A stretch of DNA of 64,000 bases from Cytophagales bacterium (GTDB taxonomy: Bacteria; Bacteroidota; Bacteroidia; Cytophagales; 172606-1), in NCBI GenBank assembly GCA_030446715.1, contig JAUJMU010000004.1:356931-420930 (forward strand). The letters are read 5' to 3'. The translations under genes and the position numbers were made by a program. Under the pieces are notes generated by a model, which made no database searches, was not told the origin of the DNA, and saw only the letters and a list, made by a program, of their open reading frames with translations. Shown here one piece after another: positions 1 to 64,000 of this stretch. Position 1 is the first letter of the stretch. The number at the start of each line of letters is the position of its first letter.

Positions 1-638
1 TCGCAGTAATATCCTGCCATCAGCCATACAAAAGCACCTTCCCTGATTCCCCACTGACTTCGGAGAAGAAGGGTACTGTCATCAGCCATTTTCAGTCTTT
101 TCACATCCACGGCTGGATAACAAACTTCAACTGCTTTCGTCCTGCCCAGATCAGATAGCATCCGGGCGGCTACCGAAGAACAGGCAAGCATCAGCCGGGG
201 GTAGATACCAGGTTATCTACGTCTCTCCCCGAAAGAGAATACACACTCAGGGATGTTTCATGAGAGTGTACGATGCAGGGTATATTGTTCAGGCGGGCAT
301 ACTCTAGTAAATGAGGATGCGCCAGCGTGTTTATATACCATAAGTCCGGCCGGAACGACTCATGCACAAATTCATGAAATTCTTTGTAGCCCTCTTTTTT
401 TGAGGAATCGGCGGGCAAAATCAACTGTCCTTTCCCTGAATGACTGATTTCTTGCGTAATATTCATTTGAATGCCACCTGCTGATGCGCTCAGGAAGGGC
501 ATCAAAAAGCTCTCCCCGCTCCCGGCTGGCTATCCCGACACCATGTTCCTTTAACAATCCGGAATGGCAAAGCAAATTGTAGAGTGCAATCTCAGATCCG
601 GTTTTACGGAGGTGCAGGGTAAAAAAAAGAATTTTCAT
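1..638 (-). CDS. GT4-type glycosyltransferase, partial, with two apparent frameshifts
   Basis: The reading runs off the window's left edge. It starts at the ATG at 636-638, whose ATGA overlaps the stop of the upstream GT2 gene, so the two are translationally coupled. Read through two corrections, it gives a family-1/GT4-like N-terminal half: MKILFFTLHLRKTGSEIALY, then RPDLWYINTLAHPHLLEYA, then a typical LMLACSSVAARML stretch before the donor-binding half. The first shift is at the T7 run 395-401, where one base is extra. The second is at the G5 run 197-201, where one base is missing. Each fix restores family-like sequence on both sides. It would transfer a sugar in the cytoplasm during surface-polysaccharide assembly; donor and acceptor are unknown. 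Sequencing error and genuine decay cannot be told apart here. Confidence 0.8.
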
Positions 639-1663
639 TGATGAGTCTTTTTCCGGTGAGCCAGACATTTTAACAGAAAGCCTGACTTTTGCCGGATGGT
701 CAGGTCGTGGGTGTGCCTGAACGAAGATTTAAGGTACAGCATCAGCAAAGCCGGATTGTATTCTGGCCCTTCTATCAAGGTTTTCTGCCAATAGCTGCTC
801 AGAATTTCTGCCAGCACGTACGGATCATATATATTCCGCTTTTGGTTTGCCTCCAGTATCCGGTCCAGCAGCAGCAAAAAATCAATCTGCCGGTATTTTC
901 CGTGAGATTCCGCTCCGGTGAGAACTTCAAAAATTTCTGCGTCTGCCGGGGTAAAATCATCCAGCAGGAAATTCAACTGATTAAATCTGATTACTCTATC
1001 CTTTTCCTGCACAACAGCGTTTTTCAGACTGCTGATGTTATCGGCGTGGAGGCGATAGTACGTCAGGACTTTTGGCAAATTTGCGACTTTTGCCTTTCGC
1101 GCAATCCTTAACCACAGTTCATAATCTTCAGCCGGCGGAAAGTCATCGCTGTAGCCTTCTTCAGGAATCGCATCCCGGCGCAGCATAACGGATGGCTGGG
1201 CAAACTGATTACGCAACAACAAACCTGCTTTCAGCTCTTCGCTGGTACTGCCGTATTGCCAAACCGGACCTGCCGGCTTGCCCTCGCTGCCGATGGGCTG
1301 AACCCAACTACCCGCTAATGCATAATCCGGGTTGGCTTCCAGAAAGGCTACCTGGTCGGCGAGCCGGCAGGGCAAGGCTATATCATCACAATCCAGAACG
1401 GCGACATATTTGCCAGATGACTGCCGGAGCGCTTCATTTCGGGTAAAGGCCAGTCCTTTATTTTCGGTACGGCTGATCATCCTGATCCTCTGGTCAGTGA
1501 ACTGGCTTACAATCTCGTGCGTGGCATCCGTTGAACCATCGTTTACAACAATGAGTTCGAAATGCTGAAACGTCTGATTCAGGATGCTACTGATTGCTTC
1601 CCATATAAATTTTGCCCCATTATAGGCAGGCATATTTACCGATACCAGAGGCTTCTCATACAT
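635..1663 (-). CDS. Family 2 (GT-A fold) glycosyltransferase
   Basis: This 342-aa protein begins with the GT2 signature: VSVNMPAYNG, then QTFQHFELIVVNDGSTDATH at residues ~28-48, and the DxD-type metal/nucleotide-sugar site in VAVLDCDDIALP at ~95. An ED motif (PPAEDYELWLR) follows at ~175, typical of the acceptor-activating region. No membrane helices are visible, so it is a soluble or peripheral cytoplasmic enzyme. It lies 4 nt after the fucosyltransferase gene and overlaps the following GT4 gene by 4 nt, so the three are surely co-transcribed. It probably adds one sugar to the lipid-linked glycan; the sugar cannot be read from the sequence. Confidence 0.93.
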   Translation of the reverse strand: MYEKPLVSVNMPAYNGAKFIWEAISSILNQTFQHFELIVVNDGSTDATHEIVSQFTDQRIRMISRTENKGLAFTRNEALRQSSGKYVAVLDCDDIALPCRLADQVAFLEANPDYALAGSWVQPIGSEGKPAGPVWQYGSTSEELKAGLLLRNQFAQPSVMLRRDAIPEEGYSDDFPPAEDYELWLRIARKAKVANLPKVLTYYRLHADNISSLKNAVVQEKDRVIRFNQLNFLLDDFTPADAEIFEVLTGAESHGKYRQIDFLLLLDRILEANQKRNIYDPYVLAEILSSYWQKTLIEGPEYNPALLMLYLKSSFRHTHDLTIRQKSGFLLKCLAHRKKTHQ

Positions 1664-1667
1664 GTGT

Positions 1668-2549
1668 TTATAATTTTACCCAGCCAGCGGGTACAATGTC
1701 TGCCGAGCTTAGCCGCGGATCGCTGAACCATTGGTGCGGGGCAACTACAATTTTATCCGGGTTGCTGTTCAGCCATGCCCCCCACCAGCTGTAAGAACTA
1801 TTGGCGATGATGTGGTGGCAGCACTTACTCATCAGGTACATGTCCAGATAATTTTCCACCGGATACTGATGGGTGACAAAATTTACCGGATAAGAAAAGT
1901 TCAGGTTCTCCCTGCACCATGCTATATCATCGGAAAAGATAAAGAAATGAGGATTTGAGACCCTTTCCGCTATGTATTTCACCGCCTGATCGTAATAAGT
2001 TGCGCTACAGACAGGATGCACGTTCCGGACAATAGGATTATGTACATAGTCTCCCCTCCGCACATGCAAGGATACTGACTGACTACCTTGCAGGCTGGCT
2101 GCAACGCTACATTTACTGACTGCTGCCGGTTGGATGATAAGCTCTCTCCGGATGATTCCTTCTATCTCTGCGAAATATTTTTCGCTTTGCCAATAGCCAT
2201 CCAGATAAATCTCTCCCTGGGTCATCAGATAGGATTCATCGAAAGCGTAATCGCCTGCCTGCCTGACAATTTTGTACTGATCAGCACCGGATGGTATGAG
2301 TTTCGGGAGCCATCCTTTTCTTTTACCTTTAAAAAACAAATCCACATCTTCACTCCCGACAAATTTCTGTTCAAGCCGAAAGACACCAAGCTCATACTGC
2401 CGGGGAGTTATATCCGGTGCTCCTTTCGTATCATAATAAAAAGAAAGGTCAAACATGAGGGATGTTCCGTTCTTTTCGGCCAGATATCGCCCAAAAGAAT
2501 ATTGGAACAACTGGTTTCCCAAGCCCCCCTTTAATTTTACTGTAACCAC
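1668..2549 (-). CDS. Alpha-1,2-fucosyltransferase (GT11 family)
   Basis: This is a 293-aa GT11 enzyme. The N-terminus KLKGGLGNQLFQYSFGRYLA, the central SLHVRRGDYV (the HxRRxD GDP-fucose site, ~160-168) and the C-terminal IIANSSYSWWGAWLN (~243-257) are the three hallmark motifs of bacterial alpha-1,2-fucosyltransferases. Length is normal for the family. It transfers L-fucose from GDP-L-fucose, usually to a galactose. The GDP-L-fucose synthase at the head of the same locus (11355-12293) supplies that donor, so a fucosylated surface glycan is a well-supported inference. It starts 50 nt after the DUF268 gene and is followed after 4 nt by a GT2 gene. Confidence 0.95.
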   Translation of the reverse strand: MVTVKLKGGLGNQLFQYSFGRYLAEKNGTSLMFDLSFYYDTKGAPDITPRQYELGVFRLEQKFVGSEDVDLFFKGKRKGWLPKLIPSGADQYKIVRQAGDYAFDESYLMTQGEIYLDGYWQSEKYFAEIEGIIRRELIIQPAAVSKCSVAASLQGSQSVSLHVRRGDYVHNPIVRNVHPVCSATYYDQAVKYIAERVSNPHFFIFSDDIAWCRENLNFSYPVNFVTHQYPVENYLDMYLMSKCCHHIIANSSYSWWGAWLNSNPDKIVVAPHQWFSDPRLSSADIVPAGWVKL

Positions 2550-2599
2550 AATTTCATTGGTTTTACAATGACTTCTTAAACCTGCTCAAGTTATTTTCT

Positions 2600-3357
2600 T
2601 TATTTTTTGCTAAACCAGAAACAGCCACAACCATATGCTTGGGCATCAGACATTTCTTTAGTTGCACCATTAATAAGACCTCCTTCTGCCGGGTTATCTG
2701 GAATCAGGGAAAAGTTCAAAAGTTCCAGGTCAGCAAAATAACTGCTGATCTGGTCATAACTGTATATCCGGTGGGCATTAAAAACAATTTTAGGCTGTCC
2801 GATGGGCACTACAAACAATAAGTTTCCCCCTTTAGCCAAAACTCGCTTTAATTCTGAAATTGCTTTTAAATCACCATCATAATCAAAGGAATCTCCGTAC
2901 CGTCCCAGACCTATGTGTTCAACGGTATGCATGCAGGAAATTGACTCAACCGAATTGCTTTCGAAAGGAAGGTTCATCAAATCGGCGGCCTCTGAGGAAA
3001 GATCCGGCAGGTGCAGATCAACCGGCCGGTAATCATAAAATTTGACCGGAATAAATGCAGATACAATGCTACAGAAGTATAGTGTAGAAGAAATATCTAC
3101 ATGAAAAGTCGGATTAGTCTGCCTGAGGATTCTTGCTGCCCACGCTGGATGGTACACATAATGCCGGTCAAATCCAGTATGACTGGTCCGGTCATCAAGA
3201 CAAGGAAAAACATCCTCCCAATTTAATATAAATCGCTTTTTGCATGAGAAGATAATTCCTGAAATAAATTAAACTCTTCCTGTATGATGACTTCTCTGTT
3301 TCCTTTCTTTCTGGGCTCGCTATATTTGAATAAATTCATAAAACCAGAATTATTCAT
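2600..3357 (-). CDS. DUF268 methyltransferase-like protein with one apparent frameshift
   Basis: The uninterrupted reading to 3157 would need a GTG start and would lack the family's N-terminus. Upstream of it, the same frame continues without a start codon (FPCLDDRTSHTGFDRHYV), which is conserved DUF268 sequence. A neighbouring frame starts at the ATG at 3355-3357 (MNNSGFMNLFKYSEP) and runs to the T5 run 3237-3241. One extra base there joins the two frames into about 252 aa, the usual length. Motifs such as MHTVEHIGLGRYGD and LKRVLAKGGNLLFVVPIG resemble class I SAM methyltransferases, but the substrate is unknown. DUF268 genes commonly sit in polysaccharide loci. The first gene of the downstream four-gene group, it probably has its own promoter in the AT-rich gap upstream. 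Confidence 0.8.
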
Positions 3358-3693
3358 TAAATTTTTTGTGTTATTTTTCATAGTGACAGCCGTTTGCTTT
3401 ACTTTGTTAAAAAGGACACTAACTTTGCAATTATCCTCTTTTAAAAGTTATTTGCACGGTCAGCAGATTACTGAAATCCGCTTTTGGTGGCGCAATTGTG
3501 AGATTTGTTTTTAAATCAGTTTAAATTGTTTATTGGCAGGTTGCCAATCCATTTCCCTGCTGAAAGCAGCAGAAAAGATATCAACAGATGGTACACAACG
3601 CTGGAGTAAATTATACTTTATCAATTTCCGCTTTCCCGGCACAAACTAACCAAGCAGATGAAATGGTGTTCGGCTTAACAATAGAACTCAGGC
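3358..3693. other. AT-rich gene-free stretch
   Basis: There is no convincing coding sequence here. The gap should hold the promoter for the minus-strand DUF268 gene. On the plus strand a good -7 box, TAACTTTG, lies at 3420-3427 with TTTG at 3393-3396; the spacer is 23 nt, slightly long. Two small hairpins follow to the right: TTGGCA/TGCCAA near 3534-3548 and CTGCT/AGCAG near 3558-3571. A small RNA is conceivable but not shown. Confidence 0.4.
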
Positions 3694-4560
3694 TCAGTGC
3701 GCTATCTTTATACTATCAAATAATTTACTAAGCAGATTTGGTCTGCAGGCTGTTGCCTTCAGCCTCACAGGCTTTTCCCCTATATGATCGAACCATGTAT
3801 ACCTACCTTTCGCACTGAATAAATATTCCACATCTTCCTCCCTGATCATATGAAGAAAGGGCATTAATACCTGAAGTGCCTGTATGGATGTGTTGTTTTT
3901 AAGATTTTTTACCCAGGTAGACTCATAGCCATACCGGTGAAAATAACCCGTGCCGGGCATAATGACCATTAAGGCACCTGTAGCCAACTGTCGGATGCCA
4001 AAAGCCCAAGAATCAATTCCTCCCCCGACAAATTCATGTTGCCGGCAGGCTTCGATCCAACTTTGGCGGGTAAACATATAATTTCCACTGGGGCCAGGCC
4101 ATTTTACCTGCGACAGTGCATCTTGAAGACTGAACAACCCCGATTTGAATATCCAACTGTGAGTTACTTTTTCCCTGCTTTCAATAAAAAAACGGATCTC
4201 ACCGAAACTTGCTGCATCCGCTTTATTATCGGACATATACTTCCTAAGTTTATGTACACTTCCAGGTTCAAGGATGTTATCGGCATCCAGGCAAAAGATC
4301 AAGTCATTGACCGCTGCATCAATCCCGGTATTTCGTCCAGCCGCCGCCGAACCCTTGTTATAGTTATGTCTGAGGACCTTTACCGATGGATACATTCCCC
4401 GCAGGCTCCGGATTACTTCAATGGTAGCATCCGTGGAGGCGTCGTCAATGATTATCACCTCATCTCCTTGTTCAAAGTTGGAGTCATATATAGACTCAAC
4501 AGCTTCTTTTATTGTTGATTCACAATTAAAAGCAGGCATCACGAAGCTTATGCCATTCAT
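3694..4560 (-). CDS. Family 2 (GT-A fold) glycosyltransferase
   Basis: This 288-aa GT2 enzyme starts with ISFVMPAFNCESTIKEAVES, then EVIIIDDASTDATIEVI, and has the nucleotide-sugar DxD in IFCLDADN (~90). It has no transmembrane segment, so it is cytoplasmic or peripheral. Its ATG overlaps the stop of the methyltransferase gene by 4 nt (ATGA), implying coupled translation. The region is AT-rich compared with most of the window, as is common for exchanged polysaccharide genes. Its role is inferred to be one sugar-transfer step for the glycan exported by the Wzm/Wzt pair upstream. The specific sugar is not known. Confidence 0.92.
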   Translation of the reverse strand: MNGISFVMPAFNCESTIKEAVESIYDSNFEQGDEVIIIDDASTDATIEVIRSLRGMYPSVKVLRHNYNKGSAAAGRNTGIDAAVNDLIFCLDADNILEPGSVHKLRKYMSDNKADAASFGEIRFFIESREKVTHSWIFKSGLFSLQDALSQVKWPGPSGNYMFTRQSWIEACRQHEFVGGGIDSWAFGIRQLATGALMVIMPGTGYFHRYGYESTWVKNLKNNTSIQALQVLMPFLHMIREEDVEYLFSAKGRYTWFDHIGEKPVRLKATACRPNLLSKLFDSIKIAH

Positions 4561-5468
4561 TCCGAACTGTTTTTTTTAAAACAAACCTGTATAGTCATAG
4601 CCCTGAATTGCAGGGGCAGAACAACATTTACAAATGACCTTTTTAGAAAATATCGGGTAAAGCAAGCAGGAAGCTTATAACTCGCTTTTAAATACCTCGT
4701 CATTACACCAAGAAAATAAGGGCTGGTATGTACTCTGAAAGGCTCATAACTGACTTCATCCACTGTAAGATTATATAAATCTGCCAATTTCGTCAGCGAA
4801 CTTTCAGTCCATAACCCCATGTGATGGGGAGGCATATTCAGAATTCCTTCCTCATCAACTTTTACAAAAGAGTTGTTATTAGGAACACTGACAATCAGTT
4901 TTCCACCACCCTTCAGACACCTGAGCTGAGCTTCCCAGAATGATTTAACACTTGCTATATGTTCCAGCACCTGAAAAGAGCAAACCAAATCATATTGTTC
5001 TGCGTTACCCTCTGCATGAACCTGCAACGATTGATTTCTGATATCTATACCATTTTTCTGACCGTTCTCCACTGCAGACTGATTCAACTCTAAACCTACT
5101 CCGTTAATGTTTTTAATCTGCTCTAGCCTTTTCAAAAAATTACCATTACCGCATCCGACCTCCAGTATTTTCATTCCGGAATTTATATGCTTGGCCGCTT
5201 CTTCATGTTCCCACTTCCATGGGCAGTAATACCAATCAAACTTAGCCTGCAACTGCTCGTAGAATTCACCTTGCCCCGATAAGCAATCAGGATAATAGAA
5301 ACGATAACCTGTGTCTAAACACCGATAAACTTCAACCTCTCTGATTTTTTTAAAGTAATTAGCTACGTCTATACCCAGCTGATTTCTGTACAACTCAACG
5401 ATAGAGTTAACCTTTATCTTTTTCTCCAGCAAAGTATTCGTACTAAGGGTAACCGGGCTTACGACCAT
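4557..5468 (-). CDS. Class I SAM-dependent methyltransferase
   Basis: This 303-aa protein has motif I MKILEVGCGNGNFLKRLE (~98-115), the acidic motif-II residue in GVGLELNQ, FQVLEHIASVKSFW, and KGGGKLIVSVPNNN at ~190. The first ~95 residues hold a cysteine- and aromatic-rich segment (YRCLDTGYRFYYP) seen in polysaccharide-locus methyltransferases. It may methylate a sugar or cap the glycan. In ABC-exported O-antigens, a terminal methyl group can be the signal that the Wzt C-terminal domain recognises, and wzt lies immediately upstream (40 nt). That link is an inference. The gene overlaps the next GT2 gene by 4 nt. Confidence 0.9.
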   Translation of the reverse strand: MVVSPVTLSTNTLLEKKIKVNSIVELYRNQLGIDVANYFKKIREVEVYRCLDTGYRFYYPDCLSGQGEFYEQLQAKFDWYYCPWKWEHEEAAKHINSGMKILEVGCGNGNFLKRLEQIKNINGVGLELNQSAVENGQKNGIDIRNQSLQVHAEGNAEQYDLVCSFQVLEHIASVKSFWEAQLRCLKGGGKLIVSVPNNNSFVKVDEEGILNMPPHHMGLWTESSLTKLADLYNLTVDEVSYEPFRVHTSPYFLGVMTRYLKASYKLPACFTRYFLKRSFVNVVLPLQFRAMTIQVCFKKNSSE

Positions 5469-5508
5469 CTTTAAAACTCTTTTAACAAAAAACTTTGGGA
5501 ACAGTTAT

Positions 5509-6753
5509 TTACTCTTGACTGCTAAAAACAGCAGTTTTTACATCCCAATCATATTCCTCAAGGTATACTGTATTGTAAGGCTGCCATTCCCAATCTCCTC
5601 TTGATAATTCGAACATGAGTACTTCAAAAGGGCAGATATTTTCCAGAGTCTGAAAGAATTCACCCCCGGGAGGTTCTGCAAGAAATGCATCTATGCTGTA
5701 TTTCCCCATATAAAGCTTCAGTTTGGGAAATTTGCAGATTAACGTATATATTCCTGGAGAACTGCAGACAAAGTCAGTGTCGAAAAATGAAAAATCAAGA
5801 CAGGCAACTCCCCTGTTGTCCTTTATTCTCAGAGTCAGACAGGTTTTCGTTATTCGGTGTGGTATGGACAACTCAACCTCAATGGACATTGGGCTGGAGC
5901 TGACCTGAAAATTATTTGGCTTTGAAGTGTTTATTCTTACCTTCCGGATTTTGGGCTTGCCACTGGTTTCAGAATCCACGTACACCAAATTATCTTTTGA
6001 TTTATTTATCGCAGATAAATATTTATTGATAACAAAGTTCTTTTCTCCTTTTTCAAAAACTTTGCCATGCTCTAGGTATATGCAATGTGTCACTAATTTG
6101 GATACGGCTTGCATATCATGACTTACAAACAGCACCGTCCTCCCCTGCCCGGCTACCTCATTCATCTTGCCAAGGCACTTCTTCTGAAACTCGGCATCCC
6201 CTACCGCCAGCACTTCATCAATGATCAGGATTTCGGGCTCAAGGTGCGCGGCTACGGCAAAGGCAAGGCGCACGTACATGCCGCTGGAGTAGTATTTTAC
6301 CGGCGTGTCAATAAATTTTTCCACGCCCGAGAAGTCCACAATTTCGTCGAACCGGGCTTTGATCTCCCGGCGGGTCATGCCCAGAATGGTACCGTTCAGG
6401 AAAACATTCTCCCGTCCGCTCAGCTCCGGGTGGAAGCCTGTACCAACTTCCAGCAGCGACGCTACCCGCCCGTCAATCTCGATTCTGCCTCTGGTAGGCT
6501 CAGTGATCCGGGAAAGGATTTTCAGCAGCGTAGACTTGCCCGCGCCGTTTTTTCCGATGATGCCGACAGCTTCGCCTTTTTTGATCCCGAAGGAAACATC
6601 CTGTAAAGCCCAGAAGTCCTGGGTTGCCTGAGCTTTCTTTCCGGTCAGGGTATTCCATTTGTCTGCGAGGCTTTCCCGCAGCGAACCGCTCCGGCTGGTC
6701 CCGATCTGGTACAGCTTTGAAAGGTTCTCTACTTTGATGGCAACGTCAGACAT
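5509..6753 (-). CDS. wzt: Polysaccharide ABC exporter ATPase with C-terminal carbohydrate-binding domain (Wzt type)
   Basis: This 414-aa protein has an ATPase domain (residues 1-~240) followed by a ~160-aa beta-rich domain. Walker A is GKNGAGKST at 67-75. The signature YSSGMYVRLAFA, in place of LSGGQ, at ~155-166 is typical of the teichoic-acid/O-antigen subfamily. Walker B is ILIIDE at 175-180, and the switch histidine is in VLFVSHDM. The C-terminal domain matches the Wzt_C arrangement, which in characterised systems binds the finished end of the glycan and confers specificity. It works with the permease gene 93 nt upstream. Export occurs from the cytoplasmic face across the inner membrane. 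Confidence 0.95.
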   Translation of the reverse strand: MSDVAIKVENLSKLYQIGTSRSGSLRESLADKWNTLTGKKAQATQDFWALQDVSFGIKKGEAVGIIGKNGAGKSTLLKILSRITEPTRGRIEIDGRVASLLEVGTGFHPELSGRENVFLNGTILGMTRREIKARFDEIVDFSGVEKFIDTPVKYYSSGMYVRLAFAVAAHLEPEILIIDEVLAVGDAEFQKKCLGKMNEVAGQGRTVLFVSHDMQAVSKLVTHCIYLEHGKVFEKGEKNFVINKYLSAINKSKDNLVYVDSETSGKPKIRKVRINTSKPNNFQVSSSPMSIEVELSIPHRITKTCLTLRIKDNRGVACLDFSFFDTDFVCSSPGIYTLICKFPKLKLYMGKYSIDAFLAEPPGGEFFQTLENICPFEVLMFELSRGDWEWQPYNTVYLEEYDWDVKTAVFSSQE

Positions 6754-6846
6754 AGTTTCATTTGAAAAGGTAACCGCAAGTTACGGCTTAAAGGGGCAGA
6801 TTTGTTCCGGAGGTATGAAAATGCTTTAAATTGACGGGAAGGAGGC

Positions 6847-7662
6847 TTATACGATATCCGCCATTACGCTCTCGACCTTCCGGAAGTAAAGCAGCCCCGT
6901 CCCGAACAGGATAATTGCGAGGCCAAAGGAAAGGTAAGCGTATGGGTGTGGTGCCTGGGTACCGAGAATGCTCCACCGGAAACCTTCCACCACACCAGCC
7001 ATCGGATTGAGGTGGAACAGCAGCTGAAAACGTTCCGGAATCAGGGAGGCTGGATAGGCTATCGGGGTGGCATAGAGGCCAATCTGCACCATAAAGGGCA
7101 CAATATGCTGAAAATCCCGGTAGCGGATCGTAAGCGCACTCAGCCAGATGCCTGCGGCAAGGGCGCTGATCACGCCCATCAGAATGAACACTGGCAGGAA
7201 CACAATGTTGGCCGATGGCGTGACCCCGTACCAGATGGCAAGCACCAGAATAAACAGGAAGCTGATGGCAAAATCCACGAATCCCACCAGTGCCTTGGAA
7301 AGAGGGATGATCAGCCTTGGGAAATATATCTTCTGGATCATGCCCTGCGCCCCGATGATGGAATTGCCCGCCTGATTCATCACAAAGGCAAAATAACTCC
7401 ATGCGCTCATGCCGCAGGCGGCAAATACCGGGTAAGGCACACCCTCCGTGTCTACCTGCATGGCCCGGCCGAAGACCAGAGTAAAGATAAGAAGGGTAAA
7501 AAGCGGCTGAATAAACGCCCACAGTATCCCCAGAAAGGTTTGGGCGTAGCGCACCCTCAGATCGCGGTAGGCGAGAATCAGAAACAAATCCCGGTAGGCA
7601 TACAATTCCCTGCCGTTAAGCAATAGGTTGCGCTGCTGCGGATCAATGATCAGTTTGGGCAT
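6847..7662 (-). CDS. wzm: Polysaccharide ABC exporter permease (Wzm type)
   Basis: This 271-aa ABC2-type permease has about six hydrophobic segments: LFTLLIFTLVFG, SYFAFVMNQA, FAISFLFILVLAIW, VFILMGVISALAAGIWLS, GLYATPIAYPASLIP and SFGLAIILFGTGLLYF. The amphipathic N-terminal part, LILAYRDLRVRYAQTFLG, is characteristic of the O-antigen/teichoic-acid export family. Length is as expected. It should form a dimer and pair with two Wzt subunits to move undecaprenyl-linked polysaccharide to the periplasm. Upstream is the long PKD protein gene (92-nt gap), downstream wzt. Confidence 0.94.
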   Translation of the reverse strand: MPKLIIDPQQRNLLLNGRELYAYRDLFLILAYRDLRVRYAQTFLGILWAFIQPLFTLLIFTLVFGRAMQVDTEGVPYPVFAACGMSAWSYFAFVMNQAGNSIIGAQGMIQKIYFPRLIIPLSKALVGFVDFAISFLFILVLAIWYGVTPSANIVFLPVFILMGVISALAAGIWLSALTIRYRDFQHIVPFMVQIGLYATPIAYPASLIPERFQLLFHLNPMAGVVEGFRWSILGTQAPHPYAYLSFGLAIILFGTGLLYFRKVESVMADIV

Positions 7663-7753
7663 GAGTAGAAAAGAAGCTCAGGACTAATTTACCCAAACTT
7701 TGCCGCTGCCGGAAAAGGTAACCGGAGAAGCCAAAAGAGGGAATGTAAGTTTT

Positions 7754-10700
7754 TTAGTGGACAAACAATGGTTTTATCTGCACCTGCCCGCTGAAGGTCA
7801 GCCGGATAAAATACAAGCCTCTGGCAAGGTGGGCAACGGACTGGGTTTTCTCACTGTACCCTGCCGGATACCGCTGATTAACCGGAGCAGCAACCATGCG
7901 GCCGGTGGCGTCCACCATATCAACTCTTACCTCACCAGACTCCGGCAGGATAAAACCAAGCCGGAACGACCCGCTGGCCGGGTTGGGTGCCGGGCTGAGC
8001 AAACTTAAGGTGTTGGAGAGGCTGACACACTGTCGGTTACTGGTGGTGCCGGTCGATTGGTCACTCGCCCGAACGCAGACGACACCATTTGCTGACGCAC
8101 CTGCTTCCGGAGGAAGGGGCATTGAATAACTGATCAGGGTGCCGGGAAGCAGGGAACCCGTCCAATCTTGTTCATACAGTGCTCCTCCGCCGGGAGTAAC
8201 TGTAAACCTGAGGGTGCTCAGTGTTTTTGTACTCCGGTTCAGCAGTTTTACCTGCAGACTCCGGCTGGTGCCGGTTGTGATGACCGATACGCCTTCCAGT
8301 TTCAGTTCATAGGAATCAGCTACCGTAGTGACGGTAACGGTTTGGGTGACAACCCGCTGGCAACCTTCCGCATTGCGGGCAGAGAGGGTAACTTCATAGA
8401 TGCCGCCGGAAGAATAGGCATGTACCGGACTGGTCAGGTCGGAAGTTTGTCCATCACCGAAATCCCAGGTGACGCCGGTGGCTCCGCTGGTGGTACCCGT
8501 AAAATTGACCCTTAATGGCTGCAGCGCCGATGCCTGATAACTGAACGAAACAGTCGGGGTTTCGCGGACCGCAATTTGTCTGGTGACGCTGCTCTGGCAA
8601 CCAGAGGCCGTGGTAACGGACAGCGTGACCGGTAGGGAACCGGCTCCGGCGGCGAATGTTACCGTTGCGGACGACTGGGTAAAGGTTTCGCCACCGACCT
8701 GCCATTGCCACTGCACCACCGGATCACCGGCTGAAAGAGTACTGTTGTCTGCCAGGGCAACTGGTACCCCGGTGCATATCAGAGATGGGGCTGTGAAATC
8801 AGCCACCGGCGGGCGGTAAACCTGAACGGTTTTGCGGACTAAATTCTGGCACCGCGTTGAAGAAGTAGTGATCAGCGTGACGGTATAGGAGCCCGGCTGC
8901 CCATAGGTATGGACCGGATTTGCGGTGGTTGAAATACCATTGTCGCCAAAATCCCAGTACCAGTCCGTAATGGTGTTTCCGTCGCCGGCCAGGGACTGAT
9001 CTGTGAAAGCAACTTCCCGGCTGTTGCAGTTGGTGCGGTAAGTAAAGTCTGACTGAGGCGACTGAGTGACGGTGATGGCTTTGGTCAGCGAATCAGCACA
9101 GCCGAAATTGGTAAAAACCTTCAGCTTCACCTGATAGGTGCTGGGTTTTACAAACAGGTGCTGCGGATTACGCTCCGGAGAAATATTTTGGTTGCCGCTT
9201 TCCGGATCATCAAAAGTCCACTGCCAGCCGGTAATGCTCCCTTCGGGAGAGAGGCTTTCATCCGTAAAAGCCACCTGTTCTCCGGAGCAAGCCAGGGAAA
9301 CGCTGAAGGCTGGCTGGGGCAACCGGCGGATTGTTACGGTTTGGGTACGGGTATTGGTGCAGCCTGCCGAGCTGACAACCGTCAGGGTAACCGGGTAAGA
9401 GCCTGCTCCCGCGTACCGATGCACCGGATTAAGGGCATTGGAAGTGGTGTTGTCACCGAAATTCCAGGTACGCGATACTACCTCTATCCCTTCCGCCACC
9501 ACCGACTGATCGGAAAACTGCGTTTCGTAACCGAGGCAAGCCCGGACCTGGGAGAAATTTACGTTTACGCCCGGCTTCACGGTCACGTCCTTGCTCACTG
9601 ATGCACTGCATCCGCTGGTGCCGGTAACCGTCAGGCTGATGGTATACTTGCCGGGCATCGGATAGGAATAATTTACCTGTGCACCAGTTGCCGTAATTCC
9701 ATTGCCGAAGCTCCACCGGTAGCTTGCCGGCGTATCACCGGCAATCGTGGAGGCATCTGAGAATGTCTGCGGCTGACTGGAACAGAACTCCAGTGGCCCG
9801 GAGAAATCCGGTGTGGTGTTCTGGTAAATTTTTACGGTTTGGGTTTTTGCAATGATTTTGCCGCAGACGTCTGTAATCGTCAAAGTGGCTGTGTAATCAC
9901 CGGCATTGGCAAAGACGTGTGAAGGATCCGGTCCGGTTGCCGTGCCTCCGTCACTGAAAGTCCAGTTCCATGATTTAATGCGGTTACCAGCTGGCGGAGG
10001 GCTGGTACGGAACCTGGTGGCTGCGCCCTCGCATTGCTGATCAGTTGAGAAGTCTGCCGATGCTGCCGGCCGGACATATACCGAGTCTGAATAATTGATC
10101 TGCCAACCCTGGGCATTGAAAGCGCTCAATACTATCTGATGCCAGCCGCTGGAAGAATAAAAAAGATTATCCGGATCAGTCTGAGTTGGGGAAGATTTAC
10201 TGGCTCCGCAGGTATTTGGGAAATTGATCCTGATCAGCTTCTTATCGTGCCAATTGATCATAAAACCAACCCATTCCGAACCTTGCCTCAAAAAATTCAG
10301 GGATTGTCCATCGTTCAATAATCCCTGAGTATTTATAATCGTCAGGGAAGGCGCATTATTGGAAACGCTGCCACCGAATCCCAGCCGGAACAGTTTGCCG
10401 GTCTGCGTATAAACAAAGGCGTTTGCATTCGCTTCCCGGTACAGATTGATTTTCACCGGATTCCCCTGCCCGGCAATATTAGTGCTGAGGTCATTAACCT
10501 GCGGCCTGCTGAACGGATTGAGATCAAAATTCAGTCGAAATAACCGGTTGTTGTAACCTGCCAGAAGCCCGTACCATTTTCCGCATTCCTGGGTTAGGGT
10601 AATATCCCATAAAGCGGGATTTCCGGCAGCAAGGTCTACCTCGATCACATCACTGCTTGCAGGTTCGGTGCTGAGAGAGTTTTTAAAATTAACGATTACC

Positions 10701-11335
10701 AGCCGGTTGTTGCCGGAGTTGGGAATAAAGACAATCTTCTGACCATCCGATTCAACTAATTCAAGATTGCGGGGATTACTCAGGAGCGGTGAAACAACGG
10801 AGATATTGGTGCCTGCAGGAACATTGGCAGGAGAATTTCCAAAATTCAGCCTGATCAGATTTTTCGAACTGTTACCCAGCACATTTACTACTAATCCGTA
10901 CCAGTTTCCTCCTTCATTGACCAGGGTAATACCAATCGGAAGAGATAAAAGTCCGCTGATATTTCCCAGATCTGTAACTGAAGGAACGTTATTTAAATTA
11001 TTTCCAAAATTCAGGCGATATAGCTTGTTATCTCCCCAGCTACAGACAAATCCGTACCAGTTGTTACCATCGGTAACAATATCCATATCCAGCGCCGTTC
11101 CCATCATGCTGAGGGATCTGAAATCGCTGAAGACTGGTTGCTTTTCCAGATCCCCGCTACAGAAATCCCACTCGTAGCGCGTGGCTCCGGTGGAAGTATT
11201 GACCATGTTGAAGGATTCGTTCATACAAACCGTATCCGGAAGGGTAAAGCCGGGCTGCGGGCACTGCCCGGAGGCAGTTGCCCTGACCAGCAGCCAGCCC
11301 ACAAAAAACAAGATCAGGCGGACATACCTTGACAT
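7754..11335 (-). CDS. Secreted multi-PKD surface protein with T9SS sorting domain
   Basis: A signal peptide ends near residue 23 (ATASGQ). It is followed by a short PKD-like segment (~25-56) and about six repeats of ~55-60 aa sharing a WYG...LYRLNFGN core (~60-400), which look like a six-bladed propeller. Seven PKD domains begin near residues 425, 508, 592, 675, 763, 845 and 928, each with WxFGD/WTF-type and HxYxxxGxYxV motifs. A non-PKD beta domain (~1005-1105) and a Por-type C-terminal sorting domain (PAPNPASGSF to ARGLYFIRLTFSG) end the protein. It should be exported by Sec, then by the type IX system, and held on the surface, probably as an adhesin. It lies between GDP-fucose synthase (19 nt upstream) and wzm, inside the polysaccharide operon. 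Confidence 0.92.
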   Translation of the reverse strand: MSRYVRLILFFVGWLLVRATASGQCPQPGFTLPDTVCMNESFNMVNTSTGATRYEWDFCSGDLEKQPVFSDFRSLSMMGTALDMDIVTDGNNWYGFVCSWGDNKLYRLNFGNNLNNVPSVTDLGNISGLLSLPIGITLVNEGGNWYGLVVNVLGNSSKNLIRLNFGNSPANVPAGTNISVVSPLLSNPRNLELVESDGQKIVFIPNSGNNRLVIVNFKNSLSTEPASSDVIEVDLAAGNPALWDITLTQECGKWYGLLAGYNNRLFRLNFDLNPFSRPQVNDLSTNIAGQGNPVKINLYREANANAFVYTQTGKLFRLGFGGSVSNNAPSLTIINTQGLLNDGQSLNFLRQGSEWVGFMINWHDKKLIRINFPNTCGASKSSPTQTDPDNLFYSSSGWHQIVLSAFNAQGWQINYSDSVYVRPAASADFSTDQQCEGAATRFRTSPPPAGNRIKSWNWTFSDGGTATGPDPSHVFANAGDYTATLTITDVCGKIIAKTQTVKIYQNTTPDFSGPLEFCSSQPQTFSDASTIAGDTPASYRWSFGNGITATGAQVNYSYPMPGKYTISLTVTGTSGCSASVSKDVTVKPGVNVNFSQVRACLGYETQFSDQSVVAEGIEVVSRTWNFGDNTTSNALNPVHRYAGAGSYPVTLTVVSSAGCTNTRTQTVTIRRLPQPAFSVSLACSGEQVAFTDESLSPEGSITGWQWTFDDPESGNQNISPERNPQHLFVKPSTYQVKLKVFTNFGCADSLTKAITVTQSPQSDFTYRTNCNSREVAFTDQSLAGDGNTITDWYWDFGDNGISTTANPVHTYGQPGSYTVTLITTSSTRCQNLVRKTVQVYRPPVADFTAPSLICTGVPVALADNSTLSAGDPVVQWQWQVGGETFTQSSATVTFAAGAGSLPVTLSVTTASGCQSSVTRQIAVRETPTVSFSYQASALQPLRVNFTGTTSGATGVTWDFGDGQTSDLTSPVHAYSSGGIYEVTLSARNAEGCQRVVTQTVTVTTVADSYELKLEGVSVITTGTSRSLQVKLLNRSTKTLSTLRFTVTPGGGALYEQDWTGSLLPGTLISYSMPLPPEAGASANGVVCVRASDQSTGTTSNRQCVSLSNTLSLLSPAPNPASGSFRLGFILPESGEVRVDMVDATGRMVAAPVNQRYPAGYSEKTQSVAHLARGLYFIRLTFSGQVQIKPLFVH

Positions 11336-11354
11336 GAACAGTGTTGGTAAGAAC

Positions 11355-12293
11355 TCAGGAGTTTACTTCGGCCTTGCCGGCGTATTCCTGACAGACCCCC
11401 TTCAGCCCTTCTTCCAGCGTGATCCGGTGCCGCCATCCCTGCCGGTGCAGTTCAGACACATCCATCAGTTTGCGGGGGGTACCATCCGGTTTGGAGGTAT
11501 TCCAGGAAATTTCGCCTTCAAAGCCGGTTGTCGCTTTGACTAATTCCGCAAGTTCCCGAATGGAAAGGTCTTCGCCGGTGCCGATATTGATCAGTTCAGG
11601 CTGGTTGTAATGAAGCATGAGAAAATAACAGGCGTCGGCCAGATCATCGGCGTGCAAAAACTCCCGCTTCGGCGTTCCGGAGCCCCAGACTTCCACGCTG
11701 GGGGCATCATTCAGCTTCGCTTCGTGGAATTTCCGGATCAGGGCCGGCAGTACGTGGGAGTTGTGAAGGTCGTAATTATCGTTGGGCCCGTACAGATTTG
11801 TGGGCATTACCGAAATAAAGTTACATCCATACTGGCTCCGGTAGGCTTCGCACATCTTGATTCCCGCAATTTTGGCAATGGCGTAGGGCTCGTTGGTAGG
11901 CTCAAGCAGACCAGTCAGCAGGTATTCTTCCTTCAAAGGCTGCGGAGCCAGTTTGGGATAAATGCAGGACGATCCCAGAAACATGAGCTTTTTGACCCCA
12001 GTCAGATAAGCCTGATGGATTACGTTGTTCTGAATCATCAGGTTATCGTAAAGAAACTCGCCCCTGTAGACGTTGTTTGCGTGAATGCCGCCCACTTTGG
12101 CCGCCGCCAGAAAAACGTAATCCGGCTTTTCGGTGGCAAAGAAATCTTCGACCGCCTTCTGGCTGCGCAGGTCAAGCTCCGAAGATTTGCGGAAAACGAA
12201 ATGATCGTATCCTTCGGCCTGCAGCTTCCGGTGAATTGCTGAACCAACCATACCCCGATGGCCGGCGATGTATATCTTAGCGTTTTTTTCCAA
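11355..12293 (-). CDS. fcl: GDP-L-fucose synthase
   Basis: This 312-aa NADP-dependent epimerase/reductase converts GDP-4-keto-6-deoxy-D-mannose to GDP-L-fucose. Visible are the Rossmann motif [13 protein letters not shown], the family-specific [14 protein letters not shown], the catalytic serine region FLGSSCIYP, the YxxxK pair in [10 protein letters not shown], and the substrate-binding [14 protein letters not shown]. Length is normal. It is the promoter-proximal gene of the minus-strand polysaccharide locus and supplies the donor for the GT11 enzyme at 1668-2549. The preceding enzyme, GDP-mannose 4,6-dehydratase (gmd), is not in the window and must be encoded elsewhere. Confidence 0.97.
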
Positions 12294-12430
12294 GGTAAAA
12301 AGACGTAAATTTGAAATAAGTACCCAAAAGTGCAGCCACTAATTTAGCAACTCAAAATAAAACCATCCCCGGCGACGTTCCAAAAAGTATCCGGTTCCGG
12401 GACTTGTTGTTTAACCTACTTTTCTTTTTC

Positions 12431-13273
12431 ATGCAAATTCGCTCTTTGTTCACCGGTCTGCTGATCCTTCTTGCCAGCCTTTCGGGTTTAGGTCAGATTA
12501 CTGAAGACAGCCTGCGGCGGGAAGAAAATCCTACCCTGGACCTGCTCTCTGACCTGGACAAGAAAAAAGCACCCAAAGAGAAAAAGGAACTCAAACAACC
12601 TAAAAACGTTTTTTTCGGCATAAAATCCCGTAAGGGCTTTACCAAATCCCCCGCTGCCGACCGCGTGACGATGGAGTTGTTTTATTATCTGCCTGACTAC
12701 AAGGACCCCAATCCCTACGTACCCCACGTGGCGTGGTACAACATGCGCAAAAAGGAACTGCAACTTACCGGGCAGATTGACAAGGAAACGCACCGTTTGC
12801 TGCACGGACCCTACCAGAGGTTGGTAAACGGAAAGCTGGTAGAGGAAGGTTACTACTACATGGGTACAAAACACGGCCGCTGGGCAACTTACGACGCCAA
12901 TTTTATGCTGCTGGAAAAACTTCGGTTCCACATGGGCTGGCCCAAAGAATCACAGATCACCTACTACGACGTAAACCGCACCAAGGTCAAGGAAGTGATT
13001 CCGGTGCATTACGGCATCAAACACGGCGATTATTACCAGTTTTACGAAGGCGGACAAATGGCCGTAAAAGGCCAGTATGACAATGGCAAGCCGGTGGGCA
13101 AGTGGATGGAATACTATCAGTTCCGCCGCCGGTACAAGAAAGAGACCCAGTACCCGGCCGATCCGTTCGACAAAACCACCGAACCATTTACCCTCCGCGA
13201 ATGGGACGACAAGGGCACCCTTACTTTCGATAAGGAAAAAGAAGATAAAAAGGCCGCTCTCAGCAAGTTCTAG
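12431..13273 (+). CDS. Exported MORN/YwqK-like repeat protein
   Basis: The protein has 280 aa from the ATG at 12431, which gives a clean signal peptide (IRSLFTGLLILLASLSGLGQ). A lysine-rich segment follows (~35-65). The second half has several MORN-like units of the form G-x-Y-x-x-Y-x-x-G: HGPYQRLVNGKLVEEGYY, HGRWATYD, HGDYYQFYEGGQMAVKGQY and PVGKWMEYY. Bacteroidota have many such YwqK-like periplasmic or outer-membrane proteins of unknown function. It is monocistronic by layout: divergent from fcl and convergent with yraN across an inverted repeat. No enzymatic role can be assigned. Confidence 0.75.
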   Translation: MQIRSLFTGLLILLASLSGLGQITEDSLRREENPTLDLLSDLDKKKAPKEKKELKQPKNVFFGIKSRKGFTKSPAADRVTMELFYYLPDYKDPNPYVPHVAWYNMRKKELQLTGQIDKETHRLLHGPYQRLVNGKLVEEGYYYMGTKHGRWATYDANFMLLEKLRFHMGWPKESQITYYDVNRTKVKEVIPVHYGIKHGDYYQFYEGGQMAVKGQYDNGKPVGKWMEYYQFRRRYKKETQYPADPFDKTTEPFTLREWDDKGTLTFDKEKEDKKAALSKF

Positions 13274-13284
13274 CAGGTTAGCTC

Positions 13285-13349
13285 GTTAGCGGTTAGCCTG
13301 GTATCCGGATCACACTTTGGCTGTAATGCCTGACCAGCTAACCGCCAAC
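13285..13349. repeat. Inverted repeat between convergent genes (GTTAGCGGTTAGC family)
   Basis: A left arm at 13285-13301 (core GTTAGCGGTTAGC) pairs imperfectly with a right arm at 13334-13349 (core GCTAACCGCCAAC). A second, near-identical element lies at 14785-14822. Its position between two converging genes suggests a bidirectional transcription stop, but there is no T-run, so the role is uncertain. Confidence 0.6.
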
Positions 13350-13351
13350 CC

Positions 13352-13702
13352 CTACCAGAAGGCATCCTCCGCGTGAAACACTTCCCGGTTGCCCTCCACT
13401 GAAATAGCAATTACGTCAAACCGCACATCGTTCTGCCAGTCAGTTGTGAAAATAAAATGTTCGGCTGCTTTCCTGAGCCGGCCGATTTTATGCGGACTCA
13501 CGGCCGTTTCCGGCTCCCCGTGCGAGAGGTTGGTGCGGGTTTTCACCTCTACAAATACCAGCAGTTCATCTTTCCGGGCCACAATGTCAATCTCCGCCCG
13601 ACCGTAGCGGTAGTTGCGGTGCAGGATTTGGTAGCCTTTCGCCTGCAGCCATTCTGCGGCCCATTCTTCTCCTTTTTTACCCAGATTGAGGTGGTCCGCC
13701 AT
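13352..13702 (-). CDS. YraN/UPF0102 family nuclease-like protein
   Basis: The 116-aa protein carries the whole UPF0102 pattern: NLGKKGEEWAAEWLQAKGY, then NYRYGRAEIDIVARK with the conserved E-x-D, then LVFVEVKTR (the ExK of a restriction-endonuclease-like fold) and the C-terminal VRFDVIAI. The family is near-universal and related to Holliday-junction resolvase folds, but a firm cellular role is not established. It is transcribed divergently from the PGI/PMI-like gene and converges on the MORN-like gene. Confidence 0.93.
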   Translation of the reverse strand: MADHLNLGKKGEEWAAEWLQAKGYQILHRNYRYGRAEIDIVARKDELLVFVEVKTRTNLSHGEPETAVSPHKIGRLRKAAEHFIFTTDWQNDVRFDVIAISVEGNREVFHAEDAFW

Positions 13703-13733
13703 TTTTGCCCGATTTTTGTGCCTGGTTTGCCGG

Positions 13734-13741
13734 CAAATGTA
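13734..13741 (-). promoter_or_regulatory. Candidate -7 box for the yraN gene
   Basis: On the minus strand this reads TACATTTG, an exact match to the Bacteroidota TAnnTTTG element, about 32 nt upstream of the yraN start. No good TTTG sits at the usual distance further upstream (a TTG is 14 nt away), so the call rests on the -7 box alone. Confidence 0.35.
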
Positions 13742-13784
13742 CCACCTGTAATCCGCAATTTCTTCCTATACCCTCAAGTCCTCT

Positions 13785-14771
13785 ATGCAAACCGCCATTG
13801 AAGCTTTTACCCGGCAACTGCGCGAAAGTATCCGGCTCGGCGAGTCGATGCCTCCTCCGTATTTCCGGACTGAAATTGATCAGGTCGTTTTGTGCGGACC
13901 CGGATCAGAAACTGTACTGGTGCAGGCAATTGTCAGTGATGAAGCAAGAGTGCCGGTCATTGTAGCGGAGGGTTATAGCCTCCCTGCTTTTGTAAGCAAC
14001 CATACATTGGTAATCACTCTTTCGCAAAGTGGCACCCACCAGGAAGTATTGTCGCTTACCGGGGAGGCAGTTGCAAAAAATGCTGGGATCGCCTGTATCA
14101 CCGGAGGAGGCCCGCTGTCGGAGCTGGCCCGGGAGAAAAAATGTTTTTTAGCGCCTGTACCACCAGGCCCGGTTTCCCCGGAGGAATGGAGAATCCATGC
14201 CACGGTGCAACTTCTTTTTCTTTTGCATCATTATGGCCTTATTGGCCATTCATTCCTGCCCCGGCTGGAGAAAGCCATCAAACTGATAGACGAACGGGAG
14301 GACATCATCCGGGAAGGGGCAAAAGACATAGCGGAAGCCATTGCGGGCCGGCTGACGGTACTCTACGGCAGCACCAGGCTCTACCCAGTGATGCTGCATT
14401 TCCGGCAGCAGATCAACCGGCTGGCGCGGCAACTGGCCCACGTGAACGTATTTCCGGCTACCAATTACGATGAAGTTGCCGCATGGGAGCATCCCGCCGC
14501 ACTGATCGACCAGTCGGTAGTGATTTTTTTTGAATCGGAATCTGACCATCCGAAGGTGAAGAGAAGCATAGACATCTGCCGGCCCATTTTTTCCGGAAAG
14601 ACGGATGCAGTGGTGGAGGTGACCATGCGGTACGGCGATTCCTTTACGGAACAGTGCCTTTACATGATCCACCTTGCTGACTGGGCGGCGTATTACCTCG
14701 CCAGCCTGAACCAGGCAACCGGTGCCGAAGATGTACCCAGCTACGTGCAGACGGAACTGGATAAGGAGTAA
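13785..14771 (+). CDS. Bifunctional phosphoglucose/phosphomannose isomerase-like SIS protein
   Basis: The 328-aa protein has two SIS-type halves. The order of motifs follows bacterial PGI/PMI enzymes: a sugar-phosphate loop region (VVLCGPGSETVLVQA), NHTLVITLSQSGTHQEVLSL, then LTVLYGSTRLYPVMLHFRQQ, NVFPATNYDEVAAWEHP, and a C-terminal DWAAYYLASL...DVPSYVQTELDKE. The usual GGSAIGG and SYSGNTEET motifs are altered to GPGSETV and SQSGTHQEV, so it is a divergent member. If active, it would interconvert fructose-6-phosphate with glucose- and mannose-6-phosphate, the latter feeding GDP-mannose and GDP-fucose. Activity is less certain than family membership. Confidence 0.8.
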   Translation: MQTAIEAFTRQLRESIRLGESMPPPYFRTEIDQVVLCGPGSETVLVQAIVSDEARVPVIVAEGYSLPAFVSNHTLVITLSQSGTHQEVLSLTGEAVAKNAGIACITGGGPLSELAREKKCFLAPVPPGPVSPEEWRIHATVQLLFLLHHYGLIGHSFLPRLEKAIKLIDEREDIIREGAKDIAEAIAGRLTVLYGSTRLYPVMLHFRQQINRLARQLAHVNVFPATNYDEVAAWEHPAALIDQSVVIFFESESDHPKVKRSIDICRPIFSGKTDAVVEVTMRYGDSFTEQCLYMIHLADWAAYYLASLNQATGAEDVPSYVQTELDKE

Positions 14772-14784
14772 AGCCTGTTAGCCC

Positions 14785-14822
14785 GTTAGCGGTTAGCTAT
14801 TAGCGCTTAGCTGACCGCTAAC
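14785..14822. repeat. Inverted repeat (GTTAGCGGTTAGC family), second copy
   Basis: The left arm GTTAGCGGTTAGC (14785-14797) pairs with GCTGACCGCTAAC (14810-14822), 12 of 13 positions, around a 12-nt loop. It shares its core with the element at 13285-13349. Here it lies between two genes on the same strand, directly before lipB, so it may act as a hairpin in the lipB leader or as a terminator of the isomerase gene. Confidence 0.6.
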
Positions 14823-14831
14823 CACTACCCA

Positions 14832-15578
14832 ATGAACAAGCAGGTCATTTACCAGTCACTCGGGCAACTGGACTACAAGCAGGCGTGGGATTATCAGGAA
14901 AAACTCTTCGGCGATATTATCGCCCTGAAAACCCGCAACCGCAATCATCCGGAGACCCCTCCCCTGCCTACTCCCAATTACCTGCTGTTTTGCCGGCACC
15001 CTCACGTGTACACGCTTGGCAAAAGCGGCAAACCTGAGCATTTGCTGCTGGGAGCAGAGGAGCTTTCCCGGATTGGGGCTACCTTTTACCCCATCAACCG
15101 CGGCGGCGACATCACTTACCACGGCCCCGGGCAGCTGGTGGGCTATCCCGTTCTCGATCTGGATAATTTCTTCACCGACATTCACAAATACATGCGGCTG
15201 CTGGAGGAAGCAGTCATTCTCACGCTGGCAGATTTCGGGCTGGATGCCGGGCGTATACCGGGCCTTACCGGCGTTTGGCTTGGTCACCGGGACCAGGTAA
15301 ACCCGCGGAAAATATGCGCCATGGGCGTAAAAACCAGCCGGTGGGTCACCATGCACGGCTTTGCCCTCAACGTCAATACCGATCTTTCGTACTTCAGCTA
15401 CATTGTACCTTGCGGAATACCAGATAAAGCCGTTACTTCGGTGGCGGCCGAACTGGGGCAGGAGGTAAATATGGAAGTTGTAGAAAACAAAATGATCAGG
15501 CACCTTGCCGGCCTCTTTGGAATGGAAATTCCGGAACTTAACAGTTTAGAAAATCCTTCCTTATTTTTAAGCATCTGA
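14832..15578 (+). CDS. lipB: Lipoyl(octanoyl) transferase
   Basis: This 248-aa enzyme moves octanoyl groups from acyl carrier protein to apo-domains of lipoate-dependent enzymes in the cytoplasm. It has the family signatures RGGDITYHGPGQLVGYPVL (~92-110), KICAMGVKTSRWVTMHG with the catalytic lysine (~157-173), and IVPCGIPDKAVTS, which carries the acyl-accepting cysteine. Length is normal with a short C-terminal extension. A lipoate-dependent 2-oxoacid dehydrogenase E1 is encoded further on at 41609-43666. The next gene begins 23 nt later on the same strand, so the two may be co-transcribed. Confidence 0.97.
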   Translation: MNKQVIYQSLGQLDYKQAWDYQEKLFGDIIALKTRNRNHPETPPLPTPNYLLFCRHPHVYTLGKSGKPEHLLLGAEELSRIGATFYPINRGGDITYHGPGQLVGYPVLDLDNFFTDIHKYMRLLEEAVILTLADFGLDAGRIPGLTGVWLGHRDQVNPRKICAMGVKTSRWVTMHGFALNVNTDLSYFSYIVPCGIPDKAVTSVAAELGQEVNMEVVENKMIRHLAGLFGMEIPELNSLENPSLFLSI

Positions 15579-15601
15579 GTTTTAGTCAAGCAAGAACAGT
15601 A

Positions 15602-16006
15602 ATGAAAAAGGACATTTCTTTTCTGCCGGTGGAAGGCGTAAAAATAGCCGTTGTTAAAAAAAATGATCCCAAAGCCGCTTTTGATTGGGTAGTTTACCTG
15701 CTGAACGAAAATGAGGTTCCGATTACCAACGTGATCGTTGCCTCCCGCGGCTACGGATTCAAGGGCGAAGAACAGCAGAAAACCTCAATACTCCGCCACG
15801 TAATCGGAGAGGTTGCCGCCCGGGATTATGCCGTCATTGAAAGCATCGACCCCGGCGTGTTTCACCTCAACAACGAATACTGGGTAAGTTACTACATCAA
15901 CGGGCAGGTGTACGACAAGAAATTCATATTCGTACCCGAAAGTATCACTGAAGCCAATCTGAGCCGGATTTCACAGCTTGACCTCGAAGGGGTAGTGCAC
16001 CAGTAG
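15602..16006 (+). CDS. Conserved Bacteroidota protein of unknown function
   Basis: This 134-aa soluble protein begins MKKDISFLPVEGVKIAVVKK and contains VYLLNENEVPITNVIVASRGYG, HLNNEYWVSYYINGQVYDKK and FIFVPESI. It matches a small Bacteroidota family that databases often mislabel as a phenylalanyl-tRNA synthetase subunit; nothing in it resembles a synthetase domain. There is no signal peptide or membrane segment, so it is likely cytoplasmic. It follows lipB by 23 nt and ends at a hairpin terminator. Function unknown. Confidence 0.85.
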   Translation: MKKDISFLPVEGVKIAVVKKNDPKAAFDWVVYLLNENEVPITNVIVASRGYGFKGEEQQKTSILRHVIGEVAARDYAVIESIDPGVFHLNNEYWVSYYINGQVYDKKFIFVPESITEANLSRISQLDLEGVVHQ

Positions 16007-16028
16007 GGGCAGGCCCGTGTGCCTGCCC
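16007..16028. terminator. Hairpin terminator between convergent genes
   Basis: GGGCAGGC (16007-16014) and GCCTGCCC (16021-16028) form a perfect 8-bp stem with a 6-nt loop, immediately after the plus-strand stop codon. No long T-run follows, so it may work in both directions for the convergent ABC ATPase gene. Confidence 0.6.
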
Positions 16029-16046
16029 GAAAAGTGGTAAGTTCAG

Positions 16047-16805
16047 TTACCCCTTCCCTTCCAGCAGAGTCAGATTCCGCTGCACCACAAGTGCGTTGAT
16101 TTCTTCCAGCTCAGGTGCCGGCTGTGAGAGATTGAGCAGATAACCCTCCATTGAAAAAAGGTTATGGATGTCGTGCGTGACGCACAGGACTGTTTTTCCT
16201 TCCTGCTGCACCCAGCGGGCCATCAGGTCAAATACCTTTTTCCGGTTGTAGACGTCGAGTTGCTGGGTGGGCTCATCCAGCAGGATCACGCGGGCATCCT
16301 GCACGAGCAGCTGGGCCAGCCAGACCATCTGCTGCTCTCCGCCCGACAGTTCCTGAAAGTTGGCGTCAGCAAGGTGGGTAATTCTGAGGGCGTCGAGGGC
16401 ACGGATCGCCTGCTGGTAGTCGGAAGGGCCGTAAGTCTGGAAGAAACCCATGCGGCGGAAATTCCCCATCACCACCAGTTCCCGGACCAGCAGCGAAAAA
16501 CTGACGTGGTTTTTCTGCTCCAGAAAAGCCAGAAGCCCGTCGCGGGCCGGATTATGGAGGGGAGATACCGGGTGCCCGTAAACCGAGACCTGCCCCCGGA
16601 AAGCAAGCTGACCGGTCAGGGCTTTCAGCATAGTGCTTTTGCCTGATCCGTTGTGCCCGATAACGGCAACAAAGGAAGGTTGGGCAACTGAAAAAGACAA
16701 GTTGCGGATCAGGGCCTTCCGGCCGTAATCCGCAACAAGATTCTGAACCCGGATTGGTACCAAAGCGAATTGTTCTGTTGCCCGCAGGAGTTTATTGGCA
16801 GACAA
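16047..16805 (-). CDS. ABC transporter ATPase, iron-complex/haem (FecE-HmuV) type
   Basis: This 252-aa ATPase has Walker A GHNGSGKST, the Q-loop in FLEQKNHVSFSLLVRELVVMG, the signature ELSGGEQQMVWLAQ, Walker B ARVILLDEPTQQLD, and the switch histidine in CVTHDIHN. The GRxxxxxxFQ..D-rich spacing before the signature fits importers of siderophore or haem type. No permease or binding protein gene is adjacent, so the partner lies elsewhere and the substrate is inferred only from family resemblance. The start is a TTG at 16803-16805; another TTG at 16761-16763 is possible. It lies 26 nt downstream of the broken DUF2795-like gene. Confidence 0.85.
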   Translation of the reverse strand: MSANKLLRATEQFALVPIRVQNLVADYGRKALIRNLSFSVAQPSFVAVIGHNGSGKSTMLKALTGQLAFRGQVSVYGHPVSPLHNPARDGLLAFLEQKNHVSFSLLVRELVVMGNFRRMGFFQTYGPSDYQQAIRALDALRITHLADANFQELSGGEQQMVWLAQLLVQDARVILLDEPTQQLDVYNRKKVFDLMARWVQQEGKTVLCVTHDIHNLFSMEGYLLNLSQPAPELEEINALVVQRNLTLLEGKG

Positions 16806-16831
16806 CCTGCAAAGGAGCAGGTGCTTGTCGC

Positions 16832-17074
16832 TTAGTACTCGTCTTCGTTGAAGAAGAAGTCATCTTTGGTCGGATAATCCGGCCAGATTTCTTCGATACT
16901 TTCGTAAGGTTGACCGTCGTCTTCGAGTTCCTGCAGGTTTTCCACAACTTCCAACGGAGCACCTGAACGGATAGAATAATCAATCAGTTCTTATTTGGTG
17001 TCCGGCCAGGGGGCATCTTCCAAATAAGAAGATAATTCCAGTGTCCAGTAAATAGGCTTGTTTCCTTTAAATTT
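16832..17074 (-). pseudogene. DUF2795-like small acidic protein gene with in-frame stop and no start codon
   Basis: The minus-strand frame gives YWTLELSSYLEDAPWPDTK, then a TAA at 16991-16993, then ELIDYSIRSGAPLEVVENLQ and on to PDYPTKDDFFFNEDEY before the real stop at 16832-16834. Both halves match one short Bacteroidota family, usually ~75 aa, with E or D at the stop position (GAA to TAA is one change). Upstream of the first half no ATG, GTG or TTG is available before a stop at 17075-17077. So the gene looks doubly damaged, or it uses an unusual start and readthrough. The C-terminal part is intact and highly conserved in appearance, which hints at a recent lesion or a base-call error. Confidence 0.75.
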
Positions 17075-17235
17075 TTAAGAGGCCGCAATATAATCTAAAA
17101 ACCGGTGATTAATAAAATGTAAGGGCATTGAAACAGGTCGAAAAACGCCGGGATTAATTATACCGCTTTAACGGAAAAATGTGAAAAGGTTACAAACGGC
17201 CGGATAATATTTGCCGGTGCCTTCCAAAGTGCCGC

Positions 17236-18531
17236 CTAACGGCGCAGGGATTGAAGTTCGGCCTTAAACTGATCGAGCAGCAACTGCTTGACGCCAATCT
17301 TCCGCTTCTGTACCTCCAGCCTGAACAGGGCCGCTTTATCAATCGTCTGGCTGTTGTCGGTCTGAGTCATTCCGTACGGGGCAGTCTCCTGACTTTCAAG
17401 GCTTTCCTTGTCCTTCCGGATCAAATCGCTCATGGTCCGGATCTTCAGCGACAACTGCTCTTCCCGCGACTTTTTGTCAAAGAAGAAATTTTTGCGGCGC
17501 ACCACGCGCATGAGATAATTCATCTCAAAAATCTTATCGCAGGAAAGTCTGAACCGGTCGTTCAGTTGCTGATCCTGCTGCCTTGGCGCGAGTTTGAGGT
17601 TTTTCCATTCCATCAGCAGTTCCTTGCCGCGTTCGGCAGCTTTTTCGATATCGGCTGACTGCAGCAGGTCTTCGGCTTCCTGACAGAGTTGCTGCTGGGC
17701 GACAACTTTGGGGTCTACCCGCCTGGAGAAGGATGGCTCGGGCAGATTCTTAGCCTGCCGGTAGCGGGCATAGAAATGGTCAAAGGCTTTCTTGAACTCG
17801 TCGCGGATATCCGCAGACAGCCGTTTGGGCACTTTACCGATCTTCTTCCACTCCTCCTGGATTTTCTTCATCTCATAGGCCGTACCGTCAAAATTCTCCG
17901 AATTCTTCAGGGCCTGGGCACGTTCATTAAGCTGCCTGAGCTGATCTACCCGCTGATTGATGATTTTATTCTTGTGTTCAAAGAAGGCCTTCCGCCGGTC
18001 AAAGAAGCCGTCCACAATGGCATTGAACTTCACTTCCAGCTCATCCTGACGCTCCTTATCCACGGCACCCGTCCGTATCCACTTGGATTTCAGTTCCTTG
18101 AAAACCTCAGCCGCTTCTTTCCATTCGGTACTGTTCTGCAGCGCTTCTGCGTCCTTGAGGAGGGCCTGCTTGATTTCGAGGTTCTTGACCCGGTTCTGGG
18201 AAATATTCTGACGCAGGTCCTCTTCGAGCGTATCAAGTCTGTTGAATAAAAATATGTAATCCCCCAGTCCGTCAAACTCGGTCAGATAGTGTCGCAGGTG
18301 AATGAGCTTCATCAGGTAAGAGCCTTTGTTCTGCGCGGTTTCCACCAGCGTAAACAATTCGTCTACCTTCTGGCGGGCAGTTTCAAAACGGTCCCGGAAA
18401 TATTTTATGCTTGCTTCGGGGCTTAGCTTCACTTCCCCGATCTGCCGGTCCGGATGGTCGAAATAACCCCGCAGGTAGACTTTTCCATCACTGATGTAGC
18501 CGAACTCATCCGACCATTGTATTTCTTTCAT
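17236..18531 (-). CDS. DUF349 domain protein
   Basis: This 431-aa, highly charged helical protein contains about four DUF349 repeats of ~70 aa, recognisable by W-K-x-[AI]-G/W-x-x-[IT]-G motifs: EVFKELKSKWIRTGAV, MKKIQEEWKKIGKVPKR and LLMEWKNLKLAPRQ. It is predicted to be an all-alpha cytoplasmic protein with coiled-coil stretches. No signal peptide or membrane segment is present. DUF349 proteins are common in Bacteroidota, and their biochemical role is not established. Monocistronic, with 385 nt of non-coding DNA upstream. Confidence 0.9.
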   Translation of the reverse strand: MKEIQWSDEFGYISDGKVYLRGYFDHPDRQIGEVKLSPEASIKYFRDRFETARQKVDELFTLVETAQNKGSYLMKLIHLRHYLTEFDGLGDYIFLFNRLDTLEEDLRQNISQNRVKNLEIKQALLKDAEALQNSTEWKEAAEVFKELKSKWIRTGAVDKERQDELEVKFNAIVDGFFDRRKAFFEHKNKIINQRVDQLRQLNERAQALKNSENFDGTAYEMKKIQEEWKKIGKVPKRLSADIRDEFKKAFDHFYARYRQAKNLPEPSFSRRVDPKVVAQQQLCQEAEDLLQSADIEKAAERGKELLMEWKNLKLAPRQQDQQLNDRFRLSCDKIFEMNYLMRVVRRKNFFFDKKSREEQLSLKIRTMSDLIRKDKESLESQETAPYGMTQTDNSQTIDKAALFRLEVQKRKIGVKQLLLDQFKAELQSLRR

Positions 18532-18916
18532 GGGTAGTTATGTATGATAAGTGGTTGTACTGGTGCAGAAGTAGAACTTCAGGCAGTATGAATATCAGGA
18601 ATTAAAATTTTCCCAAGGTTTGTAAATTATCCCGAAAATAGCTACAACCTGTCAAAAGAGAGCCATTGGACCGGAATTTTTACAATCTGCTATTTGGAAA
18701 TGAATCTCAACTTATGCAATACCTGGAATTAATTATTTTTTACTTATTTCTGAATTTTTTGGGCTGCACCGGCCCGCGGGAACCGGAAAAATAAAGTTGA
18801 CGGCCAATCCGTCGGGCATTCTGCCTATTTTTGAGAAATTGCCGGCAGATCACGAAAAATTAGCCTTTACCCGGTAATTTACCCAAATAACCACTTAAAT
18901 AATTTTCTTCCCCTTT
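18532..18916. other. Divergent intergenic region between DUF349 and ettA genes
   Basis: No coding sequence is seen. It must hold promoters in both directions. For ettA, TATTTTTG at 18826-18833 matches TAnnTTTG exactly, about 84 nt before the start. The nearest upstream TTG lies 26 nt away, longer than usual, so the full promoter is uncertain. Confidence 0.4.
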
Positions 18917-20581
18917 ATGAGTAACGAAACCATTATCTTTTCAATGGCGGGAGTCAGTAAAATCTACCCGCCCCAGAAACAGGTTCTGAAGAACATCTAC
19001 CTTTCTTTCTTCTACGGAGCGAAAATAGGCGTTTTGGGTCTGAACGGTTCCGGTAAGTCTACCCTGCTGCGCATCATTGCCGGCATTGAAAAAAACTATC
19101 AGGGCGAAGTGGTCTTTTCTCCCGGCTATTCGGTTGGTTATCTGGAGCAGGAACCTCAGCTCGACCCCAACAAAACCGTGCGGGAAGTAGTAGAGGAAGG
19201 CGTACAGGAGATCGTAAGCCTGCTGAAGGAGTTTGAAGAAATCAACGAAAAATTTGCCGGTCCCGATGCTGACTTTGATAAGCTGATGGCCCGTCAGGCT
19301 GAGGTACAGGAAAGACTGGACCACCTCAATGCCTGGGAACTGGACAACCGCCTCGAAAAAGCCATGGACGCCCTGCGGACACCTCCCGCCGATGCAAAGA
19401 TCGGCCCCCTTTCGGGCGGCGAAAAGCGCCGCGTGGCCCTGTGCCGCCTGCTGCTGCGGGAGCCCGACGTGCTGCTGCTCGACGAACCCACCAACCACCT
19501 TGATGCTGAGTCAGTGCTCTGGCTGGAACAACACCTCCAGCAATATAAAGGCACCGTAATCGCCGTTACCCACGACCGTTATTTCCTCGATAACGTCGCC
19601 GGCTGGATCCTGGAACTGGACCGCGGCGAAGGCATCCCCTGGAAGGGCAACTACTCCTCGTGGCTGGGACAGAAGCAGGAACGTCTGGCCAAAGAGGAAA
19701 AAGGTGAATCAAAGCGGCAGAAGACCTTGCAGCGGGAACTGGAATGGGTGCGCATGGCCCCCAAAGCCCGGCAGGCCAAATCCAGGGCGCGTATCGGCGC
19801 CTACGAAAAATTGATGGGTGAAGAAGCAAGGCAAAAGGAAGAGAGGCTGGAATTATTCATTCCGCCGGGACCACGTCTGGGCAGCCGGGTCATTGAAGCT
19901 CATCATGTGTCAAAAGCCTATGGTGATAAACTACTGTTTGAAGACCTGAATTTTTCTCTGCCCCAGGGCGGAATTGTGGGCGTAATTGGTCCCAACGGAG
20001 CCGGTAAAACAACCTTGTTCAAACTCATTACCGGTCAGGAGAAACCTGACGGCGGTGAGTTTATGGTAGGCGACACCGTAGAAACGGCCTACGTGGATCA
20101 GGAGCACAATAACCTGATACCCGGCAAATCGGTGTTTGAAACCATTTCCGGCGGCACTGAGCAGATGATGCTGGGCGGCAAACAGGTCAATGCCCGGGCC
20201 TACGTCAGCAAATTCAACTTTTCGGGCAATGACCAGGAGAAAAAGGTCGGCAACCTCTCCGGCGGCGAACGCAACCGGGTACACCTCGCCATGACCATCA
20301 AGCAGGGGGCTAACCTGCTCCTTCTCGACGAACCCACCAACGACCTGGACGTTAACACCCTCCGGGCATTAGAGGAGGCGCTGGAAAACTTTGCCGGCTG
20401 CGCCGTGGTCATTTCCCACGACCGCTGGTTCCTGGACCGCGTGGCTACCCACATTCTGGCTTTTGAAGGAGAATCGCAGGTGTATTTCTTCGAAGGAAAC
20501 TTCAGTGATTACGAAGAAAACAAGAAAAAGCGTCTGGGCGACACCGGCCCCAAAAGGATCAAATACAAGAAGCTGGTATAA
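18917..20581 (+). CDS. ettA: ABC-F translation factor, energy-dependent translational throttle protein
   Basis: This 554-aa soluble protein has two ATPase domains: Walker A GLNGSGKST (~43-51) with signature LSGGEKRRVA and Walker B VLLLDEPTNHLD, then Walker A GPNGAGKTT with LSGGERNRVH and LLLLDEPTNDLD. The linker between them (QRELEWVRMAPKARQAKSR) is the EttA-type P-site tRNA interaction motif. Residue counts and the C-terminal VYFFEGNFSDYEENKKKRLG match EttA rather than Uup or antibiotic-resistance ABC-F proteins. It binds the ribosomal E site and gates the first elongation steps according to ADP/ATP. Single gene; a long inverted repeat follows. Confidence 0.96.
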   Translation: MSNETIIFSMAGVSKIYPPQKQVLKNIYLSFFYGAKIGVLGLNGSGKSTLLRIIAGIEKNYQGEVVFSPGYSVGYLEQEPQLDPNKTVREVVEEGVQEIVSLLKEFEEINEKFAGPDADFDKLMARQAEVQERLDHLNAWELDNRLEKAMDALRTPPADAKIGPLSGGEKRRVALCRLLLREPDVLLLDEPTNHLDAESVLWLEQHLQQYKGTVIAVTHDRYFLDNVAGWILELDRGEGIPWKGNYSSWLGQKQERLAKEEKGESKRQKTLQRELEWVRMAPKARQAKSRARIGAYEKLMGEEARQKEERLELFIPPGPRLGSRVIEAHHVSKAYGDKLLFEDLNFSLPQGGIVGVIGPNGAGKTTLFKLITGQEKPDGGEFMVGDTVETAYVDQEHNNLIPGKSVFETISGGTEQMMLGGKQVNARAYVSKFNFSGNDQEKKVGNLSGGERNRVHLAMTIKQGANLLLLDEPTNDLDVNTLRALEEALENFAGCAVVISHDRWFLDRVATHILAFEGESQVYFFEGNFSDYEENKKKRLGDTGPKRIKYKKLV

Positions 20582-20584
20582 TTC

Positions 20585-20693
20585 AAGTGGTAAGTGACCA
20601 GTGGTAAGTTCAGAGGGTGGCATGACGGATTATTATTTGCAACCTTCCAGTTCTACTTACCACTTCTCACTTAGGACTTGTCACTTACCACTT
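20585..20693. repeat. Nested inverted repeat between convergent genes
   Basis: The outer arms AAGTGGTAAGTGAC (20585-20598) and GTCACTTACCACTT (20680-20693) are perfect complements. Inside, AGTGGTAAGT (20600-20609) pairs with ACTTACCACT (20655-20664). The words GTGGTAAG/CTTACCAC recur in tandem on each side. It separates ettA from a convergent membrane-protein gene and may serve as a bidirectional terminator. Confidence 0.65.
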
Positions 20694-20709
20694 TGCACTT
20701 ACGACTTCC

Positions 20710-21057
20710 TTACCGGTTTACCTTCCGCTTTTCGCGTTGCACGGTGTCGCCGGCGTAGAGGACATATACATTGAGAACGGCGGCGAAAATATAAAGATAA
20801 GGCACGATGTTCCGGCCCTGCCGGAACATATCAAAGCTGATGGTGATCAGCATAACCGCCCCCGCTGTCTGGAGAATCCGGCTGTTCTGCCAGGGAAGTT
20901 TTTTAACGAAAAACAGCATGACGGCAAAGAGCAGACCCAACATCAGGTAAAGTACTCCCGCCTGCAGCCGACCGTATAAAATGCTGTCGAGGCCGCTTAC
21001 CAGCGGTGCTACGGCATACAATACATATACGAGTCTGGTGCGCTGAAGTCGGTTCAT
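20710..21057 (-). CDS. Small multi-pass membrane protein, unknown function
   Basis: From the ATG at 21055-21057 the product is 115 aa (MNRLQRTRLVYVLYAVAPLV). Upstream codons would extend it by 19 residues, but the shorter start places the charged segment directly before the first helix. Four hydrophobic segments are visible: VLYAVAPLVSGLDSILY, LQAGVLYLMLGLLFAVMLFF, ILQTAGAVMLITISF and IVPYLYIFAAVLNVYVLYA. The tail is basic. It is an inner-membrane protein with no recognised domain, convergent with ettA and divergent from the GH1 gene. Confidence 0.7.
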   Translation of the reverse strand: MNRLQRTRLVYVLYAVAPLVSGLDSILYGRLQAGVLYLMLGLLFAVMLFFVKKLPWQNSRILQTAGAVMLITISFDMFRQGRNIVPYLYIFAAVLNVYVLYAGDTVQREKRKVNR

Positions 21058-21322
21058 ATGCAAAGGAAAACAGGCAGATCCGGCAAGCCGGTGGCCGGCC
21101 AGTTTCAGGTTCATACTACACTACCTAACGTCAATATCCGGTTTTTGTTGGAGCCGGGGGCAGAGGATTCTCCCTGCCGGGGCAGGTGTACAGGCATGGT
21201 AGTGAGGGGCTCAAATCCGAATGGTAATTTTCCCTTAACATTTCCGGCTCCCTCAAACGCCCAAACCTCCGTAACATTGCCGGGCCGCAGCCGGTATAGG
21301 TCTGCAACCGTAATCCCGCAAA

Positions 21323-22690
21323 TTGCATACACTCAACAAGAACGATTTTGGCCCGGACTTCCGCTGGGGCGTATCAACTGCCGCTTACCAGACCGAAGGC
21401 GGCCACGATGCCGACGGCAAGGGACTTTCGGTCTGGGATGTATTTACCCGGAAAAAGGGCAATATTTTCCGGAACCAGCACGGCAATACCGCCTGTGATT
21501 TTTACCGCCGCTACCCCGAAGACCTGCAGCTGATGCAGTCGCTGCACATTCCAAACTTCCGGTTTTCGCTGGCCTGGCCGCGGATCATTCCGGAAGGCAC
21601 CGGGGTAGTCAATACCCGGGGCCTTGATTATTACCACCGGCTCATTGACCAGTGTCTCCAGCTGGGGATTGAGCCGTGGGTGACGCTGTACCACTGGGAC
21701 CTGCCCTACGCCCTTGAGCGGAAGGGCGGCTGGACCAACCGCGACGTAGTGGGCTGGTTTGGGGAGTATGCCGAAACCTGCGCCCAAGCCTTCGGCGACC
21801 GGGTAAAGCACTGGATGGTACTCAACGAGCCGATGGTTTTTACCGGCGCCGGCCATTTTCTCGGCATTCATGCCCCCGGCCGGCGGTGGCTCAAAAATTT
21901 TATTCCAGCCATGCACCACGCAGCAGTGTGCCAGGCTGAAGGTGGCCGTATCCTGCGCACCCACCTGCCCGGTGCCCGGATCGGCACTACCTTCTCGGCT
22001 TCCTCCGTACAGCCGCTCACCGAAAGCCCCCGCGACAGTCAGGCGGCCGTTCGGGTGGATGCCCTGCTCAACCGGCTTTTTCTGGAACCTGCCCTTGGCC
22101 TTGGTTATCCCGTGCAAACGTTGCCTTTCCTGAACCGGGTCGAGAAATACTGGCGTTCCGGCGACGACCGGAAACTTGCTTTTGATTTTGACTTCGTGGG
22201 GCTTCAGATTTATACCCGGGAGATAATCAAGCATTCCTGGTTTATGCCCTTCATCAATGCTGACCTTGTAAAAGCAGCAAAACGAAGGGTTCCGCTGACC
22301 CTCATGGGCTGGGAAGTTTATCCGGAATCCATTTACCAGATGCTGAGGCAATACGCGGCCTATCCCCGCGTAAAGGAGATTATCGTCACCGAAAACGGGT
22401 CAGCTTTTGAAGATACCCTGCAGGAGGGCCGGGTACAGGACGATAGGCGGGTAGCTTACCTGCGTGACCACATCAGGCAGATAAAGCGGGCCAGGGCGGA
22501 TGGGGTGCCGGTGAACGGTTATTTCGTGTGGACGTTCACTGACAATTTTGAATGGGCCGAAGGGTACCGGCCAAGATTTGGGCTGGTACACGTTGATTTC
22601 GAAACCCAGCAGCGTACCGTCAAGGATTCCGGGCGGTGGTACCAGTCACTGATGGAAGGCCGGAATTTAAATTTTAGCCCATCCGGATAA
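21323..22690 (+). CDS. Glycoside hydrolase family 1 beta-glucosidase
   Basis: This 455-aa GH1 enzyme lacks a signal peptide, so it acts in the cytoplasm on imported beta-glucosides or related disaccharides. The acid/base Glu169 is in WMVLNEP, the nucleophile Glu357 in IIVTENGSAF; FRWGVSTAAYQTEGG, RFSLAWPRIIPEG and WDLPYALE are further family motifs, and WTFTDNFEWAEGYRPRFGL ends the active site. The only start in frame after the stop at 21311-21313 is TTG at 21323. A tiny lipoprotein gene follows after 62 nt. No sugar transporter is nearby to indicate the substrate. Confidence 0.95.
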   Translation: MHTLNKNDFGPDFRWGVSTAAYQTEGGHDADGKGLSVWDVFTRKKGNIFRNQHGNTACDFYRRYPEDLQLMQSLHIPNFRFSLAWPRIIPEGTGVVNTRGLDYYHRLIDQCLQLGIEPWVTLYHWDLPYALERKGGWTNRDVVGWFGEYAETCAQAFGDRVKHWMVLNEPMVFTGAGHFLGIHAPGRRWLKNFIPAMHHAAVCQAEGGRILRTHLPGARIGTTFSASSVQPLTESPRDSQAAVRVDALLNRLFLEPALGLGYPVQTLPFLNRVEKYWRSGDDRKLAFDFDFVGLQIYTREIIKHSWFMPFINADLVKAAKRRVPLTLMGWEVYPESIYQMLRQYAAYPRVKEIIVTENGSAFEDTLQEGRVQDDRRVAYLRDHIRQIKRARADGVPVNGYFVWTFTDNFEWAEGYRPRFGLVHVDFETQQRTVKDSGRWYQSLMEGRNLNFSPSG

Positions 22691-22752
22691 ACCATCTTGC
22701 GGTTTAGCCGTACTTATATCAAACGGTTAATTAAAAACAAACCTTTACGACT

Positions 22753-22923
22753 ATGAAACCGCATGTATTCTTCAATATAATTATGGTGATGCTTATTATG
22801 GTAAGCGTAACCAGCTGTCAGGCAATCGGCGACATTTTTCAGGCCGGCCTTTGGGTAGGTGTTATCGGCGTTGTGCTGGTGGTGGCACTGGTATTCTGGA
22901 TCTTCGGAAAGCTTTTCCGTTAA
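22753..22923 (+). CDS. Tiny membrane lipoprotein (56 aa)
   Basis: The ATG at 22753 opens a 56-aa frame ending TAA at 22921-22923. The N-terminus MKPHVFFNIIMVMLIMVSVT is a signal segment ending in the lipobox-like SVTSC (Cys22). After AIGDIFQAGLWVGVIGVV comes one further membrane helix and the basic tail FGKLFR. It belongs to a small Bacteroidota family that databases often mislabel as phosphatidate cytidylyltransferase; it is far too short for that enzyme. Followed by a very strong terminator. Confidence 0.8.
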   Translation: MKPHVFFNIIMVMLIMVSVTSCQAIGDIFQAGLWVGVIGVVLVVALVFWIFGKLFR

Positions 22924-22948
22924 ATAAAGGATTACTCATGATTACTCA

Positions 22949-22988
22949 TAAAATGAAAAAGGGGCTGCAAGGCCCCTTTTTCATTTTA
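22949..22988. terminator. Strong bidirectional terminator
   Basis: A perfect 17-bp stem pairs 22949-22965 with 22972-22988 around a 6-nt loop. The GGGGC/GCCCC core is flanked by A5 on the left and T5 on the right, so it reads as an intrinsic terminator on both strands. It serves the lipoprotein gene and the convergent PorE-like gene. Confidence 0.9.
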
Positions 22989-22997
22989 TTACTGTCC

Positions 22998-24947
22998 CTA
23001 TAACACTTTGAATTCAATGCGCCGGTTCAGCTCCCGGTTTTTATCACTGGTGTTTGGCACCGAGAACTGGGTTTCGCCGTAACCGGTGAAAGTGAGCCGT
23101 CTGGCTTCAATTCCTGCTTTTACGAGGTAATCATATACACTTTTTGCCCTCTTTTGGGAAAGCTCCATGTTGGCATCGTCTTTACCGATATCATCGGTGT
23201 GCCCTGAAATTTCCAGTTTCAGGTCCTTGTTCTGGCCCATCAATTCGATCAGTTTATCCAGCTCCACTTTCGACTTATTCTCCAGTTGCCACTCTCCGGT
23301 GGCGAAGAAGATATTCTTCAGAATGTCTCTGGAGCCCTTTTCCAGCGGCTGGAGGTAAATATCCATCACCACCGGCTCGTGGGTTTTGCCTTCGTAGTTG
23401 AAATACAAACTTTTGAAAAGGTAACCTTCCTTATTTACATACAATCCGTACTCAGCACCTTCGGTAAGCACGGCAAGGTAGTCGCCAGTCATCTTGTCCG
23501 AACTGGTGACGGCTTCCCGCTGACCCGATTTCACGTTGTAAAGTTCGATTTTCGTGCCGAGGGGCTTTTTGGTTTTGGCATCAAATACCCGGCCCTTCAG
23601 ATAATCGCTGCGGTCTTTTACAGCAATCTGCTCAGGCATGTTAAACTCGTATAATTTGCTGCTTACGTAGCGGCGACCATCTTTCTCTTCATGGGCGTAA
23701 TACCCTTTTTTGCCGTCGGCACTAACGAAAAGCGAAACCTGATCATCCTGGTTGTTGAGCGGATAGCCCAGATTTCTGGGCCAGTTCCACTTTCCGTTTT
23801 CGTATTGGGTAGAAAAAAGATCGTAGCCTCCCATGCCAATGTGTCCTTTGGAAGAAAAGTAAAGAATCCGGCCGTTGGCGTGAACGAAGGGAGAAAGATC
23901 ATCTTCCGGTGTATTGATATCCGGTCCAAGATTTTCAGGGGCACCCCAGTAGCCGTCATCAGCCAGCTGGCTCCTCCAGATGTCGCGTTTTCCGTAGGTT
24001 CCCCTCCGGTCTGATACAAAATACAGGGTACGTCCGTCGGCGGAAAGGGAAGGCTGCGATTCCCACGCGGAAGAATTCACCTTATTGCCAAGATTTACCG
24101 GTTCAGTCCATTCATTGCCGACTTTGTAGGTAACAAACAGGTCGCAACTGCCAAAATTCTGCCGTCCTTCGCAGGAAGTAAACACCAGCATCCGGCCATC
24201 GGCCGAGATGGTACACGTGCCTTCATTGGCTACCGTGTTGATGCGGTCTGACAGCGGCACCGGCTCACTCCAATCCTCAGCACGGCTGGTGCTTACGTAC
24301 AGGTTCTCGTCGCTTTTCAGGTCGCTGCTCAGGCGGGCGGTAAAAATGAGTGTCTGCTGGTCAGCGGTAAGCACCGGGAAATACTGCAGCATGAACCGGT
24401 TTACGGTAGGGCTCATCGGCCCCGCCCTGAAGGGGAGAGGCTCCTGAATGGCCTTTAACGCAAACTCGCAGTTGGCCATCATCCGCTTCGCCTCTGCAAT
24501 CTGACTGGCTTTTACCGGCCTGAGGGCCAGGTACTGCTCAAAAAAACCTTTTGCCTTCTCGTACTCACCCGTGCCGATGCAGGCCTGCCCCAGAATGATG
24601 TAAGCCGCCATAAAAGGCTGGTGGCCTGGTTTCAGCTGAATACTTCTTTCGTAATGGTCCCGGATCTTCTGGCGGTACTCCGGCGTACGATCTACCTGAG
24701 CAATCAGTTCATACACGTTGGCCAGCCGGAAGTGTGCCTCGGCATACGCTGGTTCCTTGTCAATGGCCTTGTTGAGCAGGGAAGCAGCCTGGTCAAATTT
24801 CCGGGCCGCAATCAGGTTGCCCGACTGGTCGTAGTACTGCCGGGCTTTGTCTGAAATCGTATTTTCTTTTTGCTGGGCAGATACAGTAGCAATGCTCAGA
24901 AAAAGTCCTGCGCACAGCAGTAGTGTCTTTATCTTCTGAAAATTCAT
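22998..24947 (-). CDS. TPR / PD40 propeller / OmpA protein, PorE-like
   Basis: From the ATG at 24945-24947 the product is 649 aa with a signal peptide (KTLLLCAGLFLSIATVSAQ). The order is TPR repeats (~30-150), a PD40-type beta-propeller (~185-420; SADGRTLYFVSDRRGTYGKRD and similar), a carboxypeptidase-regulatory-like domain (~425-510; LKGRVFDAKTKKPLGTKIEL) and an OmpA domain (~530-649; LEISGHTDDIGKDDANMELS). This is exactly the order of PorE, a T9SS periplasmic peptidoglycan-linked component, so a T9SS role is likely, though similar proteins occur in paralogous sets (see 52726-55116). It is secreted to the periplasm and anchored to peptidoglycan through OmpA. Confidence 0.9.
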   Translation of the reverse strand: MNFQKIKTLLLCAGLFLSIATVSAQQKENTISDKARQYYDQSGNLIAARKFDQAASLLNKAIDKEPAYAEAHFRLANVYELIAQVDRTPEYRQKIRDHYERSIQLKPGHQPFMAAYIILGQACIGTGEYEKAKGFFEQYLALRPVKASQIAEAKRMMANCEFALKAIQEPLPFRAGPMSPTVNRFMLQYFPVLTADQQTLIFTARLSSDLKSDENLYVSTSRAEDWSEPVPLSDRINTVANEGTCTISADGRMLVFTSCEGRQNFGSCDLFVTYKVGNEWTEPVNLGNKVNSSAWESQPSLSADGRTLYFVSDRRGTYGKRDIWRSQLADDGYWGAPENLGPDINTPEDDLSPFVHANGRILYFSSKGHIGMGGYDLFSTQYENGKWNWPRNLGYPLNNQDDQVSLFVSADGKKGYYAHEEKDGRRYVSSKLYEFNMPEQIAVKDRSDYLKGRVFDAKTKKPLGTKIELYNVKSGQREAVTSSDKMTGDYLAVLTEGAEYGLYVNKEGYLFKSLYFNYEGKTHEPVVMDIYLQPLEKGSRDILKNIFFATGEWQLENKSKVELDKLIELMGQNKDLKLEISGHTDDIGKDDANMELSQKRAKSVYDYLVKAGIEARRLTFTGYGETQFSVPNTSDKNRELNRRIEFKVL

Positions 24948-25004
24948 TTTTTGAAAACTCATGGCACTCAGGTAAGTATTTCCCTTGCACAAAGGTGCTT
25001 TTTA

Positions 25005-25012
25005 CAAATTTA
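25005..25012 (-). promoter_or_regulatory. Candidate -7 box for the PorE-like gene
   Basis: On the minus strand this reads TAAATTTG, an exact TAnnTTTG match, about 58 nt upstream of the ATG. The nearest TTTG further up lies 27 nt away, so the -33 element is unclear. A small GCAC/GTGC hairpin lies in the implied leader. Confidence 0.4.
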
Positions 25013-25169
25013 GGAAGTATACTCTCCTTACCATAAGCCCAAAAGGATCACCGGTTGTTCCCCTCCGGAATTAAATCCTTCGGTTTCTTTTTTATTTTTC
25101 CAAAATATAGCAGGCGTCACAACCTTTCGGAGTACAAAACCCGCTTTATTGAATTTCATAACGCCATCC

Positions 25170-25205
25170 GCAAAGGCTGCCCATAAGGCAGCCTTTGCGC
25201 TTTTT
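25170..25205 (+). terminator. Orphan terminator-like hairpin upstream of the AsmA-like gene
   Basis: GCAAAGGCTGCC (25170-25181) pairs perfectly with GGCAGCCTTTGC (25187-25198) over a 5-nt loop, followed by GCTTTTT. It has all features of an intrinsic terminator on the plus strand, but no plus-strand gene ends before it. It may end a small RNA or act as an attenuator for the gene at 25275. Confidence 0.7.
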
Positions 25206-25274
25206 GGCCGGTAAGCACGCCTTGCAAAACTTACTTTGCCCATAACCAGTATACGTGTAAATACGCACCGCCAA

Positions 25275-27050
25275 ATGAGCCAGCCTGACCTGATTGATCC
25301 GCCACCGCAAAGCAAAAAGAATTACCCGCTGAGGATATTTTTGTGGACAGTGGGTATCCTGACCATTATTTTAATCATTGTGTCCGCCGGAATCAATCTG
25401 TATCTGGGGCCCTACCTCAAGAAAAAACTGGAAAGCGGGGTGCGGGAAGTTTCCGGTGGTTTATACGTATTGAAAATGGACAACCTGAAAGTCCGGTTCT
25501 GGCGGGGACAACTCATGGCCGGGGGTGTGGTGGTTACCCATGATCCGGTGGTGTACAGCCGCATGCTGCAGGCAGGTGAAGATGTCGGGCATTCAACCTT
25601 CCGCTTCAGTGCCCCGGTAGTGACGCTGGGCAATATCCGCTGGCGGGAATATTTTTCCGGCGACCTGGTCCGGATCGGAGAAGTTTATGTGGACTACCCG
25701 CGGCTGCAGCTTTACCGGGATGCAACCCAGCCCCGCCGCAATCAATCCCGCGCCAAAAACATTTCCGCTGCCGATACCTTAGGTGCCTCTTTTCTTGAAG
25801 AATTACCCGTGTTAGCCGCCAAAATAGCCAGGGACGGAGTGGTCGTTGACACCTTTTCCATTTACAACGGCACCCTGCGTTACCGGCTCAGGAGCAGCAA
25901 AGGCATTACCTTACACAACGCCGACAATATCTCCCTCTCCTTCCGGGATATCCGGCTGGATTCCACCTCCCGCAGGGATGCATGGCACCGCACCTTCTAC
26001 GCGGCTGATGTAAAATTTGGCCTGCGCAATTACCAGTACCGCGCCCCGGATGGCGTGTACAGCCTTACCGTCCGGAGAATTGATTGCCCTGATCCGTTCA
26101 CCCTGCTCATTGACTCCCTTGACTTGCGTACCCTGATTACCGATGCCGGGTTTATCCGCCGCAATAAATTCTCCCGCGACCGTTACGCGATGTTCGTTCC
26201 GAAGATCAACTGCCGGGAACTCGACCTTGAACGGTTTTTCCGGAAAGATTACGTTGCAGACCGGATCAGGCTCTCGGATCCTGTCATCAATGTATACCGC
26301 GACAAACGGTCGCCCCGCGATCCTTCGTCCCGTCGAATGCCCAACGAATGGGTGCGGGAGCTGCCTTTCTACTTCAGGTTTGATACGGTAGTATGCCAGA
26401 ACGCCCGGCTGATCTACTCCGAACAGGTAGAAGGTGCTGCCCAACCGGGTGCCATCGAACTGGAGCAAACAGACCTGACGCTGCTCAACCTCACCAACGA
26501 TCCGCAGTACATGACCACCAAAACCCCGGCAGTAGTTGAAGGATCGACCCGCCTGATGGGCCGCGGCCGGCTGAAGCTTACCCTTACACTAAATCTGCTC
26601 AGCGAAGCTTTTGATTGCCGCTATTCCGGCAGCCTGTCGGAAATGCAGGCGTCTCATTTCAACCGCTTCTTTGAACCGTCGGAAAACATGCGCATTGAAA
26701 GCGGCGTAGTGGATCAGGTGGTATTTGCCGTTAACGTGCGGAACGGGCAGGCCACTGGTCACCTGAAAGCCCTTTACCACGACCTGAAACTGGCCGTGCT
26801 GCACCCGGAAAAAAAGAAGAAGCGCAAACTGCTCTCCGTGCTGGGCAATCTGCTGATCAAGTCCAAAAATGAACAAACGGAGAAAAAAGGGGCCAGAATC
26901 GGGGAAATCAGTTACCAGCGGCTCAATGACGACGGTTTTGTACGGCTGCTGTGGCGGGCCGTGAAGACCGGCCTGATGACTACGCTCACTCCGGAGGCGC
27001 TGGCAAACTCCAGTCTTGTCAACAAGCCCGGGGCAGCGGACAAGAAATAA
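25275..27050 (+). CDS. AsmA/TamB-like envelope protein of unknown function
   Basis: The ATG at 25275 gives 591 aa (MSQPDLIDPPPQSKKNYPLR). One N-terminal helix (IFLWTVGILTIILIIVSAGI, ~21-42) is followed by YLGPYLKKKLESGVREVSGG, the junction seen in AsmA-like proteins, and a long beta-rich periplasmic region with repeated two-layer strands. The C-terminal VIDQVVFAVNVRNGQATGHL-type segment (SGVVDQVVFAVNVRNGQATG) and LTLTLNLLSEAFDCRYSGSLS resemble the AsmA C-terminal repeats. Such proteins bridge or transport lipids in the envelope in characterised cases. A basic KKKKRKLLSVL segment precedes the C-terminus. Assignment beyond family resemblance is not supported. Confidence 0.7.
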   Translation: MSQPDLIDPPPQSKKNYPLRIFLWTVGILTIILIIVSAGINLYLGPYLKKKLESGVREVSGGLYVLKMDNLKVRFWRGQLMAGGVVVTHDPVVYSRMLQAGEDVGHSTFRFSAPVVTLGNIRWREYFSGDLVRIGEVYVDYPRLQLYRDATQPRRNQSRAKNISAADTLGASFLEELPVLAAKIARDGVVVDTFSIYNGTLRYRLRSSKGITLHNADNISLSFRDIRLDSTSRRDAWHRTFYAADVKFGLRNYQYRAPDGVYSLTVRRIDCPDPFTLLIDSLDLRTLITDAGFIRRNKFSRDRYAMFVPKINCRELDLERFFRKDYVADRIRLSDPVINVYRDKRSPRDPSSRRMPNEWVRELPFYFRFDTVVCQNARLIYSEQVEGAAQPGAIELEQTDLTLLNLTNDPQYMTTKTPAVVEGSTRLMGRGRLKLTLTLNLLSEAFDCRYSGSLSEMQASHFNRFFEPSENMRIESGVVDQVVFAVNVRNGQATGHLKALYHDLKLAVLHPEKKKKRKLLSVLGNLLIKSKNEQTEKKGARIGEISYQRLNDDGFVRLLWRAVKTGLMTTLTPEALANSSLVNKPGAADKK

Positions 27051-27108
27051 CCGGCTGCCGGCCAGGTGCCGGTGGTACCTTAAAAGCCCCGTTGTTCACA
27101 ATACTTGA

Positions 27109-27136
27109 CGGATGGCCTTTCCATCCGGCCCGGTTT
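27109..27136 (+). terminator. Short terminator-like hairpin
   Basis: CGGATGG (27109-27115) and CCATCCG (27121-27127) form a 7-bp stem with a 5-nt loop, followed by a GC stretch and TTTT. It could end the AsmA-like transcript before the peptidase gene. The stem core GGATGG recurs in other terminators of this window. Confidence 0.45.
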
Positions 27137-27199
27137 TCCCTCTGTTTCGTTAACTTCCCCCTTTCATCAACCTCAATACCATTCATTAACCTCAATACC

Positions 27200-30166
27200 A
27201 TGAAGAGACTGAAATTATCCGCAGCACTTGTCTGGCTGCTGTGCCTGGGTTCGACGACTCTGGCGCAGGCGCAGACCAAACTGGTGGAGAAGGTAACCCG
27301 CAAGGGCAACGAACTGGTGATTCCGTACGAGAAGTACGTGTTGCCCAACGGCCTGACGCTGGTGGTGCACGAGGATCACTCCGACCCCATTGTACACGTT
27401 GATGTTACCTACCACGTAGGTTCCGCCCGCGAAGAGATCGGCAAATCCGGCTTTGCGCACTTTTTTGAGCACATGATGTTTCAGGGCTCCGACCACGTAG
27501 GCGACGAGGAACACTTCAAGCTGGTCACTGCGGCCGGTGGCACCCTCAATGGCTCCACCAACCGCGACCGTACCAACTACTACCAGACCCTGCCCAGCAA
27601 TCAGCTCGAAACGGCCCTCTGGCTGGAAGCCGACCGCATGGGATTTCTGCTGGACGCCGTCACCCGGAAGAAATTTGAGATTCAGCGGTCCACCGTGAAA
27701 AACGAACGGGGCCAGAACTACGACAACCAGCCGTACGGCCTTGTGTATGAGTACACCTCCAAAAACCTGTACCCTTACGGCCACCCCTACTCCTGGCTCA
27801 CCATCGGTTACCTCGAAGACCTTGACCGGTCGGACGTAAACGACCTGAAAAACTTCTTTATGCGGTGGTACGGCCCCAACAATGCCGTAGTGACCGTTGG
27901 CGGCGACGTAAAGGCCGGTGAAGTGGTAAAGCTGGTGGAGAAATACTTCGGCTCCATCCCCAAAGGCCCGGCCGTAGCCAAAATGAAACTGCCCTTGGTC
28001 ACGCTGACCAAAGACCGTTACGCCTCTTACGAAGACAACATCCGCTTCCCGATGCTGCGGATGGTATTCCCGACTGTGCCCCAGTTTCACCCCGACGAAG
28101 CTCCCCTGGACCTGCTGGCGGAAATTCTGGGCGGCAGCAAAACGTCCCTCCTGTACCAGAACATGGTAAAAAATCAGAAGGCCGTGCAGGCCAGTGCTTT
28201 TCACCCGTCTTCCGAGCTGTCGGGTGAATTTACCCTGACGGCCCTTGCGTTTCCCGACACGCCCCTCGACAGCATGGAACGTATTCTGCGCCGCTCCCTG
28301 ACCCAGTTCGAGAAGCGCGGCGTTACCGATGACGACATTGCCCGGATCAAAGCGTCCCGTGAAACCCAGATCGTACAGGGACTTTCCAGCGTGTCCGGCA
28401 AGGTTTCCCAGCTGGCCTCCTTCCAGACTTTCCTGAACAACCCTAACTATCTGCCGCAGGAACTGAAGCGTTACCAGTCCGTAACCAAAGCGGATGTAAT
28501 GCGGGTTTACAACAAATACATCAAAGGCAAAGGCGCCGTGCTGCTGAGTGTGTACCCGAAAGGGAAAGCCCAACTGGTAGCCGCAAAAGACAACTACACC
28601 ATTTCCAAAGAAGGCTACAAGCAGCCCGACTACGGCTACACCGGCCTGAAGTACGCGAAAGCAAAGGACAACTTTGACCGCAGCAAGCAGCCCGGTGCCG
28701 GTGAAAATCCGGCCGTGAAAGTTCCCCCTTTCTGGACTGAAAGCCTCGCCAACGGTATCAGGGTAATCGGTTCAAAGAGTGAAGAGATACCCACTGTCAC
28801 CCTCCTGTTTACGGTAAAGGGCGGCCACCTGCTTTCGGCTGAAGATCCCTCCAAAGCCGGTATTGCCTCCCTCACGGCAGCACTGATGAATGAGGACAAT
28901 GAGAAGTACACGTCCGAGGAAATGACCAGTGAACTTGAGAAACTCGGCAGCAGCATATCGGTATATGCCGGCAGTGAGAACATCTCGGTCAGTGTGCAGG
29001 CCCTCACCAAAAATCTGGACGCCACGCTGGCCCTGCTTGAGCAGCGGTTGCTGCGCCCCAAATTTACCCAGGACGACTTTGACCGGCTTAAAAAGCAGCA
29101 GCTGGAAGGCATCGCCAATCAGGCCACCCAGCCCGTAGCCATTGCCAACAATGTGTACAATGCCCTGCTGTACGGAGAAAGCGATATCCGTTCGGTGCCG
29201 GTAAGCGGTACGGAAGCTACCGTTAAAAGCATCACCCTTGACGACGTGAAGAAATTCTACGCCGAAAACTTCTCCCCTTCCGTTACCAACCTGGTAATCG
29301 TGGGCGACGTGGACCAGAAGCAGGTGCTTTCCAAACTGGGCTTCCTGAGCAAGTGGCAGCCGAAGAATGTGACCATTCCGGCTCCGAAAACTGGTAAACC
29401 AGTGGACCAGACCCGTATCTATCTGGTAGATAAAGAGAGTGCCCCGCAGTCGCAGATCCGGGTGGGTTACCTGACGGACATGCCTTTTGACGCCACGGGT
29501 GACTACTATAAGTCATACCTGATGAATTACCTTCTGGGCGGTGCCTTCAACAGCCGCATCAACCTGAACCTGCGCGAAGACAAAGGCTGGACCTACGGTG
29601 CCCGCTCCGGCTTCAGCAGCACCGAACTTGCCGGTCCGTATACGGCTCAGGCGGGAGTACGGGCCAATGCCACCGACAGTTCGGTCGTGGAGTTTGTAAA
29701 GGAAATTACCAATTACCGCAACAAAGGCATAACGGCTGATGAAGTAGCCTTCCTGAAAAATTCAGTGGGCCAGAGTGAAGCCCGCCAGTACGAAACTCCC
29801 TTCCAGAAGGCTGGCTTTCTGAACCAGATTATTCAGTACAACCTGGAAAAGGATTTTGTGGATAAGCGCAACCAGATGCTGCGGACCATTACCAAAGAAG
29901 AACTGGATGCACTGGCTAAGAAAATGCTGCCCGTCGAAAAAATGAATATTCTGGTGGTAGGTGACAAGAAGTCAGTGAAGCCGGGCCTTGATAAGCTTGG
30001 ATACGAGGTAGTGGAACTGGACAAAGATGGTAAAAAGGTACCTGTTACCACCTTATCCGACGATAAGCCAGCCGGCGCGGCAGGCGCAGCCGGTTCCGGA
30101 TCATCCGAACCTCAGCCCCAGACGCCTGACACCGGCAGGAAGAAAGGCCGGAAATCGGAGAGATAG
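27200..30166 (+). CDS. M16 family zinc metallopeptidase, two fused units
   Basis: The ATG at 27200 gives a clean signal peptide (LVWLLCLGSTTLAQAQ) and 988 aa. The N-terminal unit holds the inverted zinc motif HFFEH (His87, Glu90, His91), with Glu169 (VKNERGQNYDN) as the likely third ligand. The second M16 unit (~510-940) lacks the motif and provides the substrate chamber; it carries the R/Y pair region NLREDKGWTYGARSGFSS. An Ala/Gly/Pro-rich, basic tail (~950-988) ends the protein. It should degrade peptides in the periplasm. Upstream reading in frame is possible but would bury the signal peptide. A strong terminator follows. Confidence 0.94.
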   Translation: MKRLKLSAALVWLLCLGSTTLAQAQTKLVEKVTRKGNELVIPYEKYVLPNGLTLVVHEDHSDPIVHVDVTYHVGSAREEIGKSGFAHFFEHMMFQGSDHVGDEEHFKLVTAAGGTLNGSTNRDRTNYYQTLPSNQLETALWLEADRMGFLLDAVTRKKFEIQRSTVKNERGQNYDNQPYGLVYEYTSKNLYPYGHPYSWLTIGYLEDLDRSDVNDLKNFFMRWYGPNNAVVTVGGDVKAGEVVKLVEKYFGSIPKGPAVAKMKLPLVTLTKDRYASYEDNIRFPMLRMVFPTVPQFHPDEAPLDLLAEILGGSKTSLLYQNMVKNQKAVQASAFHPSSELSGEFTLTALAFPDTPLDSMERILRRSLTQFEKRGVTDDDIARIKASRETQIVQGLSSVSGKVSQLASFQTFLNNPNYLPQELKRYQSVTKADVMRVYNKYIKGKGAVLLSVYPKGKAQLVAAKDNYTISKEGYKQPDYGYTGLKYAKAKDNFDRSKQPGAGENPAVKVPPFWTESLANGIRVIGSKSEEIPTVTLLFTVKGGHLLSAEDPSKAGIASLTAALMNEDNEKYTSEEMTSELEKLGSSISVYAGSENISVSVQALTKNLDATLALLEQRLLRPKFTQDDFDRLKKQQLEGIANQATQPVAIANNVYNALLYGESDIRSVPVSGTEATVKSITLDDVKKFYAENFSPSVTNLVIVGDVDQKQVLSKLGFLSKWQPKNVTIPAPKTGKPVDQTRIYLVDKESAPQSQIRVGYLTDMPFDATGDYYKSYLMNYLLGGAFNSRINLNLREDKGWTYGARSGFSSTELAGPYTAQAGVRANATDSSVVEFVKEITNYRNKGITADEVAFLKNSVGQSEARQYETPFQKAGFLNQIIQYNLEKDFVDKRNQMLRTITKEELDALAKKMLPVEKMNILVVGDKKSVKPGLDKLGYEVVELDKDGKKVPVTTLSDDKPAGAAGAAGSGSSEPQPQTPDTGRKKGRKSER

Positions 30167-30208
30167 TAATTCGTGTTCGTTACTGGTTGTTCGTTATTTG
30201 TTGTTAAT

Positions 30209-30243
30209 AAGGGTTCAGGCGCGGATGCCTGAACCCTTTTTTT
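30209..30243 (+). terminator. Intrinsic terminator of the M16 gene
   Basis: AAGGGTTCAGGC (30209-30220) pairs perfectly with GCCTGAACCCTT (30227-30238) over a 6-nt loop, and a run of seven T follows (30237-30243). It lies 42 nt after the stop codon, past a GTTCGTTA-type word repeat. Confidence 0.92.
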
Positions 30244-30357
30244 ACCCTGACCATAACCCCAAAAACACCCAGCCATTTGTTCCCTTCATCTTTCAAAAGT
30301 CCACTCCCATAACAGATCCGTAACACGGGATGAGTTGGTGCAGGAGCGGGCAGGCCC

Positions 30358-30451
30358 GGCAAAATGGCGAGGGGCGGGAGGGGATTGCAGAGGGGAAGCG
30401 TGCATTTTGCCTGGAGTTTTTGGTTCTTTTTGTGGCAATGACAAAAAGAAC
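30358..30451. repeat. Two-hairpin structured intergenic element
   Basis: GGCAAAATG (30358-30366) pairs with CATTTTGCC (30403-30411) around a purine-rich 36-nt loop. Then GTTCTTTTTGT (30423-30433) pairs with ACAAAAAGAAC (30441-30451) over GGCAATG. Similar elements with a GGTTCTTTTTGT...ACAAAAAGAAC hairpin are familiar from other genomes of this phylum (from memory, not searched). The rest of the gene-free stretch 30244-30671 shows nothing I can name. Confidence 0.5.
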
Positions 30452-30671
30452 AAAGCCTCCTGACGTTACAGTCATACTTCAGGAAAATGCAGAACCTGAA
30501 TAAGCTTTATTCTATTCCCCTTATCAGGGCATAAGGACCAAGGAAGCGGGCAAAACTAATCCGGCAAGTCGGATTTTCATGCTTTTAATCTAAAAACTAT
30601 GATTATCAGCCAGTTACTTTAAACCTTTAAAATCTGAAACTCATCATTTAAAACTGCTCAGCTGCCTGATG

Positions 30672-31436
30672 CTACTGCACCACCCGCCAGCCACGGTACT
30701 GATACTGGTCCTGCTCCTCCAGCGCCTCCCGCATCCGGTCGGCCACCTTTCTTTTCAGCTCCGGCACATCGGCCATGGTGAGTCCGGCAACCTCCACCGG
30801 CTCCAGAAACACGGTAGTAATGACGCCCGGCCGCAGCACAAACGGACTACGGGGCAGCAGCCGCCGCGAGTTGAGAATAACCATCGGCATGATTGGCGTC
30901 TGCATCTCGACTGCCAGCCGGAAAGCGCCGTCCTGAAAAGGCAGCATCGGATCGGCAGTCCGGTTCATCTTCCCTTCCGGAAAAAGGAAAACCGAAATGC
31001 CGCTTGCCAGCTTTTCGCGCAGCGTACGCATGCTTTTCAGTTTGCTGGCCGTGCTGCTGCGGTCTACAGTGATTACAACGTACGGGTACAGCCAGCCGAA
31101 CACCGGCACCTTTTTCAGTTCAGATTTGCCCAGCGGCCGGAACTGGCCGGGAATTGCGGTTACAAACGCGGGCGAATCGAGGTAAGAGTTATGATTGGCC
31201 ACATACACGTAGGTACGGCCGGGCTCAATCTTGCTGCGCCCTACTGCCCGAAACCAGATACCGCACAGGCAGCCGAAAGAATTGCCCCAGACTTTCAGGA
31301 AAAAATAAGCAATCCTTCCTCCTGTTCGCTCGCCAAGTAAAAACGGAATTGTTACCAGGGGCAGTGAAAGGGTCATGATCAGGCAGAAAACTACAATCGA
31401 GTAGGCAAGGTATATTTTCAGAAAAAACTTCTTCAT
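30672..31436 (-). CDS. plsC: 1-acyl-sn-glycerol-3-phosphate acyltransferase
   Basis: The 254-aa protein has an N-terminal membrane region (KIYLAYSIVVFCLIMTLSLP and VTIPFLLG) and the acyltransferase motifs NHNSYLDSP (HX4D, ~80), a glycerol-phosphate-binding FPEGKMNR (~158) and MVILNSRRLLP. It acylates lysophosphatidate to phosphatidate at the inner membrane. FPEGKMNR departs from the common FPEGTRS, which is seen in divergent family members, so the acceptor could be another lysophospholipid or an aminolipid. Its start is 162 nt after the PrsW stop. Confidence 0.92.
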   Translation of the reverse strand: MKKFFLKIYLAYSIVVFCLIMTLSLPLVTIPFLLGERTGGRIAYFFLKVWGNSFGCLCGIWFRAVGRSKIEPGRTYVYVANHNSYLDSPAFVTAIPGQFRPLGKSELKKVPVFGWLYPYVVITVDRSSTASKLKSMRTLREKLASGISVFLFPEGKMNRTADPMLPFQDGAFRLAVEMQTPIMPMVILNSRRLLPRSPFVLRPGVITTVFLEPVEVAGLTMADVPELKRKVADRMREALEEQDQYQYRGWRVVQ

Positions 31437-31511
31437 GGTTTGATGCGCAATGCTGTTCCAGCTTCTGGTCTGCAGGAGTTAACGGAGAGCAGGGAGAAAA
31501 AACAGTCTGGA

Positions 31512-31594
31512 CTGAATTTTAAATTTCAAATGCCTGGTGCCAGATGAATATTTATCACTGAGCATTTAAAATTCAGCATTCAACATCTGGCGCC
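31512..31594. repeat. Interleaved inverted repeats
   Basis: CTGAATTTTAAAT (31512-31524) is complementary to ATTTAAAATTCAG (31564-31576), and GGTGCCAGATG (31536-31546) to CATCTGGCGCC (31584-31594; 10 of 11). The arms alternate A-B-A'-B', so both stems could form together only as a pseudoknot. It lies between two minus-strand genes. Confidence 0.6.
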
Positions 31595-31598
31595 GCTT

Positions 31599-32315
31599 CT
31601 ATCCTTTAAAAACTTCCCTCTCCTCCGGGTGCCATTCGTGGTGGCTGAACGGCGAGTTGAGGTTGTGCATCCGTATCGCCTTCAGCCCGAACCCGATACC
31701 CGATACCAGCGCCAGCACTGCCCCGATGGCCAGCAGCGGGTAATTCTTCATATACAGGCAAAAGTCGTAGACCGCATGCATCCCAATGGCACCCACCACT
31801 CCGGCGGTTTTGGGAAAAACTATTTTTGTCCGGTGCCTGAACTTCGCAAGGCCGACAAAATAGCCCATGATCACCCCGAAGGTGGCGTGCGCCGGCACGG
31901 CGGTAAACATCCGGATCAGGGCCACGCCCAGTCCGCCATCTACCACGTAAAACATATTTTCAAGAGTGGCAAACCCCATAGCGATCATCACGCCATAGGT
32001 AATGCCGTCAAAAGGCTCATTGAACTCCTTGCGGGGATAGAAAAAAATAATGAGAATCAGAAATTTACTGAACTCTTCGCTGAACCCGACGGCAAGGGCG
32101 TAGTAAAAACTCTCATCAAGGGCGGCAGTGAGTTGTAAACCAAACCCCTCAAATACACCATTCAGAAAGGAAGCCGGGAATATACTTACCGCTCCCAGAA
32201 AAAACGATTTCACCAGCAAGTGCAACGGCTCCCGGTCCAGCTTATCCTTCTCATAGATGAAAATAGCAATAGCAAATCCCGGTGCCACCGCCAGCGCTAA
32301 CAGGATGAAAATCAT
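31599..32315 (-). CDS. PrsW family intramembrane metalloprotease
   Basis: This 238-aa multi-pass protein has about seven hydrophobic segments. It contains the family motifs FSEEFSKFLIL (EExxK), ATLENMFYVVDGG (ExxxY/F type) and HATFGVIMGYFVGLAKF, which together form the presumed metal site in CAAX/PrsW proteins. PrsW in Bacillus cleaves an anti-sigma factor. The ECF sigma gene with its membrane partner lies just across the divergent promoter region (32528-34508), so a functional link is tempting, but it is only an inference from position. Confidence 0.9.
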   Translation of the reverse strand: MIFILLALAVAPGFAIAIFIYEKDKLDREPLHLLVKSFFLGAVSIFPASFLNGVFEGFGLQLTAALDESFYYALAVGFSEEFSKFLILIIFFYPRKEFNEPFDGITYGVMIAMGFATLENMFYVVDGGLGVALIRMFTAVPAHATFGVIMGYFVGLAKFRHRTKIVFPKTAGVVGAIGMHAVYDFCLYMKNYPLLAIGAVLALVSGIGFGLKAIRMHNLNSPFSHHEWHPEEREVFKG

Positions 32316-32527
32316 GGCTCAAGTTACGAAATAGCGCAACCGGCTCCAAGTATACCGGCCGGTTTGGGCTCCGCCAGGGTTGCCGGAGCCAGACTGCACG
32401 GGTCAGATTGGGAGAACCGTGCCGCTTTGATTACCTTTCTGAGACTGCGCAAAAGGAAAACGAAAAAATATTTTTATACCCACGCAACCGTTTTCCCGGA
32501 ACCTCCGTGCTGTTGACGATTCAGAAA

Positions 32528-33103
32528 ATGCCGGACGCCCTGACTACTGACCACCTGCAAATGCTACTTGACGGCTGCCTTCGTGGTGACCGCAAGTGCC
32601 AGGAACTGCTCTATCAGCAGTTCTACGGCTACGCCATGAGCATCTGCATGCGTTACGCCCGGAGCCGCGATGAAGCACTGGAAATCCTGAACGACGGTTT
32701 TCTGAAAGTTTTTACCCGCACGGCCCGCTACGATCCGGAACGTTCTTTCAAAGGCTGGCTGCGCCGGATTCTGATCAACACTGCGCTGGATCACTACCGC
32801 CAGCAGGTGAAGCATTACTACCACGAAGACACAGCAGAAGCAGTGGCGGCCCCAGTGGAAGCCTCCGCCATCAGTGAAATGTCCCACGCCGAACTGATCG
32901 GCCTGATTGCAAGGTTGAGTCCGGCCTACCGGCTGGTATTTAACCTGTACGTGATCGATGGATTTACACACGAAGAGATTGCGCAGCAACTGGGAATTTC
33001 GGCCGGAACTTCCAAATCCAATCTGGCCCGTGCCCGGATGCACTTAAAGGAAATGGTACAAAACAACAGCAAAAATGCCTACGCAGGAAATACCGGACAA
33101 TGA
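32528..33103 (+). CDS. ECF-type RNA polymerase sigma factor
   Basis: The ATG at 32528 gives 191 aa, normal for ECF factors; longer in-frame reading to 32408 adds low-complexity residues. Region 2 is CQELLYQQFYGYAMSICMRY through NDGFLKVFTRTARYDPERSF and WLRRILINTALDHYR; region 4 is RLSPAYRLVFNLYVIDGFTH and EEIAQQLGISAGTSKSNLAR, a complete helix-turn-helix. It directs polymerase to a specific promoter set under control of its membrane partner. The next gene starts 29 nt before this one ends, giving strong translational coupling. Targets are unknown. Confidence 0.93.
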   Translation: MPDALTTDHLQMLLDGCLRGDRKCQELLYQQFYGYAMSICMRYARSRDEALEILNDGFLKVFTRTARYDPERSFKGWLRRILINTALDHYRQQVKHYYHEDTAEAVAAPVEASAISEMSHAELIGLIARLSPAYRLVFNLYVIDGFTHEEIAQQLGISAGTSKSNLARARMHLKEMVQNNSKNAYAGNTGQ

Positions 33104-34508
33104 ATTCGACGACTTCTTCCGGAAGGCTGCCGGGGAGTTCTCGCCGGAGTTTGAGCCGGGGGCATGGAAGCAGATGGAGAAAATGCTGGATGACCATGAC
33201 GGCGGTGCGGGAGCATTCTGGTGGAAAAAAATGCTGCTTTCGGTAGCAGTATTGCTGGTGGGCAGCCTGGGAGGTCTGCTTTTTGTGAAGCTGGCAAAGC
33301 CTGAAACCCGGGCCGGAAAAACGGAGTTGTCCGCTGCCGCCCGGAAATATCCCCGGCTAGCCGCCGGGAGGAGAGATCCGCAAGAGGAGAGCCGGAGCAA
33401 TACATCTGTATCGGGAACGGCCGCTCAACCGGACCGTTCCACATCCGGCACTCCTGACAATGCCTCCGGAGAAGCTGCCGCACCCCGGCCTGAGCGCATT
33501 GAACCGGGCAATAGAAAGAGTGTGAAGAAAGCGGGCAGACCCGTTGAGTCAGCCGAACGGAGCACCGGAACAGAGAGCGGCAACGGAAACCGCACCAGAA
33601 ACAGGGGCAAAAGAGAAGTCCTTACGGGAAGTGCCATAAACCGGGGCACCAGCGGTGAAAAGGGAGAAAATAAAGTGACATCCGGAAACCGCGGCACCCG
33701 AAAGACGCCCAAAGCTTCACGCACGACAGCACTTGGTCTGCAGGATTTACAGGCAACGGCCGAAAACGAATCTTTCCCCGCTGTACCCGGACCCCTGCCG
33801 GCGAGAGGAATTATTGCCGGGGAGATTACCCTTGCCAGGCAGACGGTGCCTCCTCCCGTGGTGACAAGCGGGTCGGAGATTGAACCGAAAACCCGGCAGG
33901 GAAGCAATTTTGCAAGGTTCAGCATCGGGGCCATGTTGTCCCCGGACCTGAGTTCGGTCGGATTTTTTAACCGGCTCACGCCCGGCACCAATACCGGCCT
34001 GCAGCTGGAATACCGCCTGAGCAAACGCTTCTGGGTGGGTGTGGGGGCTATCTATTCGGTGAAACTGTACTCGGCTACCGTAGAAAACTACACCGTGCCC
34101 AAAGGTTTCTGGACGTACGGGGTGAAGCCTTCCGGCATTGATGCAAATTGTAAAATACTGGATCTGCCGGTGCACCTGCGTTTCGATGCCGTGCAGCGCG
34201 GCCGGTACAACCTGTTTCTGAGCACCGGCCTGTCTTCCTATATCATGCTCAGCGAGAAGTATAATTACTCTTATGACAGTTATGACCCGTACCTGAAGCC
34301 TTCATGGAGCGGCCGGCGCACCGGCGAATATTACTTCAGCGTAGCCAACCTGTCGGCCGGTTACGAACGGAACATGGGGCGCAATTTCTCATTGCAGGCA
34401 GAACCATTTCTGAAGTTGCCGCTGGGCGGGGTAGGTTTTGGCAAAGTAAGGCTGATCAGCAGCGGGATGTTTGTGTCGGTAAAATACCGGTTCATCAGAA
34501 ACAGATAA
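33075..34508 (+). CDS. Putative sigma regulator: cytosolic segment, one helix, long linker and C-terminal barrel
   Basis: This 477-aa protein overlaps the sigma gene by 29 nt. Residues 1-~52 are soluble and acidic (NEFDDFFRKAAGEFSPEFEP, AWKQMEKMLDDHD), followed by one helix at ~53-73 (LLSVAVLLVGSLGGLLFVKL) with no signal-peptide cleavage site. Residues ~75-275 are a disordered, Arg/Gly/Thr/Ser-rich linker. From ~276 the chain is a typical outer-membrane barrel (FARFSIGAMLSPDLSSVGFF, TGLQLEYRLSKRFWVGVGAI, to VRLISSGMFVSVKYRF). The simplest reading is an anti-sigma-like anchor in the inner membrane tied to an outer-membrane barrel in one polypeptide. Similar sigma-barrel gene pairs occur in Bacteroidota; the mechanism is unknown. 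Confidence 0.75.
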   Translation: MPTQEIPDNEFDDFFRKAAGEFSPEFEPGAWKQMEKMLDDHDGGAGAFWWKKMLLSVAVLLVGSLGGLLFVKLAKPETRAGKTELSAAARKYPRLAAGRRDPQEESRSNTSVSGTAAQPDRSTSGTPDNASGEAAAPRPERIEPGNRKSVKKAGRPVESAERSTGTESGNGNRTRNRGKREVLTGSAINRGTSGEKGENKVTSGNRGTRKTPKASRTTALGLQDLQATAENESFPAVPGPLPARGIIAGEITLARQTVPPPVVTSGSEIEPKTRQGSNFARFSIGAMLSPDLSSVGFFNRLTPGTNTGLQLEYRLSKRFWVGVGAIYSVKLYSATVENYTVPKGFWTYGVKPSGIDANCKILDLPVHLRFDAVQRGRYNLFLSTGLSSYIMLSEKYNYSYDSYDPYLKPSWSGRRTGEYYFSVANLSAGYERNMGRNFSLQAEPFLKLPLGGVGFGKVRLISSGMFVSVKYRFIRNR

Positions 34509-34547
34509 TTCTCAATCAATCTTTAACTATTTATTAACTACTATTTT

Positions 34548-35033
34548 ATGAAAAACCGCAATTTATTTTCATCCGGCAAGCTCGGCCTCTTCGCATGTTT
34601 AACGGCTCTTTTGCTGGTCACCGGCTGTGAGAAAGATGAAACAGACAATAACCTTGTCGCATTCAATAACATTGCCTTGTCGGGTGCCAATGAGGTACCA
34701 GCCGTATCCTCTTCGGGTTCGGGTACTTTTAACGGAACCTATAACCGGACCACCAAGGTGCTCACCTATACGGTGATGTGGTCATTAGGCACCCCTTCAG
34801 CCACTACGGCCGGCATGCACTTCCACGGCCCCGCCGAACTGACGGAAAGCAAGGGCGTCCGGGTACCCATTACCGGATTTCCTACGGGCAGCACCAACCA
34901 AACCTTTACTTCTTCAACTGCGCCCCTTGACGCAACCCAGGAGGAAGAGCTGCTCAACGGAAAGTGGTACATCAATATCCACAGTACCACTGTTCCGGGC
35001 GGCGAATTGCGGGGTCAGCTCATCCGGAGATAA
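34548..35033 (+). CDS. CHRD-domain lipoprotein
   Basis: This 161-aa protein has a lipoprotein signal (GLFACLTALLLVTGC, Cys27) and then one CHRD domain: NNIALSGANEVPAVSSSGSG, KVLTYTVMWSLG, AGMHFHGPAE and the closing WYINIHSTTVPGGELRGQL. CHRD domains are named after chordin, occur in many bacterial secreted proteins, and have no settled bacterial function. It is probably attached to a membrane on the periplasmic or outer face. It starts 39 nt after the barrel gene, on the same strand, and a hairpin terminator follows, so it may be read from the sigma operon. Confidence 0.9.
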   Translation: MKNRNLFSSGKLGLFACLTALLLVTGCEKDETDNNLVAFNNIALSGANEVPAVSSSGSGTFNGTYNRTTKVLTYTVMWSLGTPSATTAGMHFHGPAELTESKGVRVPITGFPTGSTNQTFTSSTAPLDATQEEELLNGKWYINIHSTTVPGGELRGQLIRR

Positions 35034-35065
35034 TCCGGCCAGAGAAAGAAATGGTCCACCTCCGG

Positions 35066-35106
35066 CCGGCCTGATCATTTGGGTGAATCCTGAATGATCA
35101 GGCCGG
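35066..35106 (+). terminator. Terminator-like hairpin after the first CHRD gene
   Basis: CCGGCCTGATCATT (35066-35079) pairs perfectly with AATGATCAGGCCGG (35093-35106), a 14-bp stem with a 13-nt loop. Only TTT follows, so termination strength is uncertain. Confidence 0.65.
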
Positions 35107-35171
35107 TTTCCAAAAACTTCAGGACTACAATAGCAAATATCCTTTCGGGATAAAGGACAGCTTTTGGCCTT

Positions 35172-35207
35172 TGTAAAACATTTTACATAAGTAGTATAAA
35201 TACTACT
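35172..35207. promoter_or_regulatory. Paired palindromes upstream of the second CHRD gene (candidate operators)
   Basis: Two perfect inverted repeats with 2-nt centres lie 2 nt apart: TGTAAAA-CA-TTTTACA (35172-35187) and AGTAGTAT-AA-ATACTACT (35190-35207). A third small one, TATCC/GGATA, precedes them near 35137-35151. They sit 66-100 nt before the start of the next gene, where a dimeric regulator could bind. Confidence 0.55.
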
Positions 35208-35272
35208 GTATGACCGGCACGGAGCTATAATCAGAATTTTGTTTCCTTATCATAACCTAAACCTCAATGACC

Positions 35273-35806
35273 ATGAAAAAAGTAGTGATTGCTGCTGCCC
35301 TCCTGATGAGTGGGATGCTTTTCCAGAGCTGCGACAACAGTGCGGTGACGCCTGAAGCTGACGCCCGGCCCAATGATGCCGCTGCCCGCATGGGTGGCCG
35401 GAGCTACAACACCCACTTGGCGGGTGATGAAGAAGTGCAGCCAGCCAGCGTCGGGCCGGTCATGACCAATGCCACCGGACAGGCCAATTTCAAGCTCAGC
35501 AAAGATGGCACCCAACTCCATTACAAACTCATCGCAGCCAATATTGAAAGTGTGCTCTTTGCCCACCTGCACCTGGCTCCGAAAGGCCAAAACGGACCAG
35601 TAGTGGTCACGCTTTTCCATCCGATGCCGGCGGTAATGAGCCCTCAGGGTGTAATTGCGGAAGGCGTTATCACGTCTGCTTCCCTGTCGGGTCCTCTGGT
35701 CGGTATGCCGTTGTCAGACCTGATTACCGCCATTGAAGCAGGAAACATTTACGTGAACGTTCACTCCCTCAGGTACCCGGGTGGTGAACTGAGAGGCCAG
35801 TTGTAA
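35273..35806 (+). CDS. CHRD-domain lipoprotein (second copy)
   Basis: Starting at the ATG at 35273 (another at 35267 adds two residues) the product is 177 aa. The signal KVVIAAALLMSGMLFQSC ends in a lipobox cysteine. A single CHRD domain follows: RSYNTHLAGDEEVQPASVGP, QLHYKLIAANIESVLFAHLH, NGPVVVTLFHP and the closing YVNVHSLRYPGGELRGQL. It differs clearly from the first copy, so it is an old paralogue, not a recent duplication. It has its own leader with palindromes, and it is followed 179 nt later by the Rieske gene. Function unknown. Confidence 0.9.
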   Translation: MKKVVIAAALLMSGMLFQSCDNSAVTPEADARPNDAAARMGGRSYNTHLAGDEEVQPASVGPVMTNATGQANFKLSKDGTQLHYKLIAANIESVLFAHLHLAPKGQNGPVVVTLFHPMPAVMSPQGVIAEGVITSASLSGPLVGMPLSDLITAIEAGNIYVNVHSLRYPGGELRGQL

Positions 35807-35985
35807 AAATCGTCCGGCAGGCACGGAGACCGGAGATGATTCACGTCCGGTTTCCTGCTCCGCCGGGTTTTCCGGATTCCCGCTGGAATTCTCCCCTTCC
35901 TCCGGTTGATGGGCCTGTGTATGATAACTTCTACTGGCCTGACTCTTACCTGATTCATTCTCCACCAAACCAAATCTCCCGCCCT

Positions 35986-36441
35986 ATGAAACGATCCGAA
36001 TTTATCCGCAGCCTCGGCCTGAGCAGCGGTGCCCTGATGGCTTTTTATTGCATGGGCGGCCTTACGGCCTGCTCCAGTGAAAAAGGTGATCCCGCTCCAG
36101 ATAAAGCCCCCGGAGCCGGCGCGAAAGTCGATGTCTCCCTTGATCTGAACAGTGCCGATTACAGCAAGCTGAAGACCAACGGAGAATTTGTCGTCCTGAA
36201 GGACCAGCCGGTAATTGTAGCCCGAAAAAACGACGGCACTTTTGTGGCGCTTGCCAAAGAGTGTACCCATCAGGGAACCACCATAAGCTACCAGGCGGCC
36301 AATGACCGGTTCAACTGCCCCGCCCACGGCTCCAACTTCTCGGCTACGGGTGGTGTACTCAACGGTCCGGCCACTGCTCCGCTGAAGCAATTCAAAACTG
36401 AATTCAACAGCAGCACCAACATCCTCCGGGTTTACGAGTAA
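35986..36441 (+). CDS. Rieske [2Fe-2S] lipoprotein
   Basis: From the ATG at 35986 the product is 151 aa. A signal segment (FIRSLGLSSGALMAFYCMGG) ends in the lipobox LTAC (Cys29), without a twin-arginine pair. The cluster motifs are CTHQG (Cys93, His95) and CPAHGS (Cys111, His114), the full C-x-H...C-x-x-H set, so it should bind a [2Fe-2S] cluster. Length fits a stand-alone Rieske domain rather than a bc1 subunit. It is followed by DUF5777 and YceI genes, a recurring group in Bacteroidota. It probably passes electrons in the envelope; the partner is unknown. Confidence 0.92.
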   Translation: MKRSEFIRSLGLSSGALMAFYCMGGLTACSSEKGDPAPDKAPGAGAKVDVSLDLNSADYSKLKTNGEFVVLKDQPVIVARKNDGTFVALAKECTHQGTTISYQAANDRFNCPAHGSNFSATGGVLNGPATAPLKQFKTEFNSSTNILRVYE

Positions 36442-36487
36442 CGGGAAACTTTGCGCCGGCCCACTGCCCATCCAACCCCTTATTCCC

Positions 36488-37378
36488 ATGAAAAGTATAA
36501 TCTTTTACGCCATCTTCGGCCTGCTGCTTGCCCCCGCCGGACTACGGGCCCAGGATGACCTGCTCGGTATGCTCGGCGGCGACAGCACCGGCACCGGTTT
36601 TGCGCAGGCAACATTCAAATCCTCGCGGGTGATCAACGGTCATTCGGTGGAAACGCTGCCCCGCCAGCACCTCGACTTCCGGATTTCGCACCGCTTCGGC
36701 CGGCTCAATTCCGGGGCGTACGAACTCTGGGGCCTCGACCAGGCGCGGATCAGACTGGGCCTGGAATACGGTGCCACCGACCGGCTGATGGTTGGCGTGG
36801 GGCGCAGTTCCTTCCAGAAGCTGTACGACGGATTCGTAAAATACAAGTTGCTGCGGCAGACGGAAGGCTCTTTGCCCATGCCCGTTACCCTGACCGTACT
36901 GAGCGGGGCCTACCTGACGGCCGAACGGTTTGCGCCCGAGCTGGAAATGACCCTGAAGTCGCGGCTGAGCTACAGCGGTCAGCTGCTGATCGCGAGGAAG
37001 ATGAGTGAACGGCTCTCCCTGCAACTGATGCCTACCCTTCTTTACCGCAACCGGACCAACTTTACCGGCGAAAGCAACGCCGTGATGGCACTGGGCGTGG
37101 CTGGCCGCTACAAGATCAGCAAACGGGTGGCCTTCAACGGGGAGTACTACGCAGTGCTGCCTGATCAGCTGAACCCGGCGTACCACAATTCACTCGCCCT
37201 TGGCTTTGACATCGAAACCGGCGGACACGTATTCGCCCTGCATTTTACCAATTCACTGGGTATGGCGGAAAAGCAGTTTCTGACCGAGACCGGGGGCCGT
37301 TGGGGAGAAGGTGATATTCACTACGGCTTCAATATTTCCCGGACGTTCAGCCTGACCCCCCGTACCCGGAAAAATTAA
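36488..37378 (+). CDS. DUF5777 family beta-barrel protein
   Basis: This 296-aa protein has a signal peptide (IIFYAIFGLLLAPAGLRAQ) and the family core ARIRLGLEYGATDRLMVGVG preceded by RQHLDFRISHRFGRLNSG, and then alternating amphipathic strands (LQLMPTLLYRNRTNFTGES, KRVAFNGEYYAVLPDQLNPA, HVFALHFTNSLGMAEKQFL). It should be a small outer-membrane barrel. It sits 46 nt after the Rieske gene and 27 nt before yceI, clearly one operon. The family has no characterised function; the steady association with Rieske and YceI proteins suggests a role in envelope electron transfer or quinone-type ligands. Confidence 0.9.
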   Translation: MKSIIFYAIFGLLLAPAGLRAQDDLLGMLGGDSTGTGFAQATFKSSRVINGHSVETLPRQHLDFRISHRFGRLNSGAYELWGLDQARIRLGLEYGATDRLMVGVGRSSFQKLYDGFVKYKLLRQTEGSLPMPVTLTVLSGAYLTAERFAPELEMTLKSRLSYSGQLLIARKMSERLSLQLMPTLLYRNRTNFTGESNAVMALGVAGRYKISKRVAFNGEYYAVLPDQLNPAYHNSLALGFDIETGGHVFALHFTNSLGMAEKQFLTETGGRWGEGDIHYGFNISRTFSLTPRTRKN

Positions 37379-37405
37379 ATCTATTATCCACCTGACTCCA
37401 AAGCC

Positions 37406-37963
37406 ATGAAATACATATGCGTGATTTTCAGCGGCTGGCTTCTGCTATTGGCTGGCAGTGGCTTTGCCCAGCACCTGTATTCAGCCCAAAGCGGCACTGT
37501 CTCTTTTTACTCCGGAGCGCCTCTCGAAGACATTGAGGCCAGAACCAGCAAAGCCCAGTCCGTGATCGATACGGATACCGGCGAGATTGCCGTTAAAATT
37601 CCCATCCGCAGTTTCGTCTTTCCAAACGGGCTGATGCAGGAGCATTTCAATGAAAACTACATGGAGAGCGGCAAATACCCTTTTGCCACTTTCAAAGGCC
37701 GGATCAACGAAACCATAGTCTGGACCAAAGACGGCACCTATCCCGTAACTGCTACCGGCAAGCTGAACATCCACGGCGTGGAGCAGGACCGCACCATCAG
37801 CGGCAAGCTGGAAGTGACCGGTGGCCAGCTTCAGCTGGATGCTGGTTTTCCGGTTGCCCTTGCCGATTACAACATCAGAATTCCCACGGTTGTGTTTCAC
37901 AAAATTGCGGCAAGCATTGACGTCACGACCCGTTTCCGGTACCTGCCCGGCGTGAAGCAGTAA
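37406..37963 (+). CDS. YceI family periplasmic lipid/isoprenoid-binding protein
   Basis: This 185-aa protein has a signal peptide (GWLLLLAGSGFAQ) and a lipocalin-like YceI domain: YSAQSGTVSFYSGAPLEDIE, IRSFVFPNGLMQEHFNENYM, ESGKYPFATFKGRI, ATGKLNIHGVEQDRTI and IRIPTVVFHKIAASIDV. YceI proteins bind polyisoprenoid chains in a barrel cavity. It ends the Rieske-DUF5777-YceI operon. Confidence 0.93.
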   Translation: MKYICVIFSGWLLLLAGSGFAQHLYSAQSGTVSFYSGAPLEDIEARTSKAQSVIDTDTGEIAVKIPIRSFVFPNGLMQEHFNENYMESGKYPFATFKGRINETIVWTKDGTYPVTATGKLNIHGVEQDRTISGKLEVTGGQLQLDAGFPVALADYNIRIPTVVFHKIAASIDVTTRFRYLPGVKQ

Positions 37964-37995
37964 GTGCCGCAGAAAAACGACATTTACGGTAGTGA

Positions 37996-38003
37996 TATTT
38001 TTG
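37996..38003 (+). promoter_or_regulatory. Candidate -7 box for the barrel-like gene at 38162
   Basis: TATTTTTG is an exact TAnnTTTG match about 160 nt before the ATG. No clear TTTG lies about 20 nt upstream. The implied leader contains an A/T-rich, near-palindromic stretch. Confidence 0.35.
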
Positions 38004-38161
38004 CCCCTTAACTAAACCCTTTTCTGGCCGGTTACATTATAAAAATGCAAAGTTTTTCAACTTTTAGTTAAACACTCCTCCCGATTATCCGGTATAACAA
38101 GCAAGAAGTCTTCCGTTAAGACTTCGTTGACTGCTTTGTTAACCATAAATCCGGAGAAAAG

Positions 38162-39346
38162 ATGAGAAAGTTTATTCTAATTTTATTATTTACCTGTACT
38201 GCCGTGGCGTTGAGGGCGCAGTACAAGCCAGTCGTTTTTGACTACGAAAAGGCTTCCTTCAACGAGGGCCGTCCACTGCCGGCTGAAACCTATCTGACGT
38301 TGCAGGGGGAAGTGATCCCGGAGATTGATATTGTAAAAGTGTTCGTTTACCCGGCCAGCTCGGGCGAAGTATTGTACCAGGGCATGTGGAAACGGTCCGA
38401 ACTCAATTCGGGCAATACCTTTCAGATTCCGCTATCCTACAAGCTCAAGTCAGGCACTGAGTACGATTTCCGGATCAGCTACTACCGGGCCACTGATGAC
38501 AGCACCGTTCAGACGTACAAGCAGACCCTGTTTGGGTACCTTGATGCCTACGTAGATCAGGCGGTAGTAACGGAGAAAAATAAAATCCGGTTGAATATTC
38601 CTGTAAACAAGGCCGTATCTGATCTGAATGCCATTGTACGGCGCGGCATTGCCTACTATGACAACCGGAGCAGCATCGAATTTGAGGGTTTCTCGGATCT
38701 GATCGGCCGGAGTCTGAAAAACATCCGGAACAAGGACATCAAGCCCGGCAACTTCTACAGCCCCGATTCAGCCGGCAGCCGGCAGGGGCGTAAATACGCA
38801 TACGCCGACGACCAGATTACGGCCCTGAAAGACCTGATCCACAGCGAAGTCAACACAATTTTCAGTACCAATCTTTCAGCACTATACGATGTCAAACAGG
38901 TGAAAGGCTATCCGACGGAAAAGCTGAGCAACGTACTCACTCTGAACGCCGGATACGGTGCGGTGTACCTGGGAGGGGATGTAAACAATTTGTCTTACGA
39001 CCATGGTCCATACGTGGGCGTGTCCTTTCCGCTGGGCAATCCGGCATTTGCACCCAAGTTTTTCAGCAATACCACGCTTTCGGCCGGTGTTTTCCTTACC
39101 AATTTCAGGAATGCAAACAACCAGACCCTTACCGGACCGGTGGTGAGCCGCCCGGTGTACGTGGGGCTTGGCTATTCAATCGTTGAGTTTCTGAGGCTGC
39201 AGGCCGGAGCAACCGTGCTCCAGAACACCGCCGCTGCGCCGGATGGAATCAACCTGCAGGCTGTTACGGTGCGCCCCTACGTTGGCCTTGCCCTTGACAT
39301 AAACGTATGGCTGGGCCTTGGCAACAAAAACAAACTGAACCGATAG
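38162..39346 (+). CDS. Exported protein with predicted C-terminal barrel, unknown family
   Basis: I do not recognise this 394-aa protein. It has a signal peptide (FILILLFTCTAVALRAQ). Residues ~20-125 are beta-rich (YLTLQGEVIPEIDIVKVFVY) and look like an Ig-like fold. Residues ~125-250 are mixed and charged. From ~255 alternating strands appear (LTLNAGYGAVYLGG, GPYVGVSFPLGNPAFAP, TTLSAGVFLTNFRN, VYVGLGYSIVEFLRLQAG, VTVRPYVGLALDINVWLGLG), in the style of outer-membrane barrels. It precedes the OmpA gene by 40 nt, so they are likely co-transcribed. Confidence 0.75.
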   Translation: MRKFILILLFTCTAVALRAQYKPVVFDYEKASFNEGRPLPAETYLTLQGEVIPEIDIVKVFVYPASSGEVLYQGMWKRSELNSGNTFQIPLSYKLKSGTEYDFRISYYRATDDSTVQTYKQTLFGYLDAYVDQAVVTEKNKIRLNIPVNKAVSDLNAIVRRGIAYYDNRSSIEFEGFSDLIGRSLKNIRNKDIKPGNFYSPDSAGSRQGRKYAYADDQITALKDLIHSEVNTIFSTNLSALYDVKQVKGYPTEKLSNVLTLNAGYGAVYLGGDVNNLSYDHGPYVGVSFPLGNPAFAPKFFSNTTLSAGVFLTNFRNANNQTLTGPVVSRPVYVGLGYSIVEFLRLQAGATVLQNTAAAPDGINLQAVTVRPYVGLALDINVWLGLGNKNKLNR

Positions 39347-39386
39347 GGAAATACTTCGATAGGAAACCACTTAAAGAGGAGGCATC

Positions 39387-41489
39387 ATGACGAAACGGAT
39401 AAAGTTAATCTTACTGATCATCATCGGGAGCATCAGCACCGCCTGCGCCCAGCAGCAGTACTATGACTGGCGGCTCGGAGCAGGCGTGGGCGGCTCTTAT
39501 TACCTTGGCGACCTGAGTTACGGCCTGAACCGCAATGCTTTTGCCGCACCCGCCTGGCAGGTGATGCTGGGCCGCACGATCAGCCCTTCGTTCGGGCTGG
39601 AACTGAACGGCACCTGGGCTACCCTTGCCGGCAACGACCGCACCATGGGCCTCAGGGGCAATCTGCTGACGAACAATCCCAACCTTGAGCGGGGATTCAG
39701 CTTTCAGACCACCGTGCGCAGCGCCAGTCTGCAGCTTCATTACCGGTTCAACAACGGAGTGCTGCTGAGCCGCTACGCCCGGTTTGCGCCGTATATTTTT
39801 GCCGGCGCGGGCATCGCTGACTTCCGCGTAAACAACGGGCCGGAAACAGGAGCAGACTTCCCCGCTCAGGTGGCCACTATACCGGCCGGCGCCGGGCTGC
39901 AGGTACGGCTTGCTGACCGGCTGAGCGCCAATGTGAGAGCCGAAGCCCGGTATGCATTTACTGATTACCTCGACAACGTCAGCACCGGTTCCAACCGGAA
40001 CGACATGTTTTTCCTGGGGACCGTGTCGCTGCAGTATCACTTCAACTGGGGAAAACGAAAGCCATTCAAGGCACCTACCGTTTACGTAGGTTACGAACAG
40101 CCATCTATGGCAATGGCAAGGCAGACACCGGCTGGCAACTCTCCGGCTACGGCCAGCGGCAATACGCCCGGGCAGGACTGGGACGATATCAGCCGCATTC
40201 CGGCCAGCCGGAAGGGAGAGATTTCCCGCATACAGCCTTCACCCGGCGTTTCGGCTCCGGATCGGCTGCCCGGCCAGCCCGATACCTACCGCACCACCCC
40301 GGGCAACACCCGCACCAATACAAGGCAGCCGGGAAATACCGTGCTGCAAGGCGAAAACTACGAATCACAGTTTAACCTCCGGCGGCCATCCGCTGCCAGT
40401 GATCAGGCTTATACCAATCACGCTTACGCCGGCAACCAGCCTTACGTGGGTAACCAGCTCTATCCAGCCGGGGGACAGAACCTCCGGCTGGACAACCAGC
40501 GAAACGAATTGCGCCGGCGGCAGGAAGAGAACAACGCGGCAATCCGAAGGTCAGAAGAGGAACTGGAGCGTCTGCGTACGCAGGTCAGGGAATCATCGGG
40601 GGCACGCACAAACACCCAGCCCGACAACCGTCAGGAAACTGAACTAAGACGACTTTCCAATGATGAGGAAATGCGTTCCGTTGCCCTGAATAACCGGTTG
40701 ACTGGCCTTGACAACGACCTCCAGCGGCTGCGTCGCGAAAATGAAGCATACCGCCGGCAGTTGCGCCGCATCAATCAGGGCCAGGTAGCGGGTGATCTGG
40801 CCATGATGGGAGCAATGCCCGGTCAGAACCAGGTGCGGCAGATGCCTGCCGGAGCCAATCCGGAGACGCAGGCCCGGCTTGACTCGCTGACCCGTATGGT
40901 AGATGAAATGCGGACCCAGCTCAATGCTTCCGGCAACACTGCCCCGGCCACTGATACGCTTTCGGCGCCCTCCGCCGGAGAGCCTGAAAACATGGATCGC
41001 CTGATGTCTTCGCTGGACCAGTTGGATGACCAGGAACTCGATTCGCTCTACAATCAGCTGGCCCAGGTGCGGCAAATGATGACCAGCCTCGAAAATCAGC
41101 TGGCCGGAGAGAACACGGAAACGGCTCCCCGCATCATTGCGCCCTACGGGTCACTGGTCGTTTATTATCCGCTGAATTCGGCGGTGATCGGTGAGGCCGA
41201 CAGACGCCGCCTCGACGTGCTGGCCGAAAGGGTGAAAGCCAATCCTTCGGCCCTGATCCGGCTCAACGGCCACACCGACAACACCGGCAACGCTGAGTAT
41301 AACCTGCGGCTTTCCCATGAGCGGGCCGGAAATATCCGGAACTACCTGGTTTCAAACGCAGGAATTCCGGCCAACCGGGTTATCATCAATTACTACGGCC
41401 AGCAGCAGGCCAGTGGCGAGGGCCAGAACCCTTACGCCCGGAAGGTGGAACTTGAGCTTTACGTAGCCGGCAACGGCAACCAGAACTGA
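39387..41489 (+). CDS. Outer-membrane barrel / coiled-coil / OmpA protein
   Basis: This 700-aa protein has a signal peptide (LILLIIIGSISTACAQ). Residues ~25-215 form an OmpA-like barrel (DWRLGAGVGGSYYLGDLSYG to FLGTVSLQYHFNWG). A Pro/Thr/Asn/Gly-rich linker (~220-360) and a coiled coil (~360-470, ELRRRQEENNAAIRRSEEEL) follow; a second helical segment lies at ~505-570. The C-terminal OmpA domain (~580-700) has LIRLNGHTDNTGNAEYNLRL and AGNIRNYLVSNAGIPANRV, which bind peptidoglycan. It should tether the outer membrane to the cell wall. A terminator follows. Confidence 0.92.
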   Translation: MTKRIKLILLIIIGSISTACAQQQYYDWRLGAGVGGSYYLGDLSYGLNRNAFAAPAWQVMLGRTISPSFGLELNGTWATLAGNDRTMGLRGNLLTNNPNLERGFSFQTTVRSASLQLHYRFNNGVLLSRYARFAPYIFAGAGIADFRVNNGPETGADFPAQVATIPAGAGLQVRLADRLSANVRAEARYAFTDYLDNVSTGSNRNDMFFLGTVSLQYHFNWGKRKPFKAPTVYVGYEQPSMAMARQTPAGNSPATASGNTPGQDWDDISRIPASRKGEISRIQPSPGVSAPDRLPGQPDTYRTTPGNTRTNTRQPGNTVLQGENYESQFNLRRPSAASDQAYTNHAYAGNQPYVGNQLYPAGGQNLRLDNQRNELRRRQEENNAAIRRSEEELERLRTQVRESSGARTNTQPDNRQETELRRLSNDEEMRSVALNNRLTGLDNDLQRLRRENEAYRRQLRRINQGQVAGDLAMMGAMPGQNQVRQMPAGANPETQARLDSLTRMVDEMRTQLNASGNTAPATDTLSAPSAGEPENMDRLMSSLDQLDDQELDSLYNQLAQVRQMMTSLENQLAGENTETAPRIIAPYGSLVVYYPLNSAVIGEADRRRLDVLAERVKANPSALIRLNGHTDNTGNAEYNLRLSHERAGNIRNYLVSNAGIPANRVIINYYGQQQASGEGQNPYARKVELELYVAGNGNQN

Positions 41490-41510
41490 TCTGAAAACGG
41501 TTTCCGGAAT

Positions 41511-41545
41511 AAAAATTCCATCCTCACGCCGGGGATGGAATTTTT
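41511..41545 (+). terminator. Intrinsic terminator after the OmpA gene
   Basis: AAAAATTCCATCC (41511-41523) pairs perfectly with GGATGGAATTTTT (41533-41545), a 13-bp stem with a 9-nt loop and T5 on the right. The A5 on the left makes it potentially bidirectional. The stem resembles the terminator at 55161-55197. Confidence 0.9.
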
Positions 41546-41608
41546 GTTTATGGAGCGCCGGTAGTATAACTTGGGAGGAATAATTCAACCAGTTACCCAT
41601 CCCGCACC

Positions 41609-43666
41609 ATGAGCACTTCTTCCATCATCAACTCCTACACCACCCTCACCGGCGATACCCTCAGACGGGCCTACTTCCTGATGTGTGCCACCCGGGAGAT
41701 GGACCGGCTGTACGAAGAGAAAAAGGATGTTTTCGGCAGGTACGCCCACAGCACCTCCCGCGGACACGAAGCGTTGCAGATTGCGGCCGGGCTGCAGATG
41801 CACCCTTACGACTACGCGGCCCCTTACTACCGCGACGAAGCCCTGCTGCTGGCCATGGGCATACCTGCCGGTGCGCTGATGCGGCAGTTGCTGGCCCGGG
41901 GAGATGATCCTTTTTCGGGAGGAAGAAACGGTTACGGCAGTCCGGTGCTGAGGCGGGATAATCTGCCGGTTGTACCTTTTCTGGGGCCGAATACGGGCAA
42001 CCACGTGGTGGCGGCTACCGGTATGGCGCAGGGTCTCGCTTACCTGAGTTCACAGAACCTGCGTTCTGATTTTGACCGGCCCGTGGTGCTTTGTTCGATG
42101 GGTGACGGAGCGCTTACGGGCGGCGAAGTGGCCGAAGCCCTGCAGGTGGCCCTCCTCAAGCGGCTGCCCATCATTTACCTGGTGCAGGACAACGACTGGG
42201 CCCGCACCGCCCGGGCTGAAGAGTACCGGGCCATGGATCCCTACGAATTTGCCGGTGGCATCAAAGGCATGCGCCGCACCCGCGTCAACGGTGCTGACTT
42301 TGTGCAGGCTTATGAAAGTCTCCGGCTGGCCATTGAATACGTCCGGATCGAACGCATGCCGGTTTTCCTGCACGCCAAATGTCCGCTGATCGGCCACCAC
42401 AGCTCCGGCCTGCGCCGCGAGCAGTACCGGCCGGAAGAAAACCTCGAACTGCACCGCAAGGATGATCCGATTATCCGCCTGCGCAAGTACCTGATCATTG
42501 AGGGCGAAAACGAAGAAGCGCTGGAAGGGATTGATACGGAAGCCCGGAATTGGGTGGCAGAAGAACTCGATAAGGTAATCTCCGGGGAATCAGCTGCTCA
42601 TGAAAGTATCACGCTGCACACTTTTGCTCCAATCACTCCTGCCGGAGAAACTCCGGAGGAGGAAACGCAGCCGGAAGCGGAAAATATTACCTCTGCCCGG
42701 ATAGCGGCCCGTACGCTGGACAAAATTCTGGCATCGGGTCGCGAGACACTCTACTACGGTCAGGATGTGGCGGGCATGAGCGGAGGGCTGTACGGGGAGG
42801 CGGCCGGCCTTGCCGAACGGTACGGCATCGAACGGGTTTTTAACATGCCGGCGCAACCCGCCTATATTATTGGCTCTACGCTGGGCATGGCCGCCGCAGG
42901 CTGCAAGCCGGTGGTGGAAGTAGCCGCCGATCAGTTATGGGCTGGTCTCAATCAACTGGTACATGGCTTGTCCAAATCCAGTTACCTCTCGGGCGGTCAG
43001 TTTCCGGCGCAGGTCCTGATCCGGGTCCGGACCGGGGCCTACGGTGGCGGTGGTCCTTTCCGGTCGGGCAGTCTGGAGTCAGTGCTGCTGCGCATTCCGG
43101 GCATCAAAGTGGCTTATCCCTCGGACGCGGCTGATCTGGCAGGTCTGCTGCAGTCTGGCTTCAATGATCCGAACCCCGTGGTGCTCCTGGAACATCGTGG
43201 TCTGTACGGCATCTCATCTCCGGCCACTGGTGCGCCGGTTCCGCTGGGGAAAGCCCGGCTCGTGCAGGAGGCAAGCGCCGGAAAACGGGAAGAAGGCTCT
43301 TCGGTTGCCCTCATTACGTGGGGCATGGGCGTTCACTGGGCCAGAGAGGCCGCCGGAAAGCTTGACGGCGCAGCCGAAATTCTTGATTTGCGCACACTCT
43401 ACCCTCTGGACTGGGAAGCCATAGCCGGGTCCGTGAAGCGGCACAACAAGGTCCTGATCCTCACCGAAGAGGCGACGCACGGCTCTTTTGCGGAAGCATT
43501 GGCCGGACGCATTTCGCGGGAACTTTTTAAGCTCCTGGATGCTCCGGTGTTTGTCTGCGGTGCCGAAGCCGTCCCGGCCATGCCGCTGAATGAGGCTTTG
43601 GAAAAGGCTGTGCTGCCGGATGCGGATAAAGTAGCAAAGGCGATTGAGGAACTGATGGCCTACTGA
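41609..43666 (+). CDS. Fused alpha/beta E1 of a branched-chain 2-oxoacid dehydrogenase-type complex
   Basis: The 685-aa protein joins both E1 subunits in one chain, as is usual in Bacteroidota. The alpha half (~15-320) has the thiamine-diphosphate motif GDGALTGGEVAEALQVALL to LVQDNDW, with Asp in place of the second Asn. The beta half (~360-685) has LYYGQDVAGMSGGLYG, GGGPFRSGSLESVLL and the transketolase C-terminal domain (VALITWGMGVHWAREA, VLILTEEATHGSFAEA). It decarboxylates a 2-oxoacid, probably branched-chain, and passes the acyl group to a lipoylated E2 encoded elsewhere. LipB (14832-15578) belongs to the pathway that makes the lipoyl group. Confidence 0.93.
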   Translation: MSTSSIINSYTTLTGDTLRRAYFLMCATREMDRLYEEKKDVFGRYAHSTSRGHEALQIAAGLQMHPYDYAAPYYRDEALLLAMGIPAGALMRQLLARGDDPFSGGRNGYGSPVLRRDNLPVVPFLGPNTGNHVVAATGMAQGLAYLSSQNLRSDFDRPVVLCSMGDGALTGGEVAEALQVALLKRLPIIYLVQDNDWARTARAEEYRAMDPYEFAGGIKGMRRTRVNGADFVQAYESLRLAIEYVRIERMPVFLHAKCPLIGHHSSGLRREQYRPEENLELHRKDDPIIRLRKYLIIEGENEEALEGIDTEARNWVAEELDKVISGESAAHESITLHTFAPITPAGETPEEETQPEAENITSARIAARTLDKILASGRETLYYGQDVAGMSGGLYGEAAGLAERYGIERVFNMPAQPAYIIGSTLGMAAAGCKPVVEVAADQLWAGLNQLVHGLSKSSYLSGGQFPAQVLIRVRTGAYGGGGPFRSGSLESVLLRIPGIKVAYPSDAADLAGLLQSGFNDPNPVVLLEHRGLYGISSPATGAPVPLGKARLVQEASAGKREEGSSVALITWGMGVHWAREAAGKLDGAAEILDLRTLYPLDWEAIAGSVKRHNKVLILTEEATHGSFAEALAGRISRELFKLLDAPVFVCGAEAVPAMPLNEALEKAVLPDADKVAKAIEELMAY

Positions 43667-43711
43667 CGGAGCGGTGCTTTTAATTAAATCAACGGCAACT
43701 GTTCAAATTCA

Positions 43712-43747
43712 ATGGCGCAGGATTACGACAAAATATTCCGGGGGTAG
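43712..43747 (+). pseudogene. Remnant start of an Rpn/PD-(D/E)XK-type nuclease gene
   Basis: The frame reads MAQDYDKIFRG and then TAG. M-x-x-DYDKIFRE is the very typical opening of Rpn-family recombination-promoting nucleases, and nothing resembling the rest of that protein follows. The match is only ten residues, so chance is not excluded. Confidence 0.35.
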
Positions 43748-43755
43748 TGCGCAAC

Positions 43756-43938
43756 TTAGGGTGCTGTAGCTGTGCTTTGCTGTTTCAAATTATGCTGGCA
43801 GCGGAAGAATTTGATGGCACAATCATTGTCACAGAAACTGTTTATTAAATCTTTAGCCTTTTTGTGGGTTTTTATTTGTCTTAGAGTTTCTCCCATTAGA
43901 TCAATTATTCTTTGATTGTGACTAACACCCTGATACAC
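43756..43938 (-). CDS. Small unrecognised frame, doubtful
   Basis: A 60-aa frame with a GTG start (VSHNQRIIDLMGETLRQIKT, then CDNDCAIKFFRCQHNL). It looks like protein sequence in composition (helical, lysine-rich first half, cysteine-rich second) and is much more AT-rich than its neighbours, but I do not recognise it. It may be the tail of a lost gene. Confidence 0.2.
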   Translation of the reverse strand: MYQGVSHNQRIIDLMGETLRQIKTHKKAKDLINSFCDNDCAIKFFRCQHNLKQQSTATAP

Positions 43939-43988
43939 AACACACTTCGTGCATCTGCCCTATACCCGGACCTCCTCCCCTTTCCGCC

Positions 43989-46478
43989 TCAATGCACCTG
44001 CTTTTCTCTCTCTTTCTGCCGCCGGGTACTCATATAAACTGCCACACCCACAAAGCCAAACAGCAGAACCGAACTGACCAGCGCAATAAGTTCGCCGCGA
44101 CGGTAGGTATGACCGGTATAGATAAATTCTATTTTATGCGAACCCGCCGGCACCCTCATGGCCCGCAGCAGGTAATTGGCCCGGAAGTGCGGCACGGGCT
44201 GGCCGTCCACGTACGCCTGCCAGTCGTTGTTGCCCTGGTAGTAAACCTCCGAAAACACGGCCAACTGAGGCGTAGCCGCATTCGACTGATAGGTCAGGTG
44301 ATCCGGCACGTACGAGGTGAGCCGGATAGAGGCGGCGCTGTCAGGCACGATGTTCAGGTTACTCAATTGTGCGCTGAAGCGCGTATCCACCACCGCCGTC
44401 CGGGCCGGATCGAGGTTTTTCACTGCCTGCAGCTCGGCATTGGCATCGGGCACGGTCCGGTATTCCTGCACAAACCAGGCGTTGCCGGCGGCAAACGGAT
44501 TTTCCACCGCCGCCTGTGCTTCCTTACCCAATATGAAATACTTTGTATTGAGCATGTTCAGAGCGGGCATCTGCCGGAATACCGCCGGTGAGAACGCCTG
44601 TCCCTGCAGACTGGCCGCCAGCCGCTGGATTTCGGGCATGATCACGCTATCGGTCAACTCCTGAAAACGCTGCAGCTTCGCCCCGTGGTAGCCCCCGATT
44701 GACTGATGGAAAAATGAGGTGGTGGCGTCATTGAAGGGGCTTACCGTCAGATTCAGCACCCGGTATTGGCTCGTATCCTGGCGGATGGCCAGATCGGCGG
44801 CAGTAGGCTCGGGCCGGCCGGCTTTGCGCTTTGCCACAAAATCGGCATTCTCTATGTAACGCTTGTTCACGCTGAACATATCCGTCAGCACCAGCAGCGA
44901 GAGGCCGATGTATAGCACCGTAGCGTTTACCTTCCTGAAAACCCACGCCAGCAGCAGCCCGGCGGCAGCCAGGATAAAGAACACCGTACGCAGGGCGTCG
45001 GTCCGGAGCATACTCTGACGGTCACTGCGCAGCGCCTCCACCAGCCACGCCGGAAAGCCCTGGCCGGTATCCGATTCGGCCGAAAAATCAAACAAAGCTC
45101 CCCCCAGCAGGGCAAACACCAGCGCCAGACCAGCCGTCAACCCCAGACTCCAGGTCAATGATTTTCTGAGCCGCGTCCAGTTGTAGTTACCCAGCACCAC
45201 TTCCCGCACGGCCATTGCGGCACCCAGGGCCAGAAACACCTGCACCAGGGTAAGCGTCATGGTGACGGCGCGGAACTTGTTAAAGAAGGGAAAATAGCTG
45301 AACCACAAGTCATTGAGAAAAAAGTTTTTACCCCAGGCAAATGAAATCAGCAGAACCGTGGAAATCAGCAGCCACCAGCGCACTGGTCCCCGGATCAGAA
45401 ACATACCCAGCACAAACAGAAAACAGATAATGGCCCCGGCGTAGGCCGGACCGCCGGTGAAGGGCTGCGAACCCCAGTACAACGGCACCTGCCGGGCAAA
45501 CTGCCGGGCCTGGTCGCGGGAGCCTGCCTGCTCCTCCACTGCCCGGAAGGTTTCCGAAGCAGGCCCCAGTTCGCCGTACGTGGGACCACCGTAAAAATCC
45601 GGGATCAGCAACGTGAAAGTTTCCAGTTTGCCGTAGCTCCAGTTAAAGGCGTAGTCGCGGTCCAGACCTGCCTGGCCGGGGCGGCTGGCCCGGTTCAGAT
45701 CTGAGGTACCCCGGATGCTTTCCCGCGAATATTCACTGGTGGTCATCAGCCGGGAGGCGTGAGAGCCAAATGCCAGCCCCACCGCCAGGGCCAGCACTCC
45801 GGCGGCGGTCAGCCACGTCCTGAGCCGGTTTTCGCGCACGGCGTTTACCAGTTCAATAATGCCGTAAACAGCCAGTGTGATAAACAGGTAATAAGTGATC
45901 TGGACGTGGTTGCCGAATAGGTGCAGGGCCAGAAACAGCCCCGTAAGGGCACCGCCCAGCCAGTAACGGCCCCCGAAAGCCAGGATCACCCCGGCAATGA
46001 TGGGCGGCAGGTAGCCCATCGCAATGACTTTGGAAAGGTGTCCGGCCTCGATATTGATAAAATTATAGGAACAGAAGGCGAAGCCGATTGCTCCCAAAGC
46101 CCCCGGCAAGGGGGAAAACCCGAGAGCCGCCAGCAAAATGTAAAATCCGACAAGATAAAGCAGCAGGAAATTGGCTGGTTCGGGAAACAGATTCACGAAA
46201 AAACGGCCGGTCTGCGTAGTCCAGCTGTTGGGGTAGTCGGTAGCCACCAGGTAAGACGGCATACCGCCAAACAGACTGTTGGTCCAGAGGGTCCATTTAC
46301 CCGTCTTTTCGCGGTAGTCATGAATTTCGCGGGCCGCCCCCTTGGCCTGCATAATATCATTCTGCACCAGCACCTTTCCATCCAGTACCGGAGAGAAATA
46401 AAGGAAGGTAATGACCAGAAATGCGAGCAGAACCAGTAAGTGAGGCAGTGATTTTTGCAGAATGTTCCCTTTTTTCAT
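43989..46478 (-). CDS. YfhO family multi-pass membrane protein
   Basis: From the ATG at 46476-46478 the product is 829 aa (MKKGNILQKSLPHLLVLLAF). About a dozen membrane segments lie in residues ~10-530, with a large periplasmic loop containing WTLWTNSLFGGMPSYLVAT near the start, the family's most conserved part. After ~550 a soluble domain holds FHQSIGGYHGAKLQRFQELT and YYQGNNDWQAYVDGQPVP, then one last helix (LIALVSSVLLFGFVGVAVYM). YfhO proteins resemble GT-C glycosyltransferases that act on lipid-linked sugars; in Gram-positives the homologue glycosylates lipoteichoic acid. Substrate here unknown. Confidence 0.93.
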   Translation of the reverse strand: MKKGNILQKSLPHLLVLLAFLVITFLYFSPVLDGKVLVQNDIMQAKGAAREIHDYREKTGKWTLWTNSLFGGMPSYLVATDYPNSWTTQTGRFFVNLFPEPANFLLLYLVGFYILLAALGFSPLPGALGAIGFAFCSYNFINIEAGHLSKVIAMGYLPPIIAGVILAFGGRYWLGGALTGLFLALHLFGNHVQITYYLFITLAVYGIIELVNAVRENRLRTWLTAAGVLALAVGLAFGSHASRLMTTSEYSRESIRGTSDLNRASRPGQAGLDRDYAFNWSYGKLETFTLLIPDFYGGPTYGELGPASETFRAVEEQAGSRDQARQFARQVPLYWGSQPFTGGPAYAGAIICFLFVLGMFLIRGPVRWWLLISTVLLISFAWGKNFFLNDLWFSYFPFFNKFRAVTMTLTLVQVFLALGAAMAVREVVLGNYNWTRLRKSLTWSLGLTAGLALVFALLGGALFDFSAESDTGQGFPAWLVEALRSDRQSMLRTDALRTVFFILAAAGLLLAWVFRKVNATVLYIGLSLLVLTDMFSVNKRYIENADFVAKRKAGRPEPTAADLAIRQDTSQYRVLNLTVSPFNDATTSFFHQSIGGYHGAKLQRFQELTDSVIMPEIQRLAASLQGQAFSPAVFRQMPALNMLNTKYFILGKEAQAAVENPFAAGNAWFVQEYRTVPDANAELQAVKNLDPARTAVVDTRFSAQLSNLNIVPDSAASIRLTSYVPDHLTYQSNAATPQLAVFSEVYYQGNNDWQAYVDGQPVPHFRANYLLRAMRVPAGSHKIEFIYTGHTYRRGELIALVSSVLLFGFVGVAVYMSTRRQKEREKQVH

Positions 46479-46503
46479 AAAATTTGCGCAGTATGCATCG
46501 GGG

Positions 46504-46538
46504 CAAAGATAATACTTTAGCCGCGGTGGACGCCAAAA
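46504..46538 (-). promoter_or_regulatory. Promoter of the YfhO gene
   Basis: On the minus strand TTTTG (46534-46538) is followed after 22 nt by TATCTTTG (46504-46511), an exact TAnnTTTG. The start codon lies about 25 nt downstream, a normal short leader. The spacer is 2-3 nt longer than the usual 19-21. Confidence 0.55.
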
Positions 46539-46723
46539 CGGGGGGCATAATTCGGGGCAGGCTCCGAAACAATGCCCGGGCACGAAACCCGCCGGCGAAA
46601 ACCTTGCGGGCGGCAAGGGAGTTAAGGGGATTCAGGAGTAATTTGTCCGCCCATCCGGGTGATGATGTAAATTTCCCTTCCTGACCCCCGCATTGCGCCC
46701 TACACCACTGACCTTTACAGACT

Positions 46724-47692
46724 ATGAAAAAAATTGCAGTTTTCACTTCGGGAGGAGATGCACCAGGAATGAATGCCTGCGTCCGGGCGGTAGTACGCGG
46801 AGCTATTTATTATGGGGTAGAGGTGTTTGGCATCCGGCACGGCTACGACGGCATGATCCGGGGCGAAATTTTCCAGATGCAGTCCTACTCCGTCAGCAAT
46901 ATTATCCAGAAAGGCGGCACCATCCTCAAATCGGCCCGCAGCAAAGAATTCATGACCAAAGAGGGACGGGCCAAAGCCTACGAACAACTCCAGAATCTGG
47001 GCATTGACGGCATTGTGGCCATTGGCGGCAACGGAACATTCACCGGTGCGCTGGTCTTCTTCGAGGAATACGGCATTCCGACGGTGGGGGCTCCCGGCAC
47101 CATTGACAATGACCTGTACGGAACCGATTTTACAATCGGCTACGACACGGCGGTAAATACGGCCCTCGACGCCATTGACAAGATCCGCGACACGGCCGAT
47201 TCCCACGACCGCATCTTCTTTATTGAGGTAATGGGACGCGACTCGGGCTATATTGCCATCCAGTCGGGTATTGCGGGCGGGGCCGAACTGGTAATGGTGC
47301 CTGAAACCTTTACGCCTTTTGAAGAAGTAATTGATACCCTGCGGGGAGGCTGGAGCCGCTCCAAGTCATCGTCGATTATCGTGGTGGCCGAGGGCGAAGA
47401 AGGCGGTGCCAACGAAGTGGGTTCCAGGATCAAGCAGCTTTTTCCGCAGGCCGACATCCGGATCACCAACCTGGGCCACGTGCAGCGGGGCGGTGCTCCA
47501 ACGGCTTTTGACCGGATTCTGGCCAGCCGCCTCGGCCTCGGTGCCCTTGAAGGCCTGATCAATGGCCAGAAAAACGTAATGGCCGGCCAGATCAACAACC
47601 AGCTGGTGTACACGCCTTTCGTGGATACGATCCGCAAAAGCAAGCCCATCAGCGATGACCTGATCCGGATGGTAAAAATTCTGAGTATCTGA
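46724..47692 (+). CDS. pfkA: ATP-dependent 6-phosphofructokinase
   Basis: The 322-aa enzyme phosphorylates fructose-6-phosphate to fructose-1,6-bisphosphate. Visible are the ATP loop TSGGDAPGMNA, the catalytic GTIDNDLYGTD (Asp128, Asp130), VMGRDSGYIA, the effector-site-like residues in SKSSSIIVVAEGEEGG, and LGHVQRGGAPTAFDRI with substrate-binding His/Arg. In the segment AIGGNGTFTGA the usual Asp of GGDG (Asp103 in E. coli) is Asn103, a GAC-to-AAC-type change. The family member is otherwise intact and of normal length. Monocistronic by layout. Confidence 0.96.
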   Translation: MKKIAVFTSGGDAPGMNACVRAVVRGAIYYGVEVFGIRHGYDGMIRGEIFQMQSYSVSNIIQKGGTILKSARSKEFMTKEGRAKAYEQLQNLGIDGIVAIGGNGTFTGALVFFEEYGIPTVGAPGTIDNDLYGTDFTIGYDTAVNTALDAIDKIRDTADSHDRIFFIEVMGRDSGYIAIQSGIAGGAELVMVPETFTPFEEVIDTLRGGWSRSKSSSIIVVAEGEEGGANEVGSRIKQLFPQADIRITNLGHVQRGGAPTAFDRILASRLGLGALEGLINGQKNVMAGQINNQLVYTPFVDTIRKSKPISDDLIRMVKILSI

Positions 47693-47793
47693 CCCTCTGC
47701 CGGGGCTTCACAAAAAGATAATCAGCTGTTTTTCATAAATCCGGTAAATAAAACCGATATTGACGCCCGGTTTTCCGGAGGTAAACCAATGCT

Positions 47794-48276
47794 ATGGGGC
47801 TTTTGCCTGTTTTCCTGACCCTTGCCTTGTTCATCTTCCTCTGGGGGCTCGTGAATTACAACAGTTTTGTTGCAAAACGGAACCGTATCCGCCAGTTGGA
47901 AGAAGAGGAGGAAAGACTGAACAACCTTCTGAAGGAGAATACGCAACGGCTTTCCGGGATAATCTCCGGAGATTTCCGGGTCGCGATACCCGATTCCCTG
48001 AACATCGCATCGTCTGATCATGCCATCAACACCAGCTATGGCATCTCTGAACCAGCTGACTTTGCCAGCCAATGGCAGCATTTGGTCAACCAGCACTCAC
48101 CGCTTTCTGCGGATGAGCAGGTACGTAATCTCCTGAAAGGCCTGGAAGAGGCCGCTGCCCTACTCTTCCGGACCCGGTCCCGCCTCCAGGCGGCCGTCGG
48201 CGATTATAACCAGCACCGGCAACAAATGCCCTACCGCCTGATTGCAGCAATATTTGGCTTTCGGCCAATTCAATAA
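47794..48276 (+). CDS. LemA-like membrane protein
   Basis: The 160-aa protein has one N-terminal helix (LLPVFLTLALFIFLWGLV) followed by NYNSFVAKRNRIRQLEEEEE, a coiled coil, and a C-terminal AVGDYNQHRQQMPYRLIAAI...FGFRP. Those two ends match LemA proteins (N-Y-N-x-L-V-x-x-x-N, and Y-N...P-x-x-L-I-A-x-x-F-G-F), but the central LemA motif around Q-x-x-R-R-x-D-L-I-P-N-L is absent. It is probably a divergent, membrane-anchored relative, all helical. Function unknown. It starts 101 nt after pfkA. Confidence 0.6.
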   Translation: MGLLPVFLTLALFIFLWGLVNYNSFVAKRNRIRQLEEEEERLNNLLKENTQRLSGIISGDFRVAIPDSLNIASSDHAINTSYGISEPADFASQWQHLVNQHSPLSADEQVRNLLKGLEEAAALLFRTRSRLQAAVGDYNQHRQQMPYRLIAAIFGFRPIQ

Positions 48277-48898
48277 GCTGCATGGCCTCTTCCGGAATAA
48301 TGCCCTGATGCCTTTTTAAAATGACCGTGCCTTTGCCCGGCCGCTGATTCATTTCTCAACCCGGAACAATGGTCCCGACTGTGCTGCATGCCGGTGGGAA
48401 AGGCCATCTGGCTGATTTGATCGGGTAAAGTGATGGAATCTGTCCGCCAGCCGCACCGGAACCGGAAGAAATAACCACGCAGCCGCTTCCCGTTCTTACC
48501 TTTTAATTTGTAACACCGGGAAATGACCCAAAAAATAAAATATCCGTGAAGAAAGTGTGATTTCTACGGTCTGATCAGCCAGCCGCCCTGATAATTAACT
48601 CTTTCCACCATTTACCTTACCTGGTGAAGTAGAATAAATAGTGAATCTGACACCAGCGTCTGCCTGAAAAACACCGGAAATTGAAACACAGGGGCATAAA
48701 CGCCTGAAACTAACGCTGAAAAATATTACATACCGCAGCAACAAACCGCATAAAATGGAAAATTCAGATACTTCCTCAGGACAAACAGAAGATCCCGGCC
48801 ACGTTCAGCTTTCAAATCTTACTCTTTGCTTTTTCAATATCCTTAACCGTTCATTTTTCTTTTTCCGCTAAGCATTTCTCAGCTCTACCAACTAAAAT
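48277..48898. other. Gene-free stretch, 622 nt
   Basis: I find no gene with support. The only plus-strand frame of note is a 38-codon one at 48755-48871 (starting MENSDTSSGQTEDPGHVQ), with no recognisable feature. GC falls toward the right end, where the promoter of the large T9SS cargo gene must lie. No hairpin or repeat stands out. Confidence 0.4.
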
Positions 48899-51601
48899 AT
48901 GGGACTTAAACTTTTACGTTATTTCTTCTGGTTACCGGCCCTGGTCTTCTGGGTGTCTGCCCTCGCGGAAGGCACCAAACAGATTCAGCCTGCTGCTGAA
49001 AAGCCCTGCAAGCTTGACATCCTGAACCCGAACGCCACCCGGTTTGCCAGTTACATGGCCAACCCGAACGAACGTTTGCAGATCCGCATCAGCAATCCGC
49101 AAACGGAAAGGATCTACTTTGGCTTCGGCATCCGGTTCACGGGCAACACCGTTCCGGAGACTTCCAATGTTGAGGTCTATTACCGGATCAAAGACCCGGC
49201 CGGCAACGTGGTAGCCGGGCCTTTCCTGCTGAATGACACTGGTCCGGGCTATATCGCCTCCTTTGGTCAGGCAGTAGCCGGACCGGCGTTGGTAGCCGGT
49301 CCGGATGGGTACAATGCCCTCTCCTTCCAGCCCTCGGTTGCCGGTGACTACTCAATAGAATTCAATGCCAATCATCCCGAAGTTTTCAACAATGTAAACT
49401 TCCGGTTTGACCTTTTTGACATTTCGGTAGTCAATACGGCTGTGAACCGGGCCATCGACGGCCGGTTGTGGTCACGGACCTGGGATCTGAGTACCCTTGA
49501 CTTCACCAATAAACTGTACGCCAAAATTTTCGTCTACACGCCCGACGGCGTGGTAACTTCGGTGGATTACAACGGCATGCAGCCGTTTGGCTACACCGTA
49601 GTAGCCAACAGCACCGGCCTGACGGATTCGGGCGACGGACTGGCTGACCGCAAATCTTCCAACGAAAAGGAACTTTACCCGGAGTATCCCATATTCCTGA
49701 ATGACCCGGACCCCGCGGTTTATCCTTCCGGGGCACCCGCCGTTGTAACTGCCGGTCCTGCCATTAACCGTTCAGCCAACGGAGAATTCTGCGTGAATGT
49801 CACGGTTTCACGCCCCATTTCCGTGGAACTGTTGCTCGACCTGAACGGGCAGACCGGATACCAGTCAAACTCTGCGGACGTGCTGGTGGTGACAAGCCTT
49901 GCAACGGGCGAAAACTGCATTCCGTGGGATGGCAAAAACGGCCAGGGCAATCCCCTCGCCACGGGAGCAGCCGTAAACGGTTCCCTTAAAGTGCTGACGG
50001 GCCTTGTGAACCTGCCGGTATATGATGTTGAAAATCATACAGACGGCTTTATCATCACCCTGCACCGCCCCATCAACGGCAGGCAGGTGAAGGTATTTTA
50101 CGACGATACAAACGTGCAGATTGTGGACAAGGCAGGCAATGTGCTGGTAACCGGTACTGCCAACCTGGATGGCTGCACTGATCCCGCCGGATGCCACCGC
50201 TGGACAAAGAATTTTGACGCTACCAACACTGCCACCCATGCCGATGGTGGCCAGGTGGAAGGTTTTGGTGATGAAAAGACCATCAATACCTGGTGGACAA
50301 CCGAAGAAGAAACCCGCCTGTTTGCCCTTGTAGTGCCTCCGGTTCTGGTAACTCCTGCTCCCATCATCGGGCTGGCCAAAACGGCCAGTGCCCCGGTAAA
50401 ACAAGCTGACGGCAGCTACGAGGTTACTTACACCTTTACCGTAAAAAACATGGGCAACGTGCTCCTGAAGGATGTGCAGGTAACCGATAATCTGGCCAGT
50501 GCTTTCCCGGCACCGGCAACTTTCAGCCTCAGGGGTGCTCCGGTCACAACGGGTACGCTGGCAGCAAATCCGTCCTTCAACGGATTAGCGGTTACCGGCC
50601 TGCTCAACAGCAGTCAGAGTACACTGGCAGTGGGTGCGACCGGTACGGTCACTGTCACCCTCCTGCTGCGGCCAAACGGATCAACCGGTCCTTTCCTGAA
50701 CACCGCCATTGCAATCGCCAATGACCCCACCCAGACGCCGGTGCAGGATGTATCCACGCCGGGCAACAATCCGGATCCGAATAACAACAATAACCCCGGC
50801 GATCCGGGTGAAGACAAGCCTGCAGAACTGCTCCTTCCGGTCAACCCCGTTATCGGCGTAGCCAAGGCAGTAGCCCGGCCCGTAGAAATGGCCGACCGCA
50901 GCTACGACATCACCTACACGCTGGCGGTTAAAAACTACGGTACTATTTCCCTCAACCGGGTGCAGGTGACGGATGATCTGCTCAGTACTTTCCCGGCCCC
51001 CGCCGGGTTTGTAGTGAAAAACGTTTCTGCCACTGGTACGCTGACGGCCAATCCGGCCTTCAACGGCTCCGATAACCGGGAATTGCTGATTGCTTCCGGT
51101 AGTTCGCTGGCGGTAGGACAATCAGCCACGGTCACTTTCACAGTGAATGTATCGCTGAACGGCACCACCCAGAAGGTATTCTACAACACGGCTGTCGGCA
51201 GCGGCAAGGGAACAGAAGGTCCTGAGACAACGGATCTTTCCACGCCGGGCAGCAATCCGGACCCGAACAACAACGGCAACCCGGATGAAGTGGGCGAAAA
51301 CGCACCTACGCCGGTCACCCTTGACCCGCTTCGGATTCCGGAAGGCTTTTCACCCAATGGTGATCAGGCCCACGATACCTTCTTTATCCACGGTGTGAGT
51401 GAACTGGTGGTGAACATCCAGATCTACAACCGCTGGGGCAACCTGGTATACCAGAAGAACAATTACAAAAACGACTGGGACGGCCGCAGCAATGCCAGTG
51501 GCCTGCGGGTTAATGACCAACTGCCCGACGGCACCTACTACTACATCATCAAACTAAGTGATAACCGCAAATTTGCGGGCTACCTGACCCTGGCCCGGTA
51601 A
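48899..51601 (+). CDS. Large secreted protein with DUF11 repeats and CHU_C (T9SS type B) C-terminal domain
   Basis: This 900-aa protein has a signal peptide (YFFWLPALVFWVSALAEG). Residues ~25-480 are beta-rich and unassigned. Two DUF11-type repeats begin near 488 (IIGLAKTASAPVKQADGSYE) and 650 (VIGVAKAVARPVEMADRSYD), each ending in a Asn/Pro/Asp-rich linker of type STPGNNPDPNNN. The last ~85 residues are a gliding-motility-associated C-terminal domain (EGFSPNGDQAHDTFFI, IYNRWGNLVYQ, WDGRSN, GTYYYIIKL), the type B T9SS signal. It should be secreted to the surface. The next two genes, PorP/SprF and a PorE-like protein, are typical partners. Confidence 0.93.
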   Translation: MGLKLLRYFFWLPALVFWVSALAEGTKQIQPAAEKPCKLDILNPNATRFASYMANPNERLQIRISNPQTERIYFGFGIRFTGNTVPETSNVEVYYRIKDPAGNVVAGPFLLNDTGPGYIASFGQAVAGPALVAGPDGYNALSFQPSVAGDYSIEFNANHPEVFNNVNFRFDLFDISVVNTAVNRAIDGRLWSRTWDLSTLDFTNKLYAKIFVYTPDGVVTSVDYNGMQPFGYTVVANSTGLTDSGDGLADRKSSNEKELYPEYPIFLNDPDPAVYPSGAPAVVTAGPAINRSANGEFCVNVTVSRPISVELLLDLNGQTGYQSNSADVLVVTSLATGENCIPWDGKNGQGNPLATGAAVNGSLKVLTGLVNLPVYDVENHTDGFIITLHRPINGRQVKVFYDDTNVQIVDKAGNVLVTGTANLDGCTDPAGCHRWTKNFDATNTATHADGGQVEGFGDEKTINTWWTTEEETRLFALVVPPVLVTPAPIIGLAKTASAPVKQADGSYEVTYTFTVKNMGNVLLKDVQVTDNLASAFPAPATFSLRGAPVTTGTLAANPSFNGLAVTGLLNSSQSTLAVGATGTVTVTLLLRPNGSTGPFLNTAIAIANDPTQTPVQDVSTPGNNPDPNNNNNPGDPGEDKPAELLLPVNPVIGVAKAVARPVEMADRSYDITYTLAVKNYGTISLNRVQVTDDLLSTFPAPAGFVVKNVSATGTLTANPAFNGSDNRELLIASGSSLAVGQSATVTFTVNVSLNGTTQKVFYNTAVGSGKGTEGPETTDLSTPGSNPDPNNNGNPDEVGENAPTPVTLDPLRIPEGFSPNGDQAHDTFFIHGVSELVVNIQIYNRWGNLVYQKNNYKNDWDGRSNASGLRVNDQLPDGTYYYIIKLSDNRKFAGYLTLAR

Positions 51602-51681
51602 TACCATACGATACGCCCACGGATTGAGTCCAGTTGGTGGGAACTTTACCCAGATGATAAACAGTGCTATCCATCCCCCCT

Positions 51682-52611
51682 ATGTATAAGAAATTTACCC
51701 TCCTGTTTCTGTTCGGTATGCTGGCAGCCTTTAATGCCAACGCTCAGCAGGACCCGATGTATTCCCAGTACATGTTCAACATGCTGGCCATCAACCCGGC
51801 TTACGCCGGCAGCCGCGAAGTAATGAGCATCACTGCCCTTTACCGCCGTCAGTGGACGGGCTTTCCCGGGGCTCCGGTATCGCAGACGCTTTCGGCGGAT
51901 CTGCCCGTTGAGCGTAAGAATCTGGGCCTTGGCTTCCAGATGTACAACGACCAGCTGGGCATCAGCCGCAATACGGGTGCGTACGCCAGCGGCTCTTACC
52001 GCCTCCGCTTTCCGGTAGGCACACTTGCCTTCGGCATGCAGATCGGTGTGACCCAGTTTCAGGCGAATTATACGGCTGTTGACCTCGGGGATAATATGCC
52101 GGATGCAGCCTTTTCCCAGAACCTGATTGCCTTTTTGCCCAACATCGGTTCGGGCGTATACTACAGCACCGACCGGTTTTACCTCGGCGCCTCCATGCCC
52201 CACCTGCTCAAAAACCGCCTGAACCGGGGTGATGACAACGTAGTGATCGGTGACCGTGCTGCCCAGTACCGGCATCTCTTCGTGAGCACCGGATACGTAT
52301 TTGACCTTTCGCCGCGGGTAAAACTCAAGCCGGGCCTTCAGCTCAAAACGGTAGGTGGCGCGCCCCTGCAGGTGGATGTCAATGCCAATGCCTGGTTCTA
52401 TGACCGCTTCGCCATTGGTATATCTTACCGCACCGGGGATGCAGTGCTGGGCATGGCCGAAATCCAGATCAACGACCAATTCCGGCTCGGCTACGCTTAT
52501 GACTACACACTGACCGAACTGACCCGCTACAATTCGGGCAGCCACGAACTGATGCTGCGCTACGAACTTGGATTCCGCCGGGATAGAATCATCTCTCCCC
52601 GGTATTTCTGA
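51682..52611 (+). CDS. PorP/SprF family T9SS outer-membrane protein
   Basis: The ATG at 51682 gives 309 aa (MYKKFTLLFLFGMLAAFNAN, signal). The opening DPMYSQYMFNMLAINPAYAG and SITALYRRQWTGFPGAPVSQ are diagnostic of PorP/SprF, followed by barrel strands ending RLGYAYDYTLTELTRYNSGS and HELMLRYELGF. PorP-type proteins anchor or shuttle specific type B cargo at the outer membrane. It follows the CHU_C cargo gene by 80 nt and precedes the OmpA gene by 114 nt. SprF-like proteins are often dedicated to the adjacent cargo, which is likely here. Confidence 0.95.
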   Translation: MYKKFTLLFLFGMLAAFNANAQQDPMYSQYMFNMLAINPAYAGSREVMSITALYRRQWTGFPGAPVSQTLSADLPVERKNLGLGFQMYNDQLGISRNTGAYASGSYRLRFPVGTLAFGMQIGVTQFQANYTAVDLGDNMPDAAFSQNLIAFLPNIGSGVYYSTDRFYLGASMPHLLKNRLNRGDDNVVIGDRAAQYRHLFVSTGYVFDLSPRVKLKPGLQLKTVGGAPLQVDVNANAWFYDRFAIGISYRTGDAVLGMAEIQINDQFRLGYAYDYTLTELTRYNSGSHELMLRYELGFRRDRIISPRYF

Positions 52612-52725
52612 TATACCTGACTCCTTCCCGATCGCCTGCCGTTTTACCTCCTGAGGAGGCAAAACCGGAAGAAGTATGCCCGCAAAGAACAAATTCCAAT
52701 TGCCGATCACTCCAAAGAAACTCCA

Positions 52726-55116
52726 ATGAATACCAGAATATTTTTTTCCCTTCTGCTGCTGCTTAGCTTTTCTGCGGTATTTGCCCAGGAAACCAGCCTC
52801 CGGATGAAACTGGCCGACAAGAAGTACGACCGGCTGGCCTATTCTGCCGCCATTCCGCTCTACCAGGACGTGCTCAAATACGAACCGGGCAATCTGCAGG
52901 CTCTGATCCGTCTGGCCGGCAGCTACCAGAAAATAAAGGACATGCACAATGCTGAACGGGTATATACTGACATCGTGAAACGCAACGATGCCCCGGCCGA
53001 AACCTACCTGTACTACGCCCAGGCATTGGCCGAAAGCAACAAATACGAGAAGTCACGGGAGTGGTTCATCAAGTACGAAGCCGCCCGGCAGGCCGACAAG
53101 CGGAGTGAGCGGTTCACCAAATCCTATGCAACGCTGGGGAATTTTTTCGCGGACTCGGTTTATTACCAGATTTACTATACCTCCCTTAACTCGGGCTACT
53201 CCGAATTTGGTCCGGCCTACTACAAAGGTGGCTTGGCCTTTGCGTCGTCCAGGCCCCGCAACGCAGCCGTCAACCGGATCTACGAATGGGACCAGTCGCC
53301 ATTTCTGGATTTGTACTTTGCTCCGGACACTACCCTGATCAAGGACGAAAGCATGGAAGTGCGGCCCGGCTTCACGGCCCGTAAAGTGAACACCACCATA
53401 AAATCTTACCGTTTCAACAACGACGATACGCCGCAGACGGCCAACGACTCCCCTACCCTCGGCTACGCCTTCAACACCGCCAACCGCGACTCGGTGCAGC
53501 GCGACGAAACCAGCACCACTGCCGCCTTTCCGTTCGAAGGCGACATTAATTCCAGGTATCACGAAGGTCCCCTGACCTTTTTCCCCGGCGGCGACTCGGT
53601 AATCTTTACCCGCAATAATTTTATGTCCGGCAATACCGGCAAAAGTGCTGACGGCACCAACAAGCTGAAACTGTACACCGCCCGCCGGAAAAGCGGCAAA
53701 TGGACCGCTATCACTGAGCTGCCCTTCTGTAGCAGTGAGTATTCGGCAGGCCACCCGGCTCTTTCACCGGACGGCAAGCGGCTCTATTTCACCTCCGACA
53801 TGCCCGGTGGCTACGGCGGCACCGACATTTACGTGAGTACCTGGGACAAGGAAAAATGGAGCCAGCCGGTCAACCTTGGCAACACCATCAATACCGAAGG
53901 CAACGAGATGTTTCCCTTCGTGGCTGCCGACGACGAAATATTCTTCTCTTCGGATGGCCTTGGCGGACTGGGTGGTCTGGATATTTTCCGGGCCAAAATA
54001 AGCAACGGCGCGGCTGAATACGTAGCCAACATGAGCTTTCCGATCAACTCCCGCAAGGATGACTTTGGCATTATCATTGACATGGCGCAGCGCAGCGGCT
54101 ACTTTGCCTCCAACCGCAAGCGCGGCCGCGGTGACGACGATATCTACCGCTTTACCTACACGCCGCCCATAAACCTGCGCCTTGAAGGCATTGTGCTGTG
54201 GGCCGGCACCGAAGAGCCGATCGACAGCGTAGACGTGCAGTTCAAGGAAATCAACCAACTGCTGGGCAAAGCCATCACTCCGGAGGACGGCAAGTTCAGG
54301 TTTGGCAGCATCAAAGCCGGTAAAGATTACGCCATTGTGGCCAACAAACCCGGTCTGCGCGGACAGATTGCCTCCATCAGTACCAACCGCGTACCGGCCG
54401 GCGGCGTGGTGTACGTGAAAATTTACATGGACCGCGACCTGTTCTTTGCCCTCGACGGCACCGTGATCAACCGCACCCGCAGCAATCCCGTCATCGGCGA
54501 CACGGTGACCCTGCGCAACCTGACCACCAAAGAAGATATCCGGACCATCACGGATCAGTTTGGCCGATTCCACTTTGAACTCGACCCCGGCTGCCGGTAC
54601 GATGTAAGCGGCAAACAGGGCACGATCAGGACCAACACCGTGGCTGTCTCCACCCAGGGTAAAAAAGAGTCCGAAGTATTTACGGCGCTGCTTTACCTCA
54701 ATGAGCCCAACGAGTGCGAAACAGTGCGCATGAAGTTCTTCATTCCGAACGTATACTATGATCTGGATAAATTCAACATCCGCTCTGATGCTGAGCAGAC
54801 GCTGACCCGGGTCCTCCAGTTGCTCAATGACTTCCCGGAAATAAAAGTGCAGTTGGGTGCCCATACCGACAGTCGCGCCAGCCGGGCCTACAACATTACC
54901 CTTTCCAAAAACCGGGTAGAATCGGCCATGAACTGGCTGACCGAACACGGCATTGACCGCAGCCGGCTCACCACCACCTATTACGGGGAAGACAAACTGG
55001 TGAACAACTGCGGCGACGGCATCTATTGTCCGGAAAATGAACACCAGTACAACCGCCGTACGGAGTTCAACGTGATCCTCAACGGCGAAAACATCACTAA
55101 AAAGATCTGCCGGTAG
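52726..55116 (+). CDS. TPR / PD40 / CarboxypepD-like / OmpA protein (PorE-like paralogue)
   Basis: This 796-aa protein has a signal peptide (IFFSLLLLLSFSAVFAQ), TPR repeats (~20-140), a PD40-type propeller (~155-460; GHPALSPDGKRLYFTSDMPG), two carboxypeptidase-regulatory-like domains (~475-540 and ~570-640), and a C-terminal OmpA domain (~670-796; VQLGAHTDSRASRAYNITLS). The order matches the PorE-like protein at 22998-24947, with one extra regulatory-like domain. It is periplasmic and peptidoglycan-bound. Its place in an operon with a CHU_C cargo and PorP/SprF suggests that it supports that secretion unit. Confidence 0.93.
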   Translation: MNTRIFFSLLLLLSFSAVFAQETSLRMKLADKKYDRLAYSAAIPLYQDVLKYEPGNLQALIRLAGSYQKIKDMHNAERVYTDIVKRNDAPAETYLYYAQALAESNKYEKSREWFIKYEAARQADKRSERFTKSYATLGNFFADSVYYQIYYTSLNSGYSEFGPAYYKGGLAFASSRPRNAAVNRIYEWDQSPFLDLYFAPDTTLIKDESMEVRPGFTARKVNTTIKSYRFNNDDTPQTANDSPTLGYAFNTANRDSVQRDETSTTAAFPFEGDINSRYHEGPLTFFPGGDSVIFTRNNFMSGNTGKSADGTNKLKLYTARRKSGKWTAITELPFCSSEYSAGHPALSPDGKRLYFTSDMPGGYGGTDIYVSTWDKEKWSQPVNLGNTINTEGNEMFPFVAADDEIFFSSDGLGGLGGLDIFRAKISNGAAEYVANMSFPINSRKDDFGIIIDMAQRSGYFASNRKRGRGDDDIYRFTYTPPINLRLEGIVLWAGTEEPIDSVDVQFKEINQLLGKAITPEDGKFRFGSIKAGKDYAIVANKPGLRGQIASISTNRVPAGGVVYVKIYMDRDLFFALDGTVINRTRSNPVIGDTVTLRNLTTKEDIRTITDQFGRFHFELDPGCRYDVSGKQGTIRTNTVAVSTQGKKESEVFTALLYLNEPNECETVRMKFFIPNVYYDLDKFNIRSDAEQTLTRVLQLLNDFPEIKVQLGAHTDSRASRAYNITLSKNRVESAMNWLTEHGIDRSRLTTTYYGEDKLVNNCGDGIYCPENEHQYNRRTEFNVILNGENITKKICR

Positions 55117-55418
55117 AAGCCTGCTGCATTTTCACTTGAGTGGTTGGGGATTCTGCAGACGGATTCCATCCCTTCGCCGGGATGGAATCCGTTTTTTAGT
55201 CAGAAAGTTGTTTTCCCGGGTTAGCGGAATACTTTTGCTCTGGTAATGTGTCTGATTACCCTCCCCGGCCGGATCGTCTTCAGCATCTTCACTGACAGAT
55301 GTTGCAGAATCCTTTTTTGGGAAGAAACTGCGAACAGGTTTCATTCATGGACCGTTAAAGCCATACAACAGAAAGAAGACAACTTCTCTTTATCATCTTT
55401 TTACCTGCAACCATTCCA
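55117..55418. other. Gene-free stretch between the T9SS operon and ppk
   Basis: It holds the terminator at 55161-55197 and a leader for ppk. A minus-strand frame at 55132-55344 runs through the terminator hairpin and is not supported as a gene. Confidence 0.5.
55161..55197 (+). terminator. Intrinsic terminator of the CHU_C/PorP/OmpA operon
   Basis: GGATTCCATCCC (55161-55172) pairs perfectly with GGGATGGAATCC (55179-55190) over the stable TTCGCC loop, followed by GTTTTTT. It is a classic strong terminator. Confidence 0.93.
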
Positions 55419-57539
55419 ATGAATCAAACCGACTCATACGCCAACCGGGAACTGAGCTGGCTGTCATTCAACCACCGGGTGCTGGAGGAAGCGGCTGACG
55501 AAAGTGTGCCCCTGTACGAACGCATCCGGTTTCTGGCCATTTACGCCTCCAACCTTGAGGAATTTTTCCGGGTGCGGGTGGCGTCCCTGCGAAAGCTGGC
55601 CACCCTGAACAAAGCCGGCCTGAAGCGGCTGGACTTTGATCCGGCCCGGCTGATCGCCGGCATACATGAGGTGGTTACCCGGCAGCACCACGAGTTTGAA
55701 GCTATTTTCCGGAAAAGCATCCTTCCCCAACTGCGGCAAAAAGACATCGTGCTGTACCAGGGCGAACCTTTTCCGGAGAAACACCAGAAAGAAATGGTGC
55801 ATTTTTTCAAGTCCAAAATCCTCTCCTACCTCCAGCCGCTGTTTCTGGATGATAAGAAGGGGAAAGCGCCTTTTTTGGATAACGATGCGTTGTATCTGGT
55901 CATCTGCCTGCGGCAAAAGGAGAAGCCCTCTTCAGCTGACGATACAGTAATGGCTTACCTGAATATTCCTGCAAGGCAACTGGGACGGTTTATCCGGTTG
56001 TCGCCGGTGAAGGGGAAGCATTATTTTGTGTGCATCGAAGACATTGTCCGCCAGAACCTGCATACCATCTTTCCGGGCTACGTGGTGGCAGACCACTACT
56101 GCATCAAGCTGGACCGCAGCGGGGAACTGGGCATTGAGGACGAATACGAAGGTGACCTGGTGCAGAAGATAAAAGAACATCTGCCCAAACGGGCCCACGG
56201 TGAGCCTACCCGGTTCCAGTACGAAGAGTGCATGCCTGCCGGGATGCTGAAGTCTTTGCGGCAAAACTTCGGGCTGCAGCCGGAAGACATGGTACCGGGC
56301 GGAAGATACCTCAACCTCGATGACCTGATGAAACTGCCTAATCCGCTCTCGCCCCGGCTGGAATACGAGCCCATGCCGCCCATCGGCAAAAGGGAACTGG
56401 ACGCTACTGAGTCCATTTTTGAGTCTATCCGGCGGAAAGATTATATACTCCACTTTCCTTACCATTCCTACGATTACGTGCTGCGCTTCTTCAACGAGGC
56501 GGCTATTGATCCGTGTGTGCGGGAGGTAAAGGTGACGCTGTACCGGATTGCCGCCAACTCCCTGATTGCCAATGCCCTGATTTCAGCGGCCCGGAACGGC
56601 AAGAAGGTGACGGTATTCGTGGAGGTAAAGGCCCGGTTTGATGAAGCCAACAACCTGCGCTGGGCCGGGCAGATGGAGGCCGCCGGAATCAATATCATTT
56701 ACAGCATTCCCGGCCTGAAGGTACACGCCAAGATTGCCCTCGTCCGCCGGATCACTCCCGACGGCAAGACGCAGGGATTCGCCTATATGGGAACGGGCAA
56801 CTTCAATGAACGCACCGCCTCCATTTACGCCGATGACGGACTTTTTACCACCCACTCCGGCATAGTGCTCGAATTGCAGCGGGTATTCAATCACCTGGCG
56901 GGCACACAGCCGGCAATGAAGTTCAGACACCTCCTGGTGGCACAGTTTAATTTGCAGGACCGTTTTCTGGAACTGCTGGACCGCGAAATTGACCTTGCCC
57001 GGGCCGGAAAACCGGCCCGCATTGTCATTAAGCTCAACAACCTTGAGGAAAAAGTGATGATTGACAAGCTCTATCAGGCGAGTGAGGCGGGGGTACAGGT
57101 TGATTTGCTGATCCGGGGCATCTGCTGCCTGATTCCGGGCCGGAAAGGGCTGAGTGAAAACATCACCGTGACCCGGATCGTGGACCGGTTCCTGGAGCAT
57201 TCCCGCATTTTCTGGTTTCACAACAATGGCCGGGAGGAGTTCTACCTGTCGTCGGCGGACTGGATGAAACGCAACCTGTACAAAAGAATCGAAGTTGGCT
57301 TTCCCGTTTACGATGTCACAGTCAGGGAAGAATTAAAACAGATGCTTCTGCTTCAGCTTGAAGATAGCCAGAAGGCCCGCCACCTCGACGCCAGCCATCA
57401 TAGCAAACCTGCTTCCGGACCGGGCAAAAAGCGGGTTAGAGCCCAGACAGATTTTTACGAGTGGCTGAAAGAAAAGGAGAGCAGAGAGGACCAAAAACCG
57501 GAGAAGGACCGGCTTGCTGCGCCGGCGGGCATAAAATAA
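55419..57539 (+). CDS. ppk1: Polyphosphate kinase 1
   Basis: This 706-aa enzyme makes polyphosphate from ATP reversibly, at the inner face of the membrane. The N-terminal YANRELSWLSFNHRVLEEA and YERIRFLAIYASNLEEFFRV are hallmark motifs. The autophosphorylated histidine is His436 in GLKVHAKIAL, and His594 (VDRFLEHSRIFWF) is the second conserved histidine; GTGNFNERTASIYADDGLFT is the metal-site region. Domains N, H, C1 and C2 are all present. A basic C-terminal tail of ~40 residues (KPASGPGKKRVRAQTDFYEW) extends past the core. Monocistronic, with a terminator on each side. Confidence 0.97.
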   Translation: MNQTDSYANRELSWLSFNHRVLEEAADESVPLYERIRFLAIYASNLEEFFRVRVASLRKLATLNKAGLKRLDFDPARLIAGIHEVVTRQHHEFEAIFRKSILPQLRQKDIVLYQGEPFPEKHQKEMVHFFKSKILSYLQPLFLDDKKGKAPFLDNDALYLVICLRQKEKPSSADDTVMAYLNIPARQLGRFIRLSPVKGKHYFVCIEDIVRQNLHTIFPGYVVADHYCIKLDRSGELGIEDEYEGDLVQKIKEHLPKRAHGEPTRFQYEECMPAGMLKSLRQNFGLQPEDMVPGGRYLNLDDLMKLPNPLSPRLEYEPMPPIGKRELDATESIFESIRRKDYILHFPYHSYDYVLRFFNEAAIDPCVREVKVTLYRIAANSLIANALISAARNGKKVTVFVEVKARFDEANNLRWAGQMEAAGINIIYSIPGLKVHAKIALVRRITPDGKTQGFAYMGTGNFNERTASIYADDGLFTTHSGIVLELQRVFNHLAGTQPAMKFRHLLVAQFNLQDRFLELLDREIDLARAGKPARIVIKLNNLEEKVMIDKLYQASEAGVQVDLLIRGICCLIPGRKGLSENITVTRIVDRFLEHSRIFWFHNNGREEFYLSSADWMKRNLYKRIEVGFPVYDVTVREELKQMLLLQLEDSQKARHLDASHHSKPASGPGKKRVRAQTDFYEWLKEKESREDQKPEKDRLAAPAGIK

Positions 57540-57614
57540 CGTAAAAACTGTTTCGGGGCAAGGCGGGCCACGGAGCCGAAAGGCACGAAAACAGGCGCAA
57601 TAGACTTAACTGAC

Positions 57615-57656
57615 AAAAGAAGAAGCCATCCCTGATATGGGATGGCTTCTTCTTTT
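57615..57656. terminator. Strong terminator after ppk1
   Basis: A perfect 18-bp stem pairs 57615-57632 with 57639-57656 (core GAAGCCATCCC / GGGATGGCTTC) with loop TGATAT; A4 and T4 flank the stem. It separates the convergent ppk1 and SPOR-like genes and should work both ways. Confidence 0.93.
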
Positions 57657-57800
57657 AAACATTCGGGCAGAAATAATCTGTTATTTTAAAGTATCAGATC
57701 ACGATGTAAAGTGATTGTCAGTCAGCAGGCTACGCAATAATTTATAATTTAAAATTCACAATTAAAAATTGCACAGCCACTTATTCCGCCGGGCTACGGA

Positions 57801-58757
57801 TCAGTAACTTTTTCTGCTGGCTTTGACCGCCTCACTCAGTTCTACCCGCTGGCCGTCAATGGTACCGGCAATAAATGCATCGGCAATGCCCATCTGCTGA
57901 ACACTATTTTTAAAAGCTTCGGCCCGCTTGAAGTTGCGGAACCGGCCCAGCACGTATTTGTTCATGCCTTCGGCGTTTTCGCCCCGGAGCCGGGCCAGTT
58001 CTTCGAAGTATTCCTGAAGGCCAAACTTCTCGAATGCCCCGATCTGTACTTCAAAGAATACCCCGTTCTGAACGGCAGGGGCTACATTTTCCACCAGAAT
58101 ATTGTTGGCTTCGCGCAAGCTGTCGGATTCAACCCTGAGTTTGCCCAATATTTCGGCCTGAGCCTGAAGCATTTCGTTTTCCTCCGCCATTTTAGGCCAT
58201 TTCCCGAAAAGGGGCTGCTTGATTTCCGAGTAGATGGTATAGCCCACCGATGCAAACAGGAGCAGCAGCGAAACCACCAGCCCGGCAACCAAAGTTGCCC
58301 GGGAAGAGATCAGACGGTCATTTTCGGCCGCCAGTCGTTCTGATTTGTCGAGCAGGTCCATGTACTGCGGGCTATCTACATTGTAGCCTCCCTGGTAAGA
58401 ACCGGTATTGTATAAACCGGCAGCGTCGTAGCCGTTGCTGCTGTTGCTGGCATAATTGTCTGAGTAGCCGCCGGCAGAATATTCAGAACTGGAATACTCA
58501 TTTTTGGTATAATCCGTTGCCGGAGTCTCAGCAGAGGTATAGGTATTGCCGGAGTAAAGATTTTCGGAATAGTTGTTACCGCTGCTGTAGGCGTTGGGGT
58601 CGTAACCAGTGTTCCCGGGGATGTTGCCGGCCGGCTCCTGCGGATCAAGGTAAGTCGCCGTATAGGTACGTTCGTCGGACCCGTTTCCGTTGCTGGAATA
58701 GTTATATCCTTCATTATCTCCCGGCCGGTTGGAATTATAATTCTGATCGTTGTACAT
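57801..58757 (-). CDS. Envelope protein with Asn/Ser/Tyr-rich N-terminus, one helix and SPOR-like domain
   Basis: From the ATG at 58755-58757 the product is 318 aa. Residues 1-~125 are a low-complexity region rich in Asn, Tyr, Ser and Gly (YNSNRPGDNEGYNYSSNGNG) with no signal peptide. One helix (LVAGLVVSLLLLFASVGYTI, ~155-178) and a short coiled coil (MAEENEMLQAQAEILGKLR) follow. The C-terminal ~75 residues resemble SPOR domains: FFEVQIGAFEKFGLQEYFEE, YVLGRFRNFKRAEAFKNSVQ, GIADAFIAGTIDG. SPOR domains bind denuded peptidoglycan in division septa. So it is a type II membrane protein with a cytoplasmic disordered tail. The assignment is moderately sure. Confidence 0.7.
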   Translation of the reverse strand: MYNDQNYNSNRPGDNEGYNYSSNGNGSDERTYTATYLDPQEPAGNIPGNTGYDPNAYSSGNNYSENLYSGNTYTSAETPATDYTKNEYSSSEYSAGGYSDNYASNSSNGYDAAGLYNTGSYQGGYNVDSPQYMDLLDKSERLAAENDRLISSRATLVAGLVVSLLLLFASVGYTIYSEIKQPLFGKWPKMAEENEMLQAQAEILGKLRVESDSLREANNILVENVAPAVQNGVFFEVQIGAFEKFGLQEYFEELARLRGENAEGMNKYVLGRFRNFKRAEAFKNSVQQMGIADAFIAGTIDGQRVELSEAVKASRKSY

Positions 58758-59023
58758 ATCGTTGAAAATCAAAGGTTACTATTTCGGACATTCTAAGATA
58801 GAATAAGGAAAGGTAACCTCACCCACAGGTAATTACCCCACCCCTTGCCCCGGGGCCGTTCTGCACGTAGCTTCTGCGGACATTGTGAACATTCGGGCGG
58901 GCGTAAATGCTGGAAAACCGGTTTGCCTGCCGTCCGTCCCTGACCGATACACCGCCGGAATCCGGCATAACCCTTATCTTGCCCGACAAAATGCGCAGAA
59001 GGCAGTAATTCCTCCAAGGCTGT

Positions 59024-59031
59024 TACTTTTG
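59024..59031 (+). promoter_or_regulatory. Candidate -7 box for the EamA gene
   Basis: TACTTTTG is an exact TAnnTTTG match about 125 nt before the ATG at 59157. No matching TTTG is evident at the usual upstream distance. Confidence 0.3.
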
Positions 59032-59156
59032 CAAGTTTTTTCGTCCATTTATCTGAAAGCAAGAGGGAGATAAATTTTTTCTTCCGGCTTTTCCTTACCG
59101 GACTTTCCAAAATGTATTCCGGCTCCGGCCTGATTTATAAAATATTTTTGCCGCTG

Positions 59157-60107
59157 ATGTCGTCTCCCGTAATCCCCCCGCCCCCCGACCGGCTTAAACT
59201 GATACTCGCCTTTGCGGCCATTTACCTGATCTGGGGCTCTACCTACCTGGCTGTGGCACTGGTCACAGCAGAATTGCCGCCTCTGTTTACTTCAGCCGTC
59301 CGCTTTCTGATTGCAGGCAGCGTGATGTACCTCTACGCAATGGCAAAAGGAAGCGCCCGGCCCTCCCGGCGGAACTGGCAGGCGGCGTTACTGGTCGGCA
59401 CCCTGCTGCTGGCGGTAGGCAACGGCACCATGGCCATCAGCATCCAGACCATCCCGACCGGCATCGTGGCCTTGCTGATTGCCTCTCTGCCCCTTTGGAT
59501 TGTGCTGCTCAACTGGATTGGTTTCGGCCGGCGGCGTCCGGGTCCGAGGGAAATACTGGGCGTTACGCTGGGTCTGCTGGGCATGGGCATCCTGATCGGG
59601 CCCGACCGGCTGCAGGGCGAAGGCAGCCTCAGCTGGGTGGGCGTCCTGATTCTGCTGTCGGGCACTATTTCCTGGGCCATCGGTACGTTGTCGGCACCCC
59701 GCACACCCCTGCCGTCTTCCCAAACCCTTTCTACGGCCATGCAGATTCTGGTGGCGGGGGTGGTGCTGACGCCGGTAAGTGCCCTGCTGGAAGACTGGTC
59801 AGCGATCTGGAGGCACCACTGGACCCTGACCGAAATGGGTGCAATGGGCTACCTTGTGGTTTTCGGCTCAATCGTGGCATTTACGGCTTATGCGTGGCTG
59901 GTACGGGTGGCGTCACCGGGGCTGGTGTCCACGTACGCTTATGTAAATCCGGTGGTGGCCCTGCTGCTGGGGGCGCTGGTCCTGCACGAACCGGTGACAG
60001 GCCGGTCGGCGCTGGCGGCTGCCATCATCATTGGAGGGGTGTTCCTGATCACTTCCGGAAAACGTGGGGACAATCCGCCGGCGGGAACGGGAAATAGATT
60101 AATTTAG
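59157..60107 (+). CDS. EamA/DMT family transporter
   Basis: The ATG at 59157 gives 316 aa (MSSPVIPPPPDRLKLILAFA) and an N-terminus like others of the family; an ATG at 59112 would add 15 residues. Ten hydrophobic segments in two EamA halves are visible, starting FAAIYLIWGSTYLAVAL, with LLIASLPLWIVLLNWIGFG closing the first half and MGYLVVFGSIVAFTAYAWLV and YVNPVVALLLGALVLHEPVT in the second. It is an inner-membrane exporter or permease of small metabolites, substrate unknown. It ends 17 nt before the aminotransferase gene. Confidence 0.93.
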   Translation: MSSPVIPPPPDRLKLILAFAAIYLIWGSTYLAVALVTAELPPLFTSAVRFLIAGSVMYLYAMAKGSARPSRRNWQAALLVGTLLLAVGNGTMAISIQTIPTGIVALLIASLPLWIVLLNWIGFGRRRPGPREILGVTLGLLGMGILIGPDRLQGEGSLSWVGVLILLSGTISWAIGTLSAPRTPLPSSQTLSTAMQILVAGVVLTPVSALLEDWSAIWRHHWTLTEMGAMGYLVVFGSIVAFTAYAWLVRVASPGLVSTYAYVNPVVALLLGALVLHEPVTGRSALAAAIIIGGVFLITSGKRGDNPPAGTGNRLI

Positions 60108-60124
60108 CCGCAAAAAACCGTACC

Positions 60125-61216
60125 GTGGCAAACAAAGTCTTCTTCACGCCGGGACCGGCTCAGCTATACCCCACTTTTGAGCAGCACCTGCAATCGGCAG
60201 TCCGGGAGCAGATTGGTTCCATTTCTCACCGCAGCAGGCAGTTCCGCTCCATTTACGGGCACACCGACGAGCAGTTGCGGGCTTTGCTCGGCATTCCTGC
60301 TTCACACGCCATTCTGTTCACCGGTTCGGCTACGGAAGTTTGGGAAAGAGCCCTGCAGAACGGATCCGAAAAAGAGTCTTTTCACCTCGTGAACGGCTCA
60401 TTCTCAAAACGCTTCTACGAATTTGCGACGGAACTGGGGCGGACAGCCCACAAACAGGAAGTGCCTTTCGGTGCAGGATTTGACGGATCAGGGGTGCAGA
60501 TTCCCGCGTCTGCCGAACTGGTTTGCCTCACCCACAACGAAACCAGTGGGGGCGTTTCGATGCAAGTAGCGGATATGCACAGCCTCAGGAAAAAGCATCC
60601 CGAAGCGTTGTTTGTGGTGGATATGGTATCGTCGGCTCCCTATCCCGATCTGGACTACAGCCTGATTGATTCGGCTTTCTTTTCCGTGCAGAAAGGCTTC
60701 GGGCTGCCGGCCGGGCTGGGCGTGTGGATCGTCAATGAAAAATTTCTCCGGAAAGCGGAAGAACTGAAGGCCAAAGGCCGTTATACCGGAACCCACCACA
60801 GCCTGCCAACCCTCTGGAAAAACGCCAAAAGTTTTGAAACGCCGGCGACCCCCAACGTGCTTGGCATTTATCTGCTCGGTCAGGTAGCCGCCGACATGAA
60901 CCGCACCGGCATTAGCGCCATCCGCCGGCAAACCGACGAAAGGGCGGAACGCATTTACCGCGCCGTTTCGGAAAGTGACCAACTGGAGGTTTTTGTAAAA
61001 AATCCGGCGCACCGGTCCGCTACGGTCATCGTGGCAGGCACCAGAGGCAGTGCGCCGGCATTGATGGAGCGCTGGAAAGCGCAGAACACGGTAGTGGGCA
61101 GCGGCTACGGCAGCCACAAGGAGAAACAAATCCGGATCGCCAACTTTCCGGCCAACACCGATGAACAGATCGAAGGATTGCTGACGGCCATCGGACAGTT
61201 GCAGGGCTCTGATTAG
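60125..61216 (+). CDS. Class V PLP-dependent aminotransferase, SerC-like
   Basis: The 363-aa protein starts at a GTG (MANKVFFTPGPAQLYPTFEQ). It has the class V layout: GSISHRSRQFRSIYGHT at the substrate pocket, ILFTGSATEVWERA, LTHNETSGGVSM, VVDMVSSAPYPDLDYS, and the PLP-binding lysine in FFSVQKGFGLPAGLGVW (~200). These match phosphoserine aminotransferase-like enzymes, which transfer an amino group to 3-phosphohydroxypyruvate in serine synthesis. It differs from the classical SerC sequence in the first part, so the exact substrate is open. Probably co-transcribed with EamA. Confidence 0.88.
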   Translation: MANKVFFTPGPAQLYPTFEQHLQSAVREQIGSISHRSRQFRSIYGHTDEQLRALLGIPASHAILFTGSATEVWERALQNGSEKESFHLVNGSFSKRFYEFATELGRTAHKQEVPFGAGFDGSGVQIPASAELVCLTHNETSGGVSMQVADMHSLRKKHPEALFVVDMVSSAPYPDLDYSLIDSAFFSVQKGFGLPAGLGVWIVNEKFLRKAEELKAKGRYTGTHHSLPTLWKNAKSFETPATPNVLGIYLLGQVAADMNRTGISAIRRQTDERAERIYRAVSESDQLEVFVKNPAHRSATVIVAGTRGSAPALMERWKAQNTVVGSGYGSHKEKQIRIANFPANTDEQIEGLLTAIGQLQGSD

Positions 61217-61222
61217 TTATTC

Positions 61223-61279
61223 GATGTCCGATGTCCGATGCTCAATATTGGTTATTTGATATTTGCTATTTGCTATCTG
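61223..61279. repeat. Short tandem word repeats
   Basis: GATGTCC is repeated in tandem at 61223-61240, then TATTTGATATTTGC and TATTTGC words repeat at 61253-61279. They lie between the aminotransferase stop and the lipoprotein start. Confidence 0.5.
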
Positions 61280-61294
61280 AAGTCACTCCCGTCA

Positions 61295-62119
61295 ATGAAG
61301 AAACTCCTCTGGATATACCTGTTCACGCTGCTGCTGGGCTGCACCACCGGCGAAAACCAGCAGGAGCAAACCGATGCCCCCGCTTCTGACTCCGTTGCCA
61401 ACTCTCCGGATGCAGCCGGTGCAACTGCCCGGCCGGTTGCGTACAGCCAGTTGCAGGGCGTTTGGGTGAACACCAGTTTTCAGCGCACCCTCGAAACCAC
61501 CCGTTCCCTGCGACAGGCCGTCACGGATGTACCCACTATTTCTTTCTTTGAGGAAGACGGCCAGCGGGTGGTATTCGTGAACCTGGCTTTCCGGGAAGGC
61601 ATTTCCGTGCCGGTGGCAAATCTGAGGCAGGAGGGCGGCTCCCTGAAAAACGAGGAATTTGAAATCAGTCTGAATGCCGATCAGTCGCAGCTTACCCTCC
61701 GTCTGGCCGGCGATCTGCGCAAAAGGAATGCGGTAACTTTCCGGCGGCTGACCAGTGCCCGGCTGAATTCACTGGATGAAGAACACGACGCGGTACTGGC
61801 TTACCTCAATAAAGCGGTGCTGGCCGGTACTTACCGCGACAAGCAGGGCAACACGTACCAGTTTACGCCCGATATGAAAGCGATTCTGCCGGAAGTCTCC
61901 TTTACCTACGAATTCGGAACGGGCGGCGTCTTTTCGGATTGTGACGGCATTTATGCCGTTGAGGGTGGTGCCGGCCGGCAGTCTTTGGGCTTCGCCTGGA
62001 AAGGTCAAACCCTGCACCTGTTCCGCACCAGCCCCGATCCGGAGAATCCGGACGGCCTTGTCTGCGAAGGGCAGCCCTTTGCCGAACTGACGCGGGTTGA
62101 GAATCTGCAGGGGTACTGA
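61295..62119 (+). CDS. Lipoprotein of unknown function
   Basis: From the ATG at 61295 the product is 274 aa, with signal KKLLWIYLFTLLLGC (Cys16 lipobox). A Thr/Ala/Pro-rich spacer (~20-50) precedes a mostly beta globular part (VWVNTSFQRTLETTRSLRQA, VVFVNLAFREGISVP, LSLNADQSQLTLRLAGD-like segment, YRDKQGNTYQFTPDMKAILP). I do not recognise the family. It should sit in the outer or inner membrane, facing the periplasm. Confidence 0.75.
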   Translation: MKKLLWIYLFTLLLGCTTGENQQEQTDAPASDSVANSPDAAGATARPVAYSQLQGVWVNTSFQRTLETTRSLRQAVTDVPTISFFEEDGQRVVFVNLAFREGISVPVANLRQEGGSLKNEEFEISLNADQSQLTLRLAGDLRKRNAVTFRRLTSARLNSLDEEHDAVLAYLNKAVLAGTYRDKQGNTYQFTPDMKAILPEVSFTYEFGTGGVFSDCDGIYAVEGGAGRQSLGFAWKGQTLHLFRTSPDPENPDGLVCEGQPFAELTRVENLQGY

Positions 62120-62293
62120 CGGTTAAGGTTATGGCTATATAGTTGTATGGTTATAAGGCTGTATGGCTGAATTCCTTTGCAGTTACCGTTTATCAGATGC
62201 CGGCAAAGCCGCCGGAGACGGTGCGGCTGCGAAGCAGAGCTTCGCGCTATCGGAGGACACATTCAACAACTAACTGTAAATCAGATCAATGCA

Positions 62294-62332
62294 ACTCCCC
62301 TCTCCCTGGGAGAGGGGCTGGGGGTGAGGCTT
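62294..62332. repeat. C/G-rich hairpin repeat (CCCCTCTCC family)
   Basis: CCCCTCTC and GAGAGGGG form a tight hairpin (62297-62317), followed by CTGGGGGTGAGG. Repeats of this type (CCCCTCTCC...GGAGAGGGG...GGGGGTGAGG) are common between genes in Bacteroidota, as I recall. Role unknown. Confidence 0.5.
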
Positions 62333-62504
62333 TTATCAGGCAATGTACCTTAATATGGGCTGAAAGTTAACCATACAACTACAACCTTAATTGCCGATAC
62401 GGGCAGGACTGTCTTCGGAAAACTGACTTTCTGACGCCCCGCCGAACTTTTTTGTAGAATTGCCGGTATTAAGTAACTGTGCAAAAGTGTAGGGTATTTG
62501 TCTT

Positions 62505-62537
62505 TTTGTAATCATATGATTATAAGACGTTTATTTG
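62505..62537 (+). promoter_or_regulatory. Promoter of smpB with a palindrome filling the spacer
   Basis: TTTG (62505-62508), a 21-nt spacer, and TTTATTTG (62530-62537; one mismatch to TAnnTTTG) make a good Bacteroidota promoter about 92 nt before the smpB start. The spacer opens with the perfect palindrome TAATCATATGATTA (62509-62522), placed where a bound repressor would block RNA polymerase. Confidence 0.45.
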
Positions 62538-62628
62538 TCTGTCAACGGGCAACTGATAACCAGTAACTATTCGGGGCCCGTACTGTCCGGTGCAGGCGGC
62601 AAGTACCAGAACCACTGACTCAAGAATA

Positions 62629-63096
62629 ATGGCGAAGGAAAAAGAGGCATTTGCCAAAACGGTTAATATCAAGAATAAGCGGGCCACCTTTGAATTCCAG
62701 CTGCTGGATACGTACGTGGCGGGCATCATGCTGACCGGAACCGAAATCAAGTCCATCCGGCAGAGTCGGGTGAGCCTTCAGGATGCCTACTGCTACTTCA
62801 GCGGCGATGCGCTTTTCGTGAAGGGAATGAACATTGCCCACTACGGAGAGGGAACGCATTACAACCACGATCCGCTCCGCGAAAGGAAACTGCTGCTTCA
62901 GAAAAAAGAACTCAAAAAACTAGGCAACAAGCTGCTCGACCAGGGGCTGACCATTGTGCCCCTGCGGCTGTTTATCAACGACCGGGGTTTTGCCAAGCTG
63001 GAAATATCCCTTGCCAAAGGGAAAAAGCTTTACGACAAGCGGGAGGACATCAAGAGCCGCGACGTCTCCCGCGAAATGGAAAGAGAAAAGTATTAA
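62629..63096 (+). CDS. smpB: SsrA-binding protein SmpB
   Basis: From the ATG at 62629 the product is 155 aa, the normal size. Motifs include [58 protein letters not shown] and the C-terminal [20 protein letters not shown], whose basic tail folds into a helix in the ribosomal mRNA channel. It delivers tmRNA to stalled ribosomes for trans-translation. I did not find the tmRNA gene in the window. It shares one base with the next gene (TAATG). Confidence 0.97.
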
Positions 63097-63560
63097 TGGT
63101 CTCCAAATCCGCTTTTTACCTTTTGCTGCCCATGCTGGCCTTTGCCGTGGGGATGCTGCTGCCCTTTCAGGCGGGAGTCAACGCACAGCTCCGGACCTTG
63201 CTGGGCAACCCGCTTCAGGCGGCTCTGGTCTCCTTTCTGGCGGGCACTACCCTGTTATTGGTCATTGCCCTGCTGACCCGTATGCCCCTGCCAACCGTCA
63301 AAACCGTGTCAGGCATTCCGTGGTGGGCGTGGGTTGGGGGCGGGTTCTGCGGAGCCATCTACATCACAATGGTGATCCTGCTCACCCCGCGGCTGGGCGC
63401 TACCACCACTTTCGGCCTGATCATTGCCGGTCAGCTCATCATGTCGGTGGTGCTGGACCATTTCGGGGCGGTTGGTTTCCCGGCGCACCCGGTCAATCTC
63501 TGGCGCGTGGCCGGTGCCGTCCTGCTGATTATCGGGGTCATTCTGATCCGGCGGTTCTGA
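63096..63560 (+). CDS. Small DMT (DUF606/YdcZ-type) membrane transporter
   Basis: The 154-aa protein has five hydrophobic segments (FYLLLPMLAFAVGMLLPFQA, LQAALVSFLAGTTLLLVIAL, WWAWVGGGFCGAIYITMVIL, TTTFGLIIAGQLIMSVVL, NLWRVAGAVLLIIGVILI) and the pattern QAGVNAQLRTLLGNPLQAAL of the DUF606 family. The start codon overlaps the smpB stop by one base, so it is read from the smpB transcript. Inner-membrane protein, likely active as a dimer or oligomer. Substrate unknown. Confidence 0.92.
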   Translation: MVSKSAFYLLLPMLAFAVGMLLPFQAGVNAQLRTLLGNPLQAALVSFLAGTTLLLVIALLTRMPLPTVKTVSGIPWWAWVGGGFCGAIYITMVILLTPRLGATTTFGLIIAGQLIMSVVLDHFGAVGFPAHPVNLWRVAGAVLLIIGVILIRRF

Positions 63561-63716
63561 GCGAAGCCTGTTTTTCCGCCAGCTGACTACAGGCTGGTCA
63601 GCTATGGTTCTTCTCCCCTCTCATCCGGATTGTTTCCCGGAAAATGATCCGGAATGGTACTATTCGGCCAAATAATTTTCCGTATAAACTAACGTAAAAG
63701 CCGTAACCTGCTTTCA

Positions 63717-63741
63717 TTGCATTCATTTATCGTTATATTTG
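63717..63741 (+). promoter_or_regulatory. Candidate promoter of the acyl-CoA ligase gene
   Basis: TATATTTG (63734-63741) matches TAnnTTTG exactly, 47 nt before the ATG at 63789. A TTG at 63717-63719 is closer than usual (14-nt spacer), so only the -7 box is convincing. Confidence 0.45.
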
Positions 63742-63788
63742 TTCTATTCTAATATAGATTATTAATAAACCTTTAAACAGGACTATAT

Positions 63789-64000
63789 ATGGAGACGCAG
63801 GAAGCCGTAAAGCATAAACACATCTGGTTAAAGCACTATCCCAAAGGCGTGCCTTACGAGATTAATCCCGATCGCTACACCTCCCTGCTGGAGTTGATGG
63901 ACGAAGCTTTCCGGAAGTTTGCCACCCTGCCGGCCTACGCCAACATGGGCAAAGCAGTTACCTTCGGTGAACTGGACCAACTCTCCCGTAAGTTCGGTGC
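63789..64000 (+). CDS. Long-chain fatty-acid-CoA ligase, partial
   Basis: The frame starts at the ATG at 63789 and is cut by the window's right edge after ~70 codons. HKHIWLKHYPKGVPYEINPD and YTSLLELMDEAFRKFATLPA followed by KAVTFGELDQLSRKFG match the N-terminus of FadD-type AMP-binding ligases, which activate fatty acids to acyl-CoA at the inner membrane. The AMP-binding motifs themselves lie outside the window. Confidence 0.85.
   Translation, partial: METQEAVKHKHIWLKHYPKGVPYEINPDRYTSLLELMDEAFRKFATLPAYANMGKAVTFGELDQLSRKFG

Follow-up and report, generated by a model that had tools for sequence, protein, structure and literature searches.

The window (the whole stretch of DNA analysed, 64,000 nucleotides) likely carries a Dma-type sigma/anti-sigma pair that autoregulates an envelope redox operon, with putative binding of the sigma factor, putative release and putative control of the downstream gene module. 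The architecture of the 477-aa protein, its pairing with the sigma gene, the promoter-like motif and the conserved neighbourhood are computational observations, on which the following mechanism is built. In the 477-aa protein, the first ~47 residues would hold the ECF sigma factor at the inner membrane, and the remainder, made up of the transmembrane helix, a disordered tether and a barrel in the outer membrane, would complete a single chain from the cytosol to the cell surface. The sigma factor would be freed by an event at the barrel and would then read a GCAACC-N16-CG(A/T) promoter to give more of the pair and would also turn on the downstream envelope electron-transfer genes (CHRD, CHRD, Rieske, DUF5777 and YceI). 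We infer sigma binding by the N-terminal part since published Dma systems work in this way and since this part stays beside the sigma gene in a barrel-less form of the protein. Regulation of the electron-carrier module by the pair is presumed, and the signal, judged from gene content alone, would be redox-related. The features of the pair are as follows.

32484..32509, plus strand: promoter-like element GCAACC-N16-CGT(G), a putative ECF autoregulatory promoter (motif scan)
32528..33103, plus strand: ECF sigma factor, 191 aa (ORF; Pfam and NCBIfam matches)
33075..34508, plus strand: putative Dma-type trans-envelope anti-sigma factor, 477 aa (overlaps the sigma gene by 29 nt; conservation, AlphaFold2)
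33075..33215, plus strand: predicted N-terminal cytosolic domain of two helices (residues 1-47), presumed to bind the sigma factor (AlphaFold2 helices 8-21 and 28-43)
33216..33293, plus strand: inner-membrane helix, residues 48-73 (AlphaFold2; hydropathy and charge survey)
33294..33914, plus strand: disordered tether across the periplasm, residues 74-280 (pLDDT about 45-55 over most of its length and 66-69 in the last 20 residues)
33915..34505, plus strand: eight-strand outer-membrane barrel, residues 281-477 (AlphaFold2, Foldseek)
34149..34151, plus strand: Cys359, sole cysteine of the protein, in barrel strand 4 (invariant in 18/18)

The sigma gene and its overlapping partner

The sigma frame runs from an ATG at 32528 to a stop at 33103. 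A longer, TTG-started frame from 32408 is also present, and the ATG was preferred because the promoter-like motif lies at 32484-32509. The product matched Pfam sigma region 2 (7.1e-15) and region 4 (4.5e-17), and the NCBIfam model sigma70-ECF scored above its cut-off, with the other models shown falling below theirs. An earlier note on this DNA had described an ECF sigma gene overlapping its neighbour by 29 nt; both open reading frames are present, and by their coordinates the overlap spans 33075-33103. The same note had proposed a survey of sigma/barrel gene pairs, and this survey supported the partnership. In a scan of named genomes the best 80 of 83 relatives were kept as loci, 75 of them with a complete pair, and they belong to Hymenobacter (25 loci), Spirosoma, Fibrella, Siphonobacter, Xanthocytophaga, Lacihabitans, Niastella, Echinicola, Fodinibius and other genera. 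A sigma gene was found just 5' of the anti-sigma gene in 76 of 81 loci (these best 80 of 83 plus the window), and therefore the pairing is not due to chance; the five loci lacking an upstream sigma gene are contig-edge fragments. The two genes overlapped in 70 of the 75 complete pairs (from the best 80 of 83), most commonly by 26 nt (23/75). Matches to the 477-aa protein occurred in 34 genomes among 98 relatives, the genome of the window included, and phylum-wide in 125/395 genomes, some of these matches covering just the N-terminal part. The genome of the window yielded 50 ECF-type matches, 30 of which were taken as loci, and a Dma-profile gene adjoins the sigma gene in five of these 30.

Cell-surface signalling of the FecI/FecR/FecA type relies on three proteins, among them a TonB-dependent receptor. 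As in that type, an outer-membrane event would be passed to an ECF sigma factor in the mechanism proposed here; unlike its three proteins, the present system has a single chain with a small eight-strand barrel, and no TonB-dependent receptor was found beside the pair among the nine proteins scanned from 30672 to 37963.

The closest likeness is to the Dma family of Bacteroides. In the accessible part of PMC13088901, Dma proteins are described as an N-terminal anti-sigma domain, a transmembrane helix, a disordered tether and a C-terminal barrel encoded beside an ECF21-type sigma factor, and Dma1 and Dma2 are reported to restrain ECF21 sigma factors and to affect vesicle formation. The window shares this domain order (an N-terminal domain with one transmembrane helix, a long disordered tether and a C-terminal barrel) as well as the adjacent ECF sigma gene, a resemblance of architecture. 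Unlike Dma1 and Dma2, as far as that part of the paper describes them, the present protein has an electron-transfer module as its neighbours and a lone cysteine in its barrel. Dma3 of B. thetaiotaomicron shares the Dma architecture but, according to the same text, has its own N-terminal sigma domain, whereas here the sigma factor is encoded by a separate, overlapping gene. When introducing the family, the authors cite EcfO of Bacteroides fragilis, and the title of the cited paper ties this ECF sigma factor to oxidative stress in that species (via the accessible part of PMC13088901). The accessible part of PMC8999054 does not treat ECF21. The idea of a one-chain trans-envelope regulator, put forward in the earlier note, is thus partly upheld, its architecture and sigma partnership being well backed by conservation, but it is not new, since the design has been published as the Dma family (PMC13088901, accessible part). 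What goes beyond Dma is a probable direct regulon (the envelope redox module), the promoter-like motif and the split form described below.

Electron-transfer genes downstream of the pair

Five genes follow the pair, all on the plus strand, in the order CHRD, CHRD, Rieske, DUF5777 and YceI.

34548..35033, plus strand: CHRD-domain protein, probable lipoprotein by eye (PF07452, 2.4e-23)
35267..35806, plus strand: second CHRD-domain protein, probable lipoprotein by eye (PF07452, 1.4e-26)
35986..36441, plus strand: Rieske [2Fe-2S] protein with a lipobox-like N-terminus and intact CTH...CPAH ligands (PF00355, 2.3e-15)
36488..37378, plus strand: DUF5777 membrane beta-barrel protein (PF19089, 4.9e-91)
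37406..37963, plus strand: YceI-family protein (PF04264, 2.9e-12)

The neighbourhood was compared across 64 informative loci, which have a complete pair and at least 4 kb of downstream sequence (16 of the 80 named loci, the best 80 of 83, were excluded). YceI together with either DUF5777 or a protein family that we call c19 was found in 42/64, an electron carrier in 47/64, and all of these together in 40/64. The carriers were mutually exclusive, namely Rieske (12 loci), cytochrome c (24) and an SprB-cytochrome (11), with a union of 47; likewise, DUF5777 (40) and c19 (8) excluded each other, with a union of 48. CxxCH is present in 31 of the 45 proteins labelled cytochrome-like, while the SprB-type examples have CX4CH instead. 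A Lipoprotein_15 gene lay near the pair in 10/64 loci and CHRD in only 2/64. The set of YceI with DUF5777 or c19 was absent from 22/64 loci, and YceI, DUF5777 and c19 were all missing in 16/64, mostly of the Niastella group. In addition, 20 regions were drawn from the phylum search, and 13 of these belong to a family (f43) of another class than the window's; YceI and DUF5777 stand beside the pair in 13/13 of them, and a cytochrome c-like gene in seven.

The c19 family (L113:9421-10101 and its relatives) replaces DUF5777 in Spirosoma- and Lacihabitans-type loci. Five of its histidines are invariant across 10 rows, a model with a mean pLDDT of 64 shows four long helices, and weak matches to Pfam b561 were obtained for 7/10 members (best 3.1e-4, the one shown being below the cut-off). 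A PDB sequence search with c19 gave no match and Foldseek no significant one, superoxide oxidase appearing at E 1.4 only. Because of the four helices, the five invariant histidines and the weak b561 matches, c19 is likely a b-type cytochrome. The genome of the window has one complete DUF5777 gene, the window's own. A second match there is in pieces (contig C10:254628-255363, L241-L244), and it may therefore reflect gene decay or a sequencing error.

In the openly accessible literature, no paper was found in which Dma-type regulators are connected to YceI, Rieske or DUF5777 proteins; within the literature searched, both the clade and its module therefore appear to be new. The conserved electron-carrier set behind the pair hints at what Dma-type switches may respond to. 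With the recurrent module, the readable motif, the carrier swaps and the split form, the signal and the direct targets of Dma-type systems outside Bacteroides become testable, and Hymenobacter and Spirosoma are culturable genera for such questions.

The promoter-like motif and control of the module

The strict motif was defined as GCAACC-N15-17-CG(A/T). It was found upstream of the sigma gene in 60 of the 74 loci with enough sequence (window included; from the best 80 of 83), that is, in 24/24 Hymenobacter loci, in 35/49 others and in the window, with a spacer of 16 nt in 49 and of 17 nt in 11. Against these 60, dinucleotide shuffles (100 rounds) gave a mean of 0.46 and a maximum of 3, and 497 permuted motifs a mean of 0.59 and a maximum of 6; since the loci are related, the shuffles overstate independence. 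Among the 14/74 loci with no strict motif before the sigma gene, three have a copy before Lipoprotein_15 and four a looser form. In L117, L138 and L149 (two Spirosoma, one Fibrivirga) Lipoprotein_15 opens the gene row, and the motif precedes it and not the sigma gene. DUF5777 lies on the opposite strand in L145, L165, L166 and L169, and a strict copy stands before it in L166 and L169; in L145 a motif copy falls within DUF5777, right after its predicted start, and in L165 DUF5777 has none. The strict motif also precedes DUF5777 of L158, Rieske of L131 and L141, and c19 of L109. When the 150 nt around each ORF's first start codon were scanned by gene class, the motif preceded 12/180 module genes (one of these copies, in L132, sits within the preceding gene) versus 3/562 other genes, with a Fisher p of 7e-6 that likewise overstates independence between related loci. 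By the same scan, it preceded 51/73 sigma genes and 0/72 dma genes. The motif was near the sigma gene in 0/13 f43 loci; therefore, given also the 14 motif-less loci above, the promoter is not universal.

Within the window, no second strict copy precedes CHRD, Rieske or YceI, and a further strict copy lies at 37047, inside the DUF5777 gene. The strong form of the motif occurs exactly once in the genome of the window, before the sigma gene described here. Allowing one mismatch gave one more match, which means nothing by itself, since a reversed control pattern gave 4. Of the 30 ECF loci of this genome, 23 were scanned for the motif, which was recovered only at a pair on contig C3; the window's pair was missed because of its upstream TTG, and the scan may therefore miss others. 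The C3 pair (L072:7705-9742) is a second full-length one; its motif ends in CGAG where the window's has CGTG, and a Lipoprotein_15-type gene comes next. The two pairs are possibly insulated paralogues.

In the accessible part of PMC13088901, dma1 and dma2 mutants of B. thetaiotaomicron are reported to over-produce vesicles, so a pair whose main role lies in vesicle formation or in the composition of the surface, with the redox genes as neighbours by descent, has a precedent. We consider this improbable here, as the module is found repeatedly with one carrier exchanged for another and its genes in a different order, and some of its members are accompanied by the motif; control of the redox module by the pair remains the preferred reading.

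Divergent from the sigma gene, on the minus strand at 31599-32315, lies a gene for a PrsW-family intramembrane protease (Pfam PrsW 6.5e-37, yet below the cut-off of the NCBIfam PrsW model), the sole PrsW match in the genome. In Bacillus, PrsW cuts RsiW, and cleavage of the anti-sigma factor by this neighbour could similarly provide the switch. A PrsW gene is also near the pair in a MAG of the same genus (L062/L097), but there it is separated by ~2 kb and another ORF, this MAG is the only such case among the 64 loci, and no PrsW gene was found at the other pairs within 3 kb upstream or 5 kb downstream. A switch through this protease is thus decidedly unlikely, and PrsW was rejected as an obligatory partner. 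Release of the sigma factor upon an event at the barrel remains the proposed mechanism.

Architecture of the 477-aa protein and its split sister form

AlphaFold2, run on a 51-row alignment of homologues (mean pLDDT 73.1, pTM 0.52), predicted helices at residues 8-21 and 28-43, the transmembrane helix at 48-73, a low-confidence stretch of ~207 residues at 74-280 and a barrel of eight strands between 282 and 473, in blocks at pLDDT 84-98. By Foldseek, the barrel resembles those of the OmpA, NspA and Ail types, with TM-scores by target of 0.70 (9fzc), 0.74 (9fzd), 0.74 (1p4t) and 0.60 (Ail, 3qra). Pfam OMP_b-brl_2 matched the 477-aa protein at 1.1e-4, below its curated cut-off, and 36/51 family members at E<=0.01. 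Searching PDB sequences with the Dma profile gave 11 matches (best E 0.0036), all to unrelated helical or low-complexity proteins. D12 and W31 are at least 90% conserved in the 51 rows. In addition, 76 proteins were surveyed, namely 75 named ones (from the best 80 of 83) and that of the window. The net charge of the N-terminal part was negative in 62/76, and the most hydrophobic 19-mer started at residue 46-63 (median 52). Lysine and arginine were more numerous on the N side of the helix than on the C side in 66/76; the reverse was seen in 3/76, among them the window protein (2 on the N side versus 4 on the C side). No lipobox was found at the helix in any of the 76, and AxA occurred just past it in 10/76. 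When the final 197 residues are counted as barrel, the tether had a family minimum of 132 aa and a median of about 234 across the 76 proteins; stretched out, a 132-residue tether would reach ~48 nm, which would exceed what the periplasm needs. At the level of prediction, then, the anatomy given in the earlier note (an acidic start, one helix, ~200 disordered residues and a barrel) agrees with AlphaFold2, with Foldseek and with the charge survey.

The earlier note had also named a cleaved signal as evidence that would count against the idea, and the position of the helix behind a conserved helical stretch, together with the lipobox, AxA and charge counts, disfavours it; the helix looks like a membrane anchor and not a cleaved signal. 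That it is nevertheless a signal peptide, leaving as the mature protein an ordinary barrel plugged by a long disordered segment, with the gene overlap serving translational coupling only, is very hard to credit: the 29-nt overlap by itself is also compatible with coupling, and the AxA cases and the C-side charge of the window helix lean that way, but about 47 conserved residues precede the helix, the lipobox is absent, the positive charge lies mostly on the N side, and homologues of the N-terminal part, mostly barrel-less, adjoin a sigma gene in 31/32 loci (L228-L239 and L245-L264, among the matches listed). A membrane-anchored chain continuing into the outer-membrane barrel is the architecture that we adopt.

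The barrel holds a single cysteine, C359, which is invariant in 18/18 and at least 90% conserved in the 51 rows. Among the 75 named proteins (from the best 80 of 83), a cysteine is present at the same distance from the C-terminus in 73 and is the sole cysteine in 67, and two proteins have no cysteine at all. Strand order in the model would place C359 in strand 4, close to its outer end, and from the way polar and non-polar residues alternate its side chain would face the lumen.

The 32 loci mentioned above were taken from the matches listed that cover the N-terminal part, the transmembrane helix and the tether only. A split form was found in 28 of them (L228-L233, L237-L239, L245, L246 and L248-L264, among the matches listed), in which a short, barrel-less Dma-like protein of 225-331 aa is followed by a same-strand gene of about 270-530 aa. 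Most products of these third genes carry a hydrophobic stretch near the N-terminus and end in sequences resembling SFGIRL or SLGLRFDLN; OMP_b-brl_2 matched at E<=0.01 in 15/28 and OMP_b-brl in two (possibly among the 15), and one of the 28 is a DUF4010/MgtC protein. Therefore, a two-chain version exists beside the one-chain version, also in the genome of the window (L245, L246). The third-gene profile found nothing at 20 other ECF regions of that genome, one of them with a Dma-like gene. An hhalign comparison of the Dma barrel with the third-gene profile gave a probability of 4.5%, which is not significant, and the two barrels therefore need not be orthologous. The one-chain and split forms appear to be analogous layouts, not necessarily related by fusion or fission.

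A bolder proposal, which we offer tentatively and regard as rather doubtful, is a trans-envelope redox relay. The lumen-facing lone cysteine near the outer face would read oxidants or electron flow at the outer membrane and, along the single chain, would set how much is made of an interchangeable carrier module, which comprises YceI, either a Rieske protein or a cytochrome c, and either DUF5777 or a b561-like protein. The widespread split form, with its inner-membrane anti-sigma factor and separate outer-membrane protein, would mean that one chain or two can do the same job.

One further Dma-like protein of the genome was seen beside a sigma gene on contig C18 (L247). It is 567 aa long and matches the N-terminal part of the profile only, and it may be a third one-chain regulator with a different C-terminal part.
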